From positions 1 through 64,000 of the forward strand of contig JANXXU010000006.1 of NCBI GenBank assembly GCA_025350465.1: a stretch of 64,000 bases of DNA, written 5' to 3'. The notes below the pieces were generated by a model that made no database searches, had not been told where the DNA came from, and saw only the letters and a list, made by a program, of their open reading frames with translations. Made by a program: the position numbers and the translations under genes. Positions within the stretch are counted from its first letter, which is position 1; the number at the start of each line of letters is the position of its first letter. Shown piece after piece: positions 1 through 64,000 of the stretch. This stretch comes from Alphaproteobacteria bacterium (GTDB taxonomy: Bacteria; Pseudomonadota; Alphaproteobacteria; Micropepsales; Micropepsaceae).

Positions 1-2
1 CC

Positions 3-872
3 GGCGCCTGGCCGAGCGGGGATAGCGTTGAAGATCAGATTGTTGAGATTGTTGCTAGCGATGCAGAATTTGGTCAAACCTTAAGGAGGCGTAACACGAT
101 CGGGACGTTTGCATCGGTACCAGTTCAGGGCGGTGACTATCTGCTAGGCCCTCCCACTGGCGAGAATGCTAAAGGTGTCACTCTGCTCAACCTGACCAAC
201 GGCAGACGCAACCTTATCCAGGTTTCGTCCGACTGCACGCGCACAGATGACATCGATGCAATTGGCATGAGGTTGATGGTGAGTTGCGGAACGGGTCGCG
301 AAGTTCGCGTGGAGCTGTACCATCTTCACAATAGTTTGGCGCCATCAAGTCCTATCGTGCTCAAGTCGCCGGGAGGTGCGACGAACGGTCGTTTTGCCCA
401 TAGAGCTCATCTAATTCGTACAATTGGAGCAAATCAGTCCATCCAAATTTGGAACGCCGACACCGGCGCGCTCGTTCGCGCCATTGACGTGGGCGGCTCC
501 ATTGTCGCGGCTGATTGGAGTTCGACGGACAGGCTTCTAGTAGTGAGGAGTGCTGCCGAGCAACAACACTCGATCGCCCTGTGGAGTGTAGAAACAGGAA
601 CGCAAACCATAGCGAGCCCTCAGAGCCCAACCCGGCCTCTGGCGATCGGCGTCGCGGATGCGATGGGCTGGCGCGTCGCGAAGCGAATGGGAGCGGCACC
701 GCCACAGTCCTTCATCTTATTCAACCAGGGTGGCCGGGAAACGCTTACCTACGGAGATCAGACAGATTGGAGCGTACGCTCCTTGACGCACGATCTTCAG
801 GAAAGGCCCAGCGGCCGAGCCATAGGGGAAGCAGCGACAAGTCTCCCTCAATCCCAACAACGAAAAGGCTGA
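3..872 (+). CDS. C-terminal part of a WD40-like beta-propeller protein (5' end outside window)
   Basis: The frame is open from the window edge to the TGA at 870-872, so the N-terminus lies outside. The visible 289 residues show WD40-like blades, for example a stretch with IQIWNADTGALVRAI and another with IALWSVETGTQTI. In bacteria such propellers often form the C-terminus of large signalling or STAND-type ATPases, but the N-terminal part that would decide this is not visible. The last 14 or so codons (about 830-872) lie antisense to recognisable porin coding sequence of the neighbouring remnant. The natural C-terminus was therefore probably replaced by whatever frame lay beyond a recombination junction. 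Base composition here is more AT-rich than in the following genes, which fits accessory DNA. The propeller call is fairly sure; the function is unknown. Confidence 0.6.
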   Translation, partial: GAWPSGDSVEDQIVEIVASDAEFGQTLRRRNTIGTFASVPVQGGDYLLGPPTGENAKGVTLLNLTNGRRNLIQVSSDCTRTDDIDAIGMRLMVSCGTGREVRVELYHLHNSLAPSSPIVLKSPGGATNGRFAHRAHLIRTIGANQSIQIWNADTGALVRAIDVGGSIVAADWSSTDRLLVVRSAAEQQHSIALWSVETGTQTIASPQSPTRPLAIGVADAMGWRVAKRMGAAPPQSFILFNQGGRETLTYGDQTDWSVRSLTHDLQERPSGRAIGEAATSLPQSQQRKG

Positions 873-1119
873 CTTGATAGTTTGCACCGATCTCGAGCCC
901 GCCAATGAAGTCCTCTGGCGACGCGGCCGTTGTCCCGGCATTCGAACCAGTTCGCCAGTCGTCGCTCGCATGATCGTAGCCGAGGAAGCCGCCCAAATAG
1001 CCTCCCGTCCAGTCGCTTGATGATTGTCCTGCAATCAATGGGTTTGTCGAAAGTGCTAGACCTGCGGCGACGACGCCGATTTGGACCAAGGCAAGGCGGG
1101 AACGATAGATGGTCATCAT
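745..1119 (-). pseudogene. Truncated outer-membrane beta-barrel (Omp25/porin-like) gene remnant
   Basis: The minus strand encodes a signal peptide followed by DWTGGYLGGFLGYDHASDD and FVVGIEGDLSLL. This is the standard N-terminal pattern of the small 'outer membrane beta-barrel' porin family common in Rhizobiales. Family members run to about 200-270 residues, but this frame stops after 124. Recognisable homology ends near residue 97 (position about 830), after which the residues no longer look like a barrel. The remainder is replaced by the end of the convergent WD40-like gene. The start is taken as the second of two clustered ATGs (1119); an upstream in-frame extension to 1212 lacks a convincing signal peptide. 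I read it as a gene cut by a rearrangement. Confidence 0.65.
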
Positions 1120-1295
1120 GACTCCAATAGGAATCGCCCGCTCAGGATTTTCAGATTTGCAAATGGATGTCACCTGAATATAGGCTCGGTTTGTGAACCG
1201 ACTCTGGGGCATTCCTAGGTTGTAGGTCTCTGTTCGGTTGTATCGTCGCGGTCACTTCCGACGCTCCATCGACAATCCCTGTTCCGCGAAATTTC

Positions 1296-1446
1296 TTCCC
1301 TGATACCTGGATATTTTTCCCTGTTATCTCGAGTAGGGAATTTGCGTCCAAGTGCCGGTGATTGCTCGTCAATTGCCGACTCTGGAGTGCTCGCAGAGGC
1401 TGTTTTCGAAGAAATTCCCTGTATTTCGGGGGTTATCAGGGAATTT
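1296..1446. repeat. Intergenic stretch with repeated TTCCCTG motifs and an inverted repeat
   Basis: The gene-free interval 1120-1518 contains several copies of TTCCCTG: direct copies at 1296-1302 and 1317-1323, and an inverted form in TAGGGAATTT near 1334-1343. There is also a perfect 10-bp inverted repeat, AAATTCCCTG (1412-1421) and CAGGGAATTT (1437-1446), around a 15-base loop. No coding frame here looks real. The role is unknown; a decayed mobile-element end or a protein-binding array are both possible. It lies beside the WD40/porin junction, which favours the first reading. Confidence 0.5.
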
Positions 1447-1518
1447 GCCCCTGTTTCGATGCGGAGCTACGAGAGGTCCGACCTGCGCACTGCGCCATTC
1501 TCATACTGACGATCGCGG

Positions 1519-2109
1519 TCACCCGGTCGCGCTGTCCGTCTCGATCTTCGCCATCCGGCCGCTCTCGGGACCCCAGGCGATCGCCGCATCGATCGCGTCG
1601 CGCAACGCTTGATGTTCGAGCGTGTAGGTCGTCCAGCGAATGGCATGACCGCGCGTGTCGCGCACGACGAATTGCCCATCCCACGATTTGCCGGGAGGCT
1701 TGATGTCGCTCCATCGGATCGCGGTCTTGCGCCACGCGCCGCGCCACACCAAGCCTTGCGCATCCCACGTCCAGACATGCTGCGCATACGCGCCGGTGGC
1801 GACGAAGCCGAGCGTGAAGCCTGCGATCAGCAGAAGCCAGGCGACGGCGGAGCCATGGTCGCTCAACGTCGACGGATCGACCACACCCCAAATGAGACAG
1901 GCGAGCGCGATCGTACCGCACAAGAGGCCGACCATGAACACTTCCGGCGATTGGCAAGTGCGGCCTTCACCCACGCCGATACGCACGCGGCCGCGCCCGA
2001 CCAGCGCTCGCGTTAGGATCGCCGTGCCCAATGCAATGATACCGCCGACGGTCCATTCGACGATCGAATGGACGCTGTCATCGAGAAGCGAATCAAACAG
2101 GGGCGACAT
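1519..2109 (-). CDS. Hypothetical membrane protein with a C-terminal PH-like soluble domain
   Basis: The product is 196 residues. The N-terminal half holds about three hydrophobic segments (near 15-35, 58-80 and 88-110). The C-terminal half is soluble and contains HVWTWDAQGLVWRGAWRKT followed by IRWSDIKPP and a TYTLEHQALRDAIDAAI helix. That strand-rich part with a closing helix resembles bacterial PH-like (YdbS/YcxB-type) domains; this is a pattern judgement only. It stands alone, transcribed away from the next operon. No enzymatic motif is visible and the function is unknown. Confidence 0.6.
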   Translation of the reverse strand: MSPLFDSLLDDSVHSIVEWTVGGIIALGTAILTRALVGRGRVRIGVGEGRTCQSPEVFMVGLLCGTIALACLIWGVVDPSTLSDHGSAVAWLLLIAGFTLGFVATGAYAQHVWTWDAQGLVWRGAWRKTAIRWSDIKPPGKSWDGQFVVRDTRGHAIRWTTYTLEHQALRDAIDAAIAWGPESGRMAKIETDSATG

Positions 2110-2250
2110 GCAGCAAGCTTATTGCGCGAGCGGCACGCGTCAAATTCCGGGAAGCGCCGATCCTGACACGAGCGTCACTCAACTCCGCATAGTAGCGCTG
2201 ACCCGGCCATCCGGCCGATAGCGCGGCCCCCCTGCAAATCCGAGATTAGT

Positions 2251-2270
2251 TCCTATCTCAACGATAGGAG
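2251..2270 (+). promoter_or_regulatory. Hairpin that covers the ribosome binding site of the PDZ protein gene
   Basis: TCCTATC (2251-2257), loop TCAAC and GATAGGA (2263-2269) form a perfect 7-bp stem. The Shine-Dalgarno AGGAG (2266-2270), six bases before the ATG at 2277, lies almost entirely in the 3' arm. Folding of the mRNA would hide the binding site. An RNA-thermometer or other translational switch is possible, as is a palindromic DNA operator for the downstream LuxR protein. Confidence 0.5.
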
Positions 2271-2276
2271 CCTCTC

Positions 2277-3182
2277 ATGCCGGCAACGCCCGATCCCCTC
2301 GCTCAATTCTCGACCGCCCTCGCTGCCCGCGTGTCGGGTGCCAAGACTCTCGTCGCCGCGATCCGGCTCTTGGACGGCCGGCATCTGAGCGCGACCCTTT
2401 GGCGGGGCGATCTCCTGGTCGCGTCCGAGCAGGCGCTGCCCAAGCGCGACGACTATGAGGTGGTGCTCTCTGATGGCGCCGTTGCAAAGGCGCAGCTGGC
2501 CGGCCGCGACGCCGGCACGAACATCGCCGTTCTCAAGCTCGCGCCGCCGGCATCGTTCGCGGTGCCGGCCGCAGGCGAGCCTGAAGTCGGCGCGCTTGCC
2601 CTGGCGCTTGGCGCCGACGGCACGGGCGGAGCAACCGCGCGCCTTGGCGTCGTCAATCAGGCCGGGCCCGAGTGGCACAGCAATCGCGGCGGCCGCATCG
2701 ATCGGCGCATCGAACTCGACATGCGCCTCGCACGTGCCGAGGAAGGTGGGCCGGTGCTCGATGCTGCGGGTTCTCTTCTCGGCATCTCGACACTTGGGCC
2801 GCGCCGGCAAGTGCTCGTCATTCCTCACGCGACGATCGAACGCGTGATCCCGTTGCTCCTGAACGACGGGCACGTTGCGCGAGGATGGTTGGGCGTTGCC
2901 CTTCAGCCTGTTGCGGTACCGGACGCGCTGCAGGCGGCGGTCGGCCAGGCGCACGGCTACATGGTGATGTCGACAATCGACGATGGGCCTGCCGCCAAGG
3001 CCGGCATCGTGCCCGGCGACATCATGGTCGCGATCGACGGCGAGCCGTTGCGCCGCTATCGCAAGTTTGCCGCGCGCCTTGGACCGGAAAGCATCGGACG
3101 CATCGCCGATTTGAACGTGATACGCGGTGGCGCGATCGTCTCCGTGAAAACAACCATCGCGGCGCGGCCCGCCGCGGCATGA
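2277..3182 (+). CDS. HtrA/DegP-like trypsin-fold PDZ protein with degenerate catalytic triad
   Basis: The 301-residue product aligns by eye with the protease and PDZ core of the HtrA family. GTNIAVLKL corresponds to the Asp strand, AEEGGPVLDAAGSLLGIST to the Ser loop, and residues about 205-295 (ARGWLGVALQ, GPAAKAGIVPGDIMVAIDG) form a PDZ domain. All three catalytic positions appear substituted: the His position reads VASEQA (Glu51), the Asp position reads TNIAV (Asn82), and the usual GNSGG reads AEEGG (Glu156 for Ser). No signal peptide or membrane anchor is evident, so it is probably cytoplasmic. It is most likely a binding or sensing pseudoprotease. It overlaps the next gene (ATGA), and its ribosome site lies in a hairpin. 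Confidence 0.8.
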   Translation: MPATPDPLAQFSTALAARVSGAKTLVAAIRLLDGRHLSATLWRGDLLVASEQALPKRDDYEVVLSDGAVAKAQLAGRDAGTNIAVLKLAPPASFAVPAAGEPEVGALALALGADGTGGATARLGVVNQAGPEWHSNRGGRIDRRIELDMRLARAEEGGPVLDAAGSLLGISTLGPRRQVLVIPHATIERVIPLLLNDGHVARGWLGVALQPVAVPDALQAAVGQAHGYMVMSTIDDGPAAKAGIVPGDIMVAIDGEPLRRYRKFAARLGPESIGRIADLNVIRGGAIVSVKTTIAARPAAA

Positions 3183-3739
3183 GCGAGGCGGCGGCGATAC
3201 CGGCTCTTCACAAAGCGCTCCGCGTTGCCGTCGAAGCGCGCGATGTCGTTCGTCGCGCCGCTCTGTGCCGGATCGTTGCGAGTGCCGGACACGAGGTGAT
3301 TGAATCAACGGACGCTGCCGATGTCGTTTTGACGGACGGCGAGATCGCGAGCGGCGGCTTGCCGGCCGTTGCTCTCGGCGGGACGGATGACGATCAGGCC
3401 GGCTTTTTGCCGCGTGATGCGAACCCCGATCAGATCGACGCGGCATTGCGTGCGGCGGCAGCGGGTCTTTTCGTGCGCGCGATCAAGGATGCGTCGTCGA
3501 GTTTCGACGCGTTGCACGAGAAAGATCTTCAGCCCTTGCTCACGCCGCGCGAAACGCAAGTGCTGAGTGCGATTGCCGATGGTTTGGGCAACAAGGAGAT
3601 CGCGCGCCGCCTCGAGATCTCGCCGCATACAGTGAAATTCCACATCGAGTCATTGCTACGAAAGCTCGGCGCCCGTTCGCGTGCCGAAGCCGTCGCCAAA
3701 GGCCTCGCGCGACGGCGGCGGGAATCGATCGAGGTTTGA
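3179..3739 (+). CDS. LuxR-family response regulator with degenerate receiver domain
   Basis: The ATG at 3179 overlaps the stop of the PDZ pseudoprotease, so the two are translationally coupled. The 186-residue product has a receiver-like N-terminal part in which ADVVLTDGE matches the phosphoacceptor strand. The usual acidic pair after the first strand is poorly kept (EARD), and the conserved Lys position reads FLPRD. The C-terminal part, from about residue 118, is a clear GerE/LuxR helix-turn-helix: LTPRETQVLSAIADGLGNKE, then ISPHTVKFHIESLLRKLGA. It probably binds DNA as a dimer and may respond to the PDZ partner instead of, or as well as, phosphorylation. Its targets are unknown. Confidence 0.85.
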   Translation: MSEAAAIPALHKALRVAVEARDVVRRAALCRIVASAGHEVIESTDAADVVLTDGEIASGGLPAVALGGTDDDQAGFLPRDANPDQIDAALRAAAAGLFVRAIKDASSSFDALHEKDLQPLLTPRETQVLSAIADGLGNKEIARRLEISPHTVKFHIESLLRKLGARSRAEAVAKGLARRRRESIEV

Positions 3740-3742
3740 GCC

Positions 3743-5551
3743 CTATTTGGGTCTCGTACCCGATGACGGCTCGAGGCCGACGGAGCGCCCGGGAAAACCC
3801 GCCGCGTCGAAATAGCGGGCGCCATCGGCCGCTTGATATCTGAGCACCGTCGAAAGGCCGCCGGCGGGTTTGGAACGAAGCTCCTTGCCTTCAAACGCGA
3901 CAGTCTCCGGGCCGTTCGCCAACGCTTCGTGAATGACGCGGCCGACGAGCTTTCCTTGCGGCGGGATAGTGAGCCGCAACAGATGCGCGATGGTTGCGCC
4001 AATGTCGGCGTTGCTTGTCGGCGCTTTGTCGCGATACCCGGCTTTGAAATCGGGACCGAGCGCCGCTTGAAAATTCGACGTGTCGGCGCGGCTGAAGCTG
4101 CCGTGCATGCCCTGTCCTTGCACGAGGCCCGTGTCGGCGACCTCGGCCGTGCACATCGCCGGGCGCTCGCAGCCCGTGGCGAAGGAACGGAAGTTCACGA
4201 CCAGCGACGGTCGCGGGGTCGCCGCTGAGCCGACGAGATTGATGGCGCTCATCGGCAACGTGCCGGCGATGTCGCCAAGCGCGTCGTTGACGAAAATGCC
4301 GCTCGTATAGTCCTGCTTCAGGAGTGCCGCCGCAATTCGACGCGCAAGCTCCTTAGCGTTCGCCGTCGGGAGATAGATGAGGTCCGCGCCGCCGTTCGCC
4401 GCGACGACGATCTCAGGTTTGTCCTTGTCGGGGCCGATGAGGCCATTGCCGCGTTTGGTCAGCGCACCGGTCTTGTAATCGATCGGCGTTTGAAAGCGGT
4501 CCGGATCGAACAATGGCAGCCCCAGTGCTTCGGCCAGGTCCACGGCCAGAAAACCCGCGGGCAAAGTGTTGGGTGAAACGTCGGCATGGGCTCGTTGCGT
4601 TGACGGACTCGTCTTGCTTTCCTTTGAGATCGTCGAGAAGCCGTGATCCGCACTCACGATGATGTTCGTGGTGGCGGTTAAACCTTGCTCGTCGAGTGCC
4701 GCGCGTAGAGCAGCGAGATTGGCATCGGCATTCCGAATGGCCTGCAGGCTCGTCGGACCGTTGATGCCCGGCGTCAACGTGCCAATGCTGTCGGTCTGCC
4801 CATGCTGCGTGCCATCGGGATCGCGCGACCAAAACACGATGAAGAACGGCTTTCCGGCCTTCTTGAAGCGCGGCAGGAGCACGCGGGCCACGACCTCTGC
4901 GAAGTATTTTTGTTGATCGACATTTGCGGTCGTGCCCGATCGCGGCGGCGTGGTCGTCGCCAGCCCGGCCGCTTTGATGGCGTCCTTGATCTGTTGGTCG
5001 AGCGGCACGCCGCCGTTGCCCGTGTCGTCGTCGACGATGATCGTGCCTGTATGCTGTGCGCGGACGTTTTGGATCAGCGTCGGGCCGAGTTTTCCGACTG
5101 CCGCCGTCGAGTAGCCGGCGGCCGCGGCCGCCGCCATCACGCTTTCTTCGTTGAGATAATTGCCGCCGAAATGATCGTCGACCTCGTCGATCACCGAATC
5201 GTTTTCCAGAAACGGCGTCTCGCTTGCCGCGGCCGCCTTCACCCGAAACGGCAGATAAAGTGCGTTGCCGAAATCGCCGGTGTCGCCAAGGTAATGGCCG
5301 GTTGCCATCGCCGACGCGTTCGGCGTGGTCACTGTCGGAAAAAGCGAGTGGCTGTTCGAGAAATCGACGCCGCGGCGTTTGATCTCGGCGAACGTGGGTG
5401 CCGTTGCGTCGTCGACAGAGCCCGAGCGCAAGCCGTCGGGGACGAACAGGATCACGTTATGCGGCGTCAGGTCGTCGGCGACCGCCGCCGAGATGGAAAA
5501 TCCTTGGCAAAGAACAAGCGCAAATCCTGCGCGCCGAAATATTGAAGACAT
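3743..5551 (-). CDS. Secreted alkaline phosphatase-superfamily phosphodiesterase/nucleotide pyrophosphatase
   Basis: The 602-residue product begins with a signal peptide ending near SAAVADD, so it acts in the periplasm or outside. The metal and nucleophile motifs of the type I phosphodiesterase/nucleotide pyrophosphatase branch are present: ILFVPDGLR (Asp), FPTVTTPNASAMATGHY (Thr nucleophile), DPDGTQHGQTDS (Asp, His), SADHGFS (Asp-His) and a later MHGSFSRAD (His). It would hydrolyse a phosphomono- or diester; the substrate cannot be read. It is the last gene of a minus-strand run with exbD, tonB, a TonB-dependent receptor and exbB, which suggests it prepares a phosphorylated ligand for uptake. 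The start at 5551 is chosen because it opens the signal peptide; an upstream ATG at 5584 would add a charged stretch. Confidence 0.88.
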   Translation of the reverse strand: MSSIFRRAGFALVLCQGFSISAAVADDLTPHNVILFVPDGLRSGSVDDATAPTFAEIKRRGVDFSNSHSLFPTVTTPNASAMATGHYLGDTGDFGNALYLPFRVKAAAASETPFLENDSVIDEVDDHFGGNYLNEESVMAAAAAAGYSTAAVGKLGPTLIQNVRAQHTGTIIVDDDTGNGGVPLDQQIKDAIKAAGLATTTPPRSGTTANVDQQKYFAEVVARVLLPRFKKAGKPFFIVFWSRDPDGTQHGQTDSIGTLTPGINGPTSLQAIRNADANLAALRAALDEQGLTATTNIIVSADHGFSTISKESKTSPSTQRAHADVSPNTLPAGFLAVDLAEALGLPLFDPDRFQTPIDYKTGALTKRGNGLIGPDKDKPEIVVAANGGADLIYLPTANAKELARRIAAALLKQDYTSGIFVNDALGDIAGTLPMSAINLVGSAATPRPSLVVNFRSFATGCERPAMCTAEVADTGLVQGQGMHGSFSRADTSNFQAALGPDFKAGYRDKAPTSNADIGATIAHLLRLTIPPQGKLVGRVIHEALANGPETVAFEGKELRSKPAGGLSTVLRYQAADGARYFDAAGFPGRSVGLEPSSGTRPK

Positions 5552-5693
5552 TTGCCTTTGCGTCCTTTCGCTGGGTGCGCCCATACCAGCACCGCTTCGT
5601 GACGTCCGTATTGCAGAATTCCGCGCCGCCGGATGGCGAGGAGGGCAACCCCGACACCCGGCGGCGCGGCTGCGCCCAGCGATGGCAGGCCGA

Positions 5694-6458
5694 TCAAGCG
5701 GTCGGGTACGTCCCGCCGATCAACCCTATGCGCAGCAGAATGATTTTCAGAAGGTCCGAAATACGTCCGATGCGCTCCTGAAAGACGTTGAAGAACAAGA
5801 GGCCGTAAAGCGCCGTCGCGATGCCGAGCGCCGTGGCAAAGAGCGCAAGACCGATGCCCTTCGACACGGCGGCGGGATCGGAAATGCCGGCCTGCGCCAG
5901 CGCGGTGAACGTATCGATGATGCCGAGGATCGTGCCAAGCAGGCCGAGGAGCGGCGCCGCCGTCACCATCGTGTCCAAGATCCAAAGGCGCGCGCTCAGT
6001 CTCCCCTTTGCTTCAATGAACGCGGAGTCCGTTACATCTTCGAGCCTGCTGCGGCTCGTCAACTGCGCGCGATGATCCAGGATTTGCCGCAACATCGCGA
6101 CCGCCGCCGTACTGCCGCGTTGCGCCGATTTAGGAATGTCGTCGAGCGACTTCGCCTGATCCAAGAGCCGCGCGACTCGCTTGGCTTGCGACAACGTGGC
6201 CGCGAAATAGAGCAGGCGCTCGATGATGATGAACGTGCCCAGGATCAAGAGCGCGTAGAGCACGAAGAAGACCGCTTGATGCATCCACTCGTAGTTCGAG
6301 GCGATCGAATTGATCCAATCGCTGATCGCTTGCGCAGCTTGATGGATCGGGTCGCTTGCCTCGGCAGTGTGCGGCGGCAGGGCGGGCGGCACCGGAGGCG
6401 GCGGCCCGCTGGGCGGGTTTGCCGGCACATTGTCGGCAATCTGTGCGAACGTGCTCAC
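5694..6458 (-). CDS. exbB: TonB-system proton channel subunit (MotA/TolQ/ExbB family)
   Basis: The 254-residue inner-membrane protein has a proline-rich N-terminal segment, then three membrane helices near residues 62-84, 163-185 and 205-227. The signature region LDTMVTAAPLLGLLGTILG is typical of ExbB/TolQ. With ExbD it forms the proton channel that energises TonB. It is separated from exbD and tonB by the receptor gene, an unusual order, but all lie on one strand with short gaps. The neighbouring receptor argues for ExbB over TolQ. The 142 bases to the phosphatase gene hold no further gene. Confidence 0.9.
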   Translation of the reverse strand: MSTFAQIADNVPANPPSGPPPPVPPALPPHTAEASDPIHQAAQAISDWINSIASNYEWMHQAVFFVLYALLILGTFIIIERLLYFAATLSQAKRVARLLDQAKSLDDIPKSAQRGSTAAVAMLRQILDHRAQLTSRSRLEDVTDSAFIEAKGRLSARLWILDTMVTAAPLLGLLGTILGIIDTFTALAQAGISDPAAVSKGIGLALFATALGIATALYGLLFFNVFQERIGRISDLLKIILLRIGLIGGTYPTA

Positions 6459-6501
6459 TGCAGTCCTCCCGCGTCGAAATCGTTGGTTGGTCTGAACGGA
6501 T

Positions 6502-6527
6502 GGGGCGCGACCTGTCTGCCGCGCCCC
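6502..6527 (-). other. Intercistronic GC-rich hairpin between receptor and exbB genes
   Basis: GGGGCGCG (6502-6509) and CGCGCCCC (6520-6527) form a perfect 8-bp stem with a ten-base loop in the 83-base gap between the receptor gene and exbB. No T-run follows in the direction of transcription, so a full terminator is unlikely. It could stabilise the 3' end of the receptor message or lower readthrough into exbB. Confidence 0.5.
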
Positions 6528-6541
6528 TGAGCTGGATGGTC

Positions 6542-9022
6542 CTAATTCAAGTCAACGCTCAGCTTCGCCGCGACGTAGACGGGCGATCCGACAAAATAGA
6601 ACGGCGTGCCGCTGGCGGAAGCGCAGTTCGTAAAGTCCGGCGACGAGGCGCTGCAGTTTAGGCCTGACCCGACCGGCGCAATCTTTCCCGAGTTGAACTG
6701 ACCGGACTCCTGAGAAAACAAATAATGTTCATCAAACAGATTGTTGACGTTGAGCTGTAGCGTCATGTTCTTGAGGAACGAGATTTCCGGGAAATGGTAC
6801 CCGGCGACGAGATCGACGGTCGTGTACGCATCATAGGACTCGTCGTTCGTCAGGCTTGAAAACTGCTTGCTGCGCCACTTCGGCGTGACGCCGAAGAAGA
6901 AGCCGTCGACCGCGTAACCAATGGATGCGGCAGCCATGAATTCAGGCGAGTCGACCATCTGCATCCCCTTGGTCGGGATAATGCGCGCGACTGTCGGTCC
7001 AACCGCCGAGCAGGTCGCGTTGGTGCAGAGCTTTACACCGAGAGCAAGATCATCCTGCAGCGACGTATGCAGATAGCTGCCGGAGGTATAGAACGTGAGG
7101 CCGTGCCAGGGTGTCGTTCCGAGTTCGACCTCGACACCTGATGACTGAACGCCGCCGATATTTTGCGTGCGGCTTGTCAGCAAATTCGGATCGGTGATCG
7201 TGAAGAGCCGGTTGGAGAAATTGTCAACGAACCCCGTGACCGACGCCAGGACGAACTTGTCCTGATAGCGATAGCCGACTTCGTAGTTCCAGGCCGTTTC
7301 GGCCACGACGTTCGAGCCCTGACCGGGGTCGGTGAGAACGAAGTTCGGCGGAGCCTTGAAGGTCTTGGCCACATCTGCAAATACCTGATTTTCAGGTGAG
7401 ATTTGATAGGATGCCGCAGCCGCCGGCAAGAACGACGAATATTCTCTAGTCACCTCAACGCGAGGCAACGTTACGTGGTTCAAGACGGTGCAATTTCCAA
7501 CGCAATCGGAGATCGCATTGTTGAAGTCGATGAACGTGATATCGCGGTGCTCGGTCGGGTTTCGAAACCCGACGTTGACTTTCAATGCATCCGACAAGAA
7601 TTGGCCCGTTAGATTGGCAAACTCTTCGTAGCCCGTCGAAATCGTGTACTGGTCGCGACCCTCTAGCAACACGGACCCATCGCCCGGCAATTGCACCGAC
7701 AAGAGATCGTTGTGCGACCATTGGTCAAACGGATTTCCGTTGGCGTCCAACGTCTCGAACGGCTGCCTCTGCCGATGGCGCGCGCGCTCGTACCAGCCGC
7801 CGAACGCGATCCTCCACATGTCGTCGATCGTGTAGTCGCTCTTCACCGTCACGCCCGGACGATAGGTCTCCGTCGTCGAATTGCGATAATAGGTGAGCGT
7901 GTTGGTCGTTCCGCCGAGATAGTCCGTGATCCCCAAAAACAAGCACTTGCCGGCTGAGTTCTTCTTCGGACACGCGTCGGTGACGGTCGCGCCTGTCGAA
8001 CCGCCGCCGTTGCCGTACCAAAAGTACGGCTCGATGTTGAGGCGCCACGAACTTGTCAACTGCATGTCGGCCTTGACGTTCGAGATCATGTTCTCGAACG
8101 GATTGACGCGTAGTCCGAAATATCCCGAGTAAAGGTTCAAACCCGTCGCCGGATTCGTATTTGCCGCCGCACCCTCGTTGAAGTTCACCGGAATACCGCC
8201 GGGAACCGGACCGAAGACCGGAAGAAAGTCTGTGCTCACTCCCGCGGCGGCGATGTTTGCTTTCGAAAGCGTATAATAGAAATTGTTTATCGCCCGGTTC
8301 CATGCCGCGCCAGCCGAATACGACGACCCGCCGGCGGTGTTGTAGACGAATTTGGCATCGATATTTTGTTTGTCGGCCGAGCCCGGTCCCTTGAACTTGT
8401 CGGCGTCGGCTTGAGAAAACGAGCCGTACGCCTTGAAGCCGTCATAGAGGCCGGTGTCGAAGCGGAAGAATTCCTTCGACGAATCCAATTGCCCGCCGAC
8501 TTGGACATAGCGAAAGCGCTGCTGATCGACCGGGTTCGAACTGACGATGCCGATGTTGCCGCCCGTCGCGCCCACATGCGGCGCGTCGAAGTCGGCCGAG
8601 CCTTGCGTGACGAAGACCTGCTCGAGGTTTTCCGAATCGTAATATTCCTGAGGAAACACCTCGAAGTTGCCGGAGTCGTTGACCGGCGCGCCGTCGATCG
8701 TGAAGCCGATCTGCTGGCTGTTGAAGCCGCGCATCGTAATGGCGCCGCCGAAGAGGCCCGTTCCGTCGGTCGACGCTGAGTTAACGCCGGGCAGCTTGTC
8801 GATATATTGATAGGGATTGTCCGTGCTCGGCGAATTTTCGATGCCTTCACGCGTCACCGTCGAGCGCCCCTTCGGTGCGTCTTCCGGAATGATGTAACCG
8901 GACCCCGTGGCGGTACCTGCTCCGGTAACCGTCACCTTGCCGATATCGCCTTTGTCTTCCGCGTGCGCGGACGTCAAAGCAAGCACGCTGACGCCCAGCG
9001 CCAACATCGATGATCTTCTCAC
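6542..9022 (-). CDS. TonB-dependent outer-membrane receptor
   Basis: The 826-residue product has a signal peptide, then a plug domain with YQYIDKLPGVNS, GGAITMRGFNSQQIGFTIDG and EQVFVTQGSADFDAPHVG, and a long beta-barrel with repeated aromatic strands. It would import a large or scarce ligand across the outer membrane, powered by the TonB/ExbB/ExbD set encoded around it. I start at the GTG at 9022 because GAGGGG lies six bases upstream. The ATG at 9061 has no spaced ribosome site and would add 13 residues. The ligand cannot be deduced from sequence. The phosphatase at the end of the run suggests a phosphorylated compound or a phosphate-poor setting. The C-terminus ends in Asn instead of the usual Phe. 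Confidence 0.92.
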   Translation of the reverse strand: MRRSSMLALGVSVLALTSAHAEDKGDIGKVTVTGAGTATGSGYIIPEDAPKGRSTVTREGIENSPSTDNPYQYIDKLPGVNSASTDGTGLFGGAITMRGFNSQQIGFTIDGAPVNDSGNFEVFPQEYYDSENLEQVFVTQGSADFDAPHVGATGGNIGIVSSNPVDQQRFRYVQVGGQLDSSKEFFRFDTGLYDGFKAYGSFSQADADKFKGPGSADKQNIDAKFVYNTAGGSSYSAGAAWNRAINNFYYTLSKANIAAAGVSTDFLPVFGPVPGGIPVNFNEGAAANTNPATGLNLYSGYFGLRVNPFENMISNVKADMQLTSSWRLNIEPYFWYGNGGGSTGATVTDACPKKNSAGKCLFLGITDYLGGTTNTLTYYRNSTTETYRPGVTVKSDYTIDDMWRIAFGGWYERARHRQRQPFETLDANGNPFDQWSHNDLLSVQLPGDGSVLLEGRDQYTISTGYEEFANLTGQFLSDALKVNVGFRNPTEHRDITFIDFNNAISDCVGNCTVLNHVTLPRVEVTREYSSFLPAAAASYQISPENQVFADVAKTFKAPPNFVLTDPGQGSNVVAETAWNYEVGYRYQDKFVLASVTGFVDNFSNRLFTITDPNLLTSRTQNIGGVQSSGVEVELGTTPWHGLTFYTSGSYLHTSLQDDLALGVKLCTNATCSAVGPTVARIIPTKGMQMVDSPEFMAAASIGYAVDGFFFGVTPKWRSKQFSSLTNDESYDAYTTVDLVAGYHFPEISFLKNMTLQLNVNNLFDEHYLFSQESGQFNSGKIAPVGSGLNCSASSPDFTNCASASGTPFYFVGSPVYVAAKLSVDLN

Positions 9023-9112
9023 GTCAATCCCCTCTTTTTGTCTGCCTAAGCGAAAGTCCATTCACCCCATTCGCGCCGTGACGAAAAACGCGCGGCCGGC
9101 ATTGGCCGGTCG

Positions 9113-9763
9113 TCATGACACCTTGAATTCGAGATGCACCGTGATCGTGGTCGCGGAATCTCCGGGCCACGCCTCGTTCGGAAACGGCGCATAGCGCCCG
9201 CGTTTGACCGTTGCGATCGCTGCACGGTCGAGAATGCTTCCGGCTGATTGCTCGACCTTCACATCCAAGAGCGTTCCGTCTCTCGAGACCCGGAAACTGA
9301 TGACGACTGTGCCTTGCGGTTGTTGAATGCGCGCTTCCTTCTCTGTCGGATAGCGCTTGATCGACTCCAGATGCTGACGAACGGCGGCCCTGTAGGCATC
9401 TTCCAAATCGTGCGACGGGCGCGCGGGCGGTGTCGCCGGAGGCCCGGGCGGCAGCGGCGATGGCGGCGCGTCCGGCGTCGGCGGTAGGTTCGACGGTGGC
9501 GCCGGTTGCGGCGTCCGCTCGCGGTGCTTGACCTGCTTGTCGATGAATTGATCCTTCGTCACCACGGGTGGCGGCGGCGGTTCGACGGGCGCCGGCGGCG
9601 CGGGTGCGGCTGCCAGCAGCGAAATCTGCATATCCGGTGCGGGCGGCGAGGGCGGGTCGCTCGGTCTCACCCAGACGATCGCCGCGATCGCCATCAGACC
9701 GAGCAGCGTTCCGGTCAACGTTCGCGCGATCCAAGTGCGCCAGCGATAGAGGAGCTCCAACAC
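9113..9763 (-). CDS. tonB: Energy transducer TonB
   Basis: The 216-residue product has the three-part TonB layout. There is one N-terminal membrane helix (about 14-31), a long proline-rich spacer (about 36-115, with PVEPPPPPVV) that spans the periplasm, and a C-terminal TonB domain with RYPTEKEARIQQPQGTVVIS and an FRVSRDGTLLDVKVEQSAG stretch. It couples the inner-membrane proton channel to the receptor encoded next to it. The gene starts 16 bases after exbD ends, so the two are co-transcribed. The dedicated copy implies specialisation for this receptor. Confidence 0.93.
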   Translation of the reverse strand: MLELLYRWRTWIARTLTGTLLGLMAIAAIVWVRPSDPPSPPAPDMQISLLAAAPAPPAPVEPPPPPVVTKDQFIDKQVKHRERTPQPAPPSNLPPTPDAPPSPLPPGPPATPPARPSHDLEDAYRAAVRQHLESIKRYPTEKEARIQQPQGTVVISFRVSRDGTLLDVKVEQSAGSILDRAAIATVKRGRYAPFPNEAWPGDSATTITVHLEFKVS

Positions 9764-9779
9764 GCATCGAACTCCCCGC

Positions 9780-10193
9780 CTATGGCTTCTTCGGATGGGT
9801 GGCGATGTTGACCGCGCCGTAGCCGTTGGCCTTCAGCACGTCGAAAACGTCGATGAGCTGCTGCAAAGTCACGCCCTCATCGCCGTTGATGGTGATTTGC
9901 AATTCCTGGCCGGGCACGCGGCGCTGGGCCAGCAACGCCGCCAGGATCGACAGTTCGACCGGCGCGCCGTCGAGCTCAAGCCGGCCGTCCTTGGCCAGCG
10001 TGATCACTACATTCTTGCGTTGCTCGAACTTTTGCGTTTCCGCGGACACCGGCAATTGCGTACGCAGACCCATCGCCGGGATGACGTTCACGCTGATCAA
10101 AACAAAGAAGACCAGCAGAAACATCATCACATCGATCATAGGAATGACTTCGATGCGCGCTTTCGCGCGCGCCGGTTCTTCCCATCGGCGCAT
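9780..10193 (-). CDS. exbD: TonB-system biopolymer transport protein ExbD
   Basis: The 137-residue product has the ExbD/TolR signature: a short cytoplasmic N-terminus, then IEVIPMIDVMMFLLVFFVL, where Asp21 is the expected proton-carrying residue in the single membrane helix. A periplasmic domain follows with VVITLAKDGRLELDG and LQITINGDEGVTLQQLIDV. The ATG at 10193 is chosen because GGGGGA lies seven bases upstream; an in-frame TTG at 10208 is less likely. It is the first gene of the TonB/receptor/ExbB/phosphatase run, so its promoter should lie in 10194-10576. Confidence 0.93.
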   Translation of the reverse strand: MRRWEEPARAKARIEVIPMIDVMMFLLVFFVLISVNVIPAMGLRTQLPVSAETQKFEQRKNVVITLAKDGRLELDGAPVELSILAALLAQRRVPGQELQITINGDEGVTLQQLIDVFDVLKANGYGAVNIATHPKKP

Positions 10194-10576
10194 AAGAAAG
10201 TCCCCCAAGAAAGCGCGTGCGACGCAAAACGCCGCCCGCGCTCGTCACCCCACATGACGAGCATCGCGTCCACAATCAGCCACGCGTGCATGACGGACTC
10301 GCGAACGAATCGATGACAAATTTATTTTCGTGCTGGAGCCGGACACGAATGTGTTTTCGATGTGACTCGAAATTTTGCGCCCGAGAAATTTTCCGGCGGA
10401 AAGTCTCGCGCGGGAAGAATTATGACAACGACACGCGATCAAAAAATTATCGCGCGTCGAGTGTGACATCGATCTTCATTTGACTCGAAGTGCATCCATC
10501 ACCGACCTTCGCGCTCAAGATTTTTTGGGGAAGCGCACGCGCGAATGCCGCACGGCGCATCGTGATGGGGGACTTC
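10194..10576. promoter_or_regulatory. Divergent promoter region between exbD and the OmpA-like gene
   Basis: This 383-base gene-free region feeds exbD to the left and the OmpA-like gene to the right. It is AT-richer than its surroundings. It contains the palindrome TTTCCGGCGGAAA (10390-10402), the inverted repeat CGCGAT (10434-10439) with ATCGCG (10449-10454), and two copies of TGACTCGAA about 120 bases apart. I could not match any confidently to a Fur, Irr or PhoB box. The divergent arrangement would allow shared control. Confidence 0.5.
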
Positions 10577-11665
10577 ATGCAACGCGTAACTGCGAGACGG
10601 ATTCTGCTGGCCTCGGTGGCCGTTGCCGCTTTTTCAGGCAATGCACAGGCGGTACATTTTCACGGTTGGTATGTCGGCCTTGAAGGTGGTGGCGTTGAGA
10701 TTCGCGATCTGGATGTCGAGCGGCAGGTCGGGCTGATCGGCGGCGCGCTGGGTGCGGGCTTCAAAGAAAGCCACGTGTTCGATCAGGGCTGGACGCTGAT
10801 TGCGACGGGCGGCTATGCGTTCGACAACAATTGGCGGCTGGAAGCGGAGGCCGGGTATCGCGCCAACGATATCAGCTCGATCGACAACGTCGCCGGCGTT
10901 CCAATTGCTGGCGTCTCGGGCAGTCTTGGAGAAACCACACTGATGGCGAACTTGCTCTATGATTTGCAGGTGTGGCCGTCGCTGTCGGTATCCCTCGGCT
11001 TTGGGCTTGGCGTGGATCGCGCGTTGATGAAGACCGACGGTCCGGTGACGTCGTTCAACGATTCTCAATGGGCCTTTGCCTATCAAGGCATCGTCGGTTT
11101 GAATCAGAGAGTGGCCAAGCAATGGGACATATTCTTAAACTATCGCTATTTGCGTGTGGTCGGGCCGGACTTTGACGCCAACGGCACGCAAGCGGGCCCG
11201 GCCCACATTGCCATTCACCCGGACGACATCGAAAAGAACACGCTGACGTTCGGCGTCAGATACGATCTGTGGGCGGACGAAGAGCCGGCTGCGTCTGCGC
11301 CGGCCGCGCCGCCGCCGATGGGCGCGCCGCCGCCGCCCGCTCATTTCATAATTTTCTTCGGCTTCAACAAGTGCAACATCACGGCAGAGGCGGATTCGGT
11401 ATTAAGCGAAGCGGCTTCCGCGGCCAAGAGCGCTGGCGCCGCGAGCATCAAGATCGTCGGGCACACCGACACGTCCGGCTCTTCAAAATACAATCAGAAG
11501 CTTTCCGAGTGCCGCGCCGATGCGGCGAAATCCAACTTGGTCGCCAAGGGCGTGTCTCAAGGCGCGATTTCGGCGCAGGGCAAAGGCGAGACCGAACTCA
11601 TGGTGCAAACCGGCGACGGCGTCAAAGAGCCTCAGAACCGCCGTGCGACAATCGATTTGAAGTAG
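10577..11665 (+). CDS. OmpA-family outer-membrane protein (beta-barrel plus peptidoglycan-binding domain)
   Basis: The 362-residue product begins with a signal peptide cleaved near GNAQA. An eight-strand barrel-like region (about 20-235) opens with HGWYVGLEGGG. A proline/alanine-rich linker precedes a C-terminal OmpA domain with FFGFNKCNITAEA, IVGHTDTSGSSKYNQKLSE and NRRATIDLK, which bind diaminopimelate in peptidoglycan. It therefore tethers the outer membrane to the cell wall. The start at 10577 is chosen for its GGGGGA site; the ATG at 10565 has none. It is monocistronic and closed by a strong terminator. Confidence 0.9.
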   Translation: MQRVTARRILLASVAVAAFSGNAQAVHFHGWYVGLEGGGVEIRDLDVERQVGLIGGALGAGFKESHVFDQGWTLIATGGYAFDNNWRLEAEAGYRANDISSIDNVAGVPIAGVSGSLGETTLMANLLYDLQVWPSLSVSLGFGLGVDRALMKTDGPVTSFNDSQWAFAYQGIVGLNQRVAKQWDIFLNYRYLRVVGPDFDANGTQAGPAHIAIHPDDIEKNTLTFGVRYDLWADEEPAASAPAAPPPMGAPPPPAHFIIFFGFNKCNITAEADSVLSEAASAAKSAGAASIKIVGHTDTSGSSKYNQKLSECRADAAKSNLVAKGVSQGAISAQGKGETELMVQTGDGVKEPQNRRATIDLK

Positions 11666-11689
11666 CAGCCTGTACCTCCCGACAACTAA

Positions 11690-11715
11690 GGGCGGGCGAA
11701 AGCCCGCCCATTTTT
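11690..11715 (+). terminator. Rho-independent terminator of the OmpA-like gene
   Basis: GGGCGGGC (11690-11697), a GAAA tetraloop and GCCCGCCC (11702-11709) form a perfect 8-bp stem followed by ATTTTT. It lies 24 bases after the stop codon. The geometry is that of a textbook intrinsic terminator. Confidence 0.92.
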
Positions 11716-11987
11716 CTCGCGCGAAATCCTCGCGGCGAGTTGAGCGTTCGATTTATGCGCTTGAATTTGGCTCACGGCCCAAGCCAGTACGGCGGCTGGG
11801 TCGCGAGCGGCGCGACGTCGAACGCAGCCTTCGCGGGTTTCAGTGATTGAACTCTTACTCGTCTTTCCCCTGTCACGTGTCAGGCGAGGCCCGGCCAGCG
11901 GCGCTAGACCTTGATTGTGTCGACGCGTTGACCATCAATAAATTGCGCGACTGTGCTGCACTTTGGCCTATCGCGCCTTGGATTCAT

Positions 11988-12026
11988 GCCCCCATCACCG
12001 TAACCTCTTGCCGGGGTTGTGGGGGC
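11988..12026 (+). promoter_or_regulatory. Possible leader hairpin hiding the ribosome site of the GH46-like gene
   Basis: GCCCCCA (11988-11994) is complementary to TGGGGGC (12020-12026), and the latter is the Shine-Dalgarno of the ATG at 12031. Pairing across a 25-base loop would hide the site. The rest of the 315-base gap 11716-12030 shows no gene. It is a weak prediction because the loop is long and GC-rich DNA makes such pairs common. Confidence 0.35.
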
Positions 12027-12030
12027 GACG

Positions 12031-13761
12031 ATGCAATTGGCCGCGCTGCAAAAGGCAGCTGCGCAAGCCATCGTGAACATATTCGAAACTGGGTCGATCC
12101 GCGGCAACTATGGCGACGTTACGCTGCTGCGCGGTGACTCCGGACAGCTGACCTATGGCCGTTCGCAGACCACGCTGGCCAGCGGCAATCTCTATCTCCT
12201 GATCAAGGATTATAGTGCGCGCTCCGACGTCGCCTATGCCGCGCAGTGCGTCCCCTATCTGCCGGGCCTCGAAGCGTGCGACACGGCGCTCAACACCAAC
12301 ATGGAATTTCGCGGCCTGCTGAAGGACGCCGGCGACGATCCCGTGATGCACGAGGTGCAGGATGCGTTTTTCGATCGCGTCTATTGGGATCCGGCGATCC
12401 GTTCGGCCGACGCGCTCGGCGTGCAGACCGCGCTCGGCGCCGCCATCGTTTACGACAGCACGGTTCATGGTTCGTGGGCACGCATGCGCGAACGCACGCG
12501 GCAAAAAGTCGGCGAGCTCAGCGCCATCGGCGAAAAGGCCTGGATGGCGCATTATATCGACACGCGCTACGACTGGCTTTCGACAAACCCGAACGCGCTG
12601 CTTCACAAGACCGTCTATCGCATGGATGCGCTGGCCGCGCTCATCCGCACCGGCAATTGGAATCTGAAACTGCCGTTCGCGGTTCGCGGCTTCACGATCA
12701 CGGCCGACGCGCTCGGCGAGAATACGGCGGTGCGGGTTCCGGCAGAGAGCGCGCCGCGCCGCATGCTGCGTTACAAATCGCCGCCGCAGAACGGACCGGA
12801 CGTCGTCTGGCTGCAGGAGCGTCTCGCCCGCGCCGGGATTCGCGTGACCGCGTCCGGTGTGTTCGATGCGGTAACCGATGCCGCCGTGCGTGCCTTCCAA
12901 GAGAACCACGACCTGAAAGTGGACGGCATCGTCGGCCCGGTCACCAGATCGGCGCTGGAAGATATTTCGGTGACCTCGCCGACGAAATCCGCCGTGACCG
13001 ACGAGCCTATGCCGGCGGTCGCGAACGCCGAAGCGCGGGCAGTGAAGCCCAGCGCGCCACCCGCCAGAGATGGCGCGCCGGCAAGACGCCCTTCGCCGGC
13101 TCCCGAACCGGAGCCCGCTCCCGCGCCCAGACCCGCGCGATCTTCACCGCCGCCCGCGCCGCCGTCTGATGCGTCGCAAGGCGACGATCCTGTCGGCGAC
13201 ATCAAGCACCACGTCACCGCCGAGGTGAAAGCCGGCGTCGAGACCGTGCGCAAGAGTCTTCGCGACGAACATGAAAAACTGACGCAGCGTCTCAATAGCA
13301 GCATTCAAAACGAAGTGTCCGACGTACTCGCGGGTGTGAAGGACCATCTGAAGACGCGCGGCCAAGCCGTCCTCAAAGATGTCGCCGGCGGGCGGCCAAT
13401 CATTCCGGCCGTGCTTAGCGGCGTGACGCTCGCTTTGACCGAAGCCAGAGATTTCTTCTCCTGGAAAGAGGCGGCGACGAACACGCCAACGACTGGGGCC
13501 GCGAACACAGCGACATCGGCGACGGTTCCAGTGACTGCGCCAACGGCAGTGCAAACCACGATCGACCAGACGACCGCAAACCCGCCCAGCAACGATACGG
13601 TCGCGCAAATCTACACCTACCTGCACAACCTCGCGGCGTCGGTGCCGAACGAATGGGTTTTCCGTTTGCGCGTCGGTGCCTTCGCGCTGATTGCCTATGC
13701 GATCTTCCGCCTCTGGCGCCGGCGCGCCGAGGCTGCAAAAGCCAAGAAGGGAGCGCCGTGA
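12031..13761 (+). CDS. GH46 chitosanase-like protein with peptidoglycan-binding domain and C-terminal membrane anchor
   Basis: The 576-residue product starts with about 240 residues resembling glycoside hydrolase family 46. NIFETGS (Glu19) and LLRGDSGQLTYGRSQT (Asp36) match the two acidic catalytic positions of chitosanases, and further on are FFDRVYWDPAIRSA and KTVYRMDALAALI. A PG_binding_1 domain follows (about 255-315, NGPDVVWLQERLARAGI, VDGIVGPVTRSALE). Next come a proline/alanine linker, a helical region, a Thr-rich stretch and one C-terminal membrane helix (about 540-560) with a basic tail. There is no N-terminal signal peptide, so export and topology are unclear. It probably cleaves a beta-1,4 glucosamine-type or cell-wall glycan. 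Its stop overlaps the start of the patatin gene by one base. Confidence 0.75.
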   Translation: MQLAALQKAAAQAIVNIFETGSIRGNYGDVTLLRGDSGQLTYGRSQTTLASGNLYLLIKDYSARSDVAYAAQCVPYLPGLEACDTALNTNMEFRGLLKDAGDDPVMHEVQDAFFDRVYWDPAIRSADALGVQTALGAAIVYDSTVHGSWARMRERTRQKVGELSAIGEKAWMAHYIDTRYDWLSTNPNALLHKTVYRMDALAALIRTGNWNLKLPFAVRGFTITADALGENTAVRVPAESAPRRMLRYKSPPQNGPDVVWLQERLARAGIRVTASGVFDAVTDAAVRAFQENHDLKVDGIVGPVTRSALEDISVTSPTKSAVTDEPMPAVANAEARAVKPSAPPARDGAPARRPSPAPEPEPAPAPRPARSSPPPAPPSDASQGDDPVGDIKHHVTAEVKAGVETVRKSLRDEHEKLTQRLNSSIQNEVSDVLAGVKDHLKTRGQAVLKDVAGGRPIIPAVLSGVTLALTEARDFFSWKEAATNTPTTGAANTATSATVPVTAPTAVQTTIDQTTANPPSNDTVAQIYTYLHNLAASVPNEWVFRLRVGAFALIAYAIFRLWRRRAEAAKAKKGAP

Positions 13762-16700
13762 TGAGAGAAGATGAAGCGCTGCCGGCCGACGGCGCCGCGC
13801 CTTCGGAGGAATCGCATCCGGTTCATCACAGTTGGTCGCAAGTCGCCGCCCGATATCGCAGCCAGCATGCGCGCTCCGGCCTTGATGGATCCGACGGGAG
13901 TGTCGGCGACCGCACCCGGCTCGCTGCGCCGCGCACCATTGGCGCCGCCTCGCACATTTTCATCTTGGCGCGCCTCCAGCTGATCGTCACCGCCGTTCTT
14001 GGCGCGACGCTGCTTGATTTCGCCATCGAGGGTTCGATGCGCGAAGCGTTGCGCTATTCGGTCGTCGATGCGCCGCAACAATTTCCCGCCATCATCATTG
14101 GCCTTCTTCTAGCCTGTGCCGCGCTGCGCTTTTCCTGCGAGGCGATGATCGAGCTTGTTTCCCCCGACCTCTTCGACGCGCAGGGCAATATCGGCCGCCT
14201 CGCGCATTTGCTGCCCAGATTGCTGGCGATATTCGTGGGCTTTGCCGCCGGCTTTCCGCTTTTGAAATTGGCGGCCGACCAAGACTTGGAAGCGCTCGGG
14301 ACGCAGGACAATCGCATTTTCGCGTTGGCGTTCGGCCTGATCTTTGTCGCCGTCGGCCTCTTGGTGGGCATCGTCGGCAAGGGCCCGCATCTGCGCGCGC
14401 GCGGGATCGTCACGCAGCAATCCTCGCCGATCTTGCGTTGGACGCTCGCGCTCCTTCCGCTTGCCGCGGTGATCGCCTTGGCCGGCACGATCTGGGGGAT
14501 TTTTCCGAGCGACGAGCCCTCGCATTATCTTGGAATTCCGCGTGGCGCGCTCGAACGCTACATGGGCGTCGATCTCGCGCCGGCGCTGATGCAGGCGGCG
14601 ATCGAAGCGTTGGCGATCTTCTTGACGGCAATCGTTGCGCGCCTCGCCTTCAACGTCATCGTCTTCTTGGCGGCGCCCCATGCAATGGGATCGCATGGCA
14701 TCGCCGGCGTGATCGCAGCTTGGATACCGCGATTGGCGGCGGTAGCTGTCGGGTTCGTTCTGACGATTCGGGTGATCGGTCTCTACACGGCACCTGGCGC
14801 GGTTCCTCTTTCCGCGAATGCCGGCTATTGGCTGTTGGGCATTGCCCTCGGCTATTCCGTGATCGCGCTCCTTGCCGCCACGATCGATGGATCGTTTTCG
14901 GTCGTGACCGACTCTTCGACTTTCTTCCAGCGCACCGGCAGCCGCTGGCTGATGGGCGCCGAGCGCATGGCCGCGTTGGACCCAAGCTGGCGGCGCTTTT
15001 TCGCACTGTTCCTCGTGGGGGCAATTGCCGTCTTCCTTGTTTTCTTTGACGTGTCGCAGGTTAACCGCGCGCAGGCGATCGGGCCGATCGCCATCATCCT
15101 CTTGTGGGGCTTCGCGGCGACCGCGCTTTTCTTTCCGCTCGCTTACATGTCGCACGCGACAAGGATGCCGCTGTTGCTGATCTTGCTGATCGCCGGCATG
15201 TCCTTTGCCGGGTTCGACATCAACGACAATCATCAACTTCGCGGTGCCAATTCGGAGGCGCCATCGCTGGAAGCTGCCTTGGCCGCGAGCGCTCAAGCCA
15301 AACCCACCTACTATCGCGAAAACGTCGACATCGGCGATTGGCTCTCGAGTCGGCGCGACTGGCAACAATACGAGCACTACCCGATCTTCCTGGTCGCGAC
15401 CGAAGGCGGCGGTATTCGCGCCGCTTACTTCACCGCGTCCGTGCTGGCGGCGCTGCAAGAAAAATGCCCGGCCTTCGCTCAGCACGTTCTGGCGATCAGC
15501 AGCGTCTCGGGCGGCAGTGTTGGCGCCGCCGTCTTTGCCGGCGAGGCCGCCGAGCAGGCCTCGAACGTCGACTTCGTCGGTTGCAATCTGGGCGCCATCG
15601 AGCCCGGTGTTATCGTCGAGCGCGCCCGCAAGGTGCTGGCGACCGATTTGTTGTCGCCGTTGCTCGGCGCGACGCTCTTTCCAGACGCATTGCAACGCAT
15701 CTTGCCGCTGCCCATCGATCGCTTCGATCGGGCACGCGCTCTCGAATTCGCGCTTGAAGATTCGTGGCGCAAAAACACCCCGCATTGCCGAACCTGCGAC
15801 CCAGAGAGAATGGCCACAAGGGTCGAGGCGCTCTATCCGCGCCAGCAGATTCGCGGACCGGTACCCCATCTCTTTCTCAACACGACGGAAGCGGGAACGG
15901 GTCTGAGCAAGCCCTTTGCGACCTGGGACATCGGCGACCTGGCGCTGCAGGACCGCGTCGTCTCCAAACGCGAAGCGCGAGCCCTCCCGGTGCCGAGGCT
16001 TGTGCCGCTGCAGGACCGCATGGGCACCGACGATGTTCCGCTGAGCGCAGCCGCCATGGTCAGTGCGCGGTTTCCCTATCTGACGCCGGCGGCGCGCATC
16101 GGCGACGTCGGACATTATGTCGACGGCGGTTATTTCGAGAATTCGGGAACCTGGCTTGTCGGCGGCATTGCGCAAAATCTGATCGGCCAGCGTCTGAATT
16201 TCCGCAGCGACGACAAGGCGCTAGAGCGCGCGGTGCACAATTCCGTCATCGTTGCCGTCGTTATTCGCTCCACGCCCTGCAATCCGTGCGGCGACCAAGG
16301 AGAGACCCGCGCGACCAGGGATCTGGACGCCAGGTGGAACGAGATGCTGTCGCCGGTACGGGCGCTCATCTACGCCCGTGACAAGCGCGCGGAATATTCG
16401 ATCAACGATCTCGGCGCGGTGACCTCGCTCATTCAGCGTCTGACGTCGCACGGCGCACGAACCGGAACGCACGGAACCGAAGCGCAGGCGCCGTCCCCGG
16501 CGAACGAGCCGCCGCCAAATTCGAGCGAATGCGCCAACACGATCTGCGCCGTGACCGTCACGTTTCGCAACAAGTCGACGGCGGAAGTGCCTCTCAGTTG
16601 GGTGCTCTCCAGCCGCGCGCGAAACGCCATGGATCAGGCCGTCGATCAAATCTTGGGCGAAAATCTGCAAACGCCGATGCAGCCCAGCAGCAAAGAGGTA

Positions 16701-16802
16701 GAGGACGTCAATCGGCTGGAAGGCTCCTACCGCCGCATCATGTGTCTATTGCAAAACGACCCGACGGCGCTCGGCTGCGCGCCGGCCAAGCTCGCGGATT
16801 GA
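13761..16802 (+). CDS. Large membrane protein with patatin-like phospholipase domain
   Basis: The 1013-residue product begins with a soluble tail, then carries about ten hydrophobic segments (roughly residues 60-500). A patatin-type lipase domain follows: FLVATEGGGIRAAYFTASV gives the oxyanion hole, ISSVSGGSVGA the serine elbow, and GHYVDGGYFENSGT the catalytic Asp. A Cys pair near PCNPCGDQ and a proline-rich insert precede a helical C-terminus. It likely cleaves membrane lipids at the inner membrane. The start at 13761 shares a base with the upstream stop codon, so the GH46-like protein and this lipase are made together. Together they could remodel wall and membrane. The combination is not one I recognise as a named system. 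Confidence 0.85.
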   Translation: MREDEALPADGAAPSEESHPVHHSWSQVAARYRSQHARSGLDGSDGSVGDRTRLAAPRTIGAASHIFILARLQLIVTAVLGATLLDFAIEGSMREALRYSVVDAPQQFPAIIIGLLLACAALRFSCEAMIELVSPDLFDAQGNIGRLAHLLPRLLAIFVGFAAGFPLLKLAADQDLEALGTQDNRIFALAFGLIFVAVGLLVGIVGKGPHLRARGIVTQQSSPILRWTLALLPLAAVIALAGTIWGIFPSDEPSHYLGIPRGALERYMGVDLAPALMQAAIEALAIFLTAIVARLAFNVIVFLAAPHAMGSHGIAGVIAAWIPRLAAVAVGFVLTIRVIGLYTAPGAVPLSANAGYWLLGIALGYSVIALLAATIDGSFSVVTDSSTFFQRTGSRWLMGAERMAALDPSWRRFFALFLVGAIAVFLVFFDVSQVNRAQAIGPIAIILLWGFAATALFFPLAYMSHATRMPLLLILLIAGMSFAGFDINDNHQLRGANSEAPSLEAALAASAQAKPTYYRENVDIGDWLSSRRDWQQYEHYPIFLVATEGGGIRAAYFTASVLAALQEKCPAFAQHVLAISSVSGGSVGAAVFAGEAAEQASNVDFVGCNLGAIEPGVIVERARKVLATDLLSPLLGATLFPDALQRILPLPIDRFDRARALEFALEDSWRKNTPHCRTCDPERMATRVEALYPRQQIRGPVPHLFLNTTEAGTGLSKPFATWDIGDLALQDRVVSKREARALPVPRLVPLQDRMGTDDVPLSAAAMVSARFPYLTPAARIGDVGHYVDGGYFENSGTWLVGGIAQNLIGQRLNFRSDDKALERAVHNSVIVAVVIRSTPCNPCGDQGETRATRDLDARWNEMLSPVRALIYARDKRAEYSINDLGAVTSLIQRLTSHGARTGTHGTEAQAPSPANEPPPNSSECANTICAVTVTFRNKSTAEVPLSWVLSSRARNAMDQAVDQILGENLQTPMQPSSKEVEDVNRLEGSYRRIMCLLQNDPTALGCAPAKLAD

Positions 16803-16818
16803 TCCCAACGGCGGCAGA

Positions 16819-17154
16819 TTATTTGTCGGTGAATTGGTAGACGTCGGTCGCGCAAATGTTGACCTTAGGTTTCTCGACCTTGTGTCCGTCGTCGAATGTC
16901 GCGCGCAAATCGTAGGTACAGTCCGGCGTTGTCGCCATTTCCACATCGACAAGCTTCCCGACCCCGAGCGCCGTTTTGCCGAGCATATCGGGTTGCCATT
17001 CCGTCGCCGCCGGCTTCTTCGCCTGCAGTGCGACGATCGCGTAGTGCGTGGGATTGAAAATCTTGATGGTCTTTGCCTCGGCGCCGGAAACGGCAGACGA
17101 CATCGCCAAGCCGAAAAAGATCAAACCGACGCTGAGTGTTGGAATCCGCCGCAT
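16819..17154 (-). CDS. Small secreted protein of unknown function
   Basis: The 111-residue product has an N-terminal signal peptide ending near VSGAEA. A mature part of about 85 residues follows, with KTIKIFNPTHYAIVALQAKK, a mid-protein EWQPDMLGKTALGVGK and two cysteines, in TTPDCTYDLRATFDDGHKV and VNICATDVY. This resembles a family of small periplasmic proteins in Alphaproteobacteria that share the CxYDhxAxFxDG pattern, with no known function. The two cysteines could pair. It is convergent with the patatin gene, 16 bases away. Confidence 0.65.
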   Translation of the reverse strand: MRRIPTLSVGLIFFGLAMSSAVSGAEAKTIKIFNPTHYAIVALQAKKPAATEWQPDMLGKTALGVGKLVDVEMATTPDCTYDLRATFDDGHKVEKPKVNICATDVYQFTDK

Positions 17155-17475
17155 GTGGTCGCCCGTTGTTCGCTCGAGTACGCGCCGAGTTTAATCGAAG
17201 CTTGGAGCTTCAAACAACAAAGCAGCTTTTCCATGGCCAAATTGAGGTGTCGGGGGCGCGCCGGCAGCGGCGAACGGCTGATTTTGCGCGCCGCGGCGGG
17301 AAGGGCAGATACGCCGTCCATGCGCACGAAGCGTCGATCGGCTTACGGTCTTGTAAATAAAGTGTTGAAGAAATCCATCGGATCTTAACTCTCGCCTCCC
17401 ATCCTGACGGTGCGATCTGACCGCGCGAATGTCGCGACGGCGACGCGCCGCGAGGCGGGCCAAGAGGGTTGAGAA
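17155..17475. other. Gene-free interval between divergent genes
   Basis: This 321-base interval separates the small secreted protein (minus) from the ATP-grasp gene (plus). The short open frames in it overlap each other and have no ribosome sites or recognisable protein patterns. It should hold two divergent promoters. I see no convincing operator, RNA gene or repeat. Confidence 0.4.
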
Positions 17476-18720
17476 ATGGATTCGCAGCCACAGCTGAACC
17501 GCGCTGAAGAGGTTAGAGCGCGCATCGGCGTCGCTCAGCTGACGAAGCGCGCCTTTGAAGGCGCCAATCTCGCCGAGGTCTGGAACGAGCTTCTCGCTGC
17601 CGTGACCGACAGTCCTGGCAACGCAGCCGCGCTCATGGACTTATCGGTGTTGGCGCAGCTTCTTGGCGATCCGCAGACCGGGGACAATCTCCAAAACCGC
17701 GCGCTTGGGCTCGAGTCGATCTATCGCTCGCCCTGCAATGTTGCGCAACCACGGCTCCGCTTGCTGGCCATCGCCGCCGCGACCGACATTGGCGGCAACA
17801 TTCCGTTGGAATTCTTGCTGTCTGGTTCCGACGTGGAACTCTTGACGCTCTATGTCGCGCCCGGCGTGGCGTTGCCGGCCGCGTTGCCGGATCACGATCT
17901 CGCCATCGTGGCGATAGGAAATGCCGATCGCGTGGCGCCGACTCTCGAACGGGCCGCCCAACTTGTTTCTGCTTGGCCCAAGCCTGTTCTGAATGATCCC
18001 GCGCGTATCCTGCATTTGGAACGCGACCGGTTGTGCCGGCTCGTGCAATCAGTGCCGCGCTTGGAATGTCCCAAGACCGCGCGCGTCGCGCGTGGCGATC
18101 TCGCTTCGATCGCAACCGGAGATTTGCGTTTGGAAGGGGCGTTGTCGGACGGTGCCTTTCCGATCATCGCGCGGCCCGTCGATTCTCACGCCGGCAAGGG
18201 GCTCGAAAAGATCGACACGCCCGCCGGACTCGAAAATTATCTCGGCGAGCGGGCGGAAGCGGCGTTTTTCATTTCGCGCTTCGTCGACTACAGCAGTGCC
18301 GACGGTCTCTTCCGCAAATATCGCATCGTCTTCATCGATGGGGTGCCGTTCCCGGCCCACATGGCGATCGCCGATCAATGGAAGGTTTGGTATCTCAACG
18401 CCAACATGGACGAGAGCGCCGGCAAGCGGGCCGAGGAAGCGCACTTCATGGCGACGTTCGATGCGGCCTTCGCCGAGCGCCACCGCGACACCTTCCGGGA
18501 ACTCGTCGAGCGTGTCGGTCTCGACTATTTCGGAATCGATTGCGCCGAAACGAAAGACGGCAAGCTGCTGTTGTTCGAAGGTGAGACGGCGTTGATCGTC
18601 CACGACATGGATCCGCCCGACATCTATCCCTACAAGGCGCCGCAAATGCGCAAGCTGTTCGCAGCGTTCGTCGAAATGCTCTATCGCCGCGCCGGCGTCG
18701 CCCTTTCCCGAGCCGCGTAG
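17476..18720 (+). CDS. ATP-grasp family protein with N-terminal TPR-like region
   Basis: The product is 414 residues. An N-terminal helical part (1-75) resembles a TPR-like repeat region (LAEVWNELLAAVTDSPGNAA). A Rossmann-like middle follows, then an ATP-grasp region from about residue 205. FPIIARPVDSHAGKGLEKID lines up with the nucleotide-binding strand and glycine loop, although the usual Lys is Arg. FRKYRIVFIDG and LLLFEGETALIVHDMDP match the metal-binding end, where the usual Asn is Thr. Such enzymes join a carboxylate to an amine using ATP (RimK or glutathione synthetase type). The next gene, three bases away, is an amine-forming decarboxylase, so an amide-forming two-step pathway is plausible. 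The substrate is unknown. Confidence 0.7.
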   Translation: MDSQPQLNRAEEVRARIGVAQLTKRAFEGANLAEVWNELLAAVTDSPGNAAALMDLSVLAQLLGDPQTGDNLQNRALGLESIYRSPCNVAQPRLRLLAIAAATDIGGNIPLEFLLSGSDVELLTLYVAPGVALPAALPDHDLAIVAIGNADRVAPTLERAAQLVSAWPKPVLNDPARILHLERDRLCRLVQSVPRLECPKTARVARGDLASIATGDLRLEGALSDGAFPIIARPVDSHAGKGLEKIDTPAGLENYLGERAEAAFFISRFVDYSSADGLFRKYRIVFIDGVPFPAHMAIADQWKVWYLNANMDESAGKRAEEAHFMATFDAAFAERHRDTFRELVERVGLDYFGIDCAETKDGKLLLFEGETALIVHDMDPPDIYPYKAPQMRKLFAAFVEMLYRRAGVALSRAA

Positions 18721-18723
18721 CCC

Positions 18724-20178
18724 ATGAGAGATCGCGCGCCGTCGAATGTAGCGACGACACTCGATCCGGCCGATTGGACCGAGACCCGCGCGCAAGGGCA
18801 TCGCATGCTCGACGACATGTTCGACTACTTGGAGCATGTGCGCGCGCGCCCGGTTTGGAAACCCATGCCGGATGACGTTCGCGCCCGGTTTCGCGAGTCC
18901 GTGCCGCGCGCGCCGTCAAGTCTGGCCGGCGTCCACGGCGAATTCTTGGACCACGTCGTGCCTTACGCGCTCGGTAACGTGCATCCGGCATTCATGGGCT
19001 GGGTTCACGGCGGCGGCTCGGCGGTCGGCATGCTGGCTGAGATGTTGGCAGCCGGCCTCAACGCCAATCTTGGCGGACGCGACCATGCGCCGGTCGAGGT
19101 CGAACGTCAGATCACCGAGTGGATGCGCGAGATCTTCGAGTTTCCCTCGAGCGCGAGCGGGCTCTTCGTCACCGGCACATCGATGGCGAATCTGATTGCG
19201 GTTCTGGTCGCGCGCGCCCATGCGCTGGGTGGCGACGTGCGCCGAAATGGAGTGGCCCAGTCGGGCGTGCCGCTAAGAGCCTACACGTCCACCGCCGCGC
19301 ACGGCTGCATCGCGCAGGCAATGGATCTGTCGGGATTGGGAACCGATGCCTTGCGCTGTGTCGCCACCGATGCGCGCCATCGCATGAGCTTGGCTGCACT
19401 CGCCGACGCCGTCGCCGGCGATCGGCGAGAGGGTTTGACGCCGTTCCTCGTTGTTGCAACGGCCGGGACCGTGGACGCGGGCGCGATCGACGATCTGGCG
19501 GCGATCCAGACATTCTGTGCCCGCGAGGGGCTTTGGCTGCACGTCGACGGTGCGTTTGGCGCCCTCGCCAAGCTATCGCCCGAACTTGGCCCCCGTCTCG
19601 CGGGAATAGAGCGCGCGGATTCGATCGCCTTTGATTTTCACAAATGGGGGCAGGTGCCCTACGACGCCGGCTTCATCCTGGTTCGCGACGGCGCGCGACA
19701 TCTCGACACTTTTGCGTCGCCGGCCGCGTATCTGCGGCGCGAAACGCGCGGCATGGCGGCGGGGTCGCAATGGCCTTGCGATTTGGGGCCCGACCTGTCG
19801 CGCGGCTTCCGCGCGCTGAAGACGTGGTTCACGTTCAAGACATACGGCACGGACGCCCTCGGCGACATGATCGCGCGGACCTGTTCTCTGGCGCGCTATC
19901 TTGAAGAGCGCGTTCGCGCCGAGCCCGCACTGGAAGTGGTGATGCCAGCGCAACTCAACATCGTTTGCTTTCGCCATCGCGGCGGCGACGATCGCTTCAA
20001 CGCCGCGCTCGTCGCCGATCTTCAAGAGTCCGGTATCGCAGCGCCGTCGACGACGACGATCGACGGCCGCCTCGCCATTCGCGCCGCGATCGTCAATCAT
20101 CGGACCGAAGAGCGCGACATCGATGCGCTGGTCCATGCGATTGTCGAATTGGCCGCCGCGAAAGCAATCACCGACTAA
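18724..20178 (+). CDS. PLP-dependent group II decarboxylase (aromatic amino acid/glutamate decarboxylase type)
   Basis: The 484-residue product has the fold-type I decarboxylase pattern. NVHPAFMGWVHGGGSAVGML lies near the substrate entrance, GLFVTGTSMANLIAV binds the phosphate, WLHVDGAFGALA holds the Asp that contacts the pyridine nitrogen, and IAFDFHKWGQVPYDAGFIL contains the PLP lysine. It decarboxylates an L-amino acid to an amine in the cytoplasm. Substrate specificity (aromatic, 2,4-diaminobutyrate or other) cannot be read safely. It follows the ATP-grasp gene by three bases and is closed by a predicted terminator, so the two form a small operon. Confidence 0.88.
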   Translation: MRDRAPSNVATTLDPADWTETRAQGHRMLDDMFDYLEHVRARPVWKPMPDDVRARFRESVPRAPSSLAGVHGEFLDHVVPYALGNVHPAFMGWVHGGGSAVGMLAEMLAAGLNANLGGRDHAPVEVERQITEWMREIFEFPSSASGLFVTGTSMANLIAVLVARAHALGGDVRRNGVAQSGVPLRAYTSTAAHGCIAQAMDLSGLGTDALRCVATDARHRMSLAALADAVAGDRREGLTPFLVVATAGTVDAGAIDDLAAIQTFCAREGLWLHVDGAFGALAKLSPELGPRLAGIERADSIAFDFHKWGQVPYDAGFILVRDGARHLDTFASPAAYLRRETRGMAAGSQWPCDLGPDLSRGFRALKTWFTFKTYGTDALGDMIARTCSLARYLEERVRAEPALEVVMPAQLNIVCFRHRGGDDRFNAALVADLQESGIAAPSTTTIDGRLAIRAAIVNHRTEERDIDALVHAIVELAAAKAITD

Positions 20179-20209
20179 CAGGACTCAGGCGCCGGTTTGA
20201 GCACCGTCT

Positions 20210-20232
20210 GGCGGGTTGAAAACCTGCCTTTT
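20210..20232 (+). terminator. Probable intrinsic terminator after the decarboxylase gene
   Basis: GGCGGGTT (20210-20217), GAA, AACCTGCC (20221-20228) and TTTT form an 8-bp stem with one G-T pair and a short T-run, 31 bases past the stop. It separates the ATP-grasp/decarboxylase pair from the bkd operon. Confidence 0.7.
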
Positions 20233-20335
20233 GCGTATGTTTCGCCTTACGACGACCGCGCGACCGGAAGCATCGCGTGCGTGGATGGAGACCGTCCAAT
20301 CCTTTCGCCGTCGTCGTCCCGAATTGGGAGCGTAA

Positions 20336-21673
<1,338 letters not shown>

Positions 21674-21678
21674 GCGCC

Positions 21679-22692
21679 ATGGCGACGATGAACATGATTC
21701 AGGCACTGAACTCCGCCATGGACGTCATGCTGACGAAGAACCCGGACGTCCTCATCTTCGGCGAAGATGTCGGCTTCTTCGGCGGCGTCTTCCGTGCCAC
21801 CGACGGCCTCCAGAAGAAACACGGCGTGCAGCGCTGCTTCGACTCGCCGATCGGCGAGGCCGGCATTGTCGCGACGGCAATCGGCATGGGCGCTTACGGC
21901 TTGCGGCCGGTGATCGAAATTCAGTTCGCGGACTATATCTACCCCGCTTACGATCAGCTGGTTTCGGCAGCGGCAAGGCTGCGCTATCGCTCGGCCGGCG
22001 ACTTCTCGGCGCCCATCACGCTGCGCTCACCCTATGGCGGCGGCATCTTCGGCGGCCAAACCCATAGCCAGTCGCCTGAGGCGCTGTTTACCCACGTCTG
22101 CGGCTTGAAGACCGTGATCCCGTCGAACCCCTACGACGCCAAGGGTTTGCTGATCAGCGCTATCGAAGACGACGATCCCGTGATGTTCTTCGAGCCCAAG
22201 CGCATCTACAACGGCCCGTTCGACGGCCACCACGACCGCGCCGTCACCCCGTGGTCCAAGCACCCGGCAAGCGACGTGCCCGATACCTATTATACCGTGC
22301 CGCTCGGCAAGGCCGCGATCGTCAGAGAAGGTAGCGACCTGACAGTGCTCTCATACGGAACCATGGTCCACGTCTCGCTCGCCGCGGCACTCGAAGCCGG
22401 CATCGATGCCGAGATCGTCGATCTGCGCACGTTGATGCCTGTCGACATCGAGACCATCACCCAATCGATCGAAAAGACCGGTCGTTGCGTCATCGTCCAC
22501 GAAGCGACACGAACCAGCGGCTACGGCGCGGAACTCTCCGCTCTCGTTCAGGAAAATTGCTTCTATCATCTCGAAGCGCCGATCGAGCGGGTGGCGGGCT
22601 GGGACACACCCTATCCCCACGCCTTCGAATGGCAGTATTTTCCGGGGCCGGGCAGAGTCGCTGACGCGATGCGCCGCGTCATGGAGGCTTGA
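21679..22692 (+). CDS. bkdA2: Branched-chain 2-oxoacid dehydrogenase E1 component, beta subunit
   Basis: The 337-residue product has the transketolase-like beta-subunit pattern. LIFGEDVGFFGGVFRATDGL, FDSPIGEAGIVATAIGMGAY and EIQFADYIYPAYDQL are followed by the C-terminal domain with IDLRTLMP-like VDLRTLMPVDIETI. It completes the alpha2-beta2 E1 heterotetramer. The ATG at 21679 is five bases after the alpha-subunit stop, which fits coupled translation. Upstream in-frame sequence is the wrong frame of the alpha gene and is not part of the protein. Confidence 0.95.
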   Translation: MATMNMIQALNSAMDVMLTKNPDVLIFGEDVGFFGGVFRATDGLQKKHGVQRCFDSPIGEAGIVATAIGMGAYGLRPVIEIQFADYIYPAYDQLVSAAARLRYRSAGDFSAPITLRSPYGGGIFGGQTHSQSPEALFTHVCGLKTVIPSNPYDAKGLLISAIEDDDPVMFFEPKRIYNGPFDGHHDRAVTPWSKHPASDVPDTYYTVPLGKAAIVREGSDLTVLSYGTMVHVSLAAALEAGIDAEIVDLRTLMPVDIETITQSIEKTGRCVIVHEATRTSGYGAELSALVQENCFYHLEAPIERVAGWDTPYPHAFEWQYFPGPGRVADAMRRVMEA

Positions 22693-22698
22693 GAGAGA

Positions 22699-24012
22699 AT
22701 GGGACGCTTTGTTTTCAAGCTGCCTGATGTTGGCGAAGGCACGGCCGAGGCCGAGATCGTTGCCTGGCACGTCGCCGTCGGCGACATGATCAACGAGGAT
22801 CAGCATCTGGTCGACGTCATGACCGACAAGGCAACGGTCGAGATGACCTCGCCGGTGTCGGGGCGCGTCATCGAGATGCACGGCGAGCCCGGCTCGAAGG
22901 CGCCGGTCGGCGCGCCGCTTGTGATTTTTGAGATCGAGGGCGCGGGCAACGAGAAGGCAACGAACGGTGCGGCGAAAACGGCCAAGCCGGCCGCGGCGAA
23001 AATAGAGCCGCCGCCCGCGCCGAAGCCGATCGCCGCCAAGCCCGCGCCGGCCCCGGCGCCGAAGCCGACCGCGAAAGCGCAATCCGCGCCCGTCGCCAAG
23101 GAAATCGAACACGCGCCGGTCGTCGCGCGCAAACCCGGCGACAAGCCGCTCGCGTCGCCCGCCGTGCGCCAACGCGCACAGGACCTCGGCATTCGCCTGC
23201 AATTTGTTCCGGGCTCAGGCCCTGGCGGCCGCATCAGCCACGCCGATCTCGACGCTTATGTCGCGCATGGCGGCGATACGATCATGCCGGCTTCATCGAA
23301 GCTTGCGCCGCGCGAGGGCGAGGAGCAGATCAAGATCATCGGCCTGCGCCGCAAGATCGCCGAGAAGATGCAGGAATCGAAACGGCGCATTCCGCATTAC
23401 GCCTATGTCGAAGAGGTCGATGTCACCGAGCTCGAAGATCTCCGCGCAAATCTGAACGCAACCAAGCGCGACGATCAGCCCAAGCTGACCTTGTTGCCGT
23501 TCTTGATGCGCGCGCTGGTGCGCGTGTTACCCGAGTTTCCGCAGATCAACGCCCGCTTCGATGACGACGCCGGCATCGTCCATCGCTTTGCGCCGGTGCA
23601 TATCGGCATCGCGACGCAGACGGCGAACGGCTTGATCGTGCCGGTTGTGAAGCACGCCGAAGCGCGCGACCTCTGGGATACGGCAACCGAAGTCGCGCGC
23701 CTCGCGCAGGCAACGCGTGACGGCAAGGCGACGCGCGACGAACTCTCTGGCTCGACGATCACGATCACGAGCCTGGGTCCGCTCGGCGGCGTCGTCACGA
23801 CGCCGGTGATCAATCATCCCGAAGTCGCGATCATCGGTCCGAACGCGATCATCGAGCGCCCGGTGGTTCACAACGGCCACATCGCCGTGCGCAAGATGAT
23901 GAACCTGTCCTCGTCCTTCGACCACCGCGTCGTCGACGGCTACGACGCCGCCCAGTTCATTCAGCGCATCAAGGCGCTGCTGCAACACCCCGCCAAGCTG
24001 TTCATGGATTGA
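22699..24012 (+). CDS. bkdB: Branched-chain 2-oxoacid dehydrogenase E2 (lipoamide acyltransferase)
   Basis: The 437-residue product has one lipoyl domain (1-78) with VDVMTDKATVEMTSP, where Lys44 carries the lipoyl group. An alanine/proline/lysine linker follows, then a peripheral subunit-binding domain (about 150-190, SPAVRQRAQDLGIRLQ, SGPGGRISHADLDAYV), and a catalytic domain ending in SSSFDHRVVDGYDAAQF with the HxxxD active site. It forms the core of the complex, transferring acyl groups to CoA. It starts six bases after the E1 beta stop. A palindromic element separates it from the E3 gene. Confidence 0.95.
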   Translation: MGRFVFKLPDVGEGTAEAEIVAWHVAVGDMINEDQHLVDVMTDKATVEMTSPVSGRVIEMHGEPGSKAPVGAPLVIFEIEGAGNEKATNGAAKTAKPAAAKIEPPPAPKPIAAKPAPAPAPKPTAKAQSAPVAKEIEHAPVVARKPGDKPLASPAVRQRAQDLGIRLQFVPGSGPGGRISHADLDAYVAHGGDTIMPASSKLAPREGEEQIKIIGLRRKIAEKMQESKRRIPHYAYVEEVDVTELEDLRANLNATKRDDQPKLTLLPFLMRALVRVLPEFPQINARFDDDAGIVHRFAPVHIGIATQTANGLIVPVVKHAEARDLWDTATEVARLAQATRDGKATRDELSGSTITITSLGPLGGVVTTPVINHPEVAIIGPNAIIERPVVHNGHIAVRKMMNLSSSFDHRVVDGYDAAQFIQRIKALLQHPAKLFMD

Positions 24013-24037
24013 TGCGCACCGTAAGGATCGCTCGCAC

Positions 24038-24178
24038 CCTCTTTCCTCACCCGCAGTTGCGGGGGAGGTGGCCGAGCGCTGCGAGGTCGGAGGGGGGAAG
24101 TCAGCGCAAAACACTTCCCCCCTCCGCTCTCGGCTTCGCCTCGCGCACCTCCCCCGCGACTGCGGGTGAGGAAAGAGG
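24038..24178. repeat. Nested palindromic intergenic element between bkdB and lpd
   Basis: Two 33-bp arms, 24038-24070 and 24146-24178, are inverted copies with a single mismatch. Inside them is a second, perfect inverted repeat of 14 bp: CGGAGGGGGGAAGT (24088-24101) and ACTTCCCCCCTCCG (24113-24126). The 141-base unit can fold as a branched stem on either strand. It resembles the dispersed palindromic repeats of alphaproteobacterial intergenic regions. It lies within a transcribed operon, so its RNA form may affect E3 expression. Confidence 0.85.
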
Positions 24179-24228
24179 CGCGCCTCAAGACGAGGGCATC
24201 TACCGTCCGAAGATAAAGGTGTTGGCGC

Positions 24229-25641
24229 ATGGCTGAGACGATCAAAACAAACGTCCTCATCGTCGGCGGTGGGCCCGGCGGGTATATCGCCGCCATTCGC
24301 GCCGGTCAGCTCGGCCTCGATACCGTGCTTGTCGAAGCCGACAAGCTCGGCGGCACCTGCCTCATCCGCGGCTGTATTCCGTCGAAGGCGATGATCCACA
24401 TCGCCGGCGAGTTCGAGACCATGCGCCGCGCTGCCAAAGGTGCGGGCCACGGCATCAAGCTCGCCGCGCCGCCAACCTTGAACATAGCCGAAACGGTCGC
24501 GTGGAAAGAAACAGTCGTCGCCAAACTGAACGGCGGCGTCGCCGCGCTGCTGAAGCGCGCGAAAGTCAAAGTCGTCAACGGCTGGGCCAAATTCTCCGAC
24601 GGCAAGACCTGCAGCGTCGAGACCGCGACGGGGCCCGTCACCGTTCACGCCGAACATGTGATCCTCGCCACGGGTTCGGTATCGACCGAGTTGCCGTTTC
24701 TAAAGTTCGGCGGGCCGGTGATCTCGTCGACCGAAGCGCTCGCGCTCGAAAAATTGCCCGAGAAGCTGGTCGTGGTCGGCGCCGGCTACATCGGCCTCGA
24801 GCTCGGCATCGCCTTCGCCAAGTTCGGTTCGCAGGTGACCGTCGTCGAGGCGCTCGATCGCATTTTGCCGCTGTTCGATCGTCAGCTCTCAGATCCGGTG
24901 AAACGCTGGCTCGATAAGAACGGCGTCACCGTGCACCTGACCGCCAAAGCAAAAATGCTGGAGCAGGGCCGCAAGGGCACGTCGCTGATCGTAGATACCA
25001 GCGACGGCAAGACGATCGAGCTTCCCGCCGACAAAATCCTCGTGACCGTCGGCCGTCGGCCACTGACCGAAGGCTGGGGCCTTGAGAACATGGCCGTCGA
25101 CATGGCCGGTCGCTTCGTCAAAGTCGACGATCAATGCCGCACATCGATGAAGAACGTGTTCGCAGTCGGCGATCTCGTCGGCGAGCCGATGCTGGAACAC
25201 AAAGCCGCGACGCAAGGCGAAATGGTCGCCGAAATCATCGCCGGTCATCGGCGCCGCTTCGCGCCCGTCGCCATCGCCGCCGTCTGCTTCACCGAGCCCG
25301 AGATCGTCAGCGCCGGCCTGACGCCCGACGACGCGGCGGCCCAGGGTCTCGACGTTGTGACCGCGATGTTCCCCTTCGCGGCGAACGGGCGTGCGCTGTC
25401 GATGGCGGCCGGCGACGACGGCGGCTTCGTGCGCATCATCGCGCGCAAGGACGATCATCGCGTGCTCGGCATTCAGGCGGTCGGCGCGCACGTCGCCGAA
25501 CTCTCCGCCGAGTTCGCCGTCGCTCTTGAGATGGGCGCGCTGCTCGAAGACATCGCCGGCACGATCCACGTCCATCCGACGCTCAGCGAAGCCTTCCACG
25601 AAGCCGCACTGCGCGGCCTCGGCCACGCCATACACATTTAG
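24229..25641 (+). CDS. lpdA: Dihydrolipoyl dehydrogenase (E3 of the 2-oxoacid dehydrogenase complex)
   Basis: The 470-residue flavoprotein has the FAD dinucleotide motif VLIVGGGPGGYIAA, the redox-active disulfide GGTCLIRGCIPSKA (Cys44 and Cys49), an NAD-binding motif VVVGAGYIGLELG, and the C-terminal IHVHPTLSEAFHEAAL with the His-Glu proton-transfer pair. It reoxidises the lipoyl group of E2 with NAD+. It closes the bkd gene set in the order E1 alpha, E1 beta, E2, E3. A gap of 216 bases with a palindromic element precedes it. Confidence 0.95.
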   Translation: MAETIKTNVLIVGGGPGGYIAAIRAGQLGLDTVLVEADKLGGTCLIRGCIPSKAMIHIAGEFETMRRAAKGAGHGIKLAAPPTLNIAETVAWKETVVAKLNGGVAALLKRAKVKVVNGWAKFSDGKTCSVETATGPVTVHAEHVILATGSVSTELPFLKFGGPVISSTEALALEKLPEKLVVVGAGYIGLELGIAFAKFGSQVTVVEALDRILPLFDRQLSDPVKRWLDKNGVTVHLTAKAKMLEQGRKGTSLIVDTSDGKTIELPADKILVTVGRRPLTEGWGLENMAVDMAGRFVKVDDQCRTSMKNVFAVGDLVGEPMLEHKAATQGEMVAEIIAGHRRRFAPVAIAAVCFTEPEIVSAGLTPDDAAAQGLDVVTAMFPFAANGRALSMAAGDDGGFVRIIARKDDHRVLGIQAVGAHVAELSAEFAVALEMGALLEDIAGTIHVHPTLSEAFHEAALRGLGHAIHI

Positions 25642-25656
25642 GGAAGGCGCGGACGG

Positions 25657-26196
25657 ATGGCCGATGAACCCAAACCGTCCCACAGCCTCCGTTTCAACTT
25701 CGACCTCGTGATGGCCGAGATCGCACGTTGGCCTCTCGTAACGGTCGCATTTCTGGCCATTACTGCAGCCCAATTCGTTTTTCTGCCGCCGAATGTTTCG
25801 CAGCAGGACTTCATCGCGAATCCGAGCGCAGCGGACAAGGCTTTGCTGCTCGCTGGGGCTTTGTCGGGCCTCCTGGGCTTGAAGGCGCTATTGCTGCTAA
25901 TGCTCTATCCGCTCCTGCGCAACGCGCCTTTTCCTGGGTCTTATCTGCTGACTTCGTTCATGAGTTGTGTCCCCCTCTTGGCCTTCTTTGCGGCGGGGGC
26001 GCGAGCGTCGCGTGAAGGACCAACTTCCGCTTGGGTGCGGATTCTCATCGGTTATGTTCTGTCCTCCGTTCTCTGCGCCGGCTTTTTGCGCGTTCAACAC
26101 GCAATACTGATGGCCCAGCGTGATTGGTGGCATGGAAGGCTCGCTAAACTGAGGGCGTTTTTGCGTCGAGATAAGTCGTCCAAACCGCCGGGTTGA
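25657..26196 (+). CDS. Hypothetical inner-membrane protein
   Basis: The 179-residue product has four hydrophobic segments: near 25-45 (WPLVTVAFLAITAAQFVF), 62-85 (LLLAGALSGLLGLKALLLLM), 93-115 and 125-148. Both ends are polar, and the C-terminus is basic. A GGGAAGG site precedes the ATG by eight bases. The gene begins 15 bases after lpdA ends, so it is probably carried on the bkd transcript. No known family or motif is recognised. A link to branched-chain metabolism would be inference from position only. Confidence 0.6.
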   Translation: MADEPKPSHSLRFNFDLVMAEIARWPLVTVAFLAITAAQFVFLPPNVSQQDFIANPSAADKALLLAGALSGLLGLKALLLLMLYPLLRNAPFPGSYLLTSFMSCVPLLAFFAAGARASREGPTSAWVRILIGYVLSSVLCAGFLRVQHAILMAQRDWWHGRLAKLRAFLRRDKSSKPPG

Positions 26197-26235
26197 ACGC
26201 AATCGTTAGCTGCGATCACCGCGTGCTCCGACAAC

Positions 26236-28215
26236 TTACACCTTCGCGCGCATCAGCATGCCGTACAGGTCGCGCGGATCGTCGGGGTCCGCGATCATGT
26301 CGAGGTTTTGCACGAACGAGGTGCCCTTCACGCGCGCGTGCACGTAACGCAAAGCCGCGAAGTCCTCGATCGCAAAGCCGACGCCGTCGAACAACGTGAT
26401 TTGTTCTGGGCCCGCGCGCCCTTTGGCCTGGCCCGCGATCACTTGCCAGAGCTCCGTCACCGGATGATCCGGCGCAAGCTGCTGGATCTCGCCTTCGATC
26501 CGCGTTTGCGGCGCGTACTCGACGAAAATGTTCGAGCGCAGAAGAATGTCGCGGTGCAGCTCGGTCTTGCCGGGGCAATCGCCACCGATCGCGTTGATGT
26601 GGACACCCGTGCCGACCATGTTGTCGGTGAGGATGGTGGCGTATTGCTTGTCGGCCGTGCAGGTCGTGATGATCTCCGCGCCTTCAATTGCCGCCTCGGC
26701 GCTTTTGCATGGCGTCACGTAAAGACCGGCGCTGGCGGCGAGGTTCGCGGCCGCCTTGCGCGTCGCGGCGGGATCGATGTCGTAGAGCCGCACCTCTTCG
26801 ACGCCGCAAATGGCTTGGAACGCCAGCGCCTGAAATTCCGATTGTGCGCCGTTGCCGATCATCGCCATCGTTTTCGCGTTCTTGGGTGCGAGGTACTTGG
26901 CTGCCATAGCCGAGGTCGCGGCGGTCCGCAAAGCCGTAAGCAGCGTCATTTCGGACAACAGCAGCGGATAGCCGGTCGCGACATCGGCGAGAACGCCGAA
27001 CGCGGTCACCGTCTGCAGGCCCGCCGGCATGTTCTTCGGGTGTCCGTTGACGTATTTGAAGCCATAAAACACGCCGTCCGACGTCGGCATCAACTCTATG
27101 ACGCCGACAGCCGAATGGCTGGCGACGCGGGGCGTTTTGTCGAAATGCTCCCAGCGCCGGAAGTCGGTTTCGATCTCGGCGGCGAGCTCAGTCAAAATGC
27201 GCTTCAAGCCCACATGGTGCACGAGCCGCATCATGTTCTCGACGCTGATGAAAGGCACGAGCGCCAAGTGCGAAGGCGCGGGCGCTTTGCGCGTCGACGC
27301 GGCGTAGCGCGCGATCGAGGACTTGCGCCCCAGCAAACCCGCCGTCAGGTCGACCATCAGGCGCGTGGTACGCCCGCTCTCGTCGAGCGAAGGATTGAGC
27401 TCGGCAAGATCGAGCGAGGTGACGAGGTCGCTCTCGTAAAGCAGCTCCATCACGAGATGCGCCTCGCTCGAGCGCACGCCGGCGGCAACCGCTGTGCCGA
27501 CGCCTGGCGCAATCGAGGGATCGAGAAAATCGACGTCGAGCGACACATGCAGCATGCCGTTCGCTTGACGCACCCGCTCCAGGAATTCACGCAGCGGCGC
27601 GGCGACTCCCCGCTCGTCGAGCACGCGCATATCTGCAATCTCAAACTCGCCGGCGCGAAGGGCGTCCTCTTCCTGTGCGTCGACCGAACGGATGCCTAAC
27701 AAACAGATGTTGCGCGCCGGCACCGGCGCCGGAAACGGCGGGAAGGCGCCAAACCCGGCGCGGCCGGCAATATAGGCAACGGGCATACCGTGATAGTTGC
27801 CCGAGTCGGTCGTCGCGGGCGTGTGAATGTCGGTATGGGCATCGAGCCAGAGCACGAAGAGCGGCCGCCCCTGCGCCTTCGCATGTGCTGCAACGCCCGA
27901 GACCGTGCCCATCGACATTGCGTGATCGCCGCCGAGAAAGATCGGAAAACCGTTTGCCATGGCCTTTGTGGAGATCTCGGCCAGCGCCGAGGTCCAGGCC
28001 ACCGTTTCAGGTTCGCCGTGGAGGCGCGCGTCGGCGTACGCTGACGGCGGGAGAGCGTTGGGCTTTGCATCGCCCCAATCGCTCACTCGATGGCCGAGCG
28101 CGGTCAATGCCTGAGCGAGGCCAGCCCCGCGGTAGGCCGCCGGCCCCTCAGAGCAACCTTTTTTCCGCTTTCCGGAATCCACCGGCGCGCCAACGAGTAT
28201 GCAGGTCTTGGTCAT
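26236..28215 (-). CDS. Bifunctional arginase-ornithine cyclodeaminase fusion
   Basis: One uninterrupted 659-residue frame joins two enzymes. Residues 1-308 carry the arginase metal motifs FLGGDHAMSMG, WLDAHTDIHTP and SLDVDFLDPSIAPGVG. From about 318 the product matches ornithine cyclodeaminase: LALVPFISVENMMRLVHHVG, DKTPRVASHSAVGVIELMP, FYGFKYVNGHPKN, MAMIGNGAQSEFQALAF and IGGDCPGKTELH. The pair would turn arginine into ornithine and urea, then ornithine into proline and ammonia. Separate genes are the usual state, often neighbours. The ATG at 28215 is chosen for its GAGGGA site. It is transcribed divergently from the prolyl-aminopeptidase-like gene. Confidence 0.92.
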   Translation of the reverse strand: MTKTCILVGAPVDSGKRKKGCSEGPAAYRGAGLAQALTALGHRVSDWGDAKPNALPPSAYADARLHGEPETVAWTSALAEISTKAMANGFPIFLGGDHAMSMGTVSGVAAHAKAQGRPLFVLWLDAHTDIHTPATTDSGNYHGMPVAYIAGRAGFGAFPPFPAPVPARNICLLGIRSVDAQEEDALRAGEFEIADMRVLDERGVAAPLREFLERVRQANGMLHVSLDVDFLDPSIAPGVGTAVAAGVRSSEAHLVMELLYESDLVTSLDLAELNPSLDESGRTTRLMVDLTAGLLGRKSSIARYAASTRKAPAPSHLALVPFISVENMMRLVHHVGLKRILTELAAEIETDFRRWEHFDKTPRVASHSAVGVIELMPTSDGVFYGFKYVNGHPKNMPAGLQTVTAFGVLADVATGYPLLLSEMTLLTALRTAATSAMAAKYLAPKNAKTMAMIGNGAQSEFQALAFQAICGVEEVRLYDIDPAATRKAAANLAASAGLYVTPCKSAEAAIEGAEIITTCTADKQYATILTDNMVGTGVHINAIGGDCPGKTELHRDILLRSNIFVEYAPQTRIEGEIQQLAPDHPVTELWQVIAGQAKGRAGPEQITLFDGVGFAIEDFAALRYVHARVKGTSFVQNLDMIADPDDPRDLYGMLMRAKV

Positions 28216-28299
28216 TCCGGTCCCTCGCACTCAGACAAATCTACATTTGACGCTTCGCCGCATAAAGCGCGAAGCTCGCGCGTATCGGGGAAGGCCATC

Positions 28300-29247
28300 A
28301 TGAAATTCACACGCCGAACGATGCTGGCGGCGCTGGCCACAAGCGCACTGGCGCCGAGTGCGCTTGCCAGTGCACCGCAGGTAACCGATGAAACCGGCTT
28401 TGTCGACGTCGCTGGCGGCAAAGTGTGGTGGCGGCGTGCTGGCAAGCGGAAGAAGAAGACGCCGCTCTTGCTCCTGCATGGCGGCCCCGGTTGTGGCCAC
28501 AACTATCTGCTGCCGATGAAGGGCCTTGCCGACGAACGGCCGGTGATCTTTTACGATCAGCTCGGCTGTGGTCTTTCCGACGCGCCCGAGGATGACGTGC
28601 TCTACCGCATCCCGCGCTTCGTCGACGAGGTCGATGCCATACGCCGCGCGCTCGGCCTCGATCGCATCATCCTGTTCGGCAATTCCTGGGGCTCGATGCT
28701 CGCGATCGAGTACATGGTGACGGGCCACGGCAAGGGTGTTGAGAAGTTGATCCTCTCGGGCGCCCTCGCCAGCGTCCCGCAGGCCACAGCCGGCATCAAT
28801 CGTCTTGTCGACAACCTTCCGAACGGCGCTGGCAAGCGCATCCGCGAACTTGAGGCTGCCGGTCAGCAGTCATCGAAGGAGTATGAATCCCTCGTCGGTG
28901 TCTTTTACGCGCGCCACCTCTGCCGGGCGAATCCGTTGCCGCCGGAATTCGATGCGACCGTTGCCAATCTTGCGAAGTCGCCGGCATATCGTGTTCTCAA
29001 CGGTCCGAACGAGTTCACGATCACCGGTGTCATGAAGGATTGGGAACGCCGGGCCGATCTCGGCCGCATCAAGGTGCCGACCTTGATCACCACCGGCGAG
29101 TTCGACGAGGTGACGATCGACTGCGAGGAGACGATTCAACAAGGCATCGCCGGATCGCAGCTCGTCGTCATGCCCGATTGTTCGCATCTGACGATGTTGG
29201 AAAAGCCCGACGAATATAACGCCATCATCCGCCGGTTCATCACATAG
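28300..29247 (+). CDS. Exported alpha/beta hydrolase, proline iminopeptidase-like
   Basis: The 315-residue product has a twin-arginine leader (FTRRTMLAALATSALAPSALA). The hydrolase fold shows LLLHGGPGCGHNYLLP (oxyanion hole, HGGPG), FGNSWGSMLAIEY (serine nucleophile), TTGEFDEVT (acid) and DCSHLTMLEKP (His). HGGPG and GNSWGS are typical of the prolyl-aminopeptidase branch. The protein would act in the periplasm, releasing N-terminal proline from peptides or cleaving a similar small substrate. Its neighbour makes proline from arginine, which is suggestive but may be chance. GGGGAAGG precedes the ATG. Its end overlaps the DUF72 gene by eight bases, tail to tail. Confidence 0.85.
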   Translation: MKFTRRTMLAALATSALAPSALASAPQVTDETGFVDVAGGKVWWRRAGKRKKKTPLLLLHGGPGCGHNYLLPMKGLADERPVIFYDQLGCGLSDAPEDDVLYRIPRFVDEVDAIRRALGLDRIILFGNSWGSMLAIEYMVTGHGKGVEKLILSGALASVPQATAGINRLVDNLPNGAGKRIRELEAAGQQSSKEYESLVGVFYARHLCRANPLPPEFDATVANLAKSPAYRVLNGPNEFTITGVMKDWERRADLGRIKVPTLITTGEFDEVTIDCEETIQQGIAGSQLVVMPDCSHLTMLEKPDEYNAIIRRFIT

Positions 29248-30037
29248 TGGCCACGCTGATCTGTTTGATCAGGGCCTGCGCGGCTCCCGGCGCGCGTTCC
29301 TTCGCGCCGCTGATGAAATAGACGAGCACGTCGCGCTTCTTCTTGGCCGGCGCTTTGTCGCTGATCGGCTTCAAATCCTTCGGCGTCTCGCCGTTCGCCC
29401 AAGCCTGTGCCCGCGCGCCCCACTTCTTGATGTCGGCGGGCTTATAGCCGGTCGATACGTCGGAGACCGTGTTTTGCAAGCGCAGATAGACGAAGTCGCC
29501 CGTCACATCACCCGGCACCGTCGTCTTTTCCGAATCGACGCCCACAATGGCAATGTTGTGTTTGTGCGCGAGATCGAAGAACGCGGGCACCGCAAAGGTC
29601 GCGTTCTTGGCCTCCACGGCGTGACGAAGCTTTACGCCGTTGCGCTCCTTCGGCAGCAACGCGAAAAAGGCTTCGACATCCGCCGCGTCGAATTTTTTCG
29701 CCGGCGCGAATTGCCAGAACAGCGGCCCGAGCTTGGCCCCGAGCTCCAGCAGGCCGCAATCGATAAAGCGATCGATCGAAGGGCCCGCCTCGCCCAGCAC
29801 GCGGCGATTGACCGCCGCCATCGATGCCTTCACCGAGAACATGAAATTGTCCGGCGTGTGCGCCGCCCAGCTGCGGATACTGGCCGGCTTTGGCAGGTTG
29901 TAGAAGGTGCTGTTGATCTCGATGGAGGTCAGCCGGCTTGAGGCGTAGGCGAGTTCCTCGGCGTGCGCCAATCCCTTGGGATAGAACACGCCCCGCCACG
30001 GCGCGAAGTTCCATCCCCCGATGCCGACCCTGATCAT
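29240..30037 (-). CDS. DUF72 domain-containing protein
   Basis: The 265-residue product matches DUF72 (YecE-like TIM-barrel): IRVGIGGWNFAPWRGVFYP, LTSIEINSTFYNLPKPASI, LGPLFWQFAPAKKF, VKLRHAVEAKN and DFVYLRLQNT. The family is widespread and its biochemical role is not settled. Length is normal for the family, so it looks intact. It is convergent with the iminopeptidase-like gene. Upstream lies a patch of decayed genes. Confidence 0.9.
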   Translation of the reverse strand: MIRVGIGGWNFAPWRGVFYPKGLAHAEELAYASSRLTSIEINSTFYNLPKPASIRSWAAHTPDNFMFSVKASMAAVNRRVLGEAGPSIDRFIDCGLLELGAKLGPLFWQFAPAKKFDAADVEAFFALLPKERNGVKLRHAVEAKNATFAVPAFFDLAHKHNIAIVGVDSEKTTVPGDVTGDFVYLRLQNTVSDVSTGYKPADIKKWGARAQAWANGETPKDLKPISDKAPAKKKRDVLVYFISGAKERAPGAAQALIKQISVATM

Positions 30038-30099
30038 CCAAGTCTCCGCCGCAATTTTCGACGCGGAGATTAGTCAGACGGACGGTGCCGAACGCAAGC

Positions 30100-30282
30100 C
30101 TAGAGGCAGGCAAAGATCGCGGCGCACAGTCCATTTGCCCGCGGGTCGCCGACCAAATCGGCGCCCATCTGGTTCAAGGTATAGCCGATGCCGACTCGGG
30201 CGTCGGGATCGGCGCAGCCGAACGAACCGCCCCAGCCGCTATGGCCGAAGGCGCGCGGGTTTGGCCCATAGACGCCGATCCA
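30100..30282 (-). pseudogene. C-terminal remnant of a beta-lactamase-fold serine hydrolase
   Basis: The minus strand encodes 60 residues from 30282 to a TAG at 30100-30102, including YGPNPRAFGHSGWGGSFG followed by ADPDARVGIGYTLNQMG. The GHSGWGGSFGxADPxxRxGxGYxxNQM pattern is the C-terminal end of class C beta-lactamase-like esterases/hydrolases, with the HSG motif intact. An in-frame TGA lies directly upstream and no SxxK motif is near, so the N-terminal 300 or so residues are lost. Confidence 0.75.
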
Positions 30283-30416
30283 TCATCGAGACCAGCAACG
30301 AAAGCCGGCGCTTCAAACCAGAAGCTGACCTAAAAACCGAGCCTCACGCCTTCCAGCGATGCGCCGCGCTACGCAGGGGATCCGCCCATAGCCTCCAGGC
30401 ACCACTACGCCAAGAT

Positions 30417-30448
30417 GGGTCAAAATTGGATTCCGATCCGGGGTCAAA
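30417..30448. repeat. Repeated GGGTCAAA motif, possible insertion-sequence end
   Basis: GGGTCAAA occurs at 30417-30424 and again at 30441-30448, just beyond the yceI stop and next to the hydrolase remnant. Spaced GGGTCAA-type repeats occur at the termini of IS21-family elements in related bacteria. No transposase sequence is present here, so at most a terminal scar remains. Confidence 0.3.
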
Positions 30449-30479
30449 CTTCAGCGGCGATTGACACCCAACGTCTCGG

Positions 30480-31106
30480 TCAGTGCATCTGCTCAAACTC
30501 GGTATCGATGACGAGTTGTATCGAGTCGCCCAACATTTGTGGCAAGCCGAAGTCCTTAGGGTGAATTTTCGCAGTTGCCTCGGCACCGATCCGCGGATGA
30601 CTCATGAAGCCTTTGCCGGCACCCTCTAGTGTGACGTCGAATGCGAGCGGCGCAGTTTTACCGAGCAGAGTAAATTGGCCCGTCACCCGGCCATGCGTGG
30701 AATCTATCTTCTGAAACTTGGTCGATACAAAAGTTGCGTCCGGATAAGTCGTAGATTTCAAGTAGCCGTCGCCCGCCAGCTCAGCCGCAAATCCGGGAAC
30801 CGGAGTTGCGATCGAAGCTGTGGCGACCGACACTTGAAGCGATGAGCCGGAGGGCTGCGCCGGGTTCCAATTGAGCGTTCCGGACACCCTCTCAAAGCGA
30901 AAGACGCTCAGCGAATATCCCAGGTGCGAAACCTTGGCGATAACGGATGTGTGCTGCACGTCGAGGGAATAGGCCCCGGCCGGCGCTTGCTTGTAGTCTC
31001 GCTCGGCGGGGAAAACGCCCGGGGGCAGTCCGCTTGCGCCAAGCGCGCTGTGACTGGCGATGACCGCCAGAGCGAAACCGGACAGGGCCCGGAACGATTT
31101 CAACAT
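30480..31106 (-). CDS. YceI-family periplasmic lipid-binding protein
   Basis: The 208-residue product has a signal peptide (ALAVIASHSALGA) and the YceI lipocalin-like pattern: AGAYSLDVQHTSVIAKVSHL, FRFERVSGTLNWNPAQPSGS, SATFVSTKF-like DATFVSTKFQKID, GRVTGQFTLLGKTAPLAFDV and DFGLPQMLGDSIQLVIDTEF. Family members bind isoprenoid-type lipids in the periplasm, and some are stress-induced. Here no cytochrome b561 or similar partner is adjacent. The gene looks intact although it lies between remnants on both sides. Confidence 0.9.
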   Translation of the reverse strand: MLKSFRALSGFALAVIASHSALGASGLPPGVFPAERDYKQAPAGAYSLDVQHTSVIAKVSHLGYSLSVFRFERVSGTLNWNPAQPSGSSLQVSVATASIATPVPGFAAELAGDGYLKSTTYPDATFVSTKFQKIDSTHGRVTGQFTLLGKTAPLAFDVTLEGAGKGFMSHPRIGAEATAKIHPKDFGLPQMLGDSIQLVIDTEFEQMH

Positions 31107-31265
31107 GGTGTCCTGTTTCCCTTGATGAAAATGAATAGTCGATGGTCTAGGCGGGGATTCAAGTAGGAGATTAGTCAGACCATCCCTTGAATCTAAGATT
31201 TGCGCAAATCTGACTCATTGTTTGGATGCGCGAACATCGAATTGAAATCGAACTGGGTGTGAAGG

Positions 31266-31399
31266 ATCACAGGCAGCCTGATCATCCACCCGGCGTCGAC
31301 GACGCACCGCGAACTCACCGACGACCAGAAGACGCACGCCCGCGCCGGCCAGATTGGTGCGGGTGTCGGTCGAGATCGAGGATGTAGCGGATATCCGTG
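31266..31399 (+). pseudogene. C-terminal remnant of an O-acyl-homoserine sulfhydrylase (MetZ/MetY type)
   Basis: In one frame the sequence reads GSLIIHPASTTHRELTDDQK, the conserved C-terminal part of PLP-dependent O-succinyl/O-acetylhomoserine sulfhydrylases. After a shift near 31345-31354 it continues in another frame as VRVSVEIEDVADI, which matches the family's final VRLSxGIEDxxDI block. Only about 45 codons remain, with an in-frame TGA just upstream, and the PLP lysine region is gone. It is a broken fragment. Confidence 0.8.
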
Positions 31400-31422
31400 G
31401 GCTATTTTCGGGATATGCCAAT

Positions 31423-31674
31423 CACGTTACCGGCCGCAACGCCGTTCTTGCCGGGTGCGACAAGCTGAAGAAGCGCTTGCTGGCGCGAATCGAGCGCGGC
31501 CACTACGCCAACGTGGGCGACTACGTGCGCGATCTCGTGCGCAAGGATCTCGAGCGCCGCGAAAGGCTGGTAGCGGAACCCAAGAAGGGTGAGGCGAGCG
31601 GCTTGAGTTCGCGCCGCGTGCCCGAGATATTCGCCACCGTCCGACGTGCCGCTAAAGCAAGGCGGAATGACTGA
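31423..31674 (+). pseudogene. ParD-like antitoxin, lacking its own start codon
   Basis: The frame encodes KLKKRLLARIERGHYANVGD, YVRDLVRKDLERRERL and EASGLSSRRVPEIFATVRRA. This is the pattern of ParD antitoxins: a ribbon-helix-helix part, then a toxin-binding tail with the SGxSxRxVxxIxA block. No ATG, GTG or TTG lies in frame between the fused MetZ remnant and this region, so only a start inside the remnant (31354) could translate it. The stop overlaps an ATG of a ParE-like frame, the usual parDE layout. Confidence 0.65.
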
Positions 31675-31741
31675 ATATCGCCTTTCGGCAGAAGCCGAGC
31701 CCGATCTCAAATTGGCCGGGCGCACGTTCTATGGCTGCCCG
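31667..31741 (+). pseudogene. N-terminal scrap of a ParE-like toxin
   Basis: The ATG at 31667 overlaps the ParD-like stop, and the frame starts MTEYRLSAEAEPDL, the usual opening of RelE/ParE-type toxins. After about 14 residues the similarity ends and the frame runs into the end of the convergent korB gene. The catalytic part of the toxin is missing, so the module cannot be active. Confidence 0.6.
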
Positions 31742-32797
31742 TCAACGATAGTCGTCGTTGATGCCTTCGAGCACCTTCGCGCCCGGGCACAGTTCGCGCG
31801 TGCCCAGCGAATTCAGCGGCACGTCGACCGTGTTGAGCGCGGCATGCAGATCGCGCGGTTCGGGATCGAGATAGAGCAAGCCCGTGACGATTTCGCCCGC
31901 CGCGTGCCGCTCCTGTAGATAGTTCATCGCCTTGACGCGGTCGCGCGGGTCGTAGTCACCGTGCAGTTTGTGCAGCCGCAGGATCGAGCCGTCGTGCTGC
32001 TTCACCTCTTCGACTGAGCCCGGTTCGTACTTGACCGTGATCTCTTCGCGGGCCTCGATGAAGTCGAGGCTGTTGACCGCTTCGTTGTGCTCGCGCACGA
32101 AGTCGAAACTCTTGGTCGAGCCGGGATGATTGTTGAACGCGACGCACGGGCTGATCACGTCGATGACCGCCGAACCTTTGTGCGCGATCGCCGCTTTGAT
32201 CAGCGGCACCAGCTGATGTTTGTCGCCCGAGAAGCTGCGCGCGACGAACGTGGCGCCGGCAAGCAGCGCCAAACCGACCAGATCGATCGGCGCGTCGTTG
32301 TTGGTGCCGCCGGCCTTTGACTTCGATCCTTGGTCGGCGGTCGCCGAGAATTGGCCTTTGGTCAGGCCGTAGACGCCGTTGTTTTCGCAGATATAGACCA
32401 TGTTCATCGCCCGCCGGACGCAATGCACGAACTGGCCCAGTCCGATCGACGCCGAGTCGCCGTCGCCCGAAACGCCGAGGTAGATCAAATCCTTGTTGGC
32501 AAGATTGGCGCCGGTCAGCACCGACGGCATGCGTCCATGCACGGAATTGAAGCCGTGGCTTTGACCCAAGAGATAGTCGGGCGTCTTGGACGAACAGCCG
32601 ATGCCGGAGAGCTTCGCCACCCGGTGCGGCTCGATGTCGAGTTCATAGCAAGCTTGGATCAAAGCCGCCGAAATCGAATCGTGTCCGCAGCCGGCGCACA
32701 AGGTCGAGATCGAGCCTTCATAGTCGCGATGGGTGAAGCCGAGCTTGTTCGGCACCAGCGCCGGGTGGCGGAATTTCGGTTTCGCCAGATAGGTCAT
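31742..32797 (-). CDS. korB: 2-oxoacid:ferredoxin oxidoreductase, beta subunit
   Basis: The 351-residue product has the thiamine diphosphate-binding beta-subunit pattern. LCAGCGHDSISAALIQACYE, SGIGCSSKTPDYLLGQSHGF, LGVSGDGDSASIGLGQFVH and YICENNGVYGLTKGQFSAT follow in order, with cysteines that could ligate an Fe-S cluster. With the alpha subunit it oxidatively decarboxylates 2-oxoglutarate or a related 2-oxoacid, giving acyl-CoA and reduced ferredoxin. Its ATG overlaps the alpha stop (ATGA). The lack of separate gamma and delta genes fits the two-subunit type found in aerobes. Confidence 0.92.
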   Translation of the reverse strand: MTYLAKPKFRHPALVPNKLGFTHRDYEGSISTLCAGCGHDSISAALIQACYELDIEPHRVAKLSGIGCSSKTPDYLLGQSHGFNSVHGRMPSVLTGANLANKDLIYLGVSGDGDSASIGLGQFVHCVRRAMNMVYICENNGVYGLTKGQFSATADQGSKSKAGGTNNDAPIDLVGLALLAGATFVARSFSGDKHQLVPLIKAAIAHKGSAVIDVISPCVAFNNHPGSTKSFDFVREHNEAVNSLDFIEAREEITVKYEPGSVEEVKQHDGSILRLHKLHGDYDPRDRVKAMNYLQERHAAGEIVTGLLYLDPEPRDLHAALNTVDVPLNSLGTRELCPGAKVLEGINDDYR

Positions 32798-34632
32798 TGT
32801 GCGGCCTCTCGCCGGCTCACGCCCATCACGGACATGCGCTCGCCGATCGCTTTGGTGATGAAGCGCGCCGTGATCGGCGTGCCGTCATAGTGAAGAATGG
32901 AAATGAAGCGTGCCGGATCGATCGCACCCTCATTGACGAGCAGCGTGCGCATCTGCGCGTCGCGATTTTGCTCGACGATGAAAATCTGTTCGTGCGCGTT
33001 GACGAACTCGATGACCTCGTCGGGAAACGGAAAGGCGCGCAGGCGCATCGTATCGATGTGGATGCCTTTGGCTTCGAGCGCCACCAGCGCCTCGGTCATG
33101 GCCGGCGAGGTCGAGCCGAAATAGATCGCGCCGAAGCGGGTCGCTTCTTTGGCATGGCGCACGACCGGTTTCGGCACATATTTCTTCGCCGTTTCGAGCT
33201 TGCGCAGCAGCCGCTGCATATTGTCGACGTAGACCGAGCCCTCTTCGCTGTACTTCGCGTAGCGGTCGCGCGACGTGCCGCGCGTGAAATAGGCGCCCTT
33301 CGTCGGATGCGTGCCCGGCAACGTGCGATAGGGGATGGCGTCGCCGTCGACGTCGAGATAGCGCCCGAATTCCTTTCCCTTCTCGAGGTCTTCATAGGTC
33401 ATGATCTTGCCGCGGTCGTAGATCTGCTCTTCGCTCCACGTCAGCGGCTCGCACAACCACGCGTTCATCCCGATGTCGAGATCCTGCATCACGAAGATCA
33501 CGGTCTGCAGACGTTCGGCCAAATCGAACGACTTCGCGGCGAGCTCGAACGCTTCGCGCGGATCTTCCGGGAACAGCAGAATATGCTTGGTGTCGCCGTG
33601 GCTCGCGTAAGCCGCGATCAAAATGTCCGATTGCTGCGTGCGCGTCGGCATGCCGGTCGAGGGCCCGCCGCGCTGAATGTCGAAGATCACGGCGGGAATT
33701 TCGGCAAAATAGGCAAGGCCGATGAATTCCTGCATCAACGAGATGCCGGGCCCTGAGGTTGCCGTGAACGCGCGTGCCCCGTTCCAACCCGCGCCGATCA
33801 CCGCGCCGATCGCGGCAAGTTCGTCTTCAGCTTGGATGATGGCGAACTTGTTTTTCTTGGTGACCGAATCGACGCGCAGTTTGCGGCAATGCGCGGTGAA
33901 GGCCTCCGCCATCGAGGTCGAGGGCGTGATCGGATACCAGGCGCAGACCGTTGCGCCGCCGTAGACGGCGCCGAGCGCCGCCGCGTCGTTGCCTTCGATG
34001 AAGATGCGGTTGCCGACGCGATCCGATTTGCGAACCGACAGCTTGCACGTCTTCGCCAAATGCTCGTTCGCGTAGTCGCGCCCCAGATGCAGCGCTTTGA
34101 AATTCGAATCGAGCAACCGCTCCTTGCCCTTGAACTGCTCGGCGATGAGTCCCTCGATCACCGTGATGTCGATATCGAGCAGCGAAGCGAGCGCGCCGAC
34201 ATAGATGATGTTCTTGAAAAGCTGACGCTGCCGCGGGTCGGAATAGGTGCGGTTGCAGATGTCGGTCAGTGGCATGCCGATGACGTTGATGTCCGGCCGG
34301 AATTTCGAAGCCGGCATCGGCCGCGTGGAATCGTAGAACAGATATCCGCCGACGTCGATCGAGGCGACGTCCTTGTCCCAGGTCTGCGGGTTCATCGCGA
34401 CCATCAGGTCGACGCCGCCGCGCCGCCCGAGCCATCCGGCCTCCGACACGCGCACTTCGTACCAGGTCGGCAGGCCTTGAATGTTCGATGGGAAAATATT
34501 GCGTGAGGTGACCGGCACGCCCATGCGCAGGATCGACAGTGCGAACAGTTCGTTCGCGCTCGCCGAGCCCGAGCCGTTGACGTTGGCGAATTTGACGACG
34601 AAATCGTTCGTCGTTTCTATCGGCTTCGGCAT
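32794..34632 (-). CDS. korA: 2-oxoacid:ferredoxin oxidoreductase, alpha subunit (gamma-alpha fusion)
   Basis: The 612-residue product begins with a gamma-type domain (about 1-190, GSGSASANELFALSILRMGV, NIFPSNIQGLPTWYEVR). The alpha domain continues from about 205 with CAWYPITPSTSMAEAF, FAIIQAEDELAAIGAVIGAG, FTATSGPGISLMQEFIGLAY and FDIQRGGPSTGMPTRTQQSD. This fused arrangement is typical of the two-subunit Kor/Vor type. Its start lies 16 bases inside the upstream flavoprotein gene, and its end overlaps korB. The three genes form a tight operon. 2-oxoglutarate is the favoured substrate by family habit; branched-chain 2-oxoacids are an alternative. Confidence 0.92.
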   Translation of the reverse strand: MPKPIETTNDFVVKFANVNGSGSASANELFALSILRMGVPVTSRNIFPSNIQGLPTWYEVRVSEAGWLGRRGGVDLMVAMNPQTWDKDVASIDVGGYLFYDSTRPMPASKFRPDINVIGMPLTDICNRTYSDPRQRQLFKNIIYVGALASLLDIDITVIEGLIAEQFKGKERLLDSNFKALHLGRDYANEHLAKTCKLSVRKSDRVGNRIFIEGNDAAALGAVYGGATVCAWYPITPSTSMAEAFTAHCRKLRVDSVTKKNKFAIIQAEDELAAIGAVIGAGWNGARAFTATSGPGISLMQEFIGLAYFAEIPAVIFDIQRGGPSTGMPTRTQQSDILIAAYASHGDTKHILLFPEDPREAFELAAKSFDLAERLQTVIFVMQDLDIGMNAWLCEPLTWSEEQIYDRGKIMTYEDLEKGKEFGRYLDVDGDAIPYRTLPGTHPTKGAYFTRGTSRDRYAKYSEEGSVYVDNMQRLLRKLETAKKYVPKPVVRHAKEATRFGAIYFGSTSPAMTEALVALEAKGIHIDTMRLRAFPFPDEVIEFVNAHEQIFIVEQNRDAQMRTLLVNEGAIDPARFISILHYDGTPITARFITKAIGERMSVMGVSRREAAQ

Positions 34633-36461
34633 GAATGCCCTGCTTGTGCGGGTTCAAGAAGAAACTTTTGCATGTCCCAAGCCCCTGTCGGGCAACGCTC
34701 CGCGCACAGACTGCAGTGCAGGCAAAGGTCCTCGTCCTTCACCATCACGCGCCCTGTCTTCAAGATGTCGGAGACATAGAGGTCTTGCGTCGTGTTCTTG
34801 GCGGGCGCAGTCAGGCGCGTGCGCAATTCTTTCTCGTCGCCGTTCGCGGTGAAGGTGATGCAGTCGAGCGGGCAGATGTCCACGCAGGCGTCGCACTCGA
34901 TGCACAGCTGCTTGTTGAACACGGTCTGCACGTCGCAATTCAAGCAGCGCTGCGTCTCGGCGTAGCCGAGCTCGCGATCGAAGCCGAGTTCGACCTCGGC
35001 GCGCACGTCCTTCAGCGCCACCTCGTTCGGCAAATGCGGAACCTTGTAGCGTTTGTCGAGCGCGATATCGTTGTCGTAGCTCCACTCGTGAATGCCCATC
35101 TTCTGGCTCAAGAGATTGACCAGCGGCGGCCGCGGCGCTGCGACGATCTCGCCTTTGCACAGCCGGTCGATCGAGATCGCGGCTTCATGTCCGTGCGCGA
35201 CCGCCCAGATGATGTTCTTCGGACCGAATGCGGAATCGCCGCCGAAGAAGATCTTCGGATGCGTCGAGCCCATCGTCTTCTCGTCGATCTTCGGCATGTG
35301 CCATTTGTCGAATTCGATGCCGATATCGGTTTCGATCCACGGGAACGCGTTCTCTTGTCCGACGGCGACCAGCACGTCGTCGCATTCCATGTGCACGTCC
35401 GGCTCGCCCGATGGCACCAAATTGCGCCGCCCTTTGGCGTCGTACTCCGCCTTGACCTTCTCGAAGGTCATGCCGGTCAGTTTGCCGGCTTTGTTTGTGA
35501 AGGCCTTGGGCACCAGGAAATTGTGGATCGGGATTCCTTCCCGCATCGAGTCTTCTTTTTCCCAAGGGCTGGCTTTCATTTCCTCGAAACCCGAGCGCAC
35601 GACGACGCGCACGTCGTCCCCGCCAAGACGCCGCGACGTACGGCAGCAATCCATCGCCGTGTTGCCGCCGCCGAGCACGATCACCCGCTTGCCGATCTTG
35701 GTCGTGTGGCCGAACGAAACGCTGGCGAGCCAATCGATGCCGATGTGGATATTGGCGGCCGCTTCTTCCCGGCCTGGCAGTTCGAGATTGCGTCCGCGCG
35801 GCGCGCCGCAACCGACGAAGATCGCGTCGTAATTTTCGGCAAGCAGCGCCTTCATGCTCGCAATGCCGTTGCCCATCCGAAGGTCGGGCTCGAGGCCCAG
35901 GATGTAGTCGACCTCTTCGTCGAGCACGCGCTCGGGCAGACGGAATTTCGGAATCTGCGTGCGCATCATTCCGCCGGCCTGCGGGTCTTGATCGTAGAGC
36001 ACCACGCGATAGCCGAGCGGCAGCAGATCGCGCGCGACCGTCAGCGAGGCAGGCCCTGCGCCGATCAGCGCCACGCGCTTGCCATTCTTCTGCGCCGGCA
36101 CCTTCGGCAAGCGATGGCGGATGTCGTCTTTGTTGTCGGCGGCGACGCGCTTCAAGCGGCAGATGGCGACCGGTTGATCTTCTACCCGTCCGCGCCGGCA
36201 CGCCGGCTCGCACGGCCGATCGCAGGTGCGTCCGAGAATTCCCGGAAATACGTTCGACTCCCAGTTGACCATATAGGCATCAGAATAGCGGCCGGCGGCG
36301 ATCAGCCGTATGTATTCGGGGACCGGGGTGTGCGCGGGGCACGCCCATTGGCAGTCGACGACCTTGTGAAAATAGTCCGGGTTGTCGATGTCGGTCGGCT
36401 TCATCCCGGGACGCGCGCCTGCCGGGTTTCCCGCGCGCCCCTCAACCATATCAATCGACAT
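34617..36461 (-). CDS. GltD-like FAD/NAD(P)H oxidoreductase with 4Fe-4S ferredoxin domain (KorC-like)
   Basis: The 614-residue product starts with an Fe-S helical domain of the glutamate synthase small-subunit type: DCQWACPAHTPVPEYI, GRTCDRPCEPACRRG. FAD binding follows with VALIGAGPASLTVARDLLP, and NAD(P) binding with RVIVLGGGNTAMDCCRTSRR. The C-terminal 100 residues hold two 4Fe-4S motifs: CIECDACVDICPLDC and CLHCSLCAERCPTGAW. It would move electrons between NAD(P)H and the ferredoxin or Fe-S centres used by KorAB, which it overlaps. A third subunit of this kind accompanies KorAB in several Alphaproteobacteria. The direction of electron flow is not readable. Confidence 0.88.
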   Translation of the reverse strand: MSIDMVEGRAGNPAGARPGMKPTDIDNPDYFHKVVDCQWACPAHTPVPEYIRLIAAGRYSDAYMVNWESNVFPGILGRTCDRPCEPACRRGRVEDQPVAICRLKRVAADNKDDIRHRLPKVPAQKNGKRVALIGAGPASLTVARDLLPLGYRVVLYDQDPQAGGMMRTQIPKFRLPERVLDEEVDYILGLEPDLRMGNGIASMKALLAENYDAIFVGCGAPRGRNLELPGREEAAANIHIGIDWLASVSFGHTTKIGKRVIVLGGGNTAMDCCRTSRRLGGDDVRVVVRSGFEEMKASPWEKEDSMREGIPIHNFLVPKAFTNKAGKLTGMTFEKVKAEYDAKGRRNLVPSGEPDVHMECDDVLVAVGQENAFPWIETDIGIEFDKWHMPKIDEKTMGSTHPKIFFGGDSAFGPKNIIWAVAHGHEAAISIDRLCKGEIVAAPRPPLVNLLSQKMGIHEWSYDNDIALDKRYKVPHLPNEVALKDVRAEVELGFDRELGYAETQRCLNCDVQTVFNKQLCIECDACVDICPLDCITFTANGDEKELRTRLTAPAKNTTQDLYVSDILKTGRVMVKDEDLCLHCSLCAERCPTGAWDMQKFLLEPAQAGHSCRSR

Positions 36462-36556
36462 GTCTGTCCGAAGTGCCTTTTCAGAGTTGGGCCGGCATCA
36501 TAAGCGCTTCGCCCAACGGTTGTCGTCATCGTGTCATGTTGCAGTGCAAAAATCGT

Positions 36557-37024
36557 TTAATCCTTCGGATCTTGTGTCTTTTCGGACCGCCCAAAAAGCC
36601 AGTGATCGATGCGGGCGCCAATCGTGAGCAAGAGCAAGACGAGCAGGGCGGTTATCACCGCCGGAACCCAGGCACCTAACCCGCACGTAATGCCTAATGC
36701 GGCGGTTACCCAAATCGCCGCCGCCGTATTCAAACGGTGAGGGTGGCCGACTTCGTCGCGCATGATCACGCCGGCGCCCAAGAACGCGACACCCACAAGC
36801 ACGCCTTGGATGACGCGACTGACAGCATCGAGCGGAGTCGTCCGGTTCGGGTCGAAATCGAGGACGGCGAGCGTGACCAAGGCGGCGCCAAGGGCCACCA
36901 GTCCCAGCGTCCGCAGGCCCGCGGGCTTCGCGTGCATGTCGCGGTTGAGACCAATCAGCCCGCCGATCACCGTCGCGGCGCTCAAGCGCAGCGCGAGTTC
37001 GGGGGCTTGATCCAATGGCACCAT
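36557..37024 (-). CDS. MgtC/SapB family membrane protein
   Basis: The 155-residue product has the MgtC pattern. LALRLSAATVIGGLIGLNRD is followed by GLRTLGLVALGAALVTLA, VIQGVLVGVAFLGAGVIMRD and LNTAAAIWVTAALGITCGLG, with about five membrane segments. Family members help bacteria in low magnesium, and some inhibit the F-type ATPase. Lacking the C-terminal ACT-like domain of MgtC proper, it is the short SapB form. GAGGGA precedes the ATG at 37024; an in-frame ATG at 37048 is less well placed. Confidence 0.88.
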   Translation of the reverse strand: MVPLDQAPELALRLSAATVIGGLIGLNRDMHAKPAGLRTLGLVALGAALVTLAVLDFDPNRTTPLDAVSRVIQGVLVGVAFLGAGVIMRDEVGHPHRLNTAAAIWVTAALGITCGLGAWVPAVITALLVLLLLTIGARIDHWLFGRSEKTQDPKD

Positions 37025-37099
37025 CCGCTTTCCCTCAAAGGGACGCACCCTCGGACGCGCGTCAGGAACACAGATGCCAAAACGCGCGGCGACTTGGAA

Positions 37100-38551
37100 C
37101 TAAAATCGACCGCCGGTCCTGAAGCCGCCGCCGAAGCCGCCGCCTGTGCGAAACCCGCCGCCACCCATTCTGGGGATAGACGAAGAGGGCAGATGCATGC
37201 GCGGCATTGAGGAGCCCGGCCAACCGCCGCCGCCCCACGGGCCGCCGTCCCATCCGCCGCGATTGCGGTAGCCGCCCTCGAAGATGCTCCACAGCACCGC
37301 GCCGCCGATGGCGCCGCGAATGATCCCGCCGATCACGTCGCCGACGACCTGGCCTTTGTCGAGTTCGAAGCCGCCCCACGGTTGGTCATATTGCCGGCGG
37401 CGGAAATTGTCGCGCACGCCCTCGAGCTCGCCGCGCCTCCGCGCAACCTCGCGGGCTTCGTCACGAATGCGCGCGACTTCGGCGTCCGCCTTTGTGATGG
37501 CGCGCTGTGCCTCATCGATTTTTTGCACGAGCTTGTCGTCGTCGCCGGTCTTTGTCGCCAGAGCGTCGCGATAAAGCGTCTGCAAATCCTCGCGCGAGAT
37601 CGCTTGAGACAACACGCTTATGGCATCGTCATGAGCTTGGCGGTCGCCCTGCTCGATGAGCGTCGCGCGCTCCTTGTCGAGCGCCGAAAGCGCGGCTTGC
37701 GCGTCGTTCAAGCTCTTCGTTGCCGCATCGAGCGTCGCCCGCGCTTTCGCAAGCTCTTGCTCCATCGGTTTGATGCCCGCTGCTTCCAGTGCCGCTCGTT
37801 CGATGCGTTCGAGTGCTTGGTGCTCCGCATCGAGCTCTTTCCCTCGCTGAGCGGCATTTTCGCGCAGGCGCAGCGGGATCTCGTTCAGCATCGCGTAGTT
37901 CGGTCGCGCCGCGTCGTAACCGACCAAGCGGGCGACCCAGCGATCCATCGCGCGAACGAAATTGTTCGCGGCCGCGTATGACGCCGTGCCGAAGCCGCGC
38001 TTCCACAGATACATGAACAGCGGATCGGCCTCGTAGGGTTTTCGCTTTGTCTCGCGATCAGCCTCGGCCTGCTTGGCCTTGTCGTCGGATGCTTGCGCGA
38101 TCTTGGCGATCGCTTCGACGCGCGCGTGCTGTGCCTTCCAGCCGTCGTCGTCGGCGATTTGTCTCTCGACCTGCGCCGTCAGCGCGGCGATCGGCGCACC
38201 GGCCTTTTCGACGGCTTCCGTTTGCGCGCGATGCAACGTCTCGGCGTCACGCACTTTTTGGCTGGCGCCAGCGTGGCGGATCAGCAATTGATCGAGCTTC
38301 GCCTTCTGCACGCGCATGAGTTCCACTGCGCGACGCTCGGCCGCGTCGAGTTCGCCCACGATGTCGTTGCGCATGATAGCGTCGAGGCGCACCAGCGCCA
38401 GCGCGCGATAGCTCTCAGCGAGTTGCCGCCGCTGACGCTCTGCTTCGTCCGTTGCCGAACGTAACACACTGCCGAGCTGCGTCTCGTTCGAGCGCACACC
38501 CGAAATCGCGTCTTCGACGGAGGAGAGCGCTTCGCGGCCTGAAACGAACAT
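37100..38551 (-). CDS. Coiled-coil protein with C-terminal membrane segment and glycine-rich tail
   Basis: The 483-residue product is highly helical and charged over most of its length, with long coiled-coil stretches (about 40-180 and 235-390) rich in Ala, Glu, Arg and Gln. A hydrophobic glycine-containing segment (VVGDVIGGIIRGAIGGAVLW, about 400-420) is followed by a tail of about 60 residues dominated by Gly with Trp, Phe and Arg, ending in FGGGFRTGGRF. No enzyme motif is visible. It is the last gene of a three-gene operon, six bases after the DUF6384-like gene. A scaffold or membrane-associated structural role is a guess. Confidence 0.6.
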   Translation of the reverse strand: MFVSGREALSSVEDAISGVRSNETQLGSVLRSATDEAERQRRQLAESYRALALVRLDAIMRNDIVGELDAAERRAVELMRVQKAKLDQLLIRHAGASQKVRDAETLHRAQTEAVEKAGAPIAALTAQVERQIADDDGWKAQHARVEAIAKIAQASDDKAKQAEADRETKRKPYEADPLFMYLWKRGFGTASYAAANNFVRAMDRWVARLVGYDAARPNYAMLNEIPLRLRENAAQRGKELDAEHQALERIERAALEAAGIKPMEQELAKARATLDAATKSLNDAQAALSALDKERATLIEQGDRQAHDDAISVLSQAISREDLQTLYRDALATKTGDDDKLVQKIDEAQRAITKADAEVARIRDEAREVARRRGELEGVRDNFRRRQYDQPWGGFELDKGQVVGDVIGGIIRGAIGGAVLWSIFEGGYRNRGGWDGGPWGGGGWPGSSMPRMHLPSSSIPRMGGGGFRTGGGFGGGFRTGGRF

Positions 38552-38556
38552 CGCCC

Positions 38557-39513
38557 TCACCAAGACGTAATCGTGCCGCCCATGACGGGCATGACGTAGC
38601 GGACCTGAAGTTCGCCGCGCAGCTTGTGGCCGACCAGGCGATTTTCAATGATGCCGTCGTCCATCTTGTCGCGCTTCACGGCTTCGAAGACGGCCTCGCT
38701 GACACGCACGCCCCAGCTCTTCAGCTTGTAGGTTCGGCTATCTTCTTCGCTGACGATGTCCATCGGCAAAACGCGACCGTCGGCGCCGATCGCTTCGACG
38801 ATCAGATAGTAGTTGCGCGCGCCTTCGTTGGTGCTCGGGATGCGAAAGACCCCGGAGTCCTCGTCGGGACTCGAGACGACCATCAGGTCGTAGGTCTGAA
38901 CAAGCTTCGTTTCGAGCGCGCCGAGAGAAGCGACCGCCCGGCGTGCGCTATCGGCCTCGCCGCGCGCCAATGCAGCTTTTCCATCGGCCAGAATTTGCGC
39001 CGCCTGCGTTCGTGCATCGTCGACCTTGGCATCGCGCAACACGGCGGCGTAAGCGGTGTCGAGGGACTTCGGCAAGGTCTCGCTAAGTTCGATGCGGGAA
39101 TCTTCGGCCGCGACAAGGCGCGGCCGCTCGATCCCGAAATAATATCCGCCCCACACCAGCATGAGGGCGAGAACGACGGAGAACACACGCGCCACGATGC
39201 GACTTCGATGGACCCAAAGCGTCGCCAGCGTGACATTCAGACCGGGTTTCGGCGGTGTATAGACGAAACGGCTGTCCTTCAGCGCCTTGATGCCGTCGTC
39301 GATAACGCGGTCCGGCACCTCGATGCCTTGGCCCTTGTAGATTTCGCGAAGGCGATCGCGCAGCGCCTCGTCACGCGAGCCTTGTTCCAGCTCGCGCTCG
39401 ACCAACAACTCACGATGGCGGATGGTATCGACCACATCCATCGCCATCATCAGCTCGTCGAGCTTCTGCGGCGTTGGGGGTGCGGCGACAGTTGCGGCAA
39501 GCGCGCCCGACAT
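38557..39513 (-). CDS. DUF6384-like single-pass membrane protein
   Basis: The 318-residue product has a cytoplasmic N-terminal part (1-100) with KLDELMMAMDVVDTIRHREL and a lysine/aspartate-rich stretch. One membrane helix follows near 110-128 (VFSVVLALMLVWGGYYFGIE), then a helical region and a C-terminal domain with YYLIVEAIGADGRVLPMDIV and SWGVRVSEAVFEAVKRDKM. It resembles proteins annotated as DUF6384, a family without known function. Its ATG shares one base with the stop of the TelA-like gene (TAATG), so translation is coupled. Confidence 0.6.
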   Translation of the reverse strand: MSGALAATVAAPPTPQKLDELMMAMDVVDTIRHRELLVERELEQGSRDEALRDRLREIYKGQGIEVPDRVIDDGIKALKDSRFVYTPPKPGLNVTLATLWVHRSRIVARVFSVVLALMLVWGGYYFGIERPRLVAAEDSRIELSETLPKSLDTAYAAVLRDAKVDDARTQAAQILADGKAALARGEADSARRAVASLGALETKLVQTYDLMVVSSPDEDSGVFRIPSTNEGARNYYLIVEAIGADGRVLPMDIVSEEDSRTYKLKSWGVRVSEAVFEAVKRDKMDDGIIENRLVGHKLRGELQVRYVMPVMGGTITSW

Positions 39514-40691
39514 TAGGGGTTAAAGGCCTTGCCTTGCGCGACGAGCTTGGCGATGCGTTTCTTGCCGTCCTCGACCGCATCGCGAATCTCGGCCGAGTTT
39601 TGCGTCGCCAGCTTGCGCATCTCTTCGATGATCTCGCGCGACTTCTCTTGGAAATTGACGACGGACTCGACGAGCTTCTTGACCGCGTCGGCGCGGATCG
39701 TCGGACCGTAGCCCGCGCGCACCGCGGCTTCCTGAACCTTGTCGCCGATTTCGGACAAGACCTCGATCGAACGCGACACGCCTTCTTTCATCGCGTTCAG
39801 GGTTTGCGTCGATTCGTTCAAGCCGAACATGCCCGTGAACGACGCCTTGAGCGCGGTCAGCACCGTGTCGTTGGTCGAGAAGAAGGCGACGGCTTGCGCA
39901 TAGACGCGCTCCTTGGCGCTCGTCGTTTGCAGCAGGCGCGCCATGATCACTTCCGACGTGTTGTAGCCGATCGTCAAATTGTCGGAGATGTCCTTGGCGA
40001 TTTGATAGCGCTTGTCCTCGTCTTGCGTCTGGCGCAACACCTCGTCGCGCACGAGCTCCAGTTTCGCCCGCTCGGCGGGCTCGGTGCCGGAGAAAGTTGC
40101 GACCGCATCGGCGGCCTTGTTCAGGCGATCCTTCGCCACCGAAAGTGCCGCCTCGGCCTTCTTCAAAACTTCAAGCGCCAAGACTTCTGCTTGCTTCAAG
40201 GCGCCACGGAAATCGCGATAGGCATCCAGGATCTTGGCCTCGCGTTCGATCTGGTTCCTGGTTTCCTTGGTGACGCTTAAATAGATCGTGCGGATCTTGT
40301 CGAACCGGTCGGCGATGTCGCCGCGCGAGATCTTCATCCACGCATTGGTGGCGCGTTCCCACATGCTCAATTTGCCGTCGGCGATCTGATCGACGAGCGC
40401 CTTGGAATCGTCGCGGATCGAGTTGAAGCCCTCGGTGATCTGGCGATAGCGGTCGCCGATCTGCATGCCCGAAATCTGATCGCGCACGACCTCGTTGAAG
40501 ACGGAGGCTTGCCCCAGTGTTCGGGCAATGACGGTGATGCGGTCGGTATCGAGATCGGAAATCTGCTGGAGGAGGCCGTTGATCGGCGCGTCCTCGACCT
40601 TGGCCGGCATCAGCCCCATGTCGCGCAAGCTGCCGACCGCGCGATCCAAATACTGCATAGGCGTTTTGACGACGACGTCCGGCACCGGCAT
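39513..40691 (-). CDS. TelA-like (toxic anion resistance family) helical protein
   Basis: The 392-residue product is almost wholly alpha-helical. Its C-terminal two thirds (DNLTIGYNTSEVIMARLLQT, VYAQAVAFFSTNDTVLTALK, LNAMKEGVSRSIEVLSEIGD, VVNFQEKSREIIEEMRKLA) have the pattern of the TelA/KlaA toxic-anion resistance family. TelA proteins in other bacteria are often next to TerD-type stress genes; here the partners are a DUF6384-like membrane protein and a glycine-rich coiled-coil protein. It is the first gene of that operon. The start at 40691 is chosen because the sequence upstream loses coding character. Family assignment is moderate. Confidence 0.6.
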   Translation of the reverse strand: MPVPDVVVKTPMQYLDRAVGSLRDMGLMPAKVEDAPINGLLQQISDLDTDRITVIARTLGQASVFNEVVRDQISGMQIGDRYRQITEGFNSIRDDSKALVDQIADGKLSMWERATNAWMKISRGDIADRFDKIRTIYLSVTKETRNQIEREAKILDAYRDFRGALKQAEVLALEVLKKAEAALSVAKDRLNKAADAVATFSGTEPAERAKLELVRDEVLRQTQDEDKRYQIAKDISDNLTIGYNTSEVIMARLLQTTSAKERVYAQAVAFFSTNDTVLTALKASFTGMFGLNESTQTLNAMKEGVSRSIEVLSEIGDKVQEAAVRAGYGPTIRADAVKKLVESVVNFQEKSREIIEEMRKLATQNSAEIRDAVEDGKKRIAKLVAQGKAFNP

Positions 40692-40949
40692 CCCTCCAGC
40701 CACCCAATGGCGCAAGCCCTCATGTGGAATGCCGGGACGCCTGCGACAAGACGTCCCCGGGGGAAGCGGGCCATGAAATTTCAAGTGACCGCCGCCACGA
40801 TTCCGCCGCAAACCCCCATCCTTACGCGCAAGCCTCTGTCCCCCGGCGAGTTCGCGGGCGCGGGGGAGTATTCTGCAGCCGCTCCGCACCTTACTAATCT
40901 GATTCCGCACCAACTTAGATCACCAGAACGCAGATATTGTGAGGTGCCC

Positions 40950-41732
40950 GTGATTGCCGCCGGTCATGTCAAATTTCCTGAGATGAGGGGGTCGCTCGTT
41001 CTCTACATTCGCGACTTTGCGGACCCCGAACACGTGCGGAGAGTTTGGGTTGAGGGCCACATTGATCCGAATGTCGTGGACAGCTTCGATAATGCTTGTG
41101 ACGAACTCTACGATAGCTTGGGGGTTTATCCAGACCCCAGGGAGTCCGTGGGATATCAATTGAAGGACGCCGAGGAAGCGAGTGCTCTGAAGTTATTCTT
41201 CGATCGGTTGGATCATTTCTCAGTTCGATATCCAGGTAACGCCGTCAATCAGTTGAGCACACAATCTCACGAGTGGAAGGGCGTACAAGCCGCCGCGGAA
41301 GGGTTCTTGGCCGTTGTTAAACCCGATGTCGTAGCCTCTGCGGAAACGCGTGCCGGTGTCGCCAAGACATTAGAAGCGCCTTCGCGCTTGCGCGGTTACA
41401 GTGTCGTCTTCGAAGACGATGGAGATACTGGTTATTTTTATGCGCTCATTTCAGAAAAGCGGGCGGATCCTGGGATCGTTGACGCAATGTTGATCTACAA
41501 TGTTGCGTCGGTGCCCGCGGCCGAACACCTTGGTCATGTGCAGTTAATATGGTCAGCAGACGGACTCAAGGCGGCCTTGTTGATCAACGAACATATGCAT
41601 GGAGTTTTCGATTTTGAAATGCGGCGAGGTTATTGTCGGACGAATTTTCCACCGCCGAAAGGGGAGTGGGCTAGGTTCGATCATTCGTGGAACGACGCTG
41701 GATTTAGGCTTTTTGGGATCGCCGGCAAATGA
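40950..41732 (+). CDS. SCO4402-like plus DUF2251-like two-domain protein
   Basis: The 260-residue product joins two small domains. Residues about 5-100 (VKFPEMRGSLVLYIRDFADP, RRVWVEGHIDPNVVDSFDNA) resemble the SCO4402 family. From about residue 145 (RGYSVVFEDDGDTGYFYALI, VQLIWSADGLKAALLINEHM, FDFEMRRGYCRTNFPPPKGE) it resembles DUF2251. Both families are uncharacterised and often sit in polymorphic-toxin or accessory settings, so an immunity role is possible. The GTG at 40950 has TGAGG five to six bases upstream. An ATG at 40773 also has a good site but would add 59 residues without domain character. Base composition is lower in GC than flanking genes, which suggests transfer. Confidence 0.6.
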   Translation: MIAAGHVKFPEMRGSLVLYIRDFADPEHVRRVWVEGHIDPNVVDSFDNACDELYDSLGVYPDPRESVGYQLKDAEEASALKLFFDRLDHFSVRYPGNAVNQLSTQSHEWKGVQAAAEGFLAVVKPDVVASAETRAGVAKTLEAPSRLRGYSVVFEDDGDTGYFYALISEKRADPGIVDAMLIYNVASVPAAEHLGHVQLIWSADGLKAALLINEHMHGVFDFEMRRGYCRTNFPPPKGEWARFDHSWNDAGFRLFGIAGK

Positions 41733-41759
41733 TGTTCACACTCGATTGACTCGACTGAG

Positions 41760-43277
41760 TCACGTTCTAGCGGTCAATTTCGCGCGTAGCGCCGCGCTCA
41801 AGGTTTTCGGATCGCCCGCGCCGAAGACGTAGCGGTCAGGCCGCACCAGCACCGCTGGCGCACCCGTCTCCTCTAACCACGCATTGAGTCGACCGCTCTC
41901 GTCGCTGACGTCGCGGTCGAGGATGATCCGCTTTACGGTGGTTGGCCAATCGATGGTGTCTCGCGCATCTCCATCGCGTGCGATCAGCCAAAATCCCGGC
42001 CCCAGCAAATCGTCAAGCCGTCCGCAAATGCCGCTCGACGTGCAGGCTTGCATTGCTTGCGGAAACAATTCGCCGGTGCGCGGCCCCTCGATCAGGCAGC
42101 CCGCCTTCAATCCGCCGAGGTCAGGGGGCGGCGGGTCGTCGGCATTGCCGCGCGCCCCGCGCCCCGCAAGCATCCCTTGATCACGCTCGACGGCGGCGGC
42201 TTCGTCGAGCGCGCACACCACGCGTCCCATGAAGATGGCGGTCTCGATGATCGCGCGTACATGCGGTTCGCGCTCTTGCTGATAGCTGTCGAGCAACGCG
42301 GGCGTCGCCTCGCCACGAAGAACGCATGCCAGCCGCCACGCAAGGTTGTCGACATCGCGAATGCCCGAACACATGCCTTGACCCAGGAACGGCGGCATCT
42401 GATGCGCCGCGTCGCCGGCAAGTAGAACCGATTCTTTGCGCCAGCTCTTAGCCACCAGCCCGTGAAAGCGATAGACGGCTTTGCGCACGACGCGCGCCTG
42501 ACCCGGCCGCACCCATGGCCTGAGCAATTTCTCGATGCGTGCATCGTCGAGCATCACGTCGGCGTTTTCGTCAGGCAGGAGCATGAATTCCCAGCGCCGC
42601 CGCATCGGCGCCATCGGCATCACTGTCGTCGGCCGCTTGGGATCGCAGAGTTGTAGTCCGTACGGCGGCAAACCCTCTTCGTCGTCGACGACGGTATCGA
42701 TAACCAGCCACGGCTCGTCGAAACCGTAGTCGTCCAGTTCGCCGTCGATGGCACGCCGCACCACACTGCCGCCGCCGTCCGCGCCAACGAGGAAACGCGT
42801 GCGCACACGCGTCTCGATGCCGCTGTCATCCTTGATGCGCGCAATCACGCCGGACGCGTCGTTCGCCTCGATTGCGGCAAGCGACACGCCGAGCCGAACG
42901 TCGATAGTCGAAAATTCGGCGACGCGCGTGCGCAGCGCCTCTTCGAGCGCCGGCTGATGGAACATGTAGCTCGGCGCCCAGCCCGACGGCGTCGTCACGC
43001 CTTCCTGCTTGAAGCGCATCAGGATTTGCCCGTCGGCGCTGCGAAATTCATACGCCTTCATCGCGCGCGTCGACGGCAGCACCTGTTCCGCGATGCCGAG
43101 GCGTTGCCACACCCGCATGATCTCGTGATCGAAATGCGCGGCACGCGGTTGCAGATAGATTTCGCGCTCCTTGTCGATCGCAATGGCACGCACGCCATAG
43201 AGGCCGAGGAAGGCCGCCAGCGTTTCGCCCGTCGGCCCGAAGCCGGCGATCAGCACGTCCGTTTCAATCGTGCGCAT
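41760..43277 (-). CDS. FAD-dependent aromatic monooxygenase, MhpA-like
   Basis: The 505-residue flavoprotein hydroxylase has an N-terminal FAD motif (VLIAGFGPTGETLAAFLGLY), the FAD/NADPH DG motif (TRFLVGADGGGSVVRRAIDG) and the GD motif (VLLAGDAAHQMPPFLGQGM). This group uses NADPH and O2 to hydroxylate phenolic acids such as 3-(3-hydroxyphenyl)propionate. Its ATG overlaps the stop of the fumarylacetoacetate-hydrolase-like gene (TGATG). Placed with an extradiol dioxygenase and a hydrolase, it should supply the catechol that is then cleaved. The true substrate is uncertain. Confidence 0.88.
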   Translation of the reverse strand: MRTIETDVLIAGFGPTGETLAAFLGLYGVRAIAIDKEREIYLQPRAAHFDHEIMRVWQRLGIAEQVLPSTRAMKAYEFRSADGQILMRFKQEGVTTPSGWAPSYMFHQPALEEALRTRVAEFSTIDVRLGVSLAAIEANDASGVIARIKDDSGIETRVRTRFLVGADGGGSVVRRAIDGELDDYGFDEPWLVIDTVVDDEEGLPPYGLQLCDPKRPTTVMPMAPMRRRWEFMLLPDENADVMLDDARIEKLLRPWVRPGQARVVRKAVYRFHGLVAKSWRKESVLLAGDAAHQMPPFLGQGMCSGIRDVDNLAWRLACVLRGEATPALLDSYQQEREPHVRAIIETAIFMGRVVCALDEAAAVERDQGMLAGRGARGNADDPPPPDLGGLKAGCLIEGPRTGELFPQAMQACTSSGICGRLDDLLGPGFWLIARDGDARDTIDWPTTVKRIILDRDVSDESGRLNAWLEETGAPAVLVRPDRYVFGAGDPKTLSAALRAKLTART

Positions 43278-44131
43278 CACTTGCCCTCGGCCGCGACCAT
43301 GTTGTCGATCGAACCGATCTTGTCGATTTCGATCCGCACGAAATCGCCGATCTTGAGCCATGCCGGCGGCTTCATCGCCGCGCCGACCCCGGCCGGCGTG
43401 CCGGTAAAAATAATGTCGCCAGGCTCGAGCGTCATCGCTTGGCTCAGATGCTCGATCTGATCGTAGACGTTGAACACCAAATGCTTTGTGTTCGACTCTT
43501 GGCGCTTCTCGCCGTTCACGAACGCTCGGATGCCCAGCGCATGGGGATCGCCGACTTCATCCGGCGTCACGATCCACGGCCCGAACGGCGCGTGCGTGTC
43601 GAAACTCTTGCCCAGCATCCACTGCGGCGTGCGGAATTGCCAATCGCGCACCGTGACGTCGTTGCCGGCGCAATAGCCGAATATCGCGTCCTTGGCGTTC
43701 GCCTTGCTGATGTGACGCCCGCCTTTCCCAATGACGACGACGAGCTCGGCTTCGTAGTCGAGTGCCGTCGAAACCTTCGGCATTTGAATATCTTCGCTCG
43801 GGCCCGCAACCGATGTCGGCATCTTGCAGAACCATATCTGATGCTCCGGCATCTTCATGCCGCTCTCTTCGATGTGGTCGGCATAGTTGAGCCCGATCGC
43901 CAACACCTTGCCCGGTCGGGGCACTGGCGCGTGAAGCTTCGCCGTGCGGACGTCTGGCTGGCGGCGCGCGACGCGTTCGATCTCGGCCCGCCATTGGTCC
44001 CAAGCGCCGGCGAGCGCCATCATGGTCAGTGGTGCGTCCGGGTTCGCCTTGTGGATGTCGATGACGCCGTCGTCCGTCATGATGCCGATGCGGCGCTCGT
44101 GACTGCCTGAGGAAAACGTGACGAGTTTCAT
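43277..44131 (-). CDS. Fumarylacetoacetate hydrolase family protein
   Basis: The 284-residue product has the FAH fold: KVLAIGLNYADHIEESGMKM, TALDYEAELVVVIGKGGRHI (acidic metal ligands), GNDVTVRDWQFRTPQWMLGK and DIIFTGTPAGVGAAMKPPAW. Enzymes of this type cleave C-C bonds in, or isomerise, the ring-opened products of aromatic meta-cleavage. It sits 13 bases after the extradiol dioxygenase gene and overlaps the monooxygenase gene, so it probably handles the ring-cleavage product of this pathway. AAAGGAAC precedes the ATG. Confidence 0.9.
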   Translation of the reverse strand: MKLVTFSSGSHERRIGIMTDDGVIDIHKANPDAPLTMMALAGAWDQWRAEIERVARRQPDVRTAKLHAPVPRPGKVLAIGLNYADHIEESGMKMPEHQIWFCKMPTSVAGPSEDIQMPKVSTALDYEAELVVVIGKGGRHISKANAKDAIFGYCAGNDVTVRDWQFRTPQWMLGKSFDTHAPFGPWIVTPDEVGDPHALGIRAFVNGEKRQESNTKHLVFNVYDQIEHLSQAMTLEPGDIIFTGTPAGVGAAMKPPAWLKIGDFVRIEIDKIGSIDNMVAAEGK

Positions 44132-44144
44132 TTTGCTGTTCCTT

Positions 44145-45065
44145 TCACGCCATGGTCGGTGGAGCTTGCATGCCCCATTGCACGCCGATGAGATCGTCGA
44201 GCGGTGCCTTGCGCGAACCCCACGACGCGGTCAGCAAATCGCCGTCCGTCCAATGCTCGATCGCATGGCCCCAGGGGTCGCGCCAGTAGTCGAAGATCTG
44301 GCTGCCGAGCACGTGCCGTCCGACGCCCCATTCATGTGCGTAGTTTTTGGCTTTCAGGAAATAATGTCCCGCCATCAGATCGTCGGTGTCGGTGACTTCG
44401 AACGCGGCATGATTGAATTTCGGCGTGCCCGTCCCGACCATGAACAGCGTGTGATGATCGGCCGGCAGGTCGCCGCGATCGCAGCGCATGAACGCGCCGA
44501 AGGCATTCTCCTCCGAGCCCAGATAGATTTCGTCCGACGTGATCAGGCCGAAGCGCTGCTTGTACCAAGCCTCGCTCGCGCGAAAATCCTTCACGTTGAT
44601 GACGCAGTGGCCGAGCCGCTTCACATGCGCCGGACCGCCGTGCAGGCGCTTTACGTGATTGCGCCGGGGTTGTGTCCGCGCGTCGTTCGTCAAATCGGTG
44701 GCCGGCAGAGACAGCGTCGGCAACGCCGCGCGCCCCGCCACGACCTCGATCTGAAATCCGTTGGGATCGGTCAGGCGCACGACGCGTCCGCCGCCGGGCC
44801 CGTCGAGTGTCTCGACCTTGGCGTCTTGGTTTTTGGCGAAGGTCGTGAGGTCGCTTTCCGACTTTGCCTCGAAGGCAAAGCCGACGAAACCGGGTTCTCC
44901 CAAATGCGTGACATGGAAGAACGGGTCGCCGTCCGTCCCGCGCATATAAAGCGTTGTGGCGTCGCGCTGCGCGCGCACGAGGCCGAAATCGCTGAGGAAA
45001 GTTTCCATCTTGTCGAGATCGGGCGCGTTGAAGCGCACGAAGGCGATGTCGTCGACCTTGATCAT
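44145..45065 (-). CDS. Extradiol ring-cleavage dioxygenase (VOC superfamily, BphC-like)
   Basis: The 306-residue product has two vicinal-oxygen-chelate modules. The N-terminal one opens with KVDDIAFVRFNAPDLDKMET. The C-terminal, catalytic one shows RLGHCVINVKDFRASEAWYK (His), PKFNHAAFEVTDTDDLMAGH (His) and GHAIEHWTDGD (Glu region), the 2-His-1-carboxylate iron site. It would open a catechol ring next to the hydroxyls using O2. GGAGGAAA lies just upstream of the ATG, which itself overlaps the stop of the tetR gene. The operon order is regulator, dioxygenase, hydrolase, monooxygenase. Confidence 0.88.
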   Translation of the reverse strand: MIKVDDIAFVRFNAPDLDKMETFLSDFGLVRAQRDATTLYMRGTDGDPFFHVTHLGEPGFVGFAFEAKSESDLTTFAKNQDAKVETLDGPGGGRVVRLTDPNGFQIEVVAGRAALPTLSLPATDLTNDARTQPRRNHVKRLHGGPAHVKRLGHCVINVKDFRASEAWYKQRFGLITSDEIYLGSEENAFGAFMRCDRGDLPADHHTLFMVGTGTPKFNHAAFEVTDTDDLMAGHYFLKAKNYAHEWGVGRHVLGSQIFDYWRDPWGHAIEHWTDGDLLTASWGSRKAPLDDLIGVQWGMQAPPTMA

Positions 45066-45718
45066 TTGCCGTTTCCTCCGGTTTTCGCGAAAGCGGCGGC
45101 AACCGCAGCCTCCGCCAGTTTTCTGCTTTCTGCCGTCTTGAGTCCGAAGGCGCGCAAGACGGTGGCGATGATCTCGCCGGCCGTGCGTTGCGCCCGCGTG
45201 CCCGGTGCCCGCACCAAGTAGGCGATGCCGGCCAGACATGCGCCGATCGCGATCAGCACCGCCGCGCTGACCGAGACCACCTCGAACCGTCCGCTGTCGA
45301 CGCCACGTGCAACGTCCGACCGTACGCCCGCATTCATCGGACCTTGCGGATCGGCGCCGGTGGACTGCAGCCGCAGCAGCGTGCGCGCCCGCGTCGGCTG
45401 GCGCGCCGCGAAGCTCAAATAACAGGCGAGGCCGTTCGCCATGCGCAGGCCCGCGTCGTCGATGCCGTCGTTGACGCGCGCGACTTGGTCCTCGAGCTCG
45501 AGCCGCACGAGGCGGGCGAGCGCGCGCTCGATGTCGTCCTTGTCGGTGAAGTGCGTGTAGAAGGTACCTTTCGCCACCTCCGCGGCGGCGGTGATCTCGT
45601 CGATCGAAACCGCATCGGGCCCGCGCGCCGCGAACAACAATTCGGCGGCGGCGACGAGGCCGTCCCGCGTACGCTCACGCTTGGTTTTGGCCCGGGCCGG
45701 GGAAATCGTCTCGCTCAT
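45062..45718 (-). CDS. TetR-family repressor of the aromatic degradation operon
   Basis: The 218-residue product has an N-terminal TetR helix-turn-helix (RDGLVAAAELLFAARGPDAV, IDEITAAAEVAKGTFYTHF) and a helical ligand-binding C-terminal part. Its gene is the first of the run and overlaps the dioxygenase gene by four bases (ATGA), so the repressor is made with the enzymes it probably controls. Two operator-like boxes lie 5-36 bases upstream of the ATG. The inducer is likely the aromatic substrate or its ring-cleavage product. Confidence 0.9.
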   Translation of the reverse strand: MSETISPARAKTKRERTRDGLVAAAELLFAARGPDAVSIDEITAAAEVAKGTFYTHFTDKDDIERALARLVRLELEDQVARVNDGIDDAGLRMANGLACYLSFAARQPTRARTLLRLQSTGADPQGPMNAGVRSDVARGVDSGRFEVVSVSAAVLIAIGACLAGIAYLVRAPGTRAQRTAGEIIATVLRAFGLKTAESRKLAEAAVAAAFAKTGGNGK

Positions 45719-45722
45719 GAAT

Positions 45723-45754
45723 TGACCATATAGTCAGAAATGACCAAACAGTCA
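45723..45754 (-). promoter_or_regulatory. Two tandem operator boxes upstream of tetR
   Basis: TGACCATATAGTCA (45723-45736) and TGACCAAACAGTCA (45741-45754) are two copies of TGACN6GTCA-type boxes starting 18 bases apart, directly upstream of the tetR start. Each has partial dyad symmetry (TGAC/GTCA), as expected for TetR dimers. They imply autoregulation and control of the whole operon. Confidence 0.75.
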
Positions 45755-45779
45755 ATTCACAATGATGTTCACCGTGGTT

Positions 45780-46985
45780 CTACGCAAACGTCCGCGACAC
45801 CAGCCAAAATGTGCCGAGCGCGACCAGCAGGAGCGCCGCGACCTGGCGCAAGCCCGGCGCCTCAGCCGCAACGCTTGGGTGCCGCAGCAGGACGCTTGCT
45901 GCGACCCACAACGTCCCGGCAATGACGATTTGCCCGATCTCGACGCCGATATTGAAGCCCGCCAGCCCCGCAATCAGCCGGCCGGGTGGCAGGCCGACTT
46001 CGATGAGGGCGTTCGCAAAGCCGAAGCCGTGGATGAGCCCGAAGAGCGCGGTCGAGACAATCAAAAACAAAGTCGACGTTCGCGACGCCAACATCTGCGC
46101 GCCGCTGATGGCGAGCGCACCGACAAGTGCGACCGGCGACAACACGGACGATCCGATCAATGACGCCAACGCAAATCCGCCGGTCAAGAGCGGCGACGCC
46201 CAAACGGCCTGCGCCTTTACGCTAGCCCGTTGATACGCCTCAAGTCCGATGAGGACGATGGTGAACCCGATCAACGCCTCGATCGCTTGCACTTGCGGCG
46301 ACACCGCGCCGGTCGCGGCGAGACCAAGCGTCAAGGAATGGCCGAGGGTGAAGCCCGTCAGCGCCAACGCGGCAACGCGAAACGATGCGCAGCACAACAA
46401 CAGGCCGATGATGAAAGCGATGTGATCGGCGCCGCCTGCGATGTGTTCGATGCCGATTTGAACGTAGGTCGCGAAGGCCGCCAGCAGGTTTTGTGCCGGC
46501 TGCGCCGCATTGACCGTGACCGACAGACGCCCGTTCGCCGGCGTCGCCACGAAGTCGGCACTCGATTGCGGCGTCACGACGCGCGCGAAATGTACGTGCT
46601 GCGCCAGGACTTCGAAGAAAAGGTGCAGATCGAGCGAATAGGTGTGAACGGCCGGGCCGCCGCAATCGAAGCTGAGTTCGGCCGCCACCTGCGTCGGATC
46701 GCTTGCGATGGCTTGGGCCGCGTGCTCGGGCTTGCAGTCGATGCCGTCGCGTTGCACGAACACATGCGTCGTCAAATGCCGCGCGAACAACACCGTCAGC
46801 GGCACGGTCTCGCGCGGATTCAAGTTCTGCAGCGCCGTCGCGTCGCGCGCGGAGGCGCGAAAGGTCGCGTGCACGTGGCCGCGCTCGTCGATGCGCCAAA
46901 TCGAAAACGATTCGCTGCGAACATGAGCCTGTGCTTGCGTGGCGAGAAACGCCGCGGCCACGGCCAGGAGCAAACGCCGGATCAT
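45780..46985 (-). CDS. HupE/UreJ-family membrane protein (nickel/cobalt transport-like)
   Basis: The 401-residue product has a signal peptide (LLLAVAAAFLATQAQA). A periplasmic beta-rich domain (about 20-200) follows with a Cys pair, then six or seven membrane helices containing IGIEHIAGGADHIAFIIGLL, FTLGHSLTLGLAATG and FGLIHGFGFANALIEVGLP. HxxxGxDH and HS/HG motifs are the marks of the HupE/UreJ_2 group, associated with nickel or cobalt movement. No hydrogenase or urease genes are nearby. Its start overlaps the stop of the SurA-like gene (ATGA). Confidence 0.85.
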   Translation of the reverse strand: MIRRLLLAVAAAFLATQAQAHVRSESFSIWRIDERGHVHATFRASARDATALQNLNPRETVPLTVLFARHLTTHVFVQRDGIDCKPEHAAQAIASDPTQVAAELSFDCGGPAVHTYSLDLHLFFEVLAQHVHFARVVTPQSSADFVATPANGRLSVTVNAAQPAQNLLAAFATYVQIGIEHIAGGADHIAFIIGLLLCCASFRVAALALTGFTLGHSLTLGLAATGAVSPQVQAIEALIGFTIVLIGLEAYQRASVKAQAVWASPLLTGGFALASLIGSSVLSPVALVGALAISGAQMLASRTSTLFLIVSTALFGLIHGFGFANALIEVGLPPGRLIAGLAGFNIGVEIGQIVIAGTLWVAASVLLRHPSVAAEAPGLRQVAALLLVALGTFWLVSRTFA

Positions 46986-47833
46986 TTCGGCATGACGATG
47001 TCGGCCCGCGCGCGCAAGCCGTCGATATAACTGCGCAGCGCCTTGGCGTCGCGCTCCTGGCGCCAGCGCGCCAGCGCCGTCTGGCGGATCGCCTCGAACG
47101 GCGCCACGCCCTCGCCCTCGGCCGCGACGAGCTTGAGCGCAATGGCGCCGCCGGAAACCGGGATAAGCCCTGTCGATTGCCCGACCGGCAGACGCAGCAC
47201 CGCGGACGCCGCGTCGGCGCCGGTGTAATCGGCGATCTTGTTCGCGAAGAGGAAATCGTCCGGCAGCGCGACCGGCGGCGCGACGCCAAGCTGTTTGGCC
47301 GCCGCCCAATCTCCTTTTTCCAGAGCAGCCTCGATCGAGGTGCGCCGCGTCGCGTCGCCGTCCTTGACGAAGACGGCGTCGACTTTCGCCCGCGTGCGCG
47401 CGCGAAAGAGCTCGGCATTCGCCGCGATATAGCGCTTGAGGTCGTCGTCGCTCGGGTCGGCGGTCGCACCTTGCGCGAGGGCGAGCGCGATCATCGCTTG
47501 CACGAGTTGCTTGCGGACCGTCGGATCTTGTTCGGGCAATCCGAGTGCGACCGCGCGTTGTACGAGAACTTCTTCGTCGATTAACCGGTTCAGAATGGCG
47601 GTGCGATCGGCTGCCGCAATCGGCCGTTTCAGACCTTGGCTGAAGCCCGCGAACGTGCGTTGAAAGGTGTCGCTTTCGATCGCCTGTCCGTTGACACGCG
47701 CCGCTTCGCCGGGAACGAGGTTCGCGCTTGCCCGCTCACGCGTGACGCCGACAAGTACGGCCAGCACGCCGACGATCATCGCAGCGAGCGAAAGCGTCGT
47801 GCGATTCTTGTCGATGAATTCAGAAAGAGGCAT
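46982..47833 (-). CDS. Membrane-anchored SurA/PpiC-type peptidyl-prolyl isomerase-like protein
   Basis: The 283-residue product has one N-terminal membrane helix (about 13-31). A SurA-N-like helical region follows, with RVNGQAIESDTFQRTFAGFS and RTAILNRLIDEEVLVQRAVA, then a PpiC-like domain whose parvulin signature is weak, ending in VAPFEAIRQTALARWRQERD. It probably acts as a periplasmic chaperone. It lies between two metal-transport-like genes and overlaps both, which suggests service to their folding or metal loading. The ATG at 47833 is preferred; a GTG 15 bases upstream is possible. Confidence 0.75.
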   Translation of the reverse strand: MPLSEFIDKNRTTLSLAAMIVGVLAVLVGVTRERASANLVPGEAARVNGQAIESDTFQRTFAGFSQGLKRPIAAADRTAILNRLIDEEVLVQRAVALGLPEQDPTVRKQLVQAMIALALAQGATADPSDDDLKRYIAANAELFRARTRAKVDAVFVKDGDATRRTSIEAALEKGDWAAAKQLGVAPPVALPDDFLFANKIADYTGADAASAVLRLPVGQSTGLIPVSGGAIALKLVAAEGEGVAPFEAIRQTALARWRQERDAKALRSYIDGLRARADIVMPK

Positions 47834-48641
47834 AGGCGAAGATGCCACCGGTCAAGAGCAGCAGGCCGCCGCCGAGCGCTTCGAACGCGCGCCACCACAA
47901 TTCGATATTGTTCGATGCCCGCGCGACGGCAGCACCCCGCAGCGCACGCGCCGTCCAGCCGACGCCGCCGAGCGTCGCCGCCATGCCCGCCGCGATCGCG
48001 ATGATCATCGCAAAGCCGAGGGCGATTGCCTGATGCCCGATGGCGAACGCCGCCGCGATGATGGAGCCGGTGCATGGCGGCGCGCCGATGACGGCGCCGA
48101 GCGTCCATTGCGAGGCCGGATGTTCGTGCACGGCGTGGGAATGCGCGTGCGTGTGATCGTGCCCGCCGCGCACCGCACGCACGATCAGCCATAGGCCGAT
48201 GATGGCAAGCACCGAATAGGTCACAGCTTGAATCGGTCGCGTCCAGTTTTCGACCGGCAGCGTACCGCCCGCGACAAGCGCCGGTATTGCGGCCAAGAGC
48301 AGGATCAGGGCGGCACCGGCGATATGAGCAAGGCCCGCGCCGGCGACGACCCGTGTCAGCGGCGCGCGCGCGTCGCCGCTTCCCATCGCATATCCCGCAA
48401 CCGCGAATTTGCCATGGCCCGGGCCGATCGCATGCAAACTGCCGTAGATCAAGCCCAGCAAAAGGACGAACAGCAGCGACGTACCCAGATGGCCCTGTGC
48501 AAGATCCGCTGACGCTGTCTTGAGCGTTGAAAGAAGGGCGGAATGGGCGGAGCCGATCGCATAGCGCGCGACGTTCCCCGTCGACAGATCGCCGTAGCTG
48601 GCACCGCAGTACTCGCATGCCCAAGGAATGAGACCGGCCAT
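47820..48641 (-). CDS. NicO/RcnA-type nickel/cobalt transporter
   Basis: The 273-residue product has six membrane helices with the family motif SLHAIGPGHGKFAVAGYAMG. A histidine-rich loop near residues 160-175 (GGHDHTHAHSHAVHEHP) and GAPPCTGSIIAAAFAIGHQ follow. The family moves Ni2+ or Co2+ across the inner membrane, usually outward in RcnA. It is the first gene of a three-gene run with the SurA-like and HupE/UreJ-like genes. It is divergent from a TetR gene, 78 bases away. Confidence 0.88.
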   Translation of the reverse strand: MAGLIPWACEYCGASYGDLSTGNVARYAIGSAHSALLSTLKTASADLAQGHLGTSLLFVLLLGLIYGSLHAIGPGHGKFAVAGYAMGSGDARAPLTRVVAGAGLAHIAGAALILLLAAIPALVAGGTLPVENWTRPIQAVTYSVLAIIGLWLIVRAVRGGHDHTHAHSHAVHEHPASQWTLGAVIGAPPCTGSIIAAAFAIGHQAIALGFAMIIAIAAGMAATLGGVGWTARALRGAAVARASNNIELWWRAFEALGGGLLLLTGGIFAYASF

Positions 48642-48692
48642 TGCCCGCCGCCGATAGCTGTTGCGCGGCCGATCTTAAGCCATTATCCTGAG

Positions 48693-48709
48693 TTAATGTA
48701 AGTCATTAA
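48693..48709. promoter_or_regulatory. Palindromic operator in the divergent nicO/tetR promoter region
   Basis: TTAATG (48693-48698), TAAGT and CATTAA (48704-48709) make a perfect 6-bp dyad, 11 bases before the tetR start and 52 bases before the divergent transporter gene. It is the most obvious binding site for the TetR protein encoded next to it, with possible effect on both directions. Confidence 0.65.
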
Positions 48710-48719
48710 TTGAGCGCCC

Positions 48720-49346
48720 ATGGAAGCTGTCCGGACCACTGCACGCGACGAATTGATGCGCGAAGCCGAGCGGCTCTTCGGCAGCCGCGGCGTTGAGGCC
48801 GTGAGCTTGCGCGACATCGTCCGCGCCGCCGGCCATCGCAACGAATCCGCCGTCCAGTATCACTTCGGCTCCAAGCGCAACTTGGTCGACGCCGTCGTCG
48901 CCGCGCGTCTGCAAAGCATCGAAGCGCGCCGCGTCGCGATGCTCGCAAAGATCGAGGCGGACGCCGCGACGCTCGACGCCGGACGCCTGATGGCCGCCTT
49001 CGTCGAGCCGCTGGCCGACGAAGCGCTGAACGCGCCCGGCGGCGAGGACTATATTCGCTTCCTCGCCCAAGCCATCACGCGCCCGGGTTTCGACATCGTC
49101 GTGCAAATCGCGGAGTTGAATTTGCCCGGCATGGTGGGCGTCACGCGCTACTTGCGTGCGTTGGGCGGCCGCGTGCCGGTCGAGATTCAAAACCTCCGCG
49201 AACGCATGGCCATCACCACCGTCGTCACCGGTCTGGCGAGCTGGATCGCCGGCGGCCGCCGCATTCCGCGCAAGCGAATGACGAGAGAATTGATCGAAGC
49301 CGGCGCCGCGATTCTGACCGCCCGCCGCAGCACAACGAAAGGCTGA
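48720..49346 (+). CDS. TetR-family transcriptional regulator
   Basis: The 208-residue product has an N-terminal DNA-binding domain (ARDELMREAERLFGSRGVEA, LRDIVRAAGHRNESAVQYHF) and a helical C-terminal ligand domain with MAAFVEPLADEALNAPGGED. The recognition helix ends in SAVQYHFGSKRNL, the common TetR form. It begins right after a palindromic site and is followed four bases later by the DUF1330 gene, so it probably regulates the DUF1330/DUF3604 operon. Confidence 0.9.
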   Translation: MEAVRTTARDELMREAERLFGSRGVEAVSLRDIVRAAGHRNESAVQYHFGSKRNLVDAVVAARLQSIEARRVAMLAKIEADAATLDAGRLMAAFVEPLADEALNAPGGEDYIRFLAQAITRPGFDIVVQIAELNLPGMVGVTRYLRALGGRVPVEIQNLRERMAITTVVTGLASWIAGGRRIPRKRMTRELIEAGAAILTARRSTTKG

Positions 49347-49350
49347 TCCG

Positions 49351-49773
49351 ATGTCCGACGTCGAACCCACACGACAGCAGCTCGAAGCGTTCGCCAAGGG
49401 CGATATGAAACAGCCGCTGGCGATGCTCAACCTGCTGCGTTTCAAAGAAGTCGCGACCTACGATCCGGGCGACAAGGAGGCAAAGCGTTCCGGCGCCGAG
49501 GCCTACGCCCTTTATGGTGCTGTGGCGCAGCAAAAGGTGCGCGAGGTCGGCGGCGACTTCATCTATGTCGGTCCGGCGCAGCAAACGTTCATCGGCCCAT
49601 CGGACGTGAAATGGGACATGATGGCGCTGGTCTACTACCCGTCGCGCGAAGCCTTTTTGCGCATGGTGTCGATGCCTGACTATCAGGCGGCCACCAAGCA
49701 CCGGCGCGCCGGATTGGCGGCCACAAGACTCATTCAATGCGACGGAACGCATGTGACGTTGCCGAAGAAATAG
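49351..49773 (+). CDS. DUF1330-like small protein
   Basis: The 140-residue product has the ferredoxin-like ABM/DUF1330 pattern: PLAMLNLLRFKEVATYDPGD, VREVGGDFIYVGPAQQTFIG, WDMMALVYYPSREAFLRMVS and MPDYQAATKHRRAGLAATRL. Such proteins form dimers that may bind small organic ligands; no reaction is established. It is co-transcribed with the TetR gene and the DUF3604 gene. Confidence 0.82.
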   Translation: MSDVEPTRQQLEAFAKGDMKQPLAMLNLLRFKEVATYDPGDKEAKRSGAEAYALYGAVAQQKVREVGGDFIYVGPAQQTFIGPSDVKWDMMALVYYPSREAFLRMVSMPDYQAATKHRRAGLAATRLIQCDGTHVTLPKK

Positions 49774-49804
49774 AAAAGCAAAAAAGTCGACGGGGAGAGG
49801 AACG

Positions 49805-52054
49805 ATGTTCAAACGGCTGTTGATCATTCTGGGCGTGATCGTCGTGGCGATCGCAGGCGTGCTCTATGCCACCGCTTATGGCTGGTTCGGCAATTATCTC
49901 GATGCCGGCAAGGTCGAAGGCAAACGCATTCCGGAAGCGGAGCTCGCGGCGCGCGAGTCCGGCTCGAGCGACTCAGGCCCGCAGGTCAGCCGCGCCAAGC
50001 AAATCCTGTTCGGCGATTTTCACGTCCACACCACCTTCTCGATGGATGCATTCAACCTCGCGCTTCCCGTGGTGCAGGGCGAAGGCGCCCACCCGGTTGC
50101 CGACGCTTGCGATTTCGCCCGCTACTGCTCGGCTCTCGATTTTTGGTCGATCACGGATCACGTCGAGGGCATGACACCGCACCAATGGACGGACACCAAG
50201 AATTCGATACGCGCCTGCAATGCCTCGGCCGGCGATCCGAAGAATCCCGACATGGTTTCGTTTCTCGGCTGGGAATGGACGCAGATCGGCTCGACGCCGG
50301 AGAACCATTTCGGCCACAAGAACGTCATTCTGCGCGACATCGACGAAGGCAAAGTGCCGACACGCCCCATCGCGGCGGAGTCTGCGGTCGGCACGCTTGC
50401 CGCCCAGGCCCGGTTGGGTCCGGATGCCAAGGGTCGCCTCTTCTTGTCGTTGTTGGCACCCGGCGGCGATCGGCAGCGTTATTTCGATTTCGCCAAATAC
50501 ATCGCCGACCGCTACGCGCTGACGGTTTGTCCAAAGGGCGTGCCTGAGCGCCAGCTCCCGGCCGATTGCATGGAGCAGACGGCGACGCCCGACGAGCTTT
50601 TCGCCAAGCTGCACGATTGGGGCTTTCCCGCGCTCGTCATTCCGCACGGCACAACGTGGGGCCTCTACACGCCGCAAGGCACCACGATCGACAAGCAGCT
50701 CAGCGCGAAATATCACGATCCGAGTCTCGTGCGCTTGATCGAGGTCTATTCGGGCCACGGAAACTCCGAGCAGTACCGCCCGTGGTCGGGCGTGGAAATC
50801 GATGCGAGCGGCAAGCGGTCTTGCCCCAAACCGTCGAAGGACTACGAGCCCGGGTGCTGGCGCGCCGGCGAGATCATTCGCGATCGCTGCCTGAAGCAAG
50901 GGAGCGGACCCGACGTGTGCGAAGCGCGCGCCGTCGAAGCGCGCCAATTCTACATTGACGCTGGCACGGCGGGGTTCCGCACGGTGTCGGGCGCTCAGCC
51001 GGACGACTGGCGCGATAGCGGCCAATGCCGCGATTGCTTCATTCCCTCATTCAACTATGTGCCCGGCAACGCCGTGCAGCGCGCGTTGGCAATTTCGAAA
51101 CCCGGCGAAGACGGCAAGCCCCTGCGCTTCACCTTCGGCATGATCGCATCGTCCGACAATCATTCCGCCAGGCCCGGCACCGGCTACAAGGAAATGCATC
51201 GCTTTAACAATATAGAGGGCGGCGGGCCCGCGCAGCCCGGTGCCTTCAACGATCCCGAGCGTGACCGCGGTCAGCCCTTGCCGCAAGCGACGCGCATTGA
51301 CCTCGCGACGACGCAATATTCGGCGTTTCAACTTGTCGATATCGAACGCCAGGCGTCGTTCTTCATGACCGGCGGCCTCGCCGTCGTCCATTCGGCCGGC
51401 CGTTCGCGTCAAGCGATTTGGGACGCGCTCCAGCGGCGCGAGGTCTACGCGACCTCCGGCGACCGCATCCTCTTGTGGTTCGATCTCGCCAACGCGCCGG
51501 GCGGTACGCAGCCGATGGGCAGCGAAGTCGCGATGAACGAGGCGCCGCGCTTCACGGTCAAGGCGCTGGGCGCCTTCAAGCAAAAGCCCGGCTGCCCCGA
51601 GTATGCCGAGACGGCAGTCGGCAAACCGCGTCTGCAAAAGCTCTGTCAGGGCGAATGCTACAATCCCTCCAGCGAGCGCAAGCGCATCACCCGCGTTGAA
51701 GTCATCCGCATTCGCCGCCAGCAGGCCCAAGAAAAGGTCGAGACGCTGATCGACGATCCATGGAAGACGTTGACCTGTCCGGCGGGCGACGCCGCCTGCA
51801 CGGTCTCGTTCGAGGATCCGGAATTCACCGCCGGCCGGCGTGATCTGCTCTACTACGTGCGCGCGATCGAAGAGCCCTCGAACGCCGTCGACGGCGGGCA
51901 ATTACGTTGCGAACGCGACGCCGAAGGCAATTGCGTCAAGGTGCACATCTGCACCAAGGATTATCGCACGCGCAACGACGACGATTGCTTGGCTCCGATC
52001 GAGGAACGCGCCTGGTCGTCGCCGATTTACGTGAACTTCGCGGGCGCTCGCTAA
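49805..52054 (+). CDS. DUF3604 domain protein (PHP-like metallohydrolase), membrane-anchored
   Basis: The 749-residue product has one N-terminal membrane anchor (LLIILGVIVVAIAGVLYATA) and a long extracytoplasmic DUF3604 domain. LFGDFHVHTTFSMDAFNLAL and FWSITDHVEGMT give the HxH and Asp-His of a PHP-type metal site. More His/Asp-bearing strands follow (LIEVYSGHGNSEQYRPWSG, FGMIASSDNHSARPGTGYKE). Many cysteines suggest disulfides in the periplasm. The family's substrate is unknown, though it often accompanies catabolic or TonB-linked genes. GGGGAGAGG precedes the ATG. It forms a small operon with TetR and DUF1330. Confidence 0.85.
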   Translation: MFKRLLIILGVIVVAIAGVLYATAYGWFGNYLDAGKVEGKRIPEAELAARESGSSDSGPQVSRAKQILFGDFHVHTTFSMDAFNLALPVVQGEGAHPVADACDFARYCSALDFWSITDHVEGMTPHQWTDTKNSIRACNASAGDPKNPDMVSFLGWEWTQIGSTPENHFGHKNVILRDIDEGKVPTRPIAAESAVGTLAAQARLGPDAKGRLFLSLLAPGGDRQRYFDFAKYIADRYALTVCPKGVPERQLPADCMEQTATPDELFAKLHDWGFPALVIPHGTTWGLYTPQGTTIDKQLSAKYHDPSLVRLIEVYSGHGNSEQYRPWSGVEIDASGKRSCPKPSKDYEPGCWRAGEIIRDRCLKQGSGPDVCEARAVEARQFYIDAGTAGFRTVSGAQPDDWRDSGQCRDCFIPSFNYVPGNAVQRALAISKPGEDGKPLRFTFGMIASSDNHSARPGTGYKEMHRFNNIEGGGPAQPGAFNDPERDRGQPLPQATRIDLATTQYSAFQLVDIERQASFFMTGGLAVVHSAGRSRQAIWDALQRREVYATSGDRILLWFDLANAPGGTQPMGSEVAMNEAPRFTVKALGAFKQKPGCPEYAETAVGKPRLQKLCQGECYNPSSERKRITRVEVIRIRRQQAQEKVETLIDDPWKTLTCPAGDAACTVSFEDPEFTAGRRDLLYYVRAIEEPSNAVDGGQLRCERDAEGNCVKVHICTKDYRTRNDDDCLAPIEERAWSSPIYVNFAGAR

Positions 52055-52072
52055 CGGCGGCCGGCTGCTTCG

Positions 52073-52795
52073 TTAGCGGCTGCGCAATCGCAATTCGCGC
52101 TTGGCGAGCGTGCGTTGCAATGTGATGCGCTCCTTGACGGTCAGCGGCCCTTTGCTCGCGACCGCCTCGCCCGTGTCGCGCGTCGCTGGCTTGCGCCGGC
52201 GCCCCGCGATGAGCAACCGATCGAGCCCGACACGGTCGATGGTCCAGCTGCGCACGGGACCGGAGTCGATGTGAATGAAATGCGAGTGCGGATACCAGCC
52301 AACGCCGCCGCGCTTCATGAGACGCGCCGCCGTCGCCGCGTCCGCAAGCTTGCCGTCGAAGGTGATGTCGATGGCGCGCCCGACGATGTGCTGGCTTTTC
52401 TCCGCGACCCCGAAGAGTCGCGTCGCCAGCATGTCGTTCGTTCTCTTCGTGCGATAGCCAGAAAGCACCGTCGCGCGGGGCGCCTCCACCTGGTCCAAGA
52501 CATCGGCGAGGAAGTCGAGCGTCTCGACATAGAGCGGGCCCACGACATTCTCATGATGATCGCGCAGCAAGTAAGAGAGATCGGTCATTGCATTGGGTAT
52601 CGGCCCGATCTCGTCGCGATAGGGGCCGTCGAAATTCTCGCCGGTATGGGCATTGTGCAACGTCAGCCGCCGCGGTCGCGATGACGCTTCTTTGGGGGCC
52701 GGGCCGCCTTCATAAAGCGGCACGGCGAGACCGGCGCGTCCGAAAACCAAGATCGCGCCGGTCGCCAACAGAAGATCGCGCCGTCGTAGAATCAT
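52073..52795 (-). CDS. DUF882 (YcbK-like) cell-wall peptidase M15-type protein
   Basis: The 240-residue product has a twin-arginine-like leader (RRRDLLLATGAILVFGRAGLA). The DUF882 pattern follows: LTLHNAHTGENFDGPYRD, ATVLSGYRTKRTNDMLATRL, EKSQHIVGRAIDITFDGKLA and RGGVGWYPHSHFIHIDSGPV, with the metal-binding His and Asp of the D-Ala-D-Ala carboxypeptidase/endopeptidase fold. It likely cuts peptidoglycan cross-links in the periplasm, like MepK of E. coli. A basic C-terminal tail of about 40 residues is unusual. It is convergent with the DUF3604 gene. Confidence 0.9.
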   Translation of the reverse strand: MILRRRDLLLATGAILVFGRAGLAVPLYEGGPAPKEASSRPRRLTLHNAHTGENFDGPYRDEIGPIPNAMTDLSYLLRDHHENVVGPLYVETLDFLADVLDQVEAPRATVLSGYRTKRTNDMLATRLFGVAEKSQHIVGRAIDITFDGKLADAATAARLMKRGGVGWYPHSHFIHIDSGPVRSWTIDRVGLDRLLIAGRRRKPATRDTGEAVASKGPLTVKERITLQRTLAKRELRLRSR

Positions 52796-52829
52796 GACTC
52801 AAATTGTTCCGGCGGCGCCCCGCAATTGG

Positions 52830-53840
52830 TCAAGCGGCCAAGGCCTTGGCGAGCGCCGGCAAACTCACATCCATGCGATAGTCGACGCTCGTATGGTCGT
52901 CCGGAAATTCCTCGTAGACATGCGGAACGTCGAGACGCTTCAAAGCCCGGGTCAGCATTCGCGCCCCGTAAACCAGATCGTACTGATCGACCTCGCCGCA
53001 ATCGATGTAGAGTTTTTTGAGCGTCTTCAAGCCCGCGGCGCGCGTTTCCGCCATGCGCACCGGATCCCATTTCTGGAAATTTGCCCAGCGCTCCGGAATG
53101 AGTTCGCAGGTCTGCAAGTCGACCGGAAGCCGCACGCCGAGATAGGCGTCAGGGTCAGGGTCGTATGTGGCGCACATCGCCAAGTCCATGAGGATGTGCA
53201 CTTCCCCGTCCTTGGTTTTCTTCTTCGCAAAAAAGCCGTCGAGCCAATCCTTGAGGTTTCCGTTCGTCTTCGCCACGGCGCGCAACACCCGCGGCATGTC
53301 GCGCAGATAACAAAGCTCAAATCCCATGTCGCCCGAATGGCACGCCGCCGCCGACCAGAAGTCGGGATGCAGCAGCGCGTGCGCGATCGCCCCGTACCCG
53401 CCCGAGCTCTTGCCGAAGACGCCGCGCCGCCCCGGCCCGCCGCAGCCGAATTTGCGCTCGACCATCGGCACGCATTCTTGCAGCAGAAAATCGTCCCACC
53501 GTCCCATTGCCGCCGAGTTGATGTACTGATTGCCGCCGAGTTTGGTGAAGCAATCCGGGAAAGCCGCGACGACCGGCGGCATTTCCCCGGCCGCGATCAG
53601 CCGGTCGAGCCGCTCGGGCGCGTTCTCGCCGAAATTTTTCCAATTGGTGTGCGCGGGGCCGCCGGCCGTGAACCCGACGAGATCGACGAGCAAGGGCAAG
53701 TCCCGCCCGTCGCTGCCGGCCGGCACATAGACGTCGACGAGCCGTGTCGTCGGATCGCCCAGCATGTTCGTCTTGAGTACGTCGCTCTTGATCGAGAGGC
53801 GATGAATGTTGCCTTGCGGTGTCGCGTGATCGCGGCGCAT
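52830..53840 (-). CDS. Esterase-D/enterochelin-esterase-type hydrolase
   Basis: The 336-residue product resembles putative esterases of the alpha/beta-hydrolase fold. VDVYVPAGSDGRDLPLLVDL, FPDCFTKLGGNQYINSAAMG, GVFGKSSGGYGAIAHALLHP (serine elbow) and EEFPDDHTSVDYRMDVSLPA (catalytic His) are visible. No signal peptide is seen, so it is probably cytoplasmic. AGAGGA precedes the ATG at 53840. It is divergent from the glycerophosphodiesterase gene with 79 bases between. The substrate is unknown. Confidence 0.85.
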   Translation of the reverse strand: MRRDHATPQGNIHRLSIKSDVLKTNMLGDPTTRLVDVYVPAGSDGRDLPLLVDLVGFTAGGPAHTNWKNFGENAPERLDRLIAAGEMPPVVAAFPDCFTKLGGNQYINSAAMGRWDDFLLQECVPMVERKFGCGGPGRRGVFGKSSGGYGAIAHALLHPDFWSAAACHSGDMGFELCYLRDMPRVLRAVAKTNGNLKDWLDGFFAKKKTKDGEVHILMDLAMCATYDPDPDAYLGVRLPVDLQTCELIPERWANFQKWDPVRMAETRAAGLKTLKKLYIDCGEVDQYDLVYGARMLTRALKRLDVPHVYEEFPDDHTSVDYRMDVSLPALAKALAA

Positions 53841-53919
53841 GAAAGAAATCCTCTGGTCCGGTCCATACCTGTGGAACCCGCACACTAGCACTTTCGCGTC
53901 GTCTGAGGAGGACGGTTAC

Positions 53920-54681
53920 ATGAAGCCCGCCCGCTACAAATTTCTGGAGCATGACGGCGTTCTCGCCTTTGCCCATCGCGGCGGCGCGCGCGAGGCGCCC
54001 GAGAATACGATGAAGGCGTTCGCCTATGCGGTCGACCTCGGCTATTGCTATTTGGAGACCGACGCCTATGCGACGAGCGACGGGGTGCTCGTTTCGTTTC
54101 ACGACGACAAGCTTGATCGCGTCACCGATCGCGCGGGCCGTGTGGAGGCGCTGTCGTGGGCCGAATTGCGAGAGGCGCGCATCGGCGGCGTCGAACCCAT
54201 TCCCCTCCTCGAGGACTTGCTAGGTGCATGGAGTCACGTGCGCCTCAACATCGACCCGAAGCATGATGCCGCAGTCGCGCCACTCGTTGCCTTGATCAAG
54301 CACATGGGAGTTGAGGACCGCGTCTGCATCGGCTCGTTTTCGGACAAACGTATTCGCCGAATCCAGCAGGCGTTCGACGGCGCTGTTTGCACATCGCCGG
54401 GGCCGGCGGGCGTGCTGAAGCTCAAGAGCGCCGCAATGGGCTTGCCGGTGCGCAAGTTTCGCGAAGGGTGCGTTCAAGTGCCGTCGCAAGCTCGCGGTAT
54501 CACGCTCGTCGATCGTCGCTTTGTTCAAGCGGCGGAACGCTATGGATTGCAGGTCCATGTCTGGACCGTCGATGAGGCGGCGGAAATGAATCGCCTGCTC
54601 GACCTCGGCGTGCACGGCTTGATGACCGATCGCCCGCGCGTGCTGAAAGAAGTTCTCCAAGCCCGTGGTCGTTGGAGCTGA
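53920..54681 (+). CDS. Glycerophosphodiester phosphodiesterase
   Basis: The 253-residue product has the GDPD TIM-barrel pattern. LAFAHRGGAREAPENTMKAF carries the HRG active-site His, CYLETDAYATSDGVLVSFHD carries the metal ligands and second His, and VRLNIDPKHD and LQVHVWTVDEAAEMNRLLDL follow. It hydrolyses glycerophosphodiesters to glycerol-3-phosphate and an alcohol. No signal peptide is seen, so it acts in the cytoplasm. GAGGAGG precedes the ATG at 53920; an earlier in-frame ATG at 53839 overlaps the divergent gene and is unlikely. Confidence 0.92.
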   Translation: MKPARYKFLEHDGVLAFAHRGGAREAPENTMKAFAYAVDLGYCYLETDAYATSDGVLVSFHDDKLDRVTDRAGRVEALSWAELREARIGGVEPIPLLEDLLGAWSHVRLNIDPKHDAAVAPLVALIKHMGVEDRVCIGSFSDKRIRRIQQAFDGAVCTSPGPAGVLKLKSAAMGLPVRKFREGCVQVPSQARGITLVDRRFVQAAERYGLQVHVWTVDEAAEMNRLLDLGVHGLMTDRPRVLKEVLQARGRWS

Positions 54682-54752
54682 GCGTGACGCGCTGCTCTAT
54701 TGTTACCGCCCCGACTGCGGCTACGGCATTCACGGGAATGATTTTCGCTGTT

Positions 54753-54990
54753 ACCGCCCCCGCTGCGGGGCGGTCGATACGTTCGTAGGCGGCAGCCGGA
54801 GAACGGATCGGGTGGGGGGACGGCCGAGAAAGGTTGAAACACAAAGGACACCAAGCCGCTCTGCCTCTTCGTGATCTTTGTGACCTTAGTGGTTCAATAT
54901 TTTTTCAGAGCGCAACCGTCCCCCCACCCGAACCGATTTCGCGCGTGGCCCGCGCAAAATACAGTTCGACCGCCCCACAATGGGGGCGGT
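54753..54990. repeat. Complex intergenic repeat with paired GC-rich palindromes
   Basis: Two hairpins with the same arms, ACCGCCCC/GGGGCGGT, sit at 54753-54774 and 54969-54990. Between them CGGGTGGGGGGACGG (54809-54823) is matched perfectly by its inverse at 54916-54930. Inside that lies a third, imperfect inverted pair of CACAAAGG-type motifs (about 54834-54856 and 54867-54896). A partial direct copy of the first hairpin starts near 54703. No gene is present between 54682 and 55035. The nested symmetry suggests a non-coding mobile repeat (MITE-like) inserted in another repeat. Confidence 0.75.
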
Positions 54991-55035
54991 ACCAAATCAA
55001 TGCTGGCGAGGCGAACAGCGTCGTCGCGCCGGCTG

Positions 55036-55692
55036 TCAGTGAGGCCGGCGCTTCAATCCCTTCTGGCGCAACTGCCAGAGCAACGCGTCGATGCGATCCT
55101 GACCGAAGAACGGTTCGCCCTCGAACGCGAAGGTCGGCACGCCCCAATGCCCTGCGGCTTTGTGCGCCGCCTCATTTTCTTTGATGATCGCTTCGAAATG
55201 TTCGGGGTCGCGTGTGATCGCCTGGTCGAGTTCGTGCAAGTCGAGCCCGGCGCGCGCGGTCGCCTCGGCAAGGTGCGTTCCCTCATGCCAGTTCTGGACG
55301 CGCCCGCCGTAGAGCGTCGTCGACACTTCGAAAATGAACGGCAAGCCGCGATCGCGCTCTGCCGCTGCAACGCCGAGCCTGGTAAGGCGATGGATATAGG
55401 GTTGCGCCTTTGCGACCTCGCCGGTTGTGAAGTCCATCACGACCGGATCGGGCTTGGGCCACATGAACGGGGTCTCATGGCGCTGCGCCTCGCGCATCAC
55501 GTCGCGCACGAGATAAGGGAGCCATTGCGGATTTGCGCTCTTGAAGAATCCGTCGAGCCGCACGGCGATGGGATAGACGGGCCGTACCCGAAAATTCAGC
55601 GCCCATTCTTTCTCGAGCGCCACCATCCGCGGCGTCGCCAAATAGGAATAAGGGCTGCGGAACGACCAAAAGACATCGACCGTTAGGGTCAC
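55036..55692 (-). CDS. DsbA-fold isomerase, 2-hydroxychromene-2-carboxylate isomerase-like
   Basis: The 218-residue product has the kappa-GST/HCCA isomerase pattern. VDVFWSFRSPYSYLATPRMV opens the thioredoxin-like fold with a Ser in place of DsbA cysteines. It continues through FRVRPVYPIAVRLDGFFKS, MWPKPDPVVMDFTTGEVAKA and HWGVPTFAFEGEPFFGQDRI, which contains the cis-proline. It probably uses glutathione in the breakdown of aromatic or other hydrophobic compounds. The start is uncertain; I take the GTG at 55692, since the upstream in-frame TTG lies in apparent promoter sequence. Confidence 0.8.
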   Translation of the reverse strand: MTLTVDVFWSFRSPYSYLATPRMVALEKEWALNFRVRPVYPIAVRLDGFFKSANPQWLPYLVRDVMREAQRHETPFMWPKPDPVVMDFTTGEVAKAQPYIHRLTRLGVAAAERDRGLPFIFEVSTTLYGGRVQNWHEGTHLAEATARAGLDLHELDQAITRDPEHFEAIIKENEAAHKAAGHWGVPTFAFEGEPFFGQDRIDALLWQLRQKGLKRRPH

Positions 55693-56047
55693 GGGCTCCA
55701 ACTCCAAGGCTGTATTTTGCTGCGACCGCTCGGCAAATCGGCAAGGTCTATAGTTAAGTAGCAAACTTTAAGCTGACCTTGCCAGCATCGCCACAACCCG
55801 TAGTTCGTAATCTTCATGCAGCGGGCGAAGTTTTTTCGTGTTGCCCTCATTCGGCAATCCACCGCTGGTACGTGCCGGGCGTCGCTGGAAGCTCATTTTC
55901 ACGCGGAATCTACAAGGCTTCCGGCTTGACTCGGCTTCCGCTCTCGCGCCTGAATGATTAACTTGCTGGGCCAAGCCGTTGGGAGGCTTGGGTTTCGCCG
56001 TCGTGCCGTAACGTGCGGTGATTTGTGCGAAAAGTTGGGGGGAGCAT
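55693..56047. other. Divergent promoter interval with an inverted repeat
   Basis: This 355-base interval separates the DsbA-like gene (minus) and the Sel1-repeat gene (plus). It holds GGCAAGGT (55740-55747) and ACCTTGCC (55776-55783), a perfect 8-bp inverted repeat with an AT-rich 28-base centre, well placed for an operator. No convincing gene is present. Confidence 0.45.
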
Positions 56048-57583
56048 ATGCACCTGTCGCGTGCCCGGCAGAAGCTCGTTGCACTCTTGCACGGCACTTC
56101 GCGTCTTGGGCTGATTTCACTCTGCCTTGCGGTTGTGCTTGGCGGATTGATGGCAGTGTTCCAATTGCCTTCGACGGTCCGCGCCGACTCTTATGAAGGG
56201 CTGCAATCGTACGAGCAGGGACGCAAGGACGAGGCGATCCATCTTCTCCGTCGCGCCGCATGGCAAGACAACGACATCTTTGCTCAGCTCAAGCTCGGCG
56301 ACATTTACAGCGCCAAGAGCGAAAGCGACAAAGGCTATCGCGATCCGGTTGAGGCGGCGGTCTGGCTCTATGTCGCGCTCTTGAACGTCAACGTGGGCGA
56401 GAATCTTTACTACCGCCCGGTGGTCGACAAATTGTCGACACGCTTCAACGACGCCCAGAGCAAACTTCAAGACATCTACAACAACCTGCTGCAGGACGAA
56501 CGCATCGATCTGCGAAACCGGATTACCTATATCGAAGCATGCCGCGGTCCCGACGGATTGATTCTATTGGGGCAACTGCATGATCGCCGCTTCGAGCGCA
56601 CGTCGATCTATCTTCCGCCCACCGAAGAACAGGGACCCACAGGCGGCGGCGAAGATTATTGGTCGCAAAACGGCCCGTCGGGATCCTATTACTCCTCGAC
56701 CCCGTACGGCTCGGGAACGTTGCCGTCGTTTCGCTCGCCCCTTTATGGCGAAACGCAGCCGATCGAAAAGAGCGACCTCGAAGCGAGGCTGTTTTACAAA
56801 CTCGCCGAGATCGAAGGCTATCCTTACGCGAAGGAGTATCTCGAGGGCCTCGCGGACTCCGCCTATTCCTACACAGCCGGCCCCGCCGATCCAAAACAGG
56901 CCGACCTTCAGGCGCGCGCGAAAGCCGATCGCTGGTTGTCGCCGTTCGAGTTTTATGCGGCCGAGACGCGCTATCGCGGCGAATTGCCTTCGGGCTTGGT
57001 GTTGAGCGACGAGTGCCCCGTCAACAACGCCCGTGAAAAAGCGCTGATGATGGGCAGGCAGCTGATACCGCCGCCGATCTTGTTCGAGATGCTGGATTTC
57101 CTGGGCTTCGCGCGCGGCTTCGGCCCGCGTGACATGCCGCGCGCCATTTCGAAATATCAGGATTTCTTGGGCGAACCGCAGACCGGCGAATTGACGCCCA
57201 TTCAGATCGTGCGGCTCTTGCAGATTGCGGCGGTGCGCGGCCACAAGAAGGCGCAGCGCTGCCTGGGAATCATGTACGTGAAGGGTGTCGGCGTCGTGCG
57301 CAATCTCGTGCGTGCCGAAAAATGGCTTCTCGCCGCCGCCGAACAGGGCGACGGCGAAGCGATGTACGCGCTTTCCGAACTTTACAGCTTAGGCGGTCGC
57401 GGAATTGAAAAGGCCGAGGACAAGGCGAACCGCTATCGACAGGGCTCGGCCGTCGCGGGCTTCGCGCCAGTGCGCTCCGAATTCTTGCGTTTGTTGGAGA
57501 ACCCGCCGCCGCCGGATCAAGCGCCGCACCAGCCGCGCCGCCATTATCGCCATGCGGCTGACGAGCCGGCGTCCGATGAGTGA
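56048..57583 (+). CDS. Sel1-repeat membrane-anchored protein
   Basis: The 511-residue product has an N-terminal membrane segment or signal anchor (LGLISLCLAVVLGGLMAVF). A Sel1/TPR-like stretch follows (LLRRAAWQDNDIFAQLKLGD, EAAVWLYVALLNV), then a central Ser/Tyr/Gly-rich low-complexity part (about 185-225). A second pair of Sel1 repeats lies near 405-475 (LLQIAAVRGHKKAQRCLGIM, AEKWLLAAAEQGDGEAMYAL). Such repeats scaffold protein complexes. GGGGGAGC precedes the ATG at 56048. Its end overlaps the beta-helix gene by eight bases, so it opens a four-gene envelope cluster of unknown function. Confidence 0.75.
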   Translation: MHLSRARQKLVALLHGTSRLGLISLCLAVVLGGLMAVFQLPSTVRADSYEGLQSYEQGRKDEAIHLLRRAAWQDNDIFAQLKLGDIYSAKSESDKGYRDPVEAAVWLYVALLNVNVGENLYYRPVVDKLSTRFNDAQSKLQDIYNNLLQDERIDLRNRITYIEACRGPDGLILLGQLHDRRFERTSIYLPPTEEQGPTGGGEDYWSQNGPSGSYYSSTPYGSGTLPSFRSPLYGETQPIEKSDLEARLFYKLAEIEGYPYAKEYLEGLADSAYSYTAGPADPKQADLQARAKADRWLSPFEFYAAETRYRGELPSGLVLSDECPVNNAREKALMMGRQLIPPPILFEMLDFLGFARGFGPRDMPRAISKYQDFLGEPQTGELTPIQIVRLLQIAAVRGHKKAQRCLGIMYVKGVGVVRNLVRAEKWLLAAAEQGDGEAMYALSELYSLGGRGIEKAEDKANRYRQGSAVAGFAPVRSEFLRLLENPPPPDQAPHQPRRHYRHAADEPASDE

Positions 57584-59216
57584 CCACGCGCCCAGCGAAA
57601 GACGAAGGAATGTTGTCGTCATGAGATCGCGAGCCTTGAATTGGTTTGCAATGGGATTGCTGAGCGCGGCCGCGACAATCACCGGCCTCTTCGCGTTGAC
57701 GTCGCCGGCCTCGGCCTACAGCGCTGCGCAAGCCGAGGCGCAGACCGAGCCCGCCAACGATCCTTACAGTTTTCCCAACATCGAACTCTGCTGCAAACCG
57801 CACCCGCCGCGTCCGCCGAGCTATTGCGATCGCTTCCCGGAGTCGCCGCGTTGCATCTGCCGGCGGCGGCATCATGGCCACGGTCACGGCGACGACGGTG
57901 ATCGCGACGGCGGCTACGACGGCGGACACCACGGGCATCACGACGATGACGGCGATCGCGAGTGCCGCGATGAAGGCGGGCACGGGTCGCATGGTCATGA
58001 CTCGGTCGACGTGGATTGCGGTGCCAATCCAAAGTCGCGCCACGTTTTCACGACGCTGCAAGAAGCGGTCGAGGAGGTCGAAGCCGGTGGCGTCATCCGC
58101 GTTCGCTCCGCCTTCCCCGGCAGCGGCTGTGTCGGAAATATCGTCATCACCAAAAGCTTGACGATCCAGGGCGTTGGCGGCGCCGTCGACGACGGTTATC
58201 GCGGCGCGCGGGGCGATGATGCCTACCGCGGAGCGCCCGGTGACCGCGAGCCGGTTACGGCCGTCGTCGATGGCTGCATCAGCATTTGGGGCCCGGGACG
58301 CCCCCGCGTGACCCTTCGCGACATCGAAATCCTGGGCACGACCACCGGCTATAACAAGGACTGCAATCCCGCGCCGGAAGTCAACGAAGGGTCGACCGGC
58401 CTAACGCCGCCGCGCACGCGCACGGGCGAGAATCTATTCACGGCCCTGTTGGTCGACGGCGGAACGTTGATCGGATCGAACGTGAGCGTGCGCTCCGCCG
58501 GACGCGCCTTCTTTGCCGAGCACAGCGTCGTCGAATTCACCGGCGGAAATTTCGCGGCGCATCCGGCCTACGACGCCGCCGATGCTGCGGTCTGGCTGCT
58601 GCGCACTCAGGCGACGTTTCGCGGCGTCTCGATCGCCGGCGGCCGCGATGGCGTCGTCATCAGTATGCTCGACCGCTACCCGGTGACCTTTACCGACGTC
58701 GCGGTGCTTCCCGTGCGCACGCAAGTCGGCGGGGTCTATCCCGCGGACGGTCGCCTTTATCGCGGCAAGACGGGTGTGCGCATCAAGGTCGATTACGAGG
58801 ACTTGCCCTCGACCGCCGATCACGATGTGGCCGAATTCAAATGGTCGGGCGGCACGGTGCATGGCTATCGCCAGGGCGTAGATGTCGGACCGGGCGTCAA
58901 CGGCTCGATCACCGGCGTCGCCATTGTCGACACCAAGCGCGCCGTGCATTTCGCGCGCGGCGCCCAGATCGCGTTCGACTCCAACAAGATCACGGGCAGT
59001 CAGGGCGTCGCGATCCAAATCGATCCTGGCGCGGTCGGCCAGGCTTCGGCAAACGATGTATCGTGCGCTCACGGCGAGTGCATCTGCTATGGCGGGGACT
59101 GCGCGAGTGGCGATGCCGGCATCGAAGCTCCGGGTTTCGCGCTGCGCAGCAATGTTTGCCGTCGCGAAGGGGGGCGCCCCCGTGACTATGAAGACGTCGG
59201 CGGCAGCGATTGGTGA
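57576..59216 (+). CDS. Secreted parallel beta-helix protein with His/Asp-rich linker
   Basis: The 546-residue product has a signal peptide (MGLLSAAATITGLFALTSPASA) starting about residue 23, several Cys residues, and a strongly His/Asp/Gly-rich linker (about 110-155) with repeated HGHGHGDDGD and GHHGHHDDDGD runs that should bind divalent metals. From about 160 it reads as a right-handed beta-helix: HVFTTLQEAVEEVEAGGVIR, NIVITKSLTIQGVGGAVDDG, then repeated short strands. Such folds bind or cleave polysaccharides, but no lyase signature is clear. It overlaps the Sel1 gene by eight bases. A start at the ATG at 57621 is an alternative. Length is typical of a single-domain helix. Confidence 0.7.
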   Translation: MSDHAPSERRRNVVVMRSRALNWFAMGLLSAAATITGLFALTSPASAYSAAQAEAQTEPANDPYSFPNIELCCKPHPPRPPSYCDRFPESPRCICRRRHHGHGHGDDGDRDGGYDGGHHGHHDDDGDRECRDEGGHGSHGHDSVDVDCGANPKSRHVFTTLQEAVEEVEAGGVIRVRSAFPGSGCVGNIVITKSLTIQGVGGAVDDGYRGARGDDAYRGAPGDREPVTAVVDGCISIWGPGRPRVTLRDIEILGTTTGYNKDCNPAPEVNEGSTGLTPPRTRTGENLFTALLVDGGTLIGSNVSVRSAGRAFFAEHSVVEFTGGNFAAHPAYDAADAAVWLLRTQATFRGVSIAGGRDGVVISMLDRYPVTFTDVAVLPVRTQVGGVYPADGRLYRGKTGVRIKVDYEDLPSTADHDVAEFKWSGGTVHGYRQGVDVGPGVNGSITGVAIVDTKRAVHFARGAQIAFDSNKITGSQGVAIQIDPGAVGQASANDVSCAHGECICYGGDCASGDAGIEAPGFALRSNVCRREGGRPRDYEDVGGSDW

Positions 59217-59261
59217 ATGCGATGAGGGTGCAAGGCGTGTCGACAGCAGGGAGGGCGGAAA

Positions 59262-60242
59262 TTGTACCGCCGCGCCGGCACCATGGCTAAGCGGCTCGGA
59301 TTTGACCGGCTCAAAATTTTTGTGCGGACACTGGCGATGAATCAAAAGACCACGACGAGCAATGGCAGAGGTTGGCCGCGACGTTGGTGGGAAAGGTTGT
59401 TCGCCGTCGTCTTGATTCTGATCGCGGTGATCGCCGCCGTCATTTTGTTCCTGATCATGGCGCGCGGCTATTGCGAATGCCGCACCTGGGCGGAATGGAC
59501 GGCCGGCAGCTCGTGCCCTGAGGGCTGCAGTGCGGCGCAGACGCCCACCGATTGGAACCAGGACGCGCTCTTGTATTGCCGCAAACAGCTCGGCTCCTAC
59601 GGCTCGACCGAAGTCAGCGATTTGCCCGGCGCCTCGCAATGGCCGACCGTCCATGAGCGCTATTTCGTCTATCAATCGCCCAGCGCCTCCGAGGTCTATT
59701 TCTTCTTGGCTGTGCAGTCGTCCGGTTACGGCGATCCGTCGTCGACCGTTACGGGTTCGGCCGTGAAGGTGGACGTCATGCGAACGAATATCGCGGAGCC
59801 GTGGAACCCGATTCCCGTATCGTGTTCCGGCCCGCGGTTGATATCTGAGGCGACCCCGACGGCCGCAGGCGGCGGCAGTTCGGATCGCACGTGGGGCTGG
59901 TACTGCCGCGTCTCGGGTCCGCAAGGCGGCTTCCCGGGTCCGGGCGGATTCTCGAATTATCGCGTTTACGTCAAAAACCTGTCGCCTCAGCCGCTGCGCT
60001 ATTGCTACGTGGCCGTTTGCGACCGAAAATATCCCAAGAACGATAAGTGCACGGACCCGGCGATCGCCCTGCAAATCCAGTCGACGCCGGGACGCGGGTA
60101 TCCGGCGAGCGGGTATCCGGCGAGCCCGTCCTACTCGCCGGCCTATCCGACTTCGCCCTATCCGAGTTCGCCCAGTTCGTCATATCCAACCTCGCCGGGG
60201 ACTTTGCCGCCTCCGCCTCCGTCGAGCAGCACCGGGCAATAA
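59262..60242 (+). CDS. Membrane-anchored protein with Pro/Ser/Tyr-rich repeat tail
   Basis: The 326-residue product has one membrane helix near residues 44-66 (ERLFAVVLILIAVIAAVILF). An extracytoplasmic cysteine-rich domain follows (about 68-270; CECRTWAEWTAGSSCPEGC, YCYVAVCDRKYPKNDKC), and a tail of about 50 residues made of repeated GYPAS and YPTSPY-type units ends in a proline run. GGAGGG lies six bases before the TTG at 59262, which I take as the start; the ATGs at 59283 and 59337 are alternatives without a good site. It sits in the same strand run as the Sel1 and beta-helix genes. The family is not recognised. Confidence 0.6.
   Translation: MYRRAGTMAKRLGFDRLKIFVRTLAMNQKTTTSNGRGWPRRWWERLFAVVLILIAVIAAVILFLIMARGYCECRTWAEWTAGSSCPEGCSAAQTPTDWNQDALLYCRKQLGSYGSTEVSDLPGASQWPTVHERYFVYQSPSASEVYFFLAVQSSGYGDPSSTVTGSAVKVDVMRTNIAEPWNPIPVSCSGPRLISEATPTAAGGGSSDRTWGWYCRVSGPQGGFPGPGGFSNYRVYVKNLSPQPLRYCYVAVCDRKYPKNDKCTDPAIALQIQSTPGRGYPASGYPASPSYSPAYPTSPYPSSPSSSYPTSPGTLPPPPPSSSTGQ
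60096..60125 (+). repeat. Tandem 15-bp duplication in the tail-coding region
   Basis: GGGTATCCGGCGAGC occurs twice back to back (60096-60110 and 60111-60125). The unit encodes GYPAS in frame. This is the kind of in-frame repeat that expands or contracts by slippage, giving tail-length variation. Confidence 0.85.
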
Positions 60243-60282
60243 GGGGGCCACGAAACAGGGACAAGGAAAGGGTGCCTGACCT

Positions 60283-60546
60283 TTGTCTGACGACCGGCCG
60301 AAGCTGATCTCGGCGCCGACCTCCTTCTCGCAAGGGGTCGCGCGCACCGACACGCGCACCTGGTTCGTCATGCTCGCGATTTTGGCGATCGCGGTTGCGC
60401 TCGTCCTGACGCTCGGCGTCTTCCACAAAAAAGTGCCGATGTTCGGCAACGCGCCCTTCGGCAGAGCCCCGCCGCCGCAGCAGTCGCAGAGACTTCACGA
60501 AATCCCCGTCGTCCCAATGCCCCCGCAACCGCCGAAGCCGCGCTGA
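60283..60546 (+). CDS. Small single-pass membrane protein with proline-rich C-terminus
   Basis: The 87-residue product has a polar N-terminus, one membrane helix (about 27-46, WFVMLAILAIAVALVLTLGV) and a basic, proline-rich tail (PPPQQSQRLHEIP, PPQPPKPR). Its only plausible start is a TTG at 60283 with GGAAAGGG about 13 bases upstream, so the start is uncertain. It lies 40 bases after the Pro/Ser/Tyr-tail protein gene on the same strand and is probably its last partner. No family is recognised. Confidence 0.5.
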   Translation: MSDDRPKLISAPTSFSQGVARTDTRTWFVMLAILAIAVALVLTLGVFHKKVPMFGNAPFGRAPPPQQSQRLHEIPVVPMPPQPPKPR

Positions 60547-60594
60547 TCTAGGGCGTCGGCGGGGCGCGTTTTGCTTTTTCGTACTTTTGAAATC

Positions 60595-60614
60595 TGCCAA
60601 CCGTGAGGTTGGCA
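60595..60614 (-). terminator. Hairpin downstream of tRNA-Arg
   Basis: TGCCAACC (60595-60602), a four-base loop and GGTTGGCA (60607-60614) form a perfect 8-bp stem. Read on the minus strand it lies eight bases beyond the tRNA CCA end and is followed by GATTTC, so it is a plausible, weak terminator for the tRNA. Confidence 0.5.
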
Positions 60615-60622
60615 AAAGGCCT

Positions 60623-60699
60623 TGGCGCACCCAGCACGACTCGAACGTGCGACCTCTGCCTTCGGAGGGCAGCGCTCTATCCAACTGAGCTATGGGTGC
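60623..60699 (-). tRNA. tRNA-Arg (anticodon CCG)
   Basis: The minus strand folds as a complete tRNA. The acceptor stem is GCACCCA with TGGGTGC, discriminator G and an encoded CCA. The D-arm contains AGCTCAGTTGGATAGAGC. The anticodon stem CTGCC/GGCAG has loop CTCCGAA, so the anticodon is CCG, reading CGG arginine codons. The T-arm contains GTTCGAGTC. The length is 77 bases including CCA. No integrase gene or duplicated 3' end lies nearby, so it is not used as an attachment site here. Confidence 0.95.
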
Positions 60700-60912
60700 A
60701 ATGCCGCGATTGCCGCAATATGGGCGCGGACTCTAACGAAAACGCGCGCACCGCGCAAACCGCCGGCAACCGGCCTGTGCATGCGGTCATTTCGATGCGC
60801 CAACCGCGTGGCGTTGCGCGGTCTTGTGCGCTATGTGGGGCGAACCGAAAATAGCCGAGGGACTGCCCGCATCCCCGCGCTTAAATCCCGCCGCTTCAGC
60901 AACTGGTTCGCT

Positions 60913-61098
60913 ATGCCCACACCTGCTCCAGAAGTCATCACCGTGAACAAGCGCCGCGTCTCCTGCGACGGCGGCGGTGGCGCGCTCGGCCACCCGCGCG
61001 TCTATCTCGAGATGGGCGAGGCCAAGCAGGTCGAGTGCGGCTACTGCGACCGCAAATTCGTCCTGTCGCGCGAGGCGGTCGAGGCGGAAGACCATTGA
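60913..61098 (+). CDS. Zinc-finger (zf-CHCC) domain protein
   Basis: The 61-residue product has the zf-CHCC pattern VSCDGGGGALGHPRVYLEMG and VECGYCDRKFVL, giving Cys, His, Cys, Cys as zinc ligands. The mitochondrial relative is the NDUFS6 accessory subunit of complex I, and bacterial copies are small and stand-alone. No SD sequence is strong, but the ATG at 60913 sets a normal length. Its stop overlaps the probable TTG start of polA (TTGA), so the two are translated together. The 213 bases between it and the tRNA hold no gene. Confidence 0.9.
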   Translation: MPTPAPEVITVNKRRVSCDGGGGALGHPRVYLEMGEAKQVECGYCDRKFVLSREAVEAEDH

Positions 61099-64000
61099 GC
61101 GCCGCGAAAGCCCCTACGACAAAAGTGAAAGCATCGCCGGCCGTCAAGCGCGGCGATCACGTCTACCTGATCGACGGCTCCGGTTATATTTTCCGGGCCT
61201 ACCACGCGCTGCCGCCGCTGACCCGCAAGAGCGACGGCTTGCCGATCGGTGCCGTCGCCGGCTTCTGCAACATGCTCTTCAAGCTGATGCGCGACATGAA
61301 GGCGGGCGAGCGACCGACGCATCTCGCCGTCGTCTTCGACAGCGCCCGCAAGAACTTCCGCAACGAGATCTATGCGGACTACAAGGCCCATCGCCCGCCA
61401 CCGCCCGACGACCTCATTCCGCAATTTGCCCTCGTCCGCGAGGCGACCAAAGCCTTCGGCGTCGCCGGCGTCGAGAAGGAGGGTTACGAGGCCGACGATC
61501 TGATCGGCGCTTACGCCTGCCAGGCCGCGGATGCGGGGGCGACCGTCACGATCGTTTCGTCCGACAAGGACCTGATGCAGCTGGTCGTCGACGGCAAGAT
61601 CGAACTCCTCGATCCCGTGAAGCAAAAGCCGATCCGCTCCGCCGAAGTGATGGAGAAATTCGGCGTCGCGCCGAATAAGGTCATCGACGTCCAGGCGCTC
61701 GCCGGCGATTCGACCGACAACGTGCCCGGCGTCCCCGGCATCGGCGTGAAGACCGCCGCCGAATTGATCAACATATACGGCGATCTCGAAACGCTCTTGA
61801 AGCGCGCGGGCGAAATCAAACAGCCCAAGCGCCGCGAGAGCTTGATCGAGCACGCCGATAAGGCGCGCATCTCCAAGCGGCTCGTCACCCTCGATTGCAA
61901 CGCGCCCGTGCCGGTTCCGCTCGCCGAGTTCGCGGTCATTGAGCCCGATCCGCGTGAACTTGTCGGCTTTCTGAAGGCGATGGAATTCAACGCGCTCCTG
62001 AACCGCACGGCGAAAGAGTGGGACTTGAGCGACACCGCCGATATCCCGACCGCAACCGTTGTCGTCGAAGGCGCACGCGGCGAAGCAAAGTCTGCGCCGA
62101 CCGGGACGTCGTCGTCGCCGGCCGCGCATCCGGGCGCCGTGTTCGACCGTCCGCGCCTCGTCGCAACGATCGATCGCACCGCCTACGAAACCGTCACGAC
62201 CGAGGAAGCGTTCGAGCGCTGGCTCGCCCGCATTCACCAAGACGGCCGCGTGGCCGTCGCCCTCGCGACCTCCTCGCCGTCCGACATCAACGCGCGCCTG
62301 ATCGGCGTCGCGCTTGCCGTGCGGCCGGGTGAGGCTTGCTACATTCCGCTTGGCCACGGTGCGGGCGCCGGTCTCGATTTCGGCGCGGCGCCAAAGCAAC
62401 TGGCCGGCCAACGCGTGGTCGCCAAACTCAAGCCGATCCTTGAGGACGACGGCATTCTCAAGATCGGTCACGACATCAAATTCGACTTGCACGTTTTCTT
62501 GGGCCTCGGCGTGCGCGTGCAAACGATCGACGATACGATGCTGCTGTCCTATGCGCTGGACGAGGGCGTTCGCGCGCATGGCTTGATCGACCTGGCGCAA
62601 GATTGCCTGAAGCACAAAGCGCTCGAATACAACGAGATCGTAGGCAAAGGAAAAACCCAAGTCGCCTTCGAACAGGTCCCGATCGGCGAAGCGACAGCTT
62701 ATGTGGCCGAGCGCGCGGACGTTGCCCTGCGCTTGCATGGTTTGATGAAGCCGCGCCTCGCCGCCGAGCGCATGACGACGGTCTATGAAACGCTGGAGCG
62801 ACCGCTCGTCGGTGTTCTCGCCGACATGGAGCACGCCGGCATCTTGGTTGACCGCGAAGTGCTCTCGCGCCTATCGGGCCGCTTCGCGCAAAAGATGGCG
62901 GCGCTCGAAGACGAGCTCTACAAGCTCGCCGGCGAGCGCTTCAATCTCGGCTCGCCGAAACAACTCGGCGATATTCTTTTCGGCAAGATGAGCTTGCCGG
63001 GCGGCCGCAAGACCAAGACCGGCGCTTGGTCGACGGACGCCGACGTGCTCGAAGAACTTGCCGCGCTCGGCCATCAACTGCCGCGCGACATTCTCGAATG
63101 GCGCCAGCTTGCGAAGTTGAAGAGCACTTACACCGACGCGCTGCCGACCTTTATCGATCCGCATACCGGACGCATTCACACCTCCTACACGATGGCCTCG
63201 ACCTCGACCGGGCGCTTGTCGTCGAACGATCCGAATCTGCAGAACATCCCGATCCGCACGGAAGAAGGTCGCCAAATCCGCACCGCCTTCATCGCCGCGC
63301 CTGGCATGAAACTGATCAGCGCCGACTACAGCCAGATCGAACTGCGCCTGCTGGCGCATATCGCCGACATTCCGGCGTTGAAGAAAGCCTTCGCCGAAGG
63401 CCTCGACATTCACGCCATGACGGCGTCCGAAATGTTCGGCGTGCCGGTCAAAGGCATGGACCCAGCGATCCGCCGCCGCGCCAAGGCGATCAATTTCGGC
63501 ATCATCTACGGCATCTCGGCCTTCGGCCTCGCCAACCAGCTCTCCATCCCGCGCGACGAGGCGCAGGCCTACATCAAGACCTATTTCGAGCGTTTCCCCG
63601 GCATCCGCGCATATATGGATCGGACCAAGGCGCTGGCGCACGAACAGAAATTCGTCACCACGATTTTCGGCCGCAAGGCCCATCTGCCCGACATCAACGC
63701 CTCGAACCCGTCGCTGCGTGCCTTCCTTGAGCGCGCCGCCATCAACGCCCCGATCCAAGGCTCCGCCGCCGACATCATCCGCCGCGCCATGATCCGCCTG
63801 CCTGACGCACTGAAGGCGAAAAACCTGTCAGCGCGCATGCTGCTGCAAGTGCACGACGAGCTTGTCTTCGAAGCGCCCGAGGCCGAGGTGAAGGAAACCT
63901 CAGCCGTCGTGAAGCGCGTGATGGAAGGCGCCTGCCATCCCGCAATCGAGCTCACCGTGCCGCTCATCGCCGAAGCAAAAGCCGGCAAACACTGGGACGA
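61095..64000 (+). CDS. polA: DNA polymerase I, C-terminus cut by window end; proofreading motifs degenerate
   Basis: The frame is open from a TTG at 61095 to the window edge, 968 residues, probably only a few short of the end (the sequence breaks off at GKHWD). The 5'-3' nuclease domain (about 15-300) is intact, with HVYLIDGSGYIFRAYHALP, SSDKDLMQLV and GDSTDNVPGVPGIG. The polymerase motifs are intact: SADYSQIELRLLAHIAD (Asp744), RRRAKAINFGIIYG and LLQVHDELVFEAP (Asp921). The 3'-5' exonuclease domain has lost its DxE in motif I (VAVALAT, 386-392) and the Asp of motif III (YVAER, Arg540), keeping only the motif II Asp (HDIKFD, 464). It fills gaps and removes RNA primers, probably without proofreading. 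A later GTG at 61125 is a possible start. Confidence 0.95.
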   Translation, partial: MSAAKAPTTKVKASPAVKRGDHVYLIDGSGYIFRAYHALPPLTRKSDGLPIGAVAGFCNMLFKLMRDMKAGERPTHLAVVFDSARKNFRNEIYADYKAHRPPPPDDLIPQFALVREATKAFGVAGVEKEGYEADDLIGAYACQAADAGATVTIVSSDKDLMQLVVDGKIELLDPVKQKPIRSAEVMEKFGVAPNKVIDVQALAGDSTDNVPGVPGIGVKTAAELINIYGDLETLLKRAGEIKQPKRRESLIEHADKARISKRLVTLDCNAPVPVPLAEFAVIEPDPRELVGFLKAMEFNALLNRTAKEWDLSDTADIPTATVVVEGARGEAKSAPTGTSSSPAAHPGAVFDRPRLVATIDRTAYETVTTEEAFERWLARIHQDGRVAVALATSSPSDINARLIGVALAVRPGEACYIPLGHGAGAGLDFGAAPKQLAGQRVVAKLKPILEDDGILKIGHDIKFDLHVFLGLGVRVQTIDDTMLLSYALDEGVRAHGLIDLAQDCLKHKALEYNEIVGKGKTQVAFEQVPIGEATAYVAERADVALRLHGLMKPRLAAERMTTVYETLERPLVGVLADMEHAGILVDREVLSRLSGRFAQKMAALEDELYKLAGERFNLGSPKQLGDILFGKMSLPGGRKTKTGAWSTDADVLEELAALGHQLPRDILEWRQLAKLKSTYTDALPTFIDPHTGRIHTSYTMASTSTGRLSSNDPNLQNIPIRTEEGRQIRTAFIAAPGMKLISADYSQIELRLLAHIADIPALKKAFAEGLDIHAMTASEMFGVPVKGMDPAIRRRAKAINFGIIYGISAFGLANQLSIPRDEAQAYIKTYFERFPGIRAYMDRTKALAHEQKFVTTIFGRKAHLPDINASNPSLRAFLERAAINAPIQGSAADIIRRAMIRLPDALKAKNLSARMLLQVHDELVFEAPEAEVKETSAVVKRVMEGACHPAIELTVPLIAEAKAGKHWD

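Follow-up and report, generated by a model that had tools for sequence, protein, structure and literature searches.

A candidate chromosomal envelope-cutting cassette of Micropepsaceae, with an exchangeable membrane-tailed hydrolase beside a conserved membrane patatin and a small exported protein

Endolysins that lack a signal peptide and carry a C-terminal transmembrane domain (TMD) with a cationic tail lyse cells from inside (PMC7143992, PMC8879335, PMC8943055). M4Lys (BSPM4) lyses E. coli alone, in a Sec-independent manner that requires the TMD (PMC7143992), and in LysAP (AP1) both the C-terminal TMD and cationic residues are required (PMC8879335). The C-terminal part of Enc34 ORF39 forms two helices, of which the first is amphipathic; by what route the enzyme part passes through the membrane is stated as open (PMC8943055). 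A different enzyme family, GH46, uses Glu37, Asp55 and Thr60 as its acid, base and water-positioning residues (PMC2976769).

Here we analyse a three-gene locus of some soil alphaproteobacteria in which a GH46-type enzyme has this signal-less, membrane-tailed layout. The locus lies in a 64,000-nucleotide stretch of Micropepsaceae DNA, the whole of which we call the window, and comprises:

12031..13761, plus strand: gene A, a predicted signal-less GH46-type peptidoglycan hydrolase (Pfam, PDB sequence match, invariant catalytic residues, hydropathy)
13761..16802, plus strand: gene B, a predicted polytopic membrane patatin-like lipase (Pfam, hydropathy, charge, invariant residues)
16819..17154, minus strand: gene C, a 111-aa protein with an N-terminal signal sequence (adjacency, AlphaFold2 model, family survey)

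Base 13761 belongs both to the stop codon TGA of A and to the ATG of B, the one-base overlap reported in an earlier note on this DNA, and C is convergent with B, immediately downstream of it. That note had described a two-gene module; the A-B pair is indeed conserved, and C is a third member that had been missed.

The product of gene A has 576 residues, counted from the ATG at 12031, with the following parts:

aa 14-216: Glyco_hydro_46 (Pfam, E 5.8e-20)
aa 254-309: PG_binding_1 (Pfam, E 2e-17)
about aa 330-390: Pro-rich linker
about aa 451-469: weak hydrophobic or amphipathic segment (hydropathy)
about aa 543-561: C-terminal membrane segment, then a positively charged tail (hydropathy)

The GH46 score is 72.3 bits against a curated Pfam cut-off of 27, and GH46 chitosanases of the PDB match the protein at E 4e-19 in a sequence search. 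Glu19, Asp36 and Thr41 are identical across all aligned A homologues and have the spacing of the GH46 residues Glu37, Asp55 and Thr60. The N-terminus, MQLAALQKAAAQAIVN, is conserved among homologues and presents no signal peptide, so that Pfam, the conserved start and hydropathy agree with the earlier description of A as a signal-less GH46 and peptidoglycan-binding protein with a C-terminal membrane anchor. The Pro-rich linker evolves fast (dN 0.56 vs 0.14 in the enzyme part). The membrane segments have a modest hydropathy (KD 1.25-1.8), and the 15 residues after segment 543-561, as placed by hydropathy only, hold 2-6 K/R. These values are compatible with either topology of A: counting one segment would make the enzyme periplasmic, counting two would make it cytoplasmic.

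Homologues of A residues 1-310 with the same GH46 and PG_binding domains occur in viral contigs at 45, 43 and 36% identity. Downstream of the gene on one of these (L145) lie a 90-aa membrane protein weakly matching a holin (E 0.006), a second membrane protein, a lipoprotein-like ORF, a terminase (E 8e-57) and a head-tail adaptor or portal-type gene (E 8e-156); on a second contig (L146) the gene is near a tape-measure gene. By this kinship the GH46 half of A is of the phage-endolysin type. In a tree of 23 GH46 domains the five long A sequences cluster together (support 81/99), with both cellular and phage relatives around them, and the tree does not settle whether the source of A was phage or cellular. 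Based on the peptidoglycan-binding domain and the phage kin, peptidoglycan is a likelier target of A than chitosan, and the label 'chitosanase-like' given to A in the earlier note is misleading as to substrate.

Relatives of the GH46 half occur in other settings as well. Several alphaproteobacterial genomes encode short signal-less GH46+PG_binding proteins next to their ccm (cytochrome c maturation) genes (L044 9008-9943; L086, L087, L090, L091, L092, L095). Plasmids of rhizobia and Microvirga carry a gene for a longer GH46 protein beside a murein L,D-transpeptidase and/or a DUF3616 gene (L142 6782-9001; L139 6827-8546; L140 6785-8260); at least two of these proteins have a peptidase-M15-like end, weak and below cut-off in one. 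Chitosan degradation was rejected as a function of A on the strength of the peptidoglycan-binding domain, the phage kin, and these rhizobial relatives, one of which combines the weak M15-like end with an L,D-transpeptidase neighbour.

Gene B encodes 1013 residues, arranged as follows:

about aa 66-487: 11 predicted membrane segments (hydropathy)
about aa 540-800: patatin domain (Pfam Patatin, PF01734, E 4e-7)
C-terminal of the patatin domain: Cys-containing region

The earlier note had counted about ten membrane segments in a 1013-residue protein. Length and polytopic character stand, while at the cut-off used four of six homologues have eleven segments and the other two have ten; the hydropathy average over the homologues presents the same eleven peaks. 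The Patatin score of 30.9 bits exceeds the curated cut-off of 27.7, and the elements GGGxR, Ser583 and Asp788 are invariant in nine B homologues (motifs GGGxR, VSGGS and DGG), from which a lipase function is predicted. Catalytic residues, to which the earlier note had drawn attention, are thus conserved among the homologues of both proteins. The loop charges of B favour a cytoplasmic N-terminus, and B is therefore probably oriented N-in/C-out with its patatin domain in the periplasm, a location that six invariant cysteines of the patatin and C-terminal parts (Cys608/840/924/929/995/1006) would fit. An AlphaFold2 model of B built with nine homologues was too poor for use (pLDDT 51), and gave no Foldseek match at E <= 0.001; a PDB sequence search with B likewise returned no useful match. 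The genome of the window also encodes a second membrane patatin of about 842-855 aa (L130 7716-10244, G000:C1), conserved in the genus and with neither an endolysin nor C adjoining it.

The mature C protein is predicted by AlphaFold2 to be a beta-sandwich with two conserved cysteines (79 and 101), its mature-domain blocks mostly at pLDDT 90-97. The best structural matches of the model are the HGSNAT luminal domain and the VHL beta domain (Z about 7-8); a function of C drawn from these matches was rejected, as the similarity is only at the level of a common beta-sandwich. No family was found for C in Pfam, NCBIfam or PHROGs. The C family, recognisable by the motifs W, C-YD, DG and C (for example window 16819-17154, L134 8707-9123 and L135 8798-9331), is present in 38 of 385 alphaproteobacterial genomes, with three copies in the genome of the window. 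Since relatives of C are widespread without B, C may have a general role.

Comparison of loci reveals how firmly these genes are associated. B and C are adjacent in all ten loci found, which come from nine Micropepsaceae genomes and one IMG/VR contig (L150), and in nine of the ten B is adjoined by A or by a second type of protein, D, described below. The nine genomes carry the cassette at six genomic places whose only common genes are A/D, B and C; the adjacency of B and C is therefore not chance. Among 96 Micropepsaceae genomes B was found in nine, and long A in six, all of them among these nine, a co-occurrence whose chance probability would be 9e-8 for independent genomes, an assumption that does not hold here. 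A lies directly upstream of B in six genomes (one cut by a contig end), on the same strand and with gaps of -4 to +76 bases. Within the searched data the A-B pair is confined to one family, Micropepsaceae, a restriction that the earlier note would have taken as refuting a module in the absence of a conserved neighbourhood, but a third gene, C, is conserved with it.

Pairwise dN/dS values of 0.11-0.46 for A, B and C (0.28-0.46 for A, B and C of L039/L084), with 0.11-0.17 for close D-type pairs, indicate that all four genes, D included, are under purifying selection, and thus that A, B and C are real genes. In the window the neighbours of the cassette are ordinary chromosomal genes, and genome G000, that of the window, and G001, of the same genus, share flanking genes, which indicates that the locus was vertically inherited in that genus.

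Some neighbouring genes deserve a record. A gene with a CHAP domain, a common wall-amidase fold, stands just past C in two genomes (L039 6356-6928 in G034; L084 6870-7487 in G114, by homology). On the minus strand of the window, 3743-10208 reads as a cluster of TonB-dependent-receptor-like, TonB-like and ExbD-like proteins; it separates trypsin/LuxR genes from A-B-C, and in G001 the trypsin/LuxR genes directly precede B. No conserved trigger or regulator accompanying the cassette was found among the loci compared.

The hydrolase position is the variable part of the cassette. Three loci, those of G041, G116 and contig L150, lack A and have the divergently transcribed D in its place; PF01374 does not occur in G041, G116 or G001. 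D is unrelated to A in sequence and is nevertheless built from a signal-less N-domain with a conserved N-terminus, a Pro-rich linker and several membrane segments, with a strong C-terminal segment followed by 4-5 K/R (hydropathy only). Pfam, NCBIfam and PHROGs contain no family found for D, and a PDB sequence search with D gave no useful match. Its N-domain shares 34% identity (E 1e-25) with a Bradyrhizobium phage protein named 'peptidoglycan-binding protein', which has a PG_binding_1 domain of its own (E 1.7e-12) and is followed by small membrane ORFs. In G001 a relic of A with a broken frame (L042 8272-8414) lies directly before an intact B, and C is intact as well; a stretch of about 145 bases matches, at 72%, the sequence upstream of A together with the first 90 bases of the gene. 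A was therefore lost there and B and C were kept, so that the pairing of A with B is not obligate and B does something without A. Taken by sequence, these loci suggest that the hydrolase is an exchangeable module beside a fixed B and C. The pairing of wall and lipid cutting at the membrane, as proposed earlier, gains from the adjacency at several unrelated places and from the replacement of one wall-cutter by another of like architecture, and loses its obligate character with G001. A toxin-immunity relation between A and C was considered and rejected, as loci with a replaced or lost A still have C next to B.

We give a probability of roughly 45% to the reading of A-B-C as a chromosomal cassette for lysis or envelope cutting, in which an exchangeable endolysin tethered to the membrane is combined with a conserved membrane lipase and an exported partner. 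The reading of A and D as tethered endolysins, and of B as their lipase partner, rests on the architecture common with known C-terminal-TMD endolysins. A, made without a signal peptide, would insert by its C-terminal segments as such endolysins do, and its GH46 domain would reach the peptidoglycan. B, with its probably periplasmic patatin domain, would cut envelope lipids at the site of A, where the two may come into physical contact, and may open or destabilise the membrane, taking the role of a phage holin. C would act in the periplasm, perhaps as a regulator or substrate carrier of B; that it regulates B is a guess from gene position. The outcome would be a local or complete breach of the envelope, in the form of programmed cell lysis or of an escape of the cell's contents.

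A non-lytic lipid role of the B-C core is a serious rival because B persists without A in one genome. Here B and C would remodel lipids on the periplasmic side, and the tethered hydrolase would open the wall locally, for bulky assembly or turnover, with no lysis. Such envelope maintenance would explain why G001 retains B and C with only a relic of A and why both are constant whichever hydrolase is present, and it suits a C family that is widespread, chromosomal and present in several copies per genome, as well as the ordinary neighbours in the window. Envelope growth, however, usually uses exported hydrolases, whereas those found here are signal-less, membrane-tailed and of phage-endolysin type, and a cassette present in only 9 of 96 family genomes is unlike housekeeping; we hold this rival to be possible and, on balance, doubtful. 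The same phage kinship, together with the patchy occurrence and the one cassette on an IMG/VR contig, could point instead to phage-derived or mobile cargo of integrative elements: a lysis or superinfection function that has been domesticated, or a suicide module directed against phage. A phage-integrase family gene lies near the cassette in G053 (L040 17871-18914, E 4.6e-16) and a weaker match in G114 (L084 13616-15001), and these integrase genes near two cassettes suggest, with the patchy distribution, some mobility. But in the genomes read no phage structural genes adjoin the cassette, the neighbours on L150 look bacterial and that contig may have been wrongly classed as viral, and the shared flanks of G000 and G001 speak for vertical inheritance in that genus. 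In a PADLOC search (2023 library) neither A nor B had a match, nor did nine of ten neighbours, and the remaining neighbour matched regulators only weakly (E about 0.002); with no link to a defence island found either, the defence role floated in the earlier note finds no backing, and we regard the mobile-cargo explanation as a whole as improbable.

Least probable, and in our estimate very much so, is a secretion system of the type 10 (T10SS) kind, in which cutting of the wall would let out a specific cargo and B would act in the holin's stead. In Serratia, Salmonella and Yersinia, endolysins without a signal peptide do work in secretion together with a membrane partner (PMC9527704, PMC10847048), and an exchangeable endolysin module is what changing substrate needs might dictate. 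However, beyond C no conserved cargo gene accompanies the cassette, and C carries a signal sequence of its own, while a holin is absent and B has no resemblance to one.

Returning to the lytic cassette, its most specific form is a machine of two enzymes for breaking the envelope: a polytopic lipase would stand in the place of the holin, and the endolysin would be a plug-in part, exchanged between unrelated phage-type hydrolases while B and C are retained. We consider this form tentative and rather unlikely. If true, it would join C-terminal-TMD endolysins, large membrane patatins and the widespread, as yet unnamed family of small exported proteins to which C belongs, which were not linked before in the literature found. 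The natural exchange of A and D would then be a direct test of which parts of an endolysin are needed for membrane crossing, and also of whether a lipase can do the work of a holin.

Compared with known systems, A and D are closest in layout to M4Lys, Enc34 ORF39 and LysAP: an N-terminal peptidoglycan hydrolase, no signal peptide, and one or more C-terminal segments with a cationic tail. A appears to resemble Enc34 ORF39, with its two helices of which the first is amphipathic, in having a weak segment, then a better one, then the cationic tail. A and D differ from all three in their GH46 plus PG_binding_1 or D domains, in the long Pro-rich linker, in being chromosomal and known here from sequence, and in their patatin lipase partner where a holin might be expected. 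The phage endolysins of L145, L146 and L147 and the signal-less cellular homologues by ccm genes have the same two domains, at 36-51% identity over A 1-310, but are without linker, membrane tail or an adjoining B or C. GH46 chitosanases, among them CsnN174 and that of Bacillus MH-K1, share with A the GH46 domain and the conserved acid, base and threonine; they are secreted enzymes of chitosan, whereas A is signal-less, has a peptidoglycan-binding domain and membrane tail, and is nearer to phage and cytosolic kin.

B resembles other membrane patatins, namely those of a Nostoc plasmid (WP_104902218.1) and an R. etli plasmid (WP_186007917.1) and the 855-aa paralogue in the genome of the window, in having an N-terminal membrane region, an NDNHxLR-resembling motif and then the patatin domain, with 28-31% identity over part of B; neither an endolysin nor C was found beside any of these three. 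With type 10 secretion systems and holin-endolysin cassettes, A-B would share a signal-less endolysin working with a membrane protein. No holin gene was found beside A, where only B (11 segments and patatin) and C adjoin, and the partner in A-B-C is a polytopic lipase. Searches of the open-access literature, which excludes most subscription journals, found nothing on the parts of the cassette together. Each part is of a known kind, and what appears undescribed is their combination and the exchange of endolysins beside a fixed lipase and exported protein.

Follow-up and report, generated by a model that had tools for sequence, protein, structure and literature searches.

One known single protein that takes arginine to proline is cyanobacterial AgrE (ArgZ), in which an arginine-degrading activity is followed by an ornithine cyclodeaminase (OCD) activity in one polypeptide and the resulting proline is oxidised by PutA (PMC8262935). 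The first activity of AgrE is an arginine dihydrolase, and its route yields CO2 and three ammonium ions without urea (PMC8262935). Also close to the gene described here are the adjacent rocF-ocd gene pairs of Alphaproteobacteria, which share the pathway proposed here, from arginine through ornithine to proline (PMC4575208). We analysed a stretch of 64,000 nucleotides, called the window below (positions 1-64,000 of contig JANXXU010000006.1, assembly GCA_025350465.1, from an Alphaproteobacteria bacterium of the Micropepsaceae), in which these two enzyme families are encoded by one gene with the following features:

26236..28215, minus strand: fused arginase-OCD gene, 659 codons plus stop, ATG start; architecture shared with a second species (G088)
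27325..28215, minus strand: arginase domain, residues 1-297; matches to PF00491 and TIGR01229, metal and catalytic residues, structural match to 2cev
27466..27486, minus strand: remodelled arginase loop, residues 244-250; AAGVRSS, as against PGGATFR in unfused relatives
27286..27324, minus strand: linker, residues 298-310 (KSSIARYAASTRK); junction alignment, frame comparison with the unfused relative G093, low pLDDT at 300-314
27283..27285, minus strand: former OCD start codon, now GCG (Ala311); GTG in G088, ATG in unfused relatives of the genus
26239..27285, minus strand: OCD domain, residues 311-659; matches to PF02423, NF005762 and 1u7h, structural match to 1x7d

One reading frame for arginase and ornithine cyclodeaminase

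The original prediction placed an arginase and an OCD in a single 659-codon frame, and this was borne out by Pfam, by both NCBIfam equivalog profiles and by the recurrence of the same fusion in G088. The frame runs from an ATG at 28215 to a stop codon at 26238-26236 and encodes 659 amino acids with no internal stop. The only Pfam domains found in the protein are Arginase (PF00491, residues 4-293, E = 2.6e-65) and OCD_Mu_crystall (PF02423, residues 326-632, E = 6.9e-129). The arginase equivalog TIGR01229 scored 265.7 bits (cut-off 227.6), and the OCD equivalog NF005762 scored 576.5 bits (cut-off 350) over positions 1-334 of its 334-position profile. All six arginase metal ligands (H98, D125, H127, D129, D227 and D229) are present, as are the catalytic residues H142 and E272 and the active-site residue T241. 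On the OCD side, R363, E374, K387, T402, R430 and D546 align with the active site of the Pseudomonas putida enzyme and are invariant in a 28-sequence alignment; we take their roles to be those described in the 1u7h work. The closest solved relatives are the P. putida OCD 1u7h (E = 5e-121) and arginases of Thermus and Bacillus.

An AlphaFold2 model of the fused protein (mean pLDDT 81, pTM 0.51) superimposes on known structures, domain by domain: the arginase domain matches Bacillus caldovelox 2cev with Z = 41.0 and an rmsd of 2.1 over 290 residues, and the OCD domain matches 1x7d with Z = 38.4 and an rmsd of 3.2 over 322 residues, at 54% identity. Residues 300-314 have pLDDT values below 50, and the linker is predicted to be disordered. 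Because a pTM of 0.51 does not fix the relative placement of the two domains, the model is silent on the ornithine channelling that the original prediction proposed.

The fused gene of G088, which comes from an independent assembly of a second species in the same genus, also encodes 659 amino acids in the same architecture, and its product is 85% identical to that of the window; the two linkers differ by no indel, and neither contains a stop. Synonymous divergence between the two genes (Nei-Gojobori) approaches saturation at about 1.08 in the arginase, 0.92 in a 20-codon linker segment and 0.81 in the OCD, and the corresponding pN/pS ratios are 0.21, 0.31 and 0.11, the linker figures resting on 16 differences. 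The low pN/pS and the absence of indels indicate that both halves are under purifying selection, and a frame that has stayed open for so long in both lineages is no sequencing error.

Elsewhere in the genus the two enzymes are separate. Seven members (G087 and G089-G094) and a member of the sister genus (G008) carry two adjacent genes with a stop codon between them, and no arginase or OCD match was obtained in the incomplete genomes G085 and G086. The adjacent rocF-ocd pair is common across Alphaproteobacteria, on chromosomes and plasmids alike, and some unfused pairs adjoin transport genes or an Lrp-type regulator. The earlier statement that these enzymes are normally separate agrees with our census, in which the intervening stop was absent from only three of 107 adjacent pairs: the window, G088 and a Roseovarius metagenome-assembled genome (L102). 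The last of these was rejected as a true fusion and attributed to a frame error, since the ribosome site, the ATG and, in another frame, the VFDRPT tail are all kept. This locus (L102:2204-5992, Roseovarius MAG FR_34) reads as an apparent 1262-residue fusion in which arginase, OCD and further genes are joined, and looks like the product of assembly frame errors.

Protein searches covered samples of 96 genomes from the family, 385 from the class and 398 from the phylum, with some overlap between them. Neither these searches, nor the best 80 matches of a pattern scan over 84,980 species, nor the features named in the top 60 plasmid records yielded any further arginase-OCD fusion besides L102; an order-level search brought back family genomes only. 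In many unfused pairs, such as L065, L121 and L142, the genes overlap or lie a few bases apart. A small change could fuse many of these close pairs; that fusions were nonetheless so rarely encountered hints that they are selected against.

Predicted function and the altered arginase half

We consider it probable, at roughly 80%, that the gene encodes a bifunctional arginine-catabolic enzyme that arose from an adjacent rocF-ocd pair through a one-base deletion. The fusion and its conservation, the unbroken set of catalytic residues, the existence of relatives with separate genes and a locus lacking the gene are all visible in the sequences, whereas two activities in one protein, a flux towards proline and any advantage of proximity are inferred. 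With two manganese ions presumably bound, the N-terminal arginase would convert L-arginine to urea and L-ornithine, and the C-terminal NAD-dependent OCD would convert the ornithine to L-proline and ammonia. The L-proline could then be oxidised to glutamate by PutA encoded elsewhere in the genome, where a PutA-like proline dehydrogenase is present. ProC is present as well, so the fused enzyme is not needed for proline synthesis. In the 98% complete assembly no match of urease grade was found, nor any urea carboxylase above the cut-off; a weak urease-alpha match (24.1 bits) is confined to one segment of a 457-codon frame. These gene contents would best fit a catabolic role in which arginine is degraded through proline to glutamate and urea remains as a by-product.

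The two halves have not changed to the same extent. In separate trees of the arginase and OCD domains, the window and G088 proteins are sisters (SH-aLRT 100 and 97, respectively), and in both trees they nest within a clade of the family's own genes, indicating that both halves derive from a resident pair, with neither imported separately. The stem leading to the two fused proteins measures 0.35 changes per column in the arginase tree versus 0.069 in the OCD tree, and 6 of 75 arginase columns that are invariant in the unfused rows are changed in the fused proteins, compared with 1 of 133 OCD columns.

The clearest arginase change is in the loop at residues 244-250, where PGGATFRE (including the following residue) has become AAGVRSSE; the loop reads AAGVRSS in the window and SAGVRSS in G088. 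P244, G245, T248 and R250 are found in 26/26 unfused relatives and are altered in both fused proteins. The GG-x-[TS]-x-RE motif to which they belong, a motif conserved in this clade but not family-defining for arginase, is lost in the fused pair only (108 of 111 pairs could be parsed at this region). This loss falls on the same branch as the fusion. A compensated frameshift was considered as the cause of the loop change, and a gapped alignment raised the score only slightly. The loop aligns with about residues 249-256 of human arginase 1, of which R255 and E256 presumably lie close to a subunit interface. The C-terminal tails of arginases control their oligomer state (PMC7925462, PMC6988801). 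With its tail lost and this loop changed, the fused arginase has likely had its subunit assembly remodelled. A bolder proposal, that this is an unreported natural fusion with a rebuilt arginase interface whose domains form a shared assembly handing ornithine between active sites, is in our view doubtful.

The long arginase stem branch and the changed loop also mean that the arginase activity or its substrate may have shifted. The arginase half might then act on another guanidino compound, or be inactive, and the protein would work mainly as an OCD. This reading draws on the long branch and on the replacement of all five of the almost invariant residues P244, G245, A247, T248 and R250, close in sequence to T241; we nevertheless judge it unlikely, because the metal ligands, the His142 and Glu272 equivalents and T241 itself are all retained, purifying selection on the arginase half persists between the two fused genes (pN/pS 0.21), the TIGR01229 cut-off is exceeded and the genome contains no second arginase match. 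The fused gene is, in fact, the sole close match to either enzyme in its own genome, and a bifunctional enzyme remains the reading that we favour.

Origin of the junction and genomic setting

The fusion presumably began from a plain side-by-side rocF-ocd pair, in the ancestor that G088 shares with the window species. In the unfused relatives of the genus, the arginase ends in GRKVFDRPT followed shortly by a stop codon, and the OCD begins just upstream of a PS-x-LALVPF motif. The distance from the Lys298 codon to LALVPF is 57 nucleotides in both fused genes; it is 58 (G092), 64 (G093) and 67 nucleotides (G089) in three relatives, all 1 modulo 3, and it is 2 modulo 3 in G087, G090, G091 and G094. 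In the junction alignment both fused genes lack one base right behind the codon for this lysine, at position 27322/27321 of the window. When the ocd frame of G093 is extended upstream it reads CSIARHAA, the counterpart of SSIARYAA in the window, and the fused junctions lack the arginase stop, a recognisable ribosome site and the ATG. The fusion thus most likely goes back to the deletion of a single base immediately behind arginase codon 298, the exact event being a reconstruction from these alignments. Such a deletion after the GRK motif would have carried the arginase frame past its stop and into the ocd frame. The linker is most likely a shifted-frame translation of the former arginase tail and the spacer DNA behind it, with "VFDRPTR" now "SSIARYAA"; in the course of this change, the start codon and ribosome site of the OCD would have been lost.

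These junctions also bear on whether, besides the fused protein, translation initiating inside the gene close to the former start codon yields a separate OCD. A GTG stands at the old start codon in G088, and a TTG lies six codons downstream in both species; however, the window has GCG at the former start, the ribosome site of several unfused relatives (e.g., AAGGA or GGAG) is missing from both fused junctions, and no sigma-70-like promoter was found inside the gene (a weak test), leaving only a slim chance that two products are made. Hardly credible is the view that a base missing from the assembly data joins two real genes: a one-base frame shift after window codon 297/298 would indeed yield a VLDR-like tail, and L102 is an example of such errors, but the same junction was found independently in G088, the alternative frame has no nearby stop (the first one comes at codon 341 of the window gene and 378 of the G088 gene), and the ATG and ribosome site that L102 keeps are gone from the fused junctions. 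The concern that a stop codon had been lost between the domains through a sequencing artefact is answered by this comparison, the G088 junction being equally open.

The fused gene also occupies a different place in the genome. In G088 it lies between lpd and a DUF72 gene, an interval that in the window also holds a membrane-protein gene and a gene for a proline-iminopeptidase-like hydrolase; on a short contig of G085, lpd and the DUF72 gene are about 12 bp apart with nothing between them. None of the flanking window genes searched adjoins unfused pairs. The site is new in the window and G088 and empty in G085, and thus the fusion and the relocation map to the same branch. Unlike in several unfused operons, neither an arginine transporter nor an Lrp-type regulator was recognised among the neighbouring genes that the analysis covered.

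Other features of the window were recorded as well. The hydrolase of the proline-iminopeptidase family (28300-29247) is divergent from the fused gene and missing at the corresponding place in G088, so it probably arrived later in the window, or else was lost in G088. The fused gene adjoins four genes for a branched-chain 2-oxoacid dehydrogenase complex (E1 alpha, E1 beta, E2 and E3; 20348-25641), which are preceded by a gene for a PLP-dependent decarboxylase (18724-20178). A strong AT skew (-0.21) occurs at 14001-16000, inside a 1049-codon frame at 13653-16802.

The states before and after the fusion both survive in one genus, which makes it possible to follow the making of a fusion enzyme almost nucleotide by nucleotide. 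The fused gene and its unfused relatives make the effects of fusion on oligomer state, arginase kinetics and ornithine release testable at the bench, and such a fusion would be a ready-made part for making proline from arginine.

Comparison with known systems

The rocF-ocd pairs of Alphaproteobacteria, including the arginase and OCD of nopaline Ti plasmid regions, belong to the same two enzyme families and stand in the same order in the pairs examined, with domains roughly 50-89% identical to those of the fused protein. They differ in comprising two genes with a stop and usually a ribosome site and start between them, whereas the fused gene encodes one polypeptide at a different locus. Some pairs carry an extra gene between the two, namely CtlX in Aliiroseovarius and an opine dehydrogenase in Agrobacterium. 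In Ruegeria and Pseudohalocynthiibacter (L119, L122, L130, L132, L134, L136, L137, L139 and L145), about 0.9 kb separates arginase and OCD; this insert is probably one gene, annotated CtlX in similar Aliiroseovarius plasmids. The open-access literature searched contained no report of a natural arginase-OCD fusion.

Stand-alone arginases (B. caldovelox 2cev and Thermus 2ef5) share the fold, the metal ligands and the catalytic His and Glu with the fused protein, which in contrast has a linker to the OCD in place of a C-terminal tail and lacks the GG-x-[TS]-x-RE loop. The OCD of P. putida (1u7h, 1x7d) matches over its full length with 54% identity and the same active-site residues, but is a stand-alone protein.

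AgrE and the fused protein are alike in placing sequential arginine-to-proline steps in one chain, as predicted for the latter. The first domain of the fused protein is nevertheless a PF00491 arginase, and the amidinotransferase-type dihydrolase of AgrE is absent. Since profile and ligands identify this domain as a true, metal-dependent arginase, the fused protein is not a member of the AgrE family, in keeping with the original prediction that the two are distinct. The C-terminal domain of AgrE, too, belongs to a different, LOR/SDH-type family. The fused protein is most likely an analogue of AgrE from different families. If bifunctional, it would represent a second, independent natural one-protein route from arginine to proline beside AgrE, with unrelated first-step chemistry.
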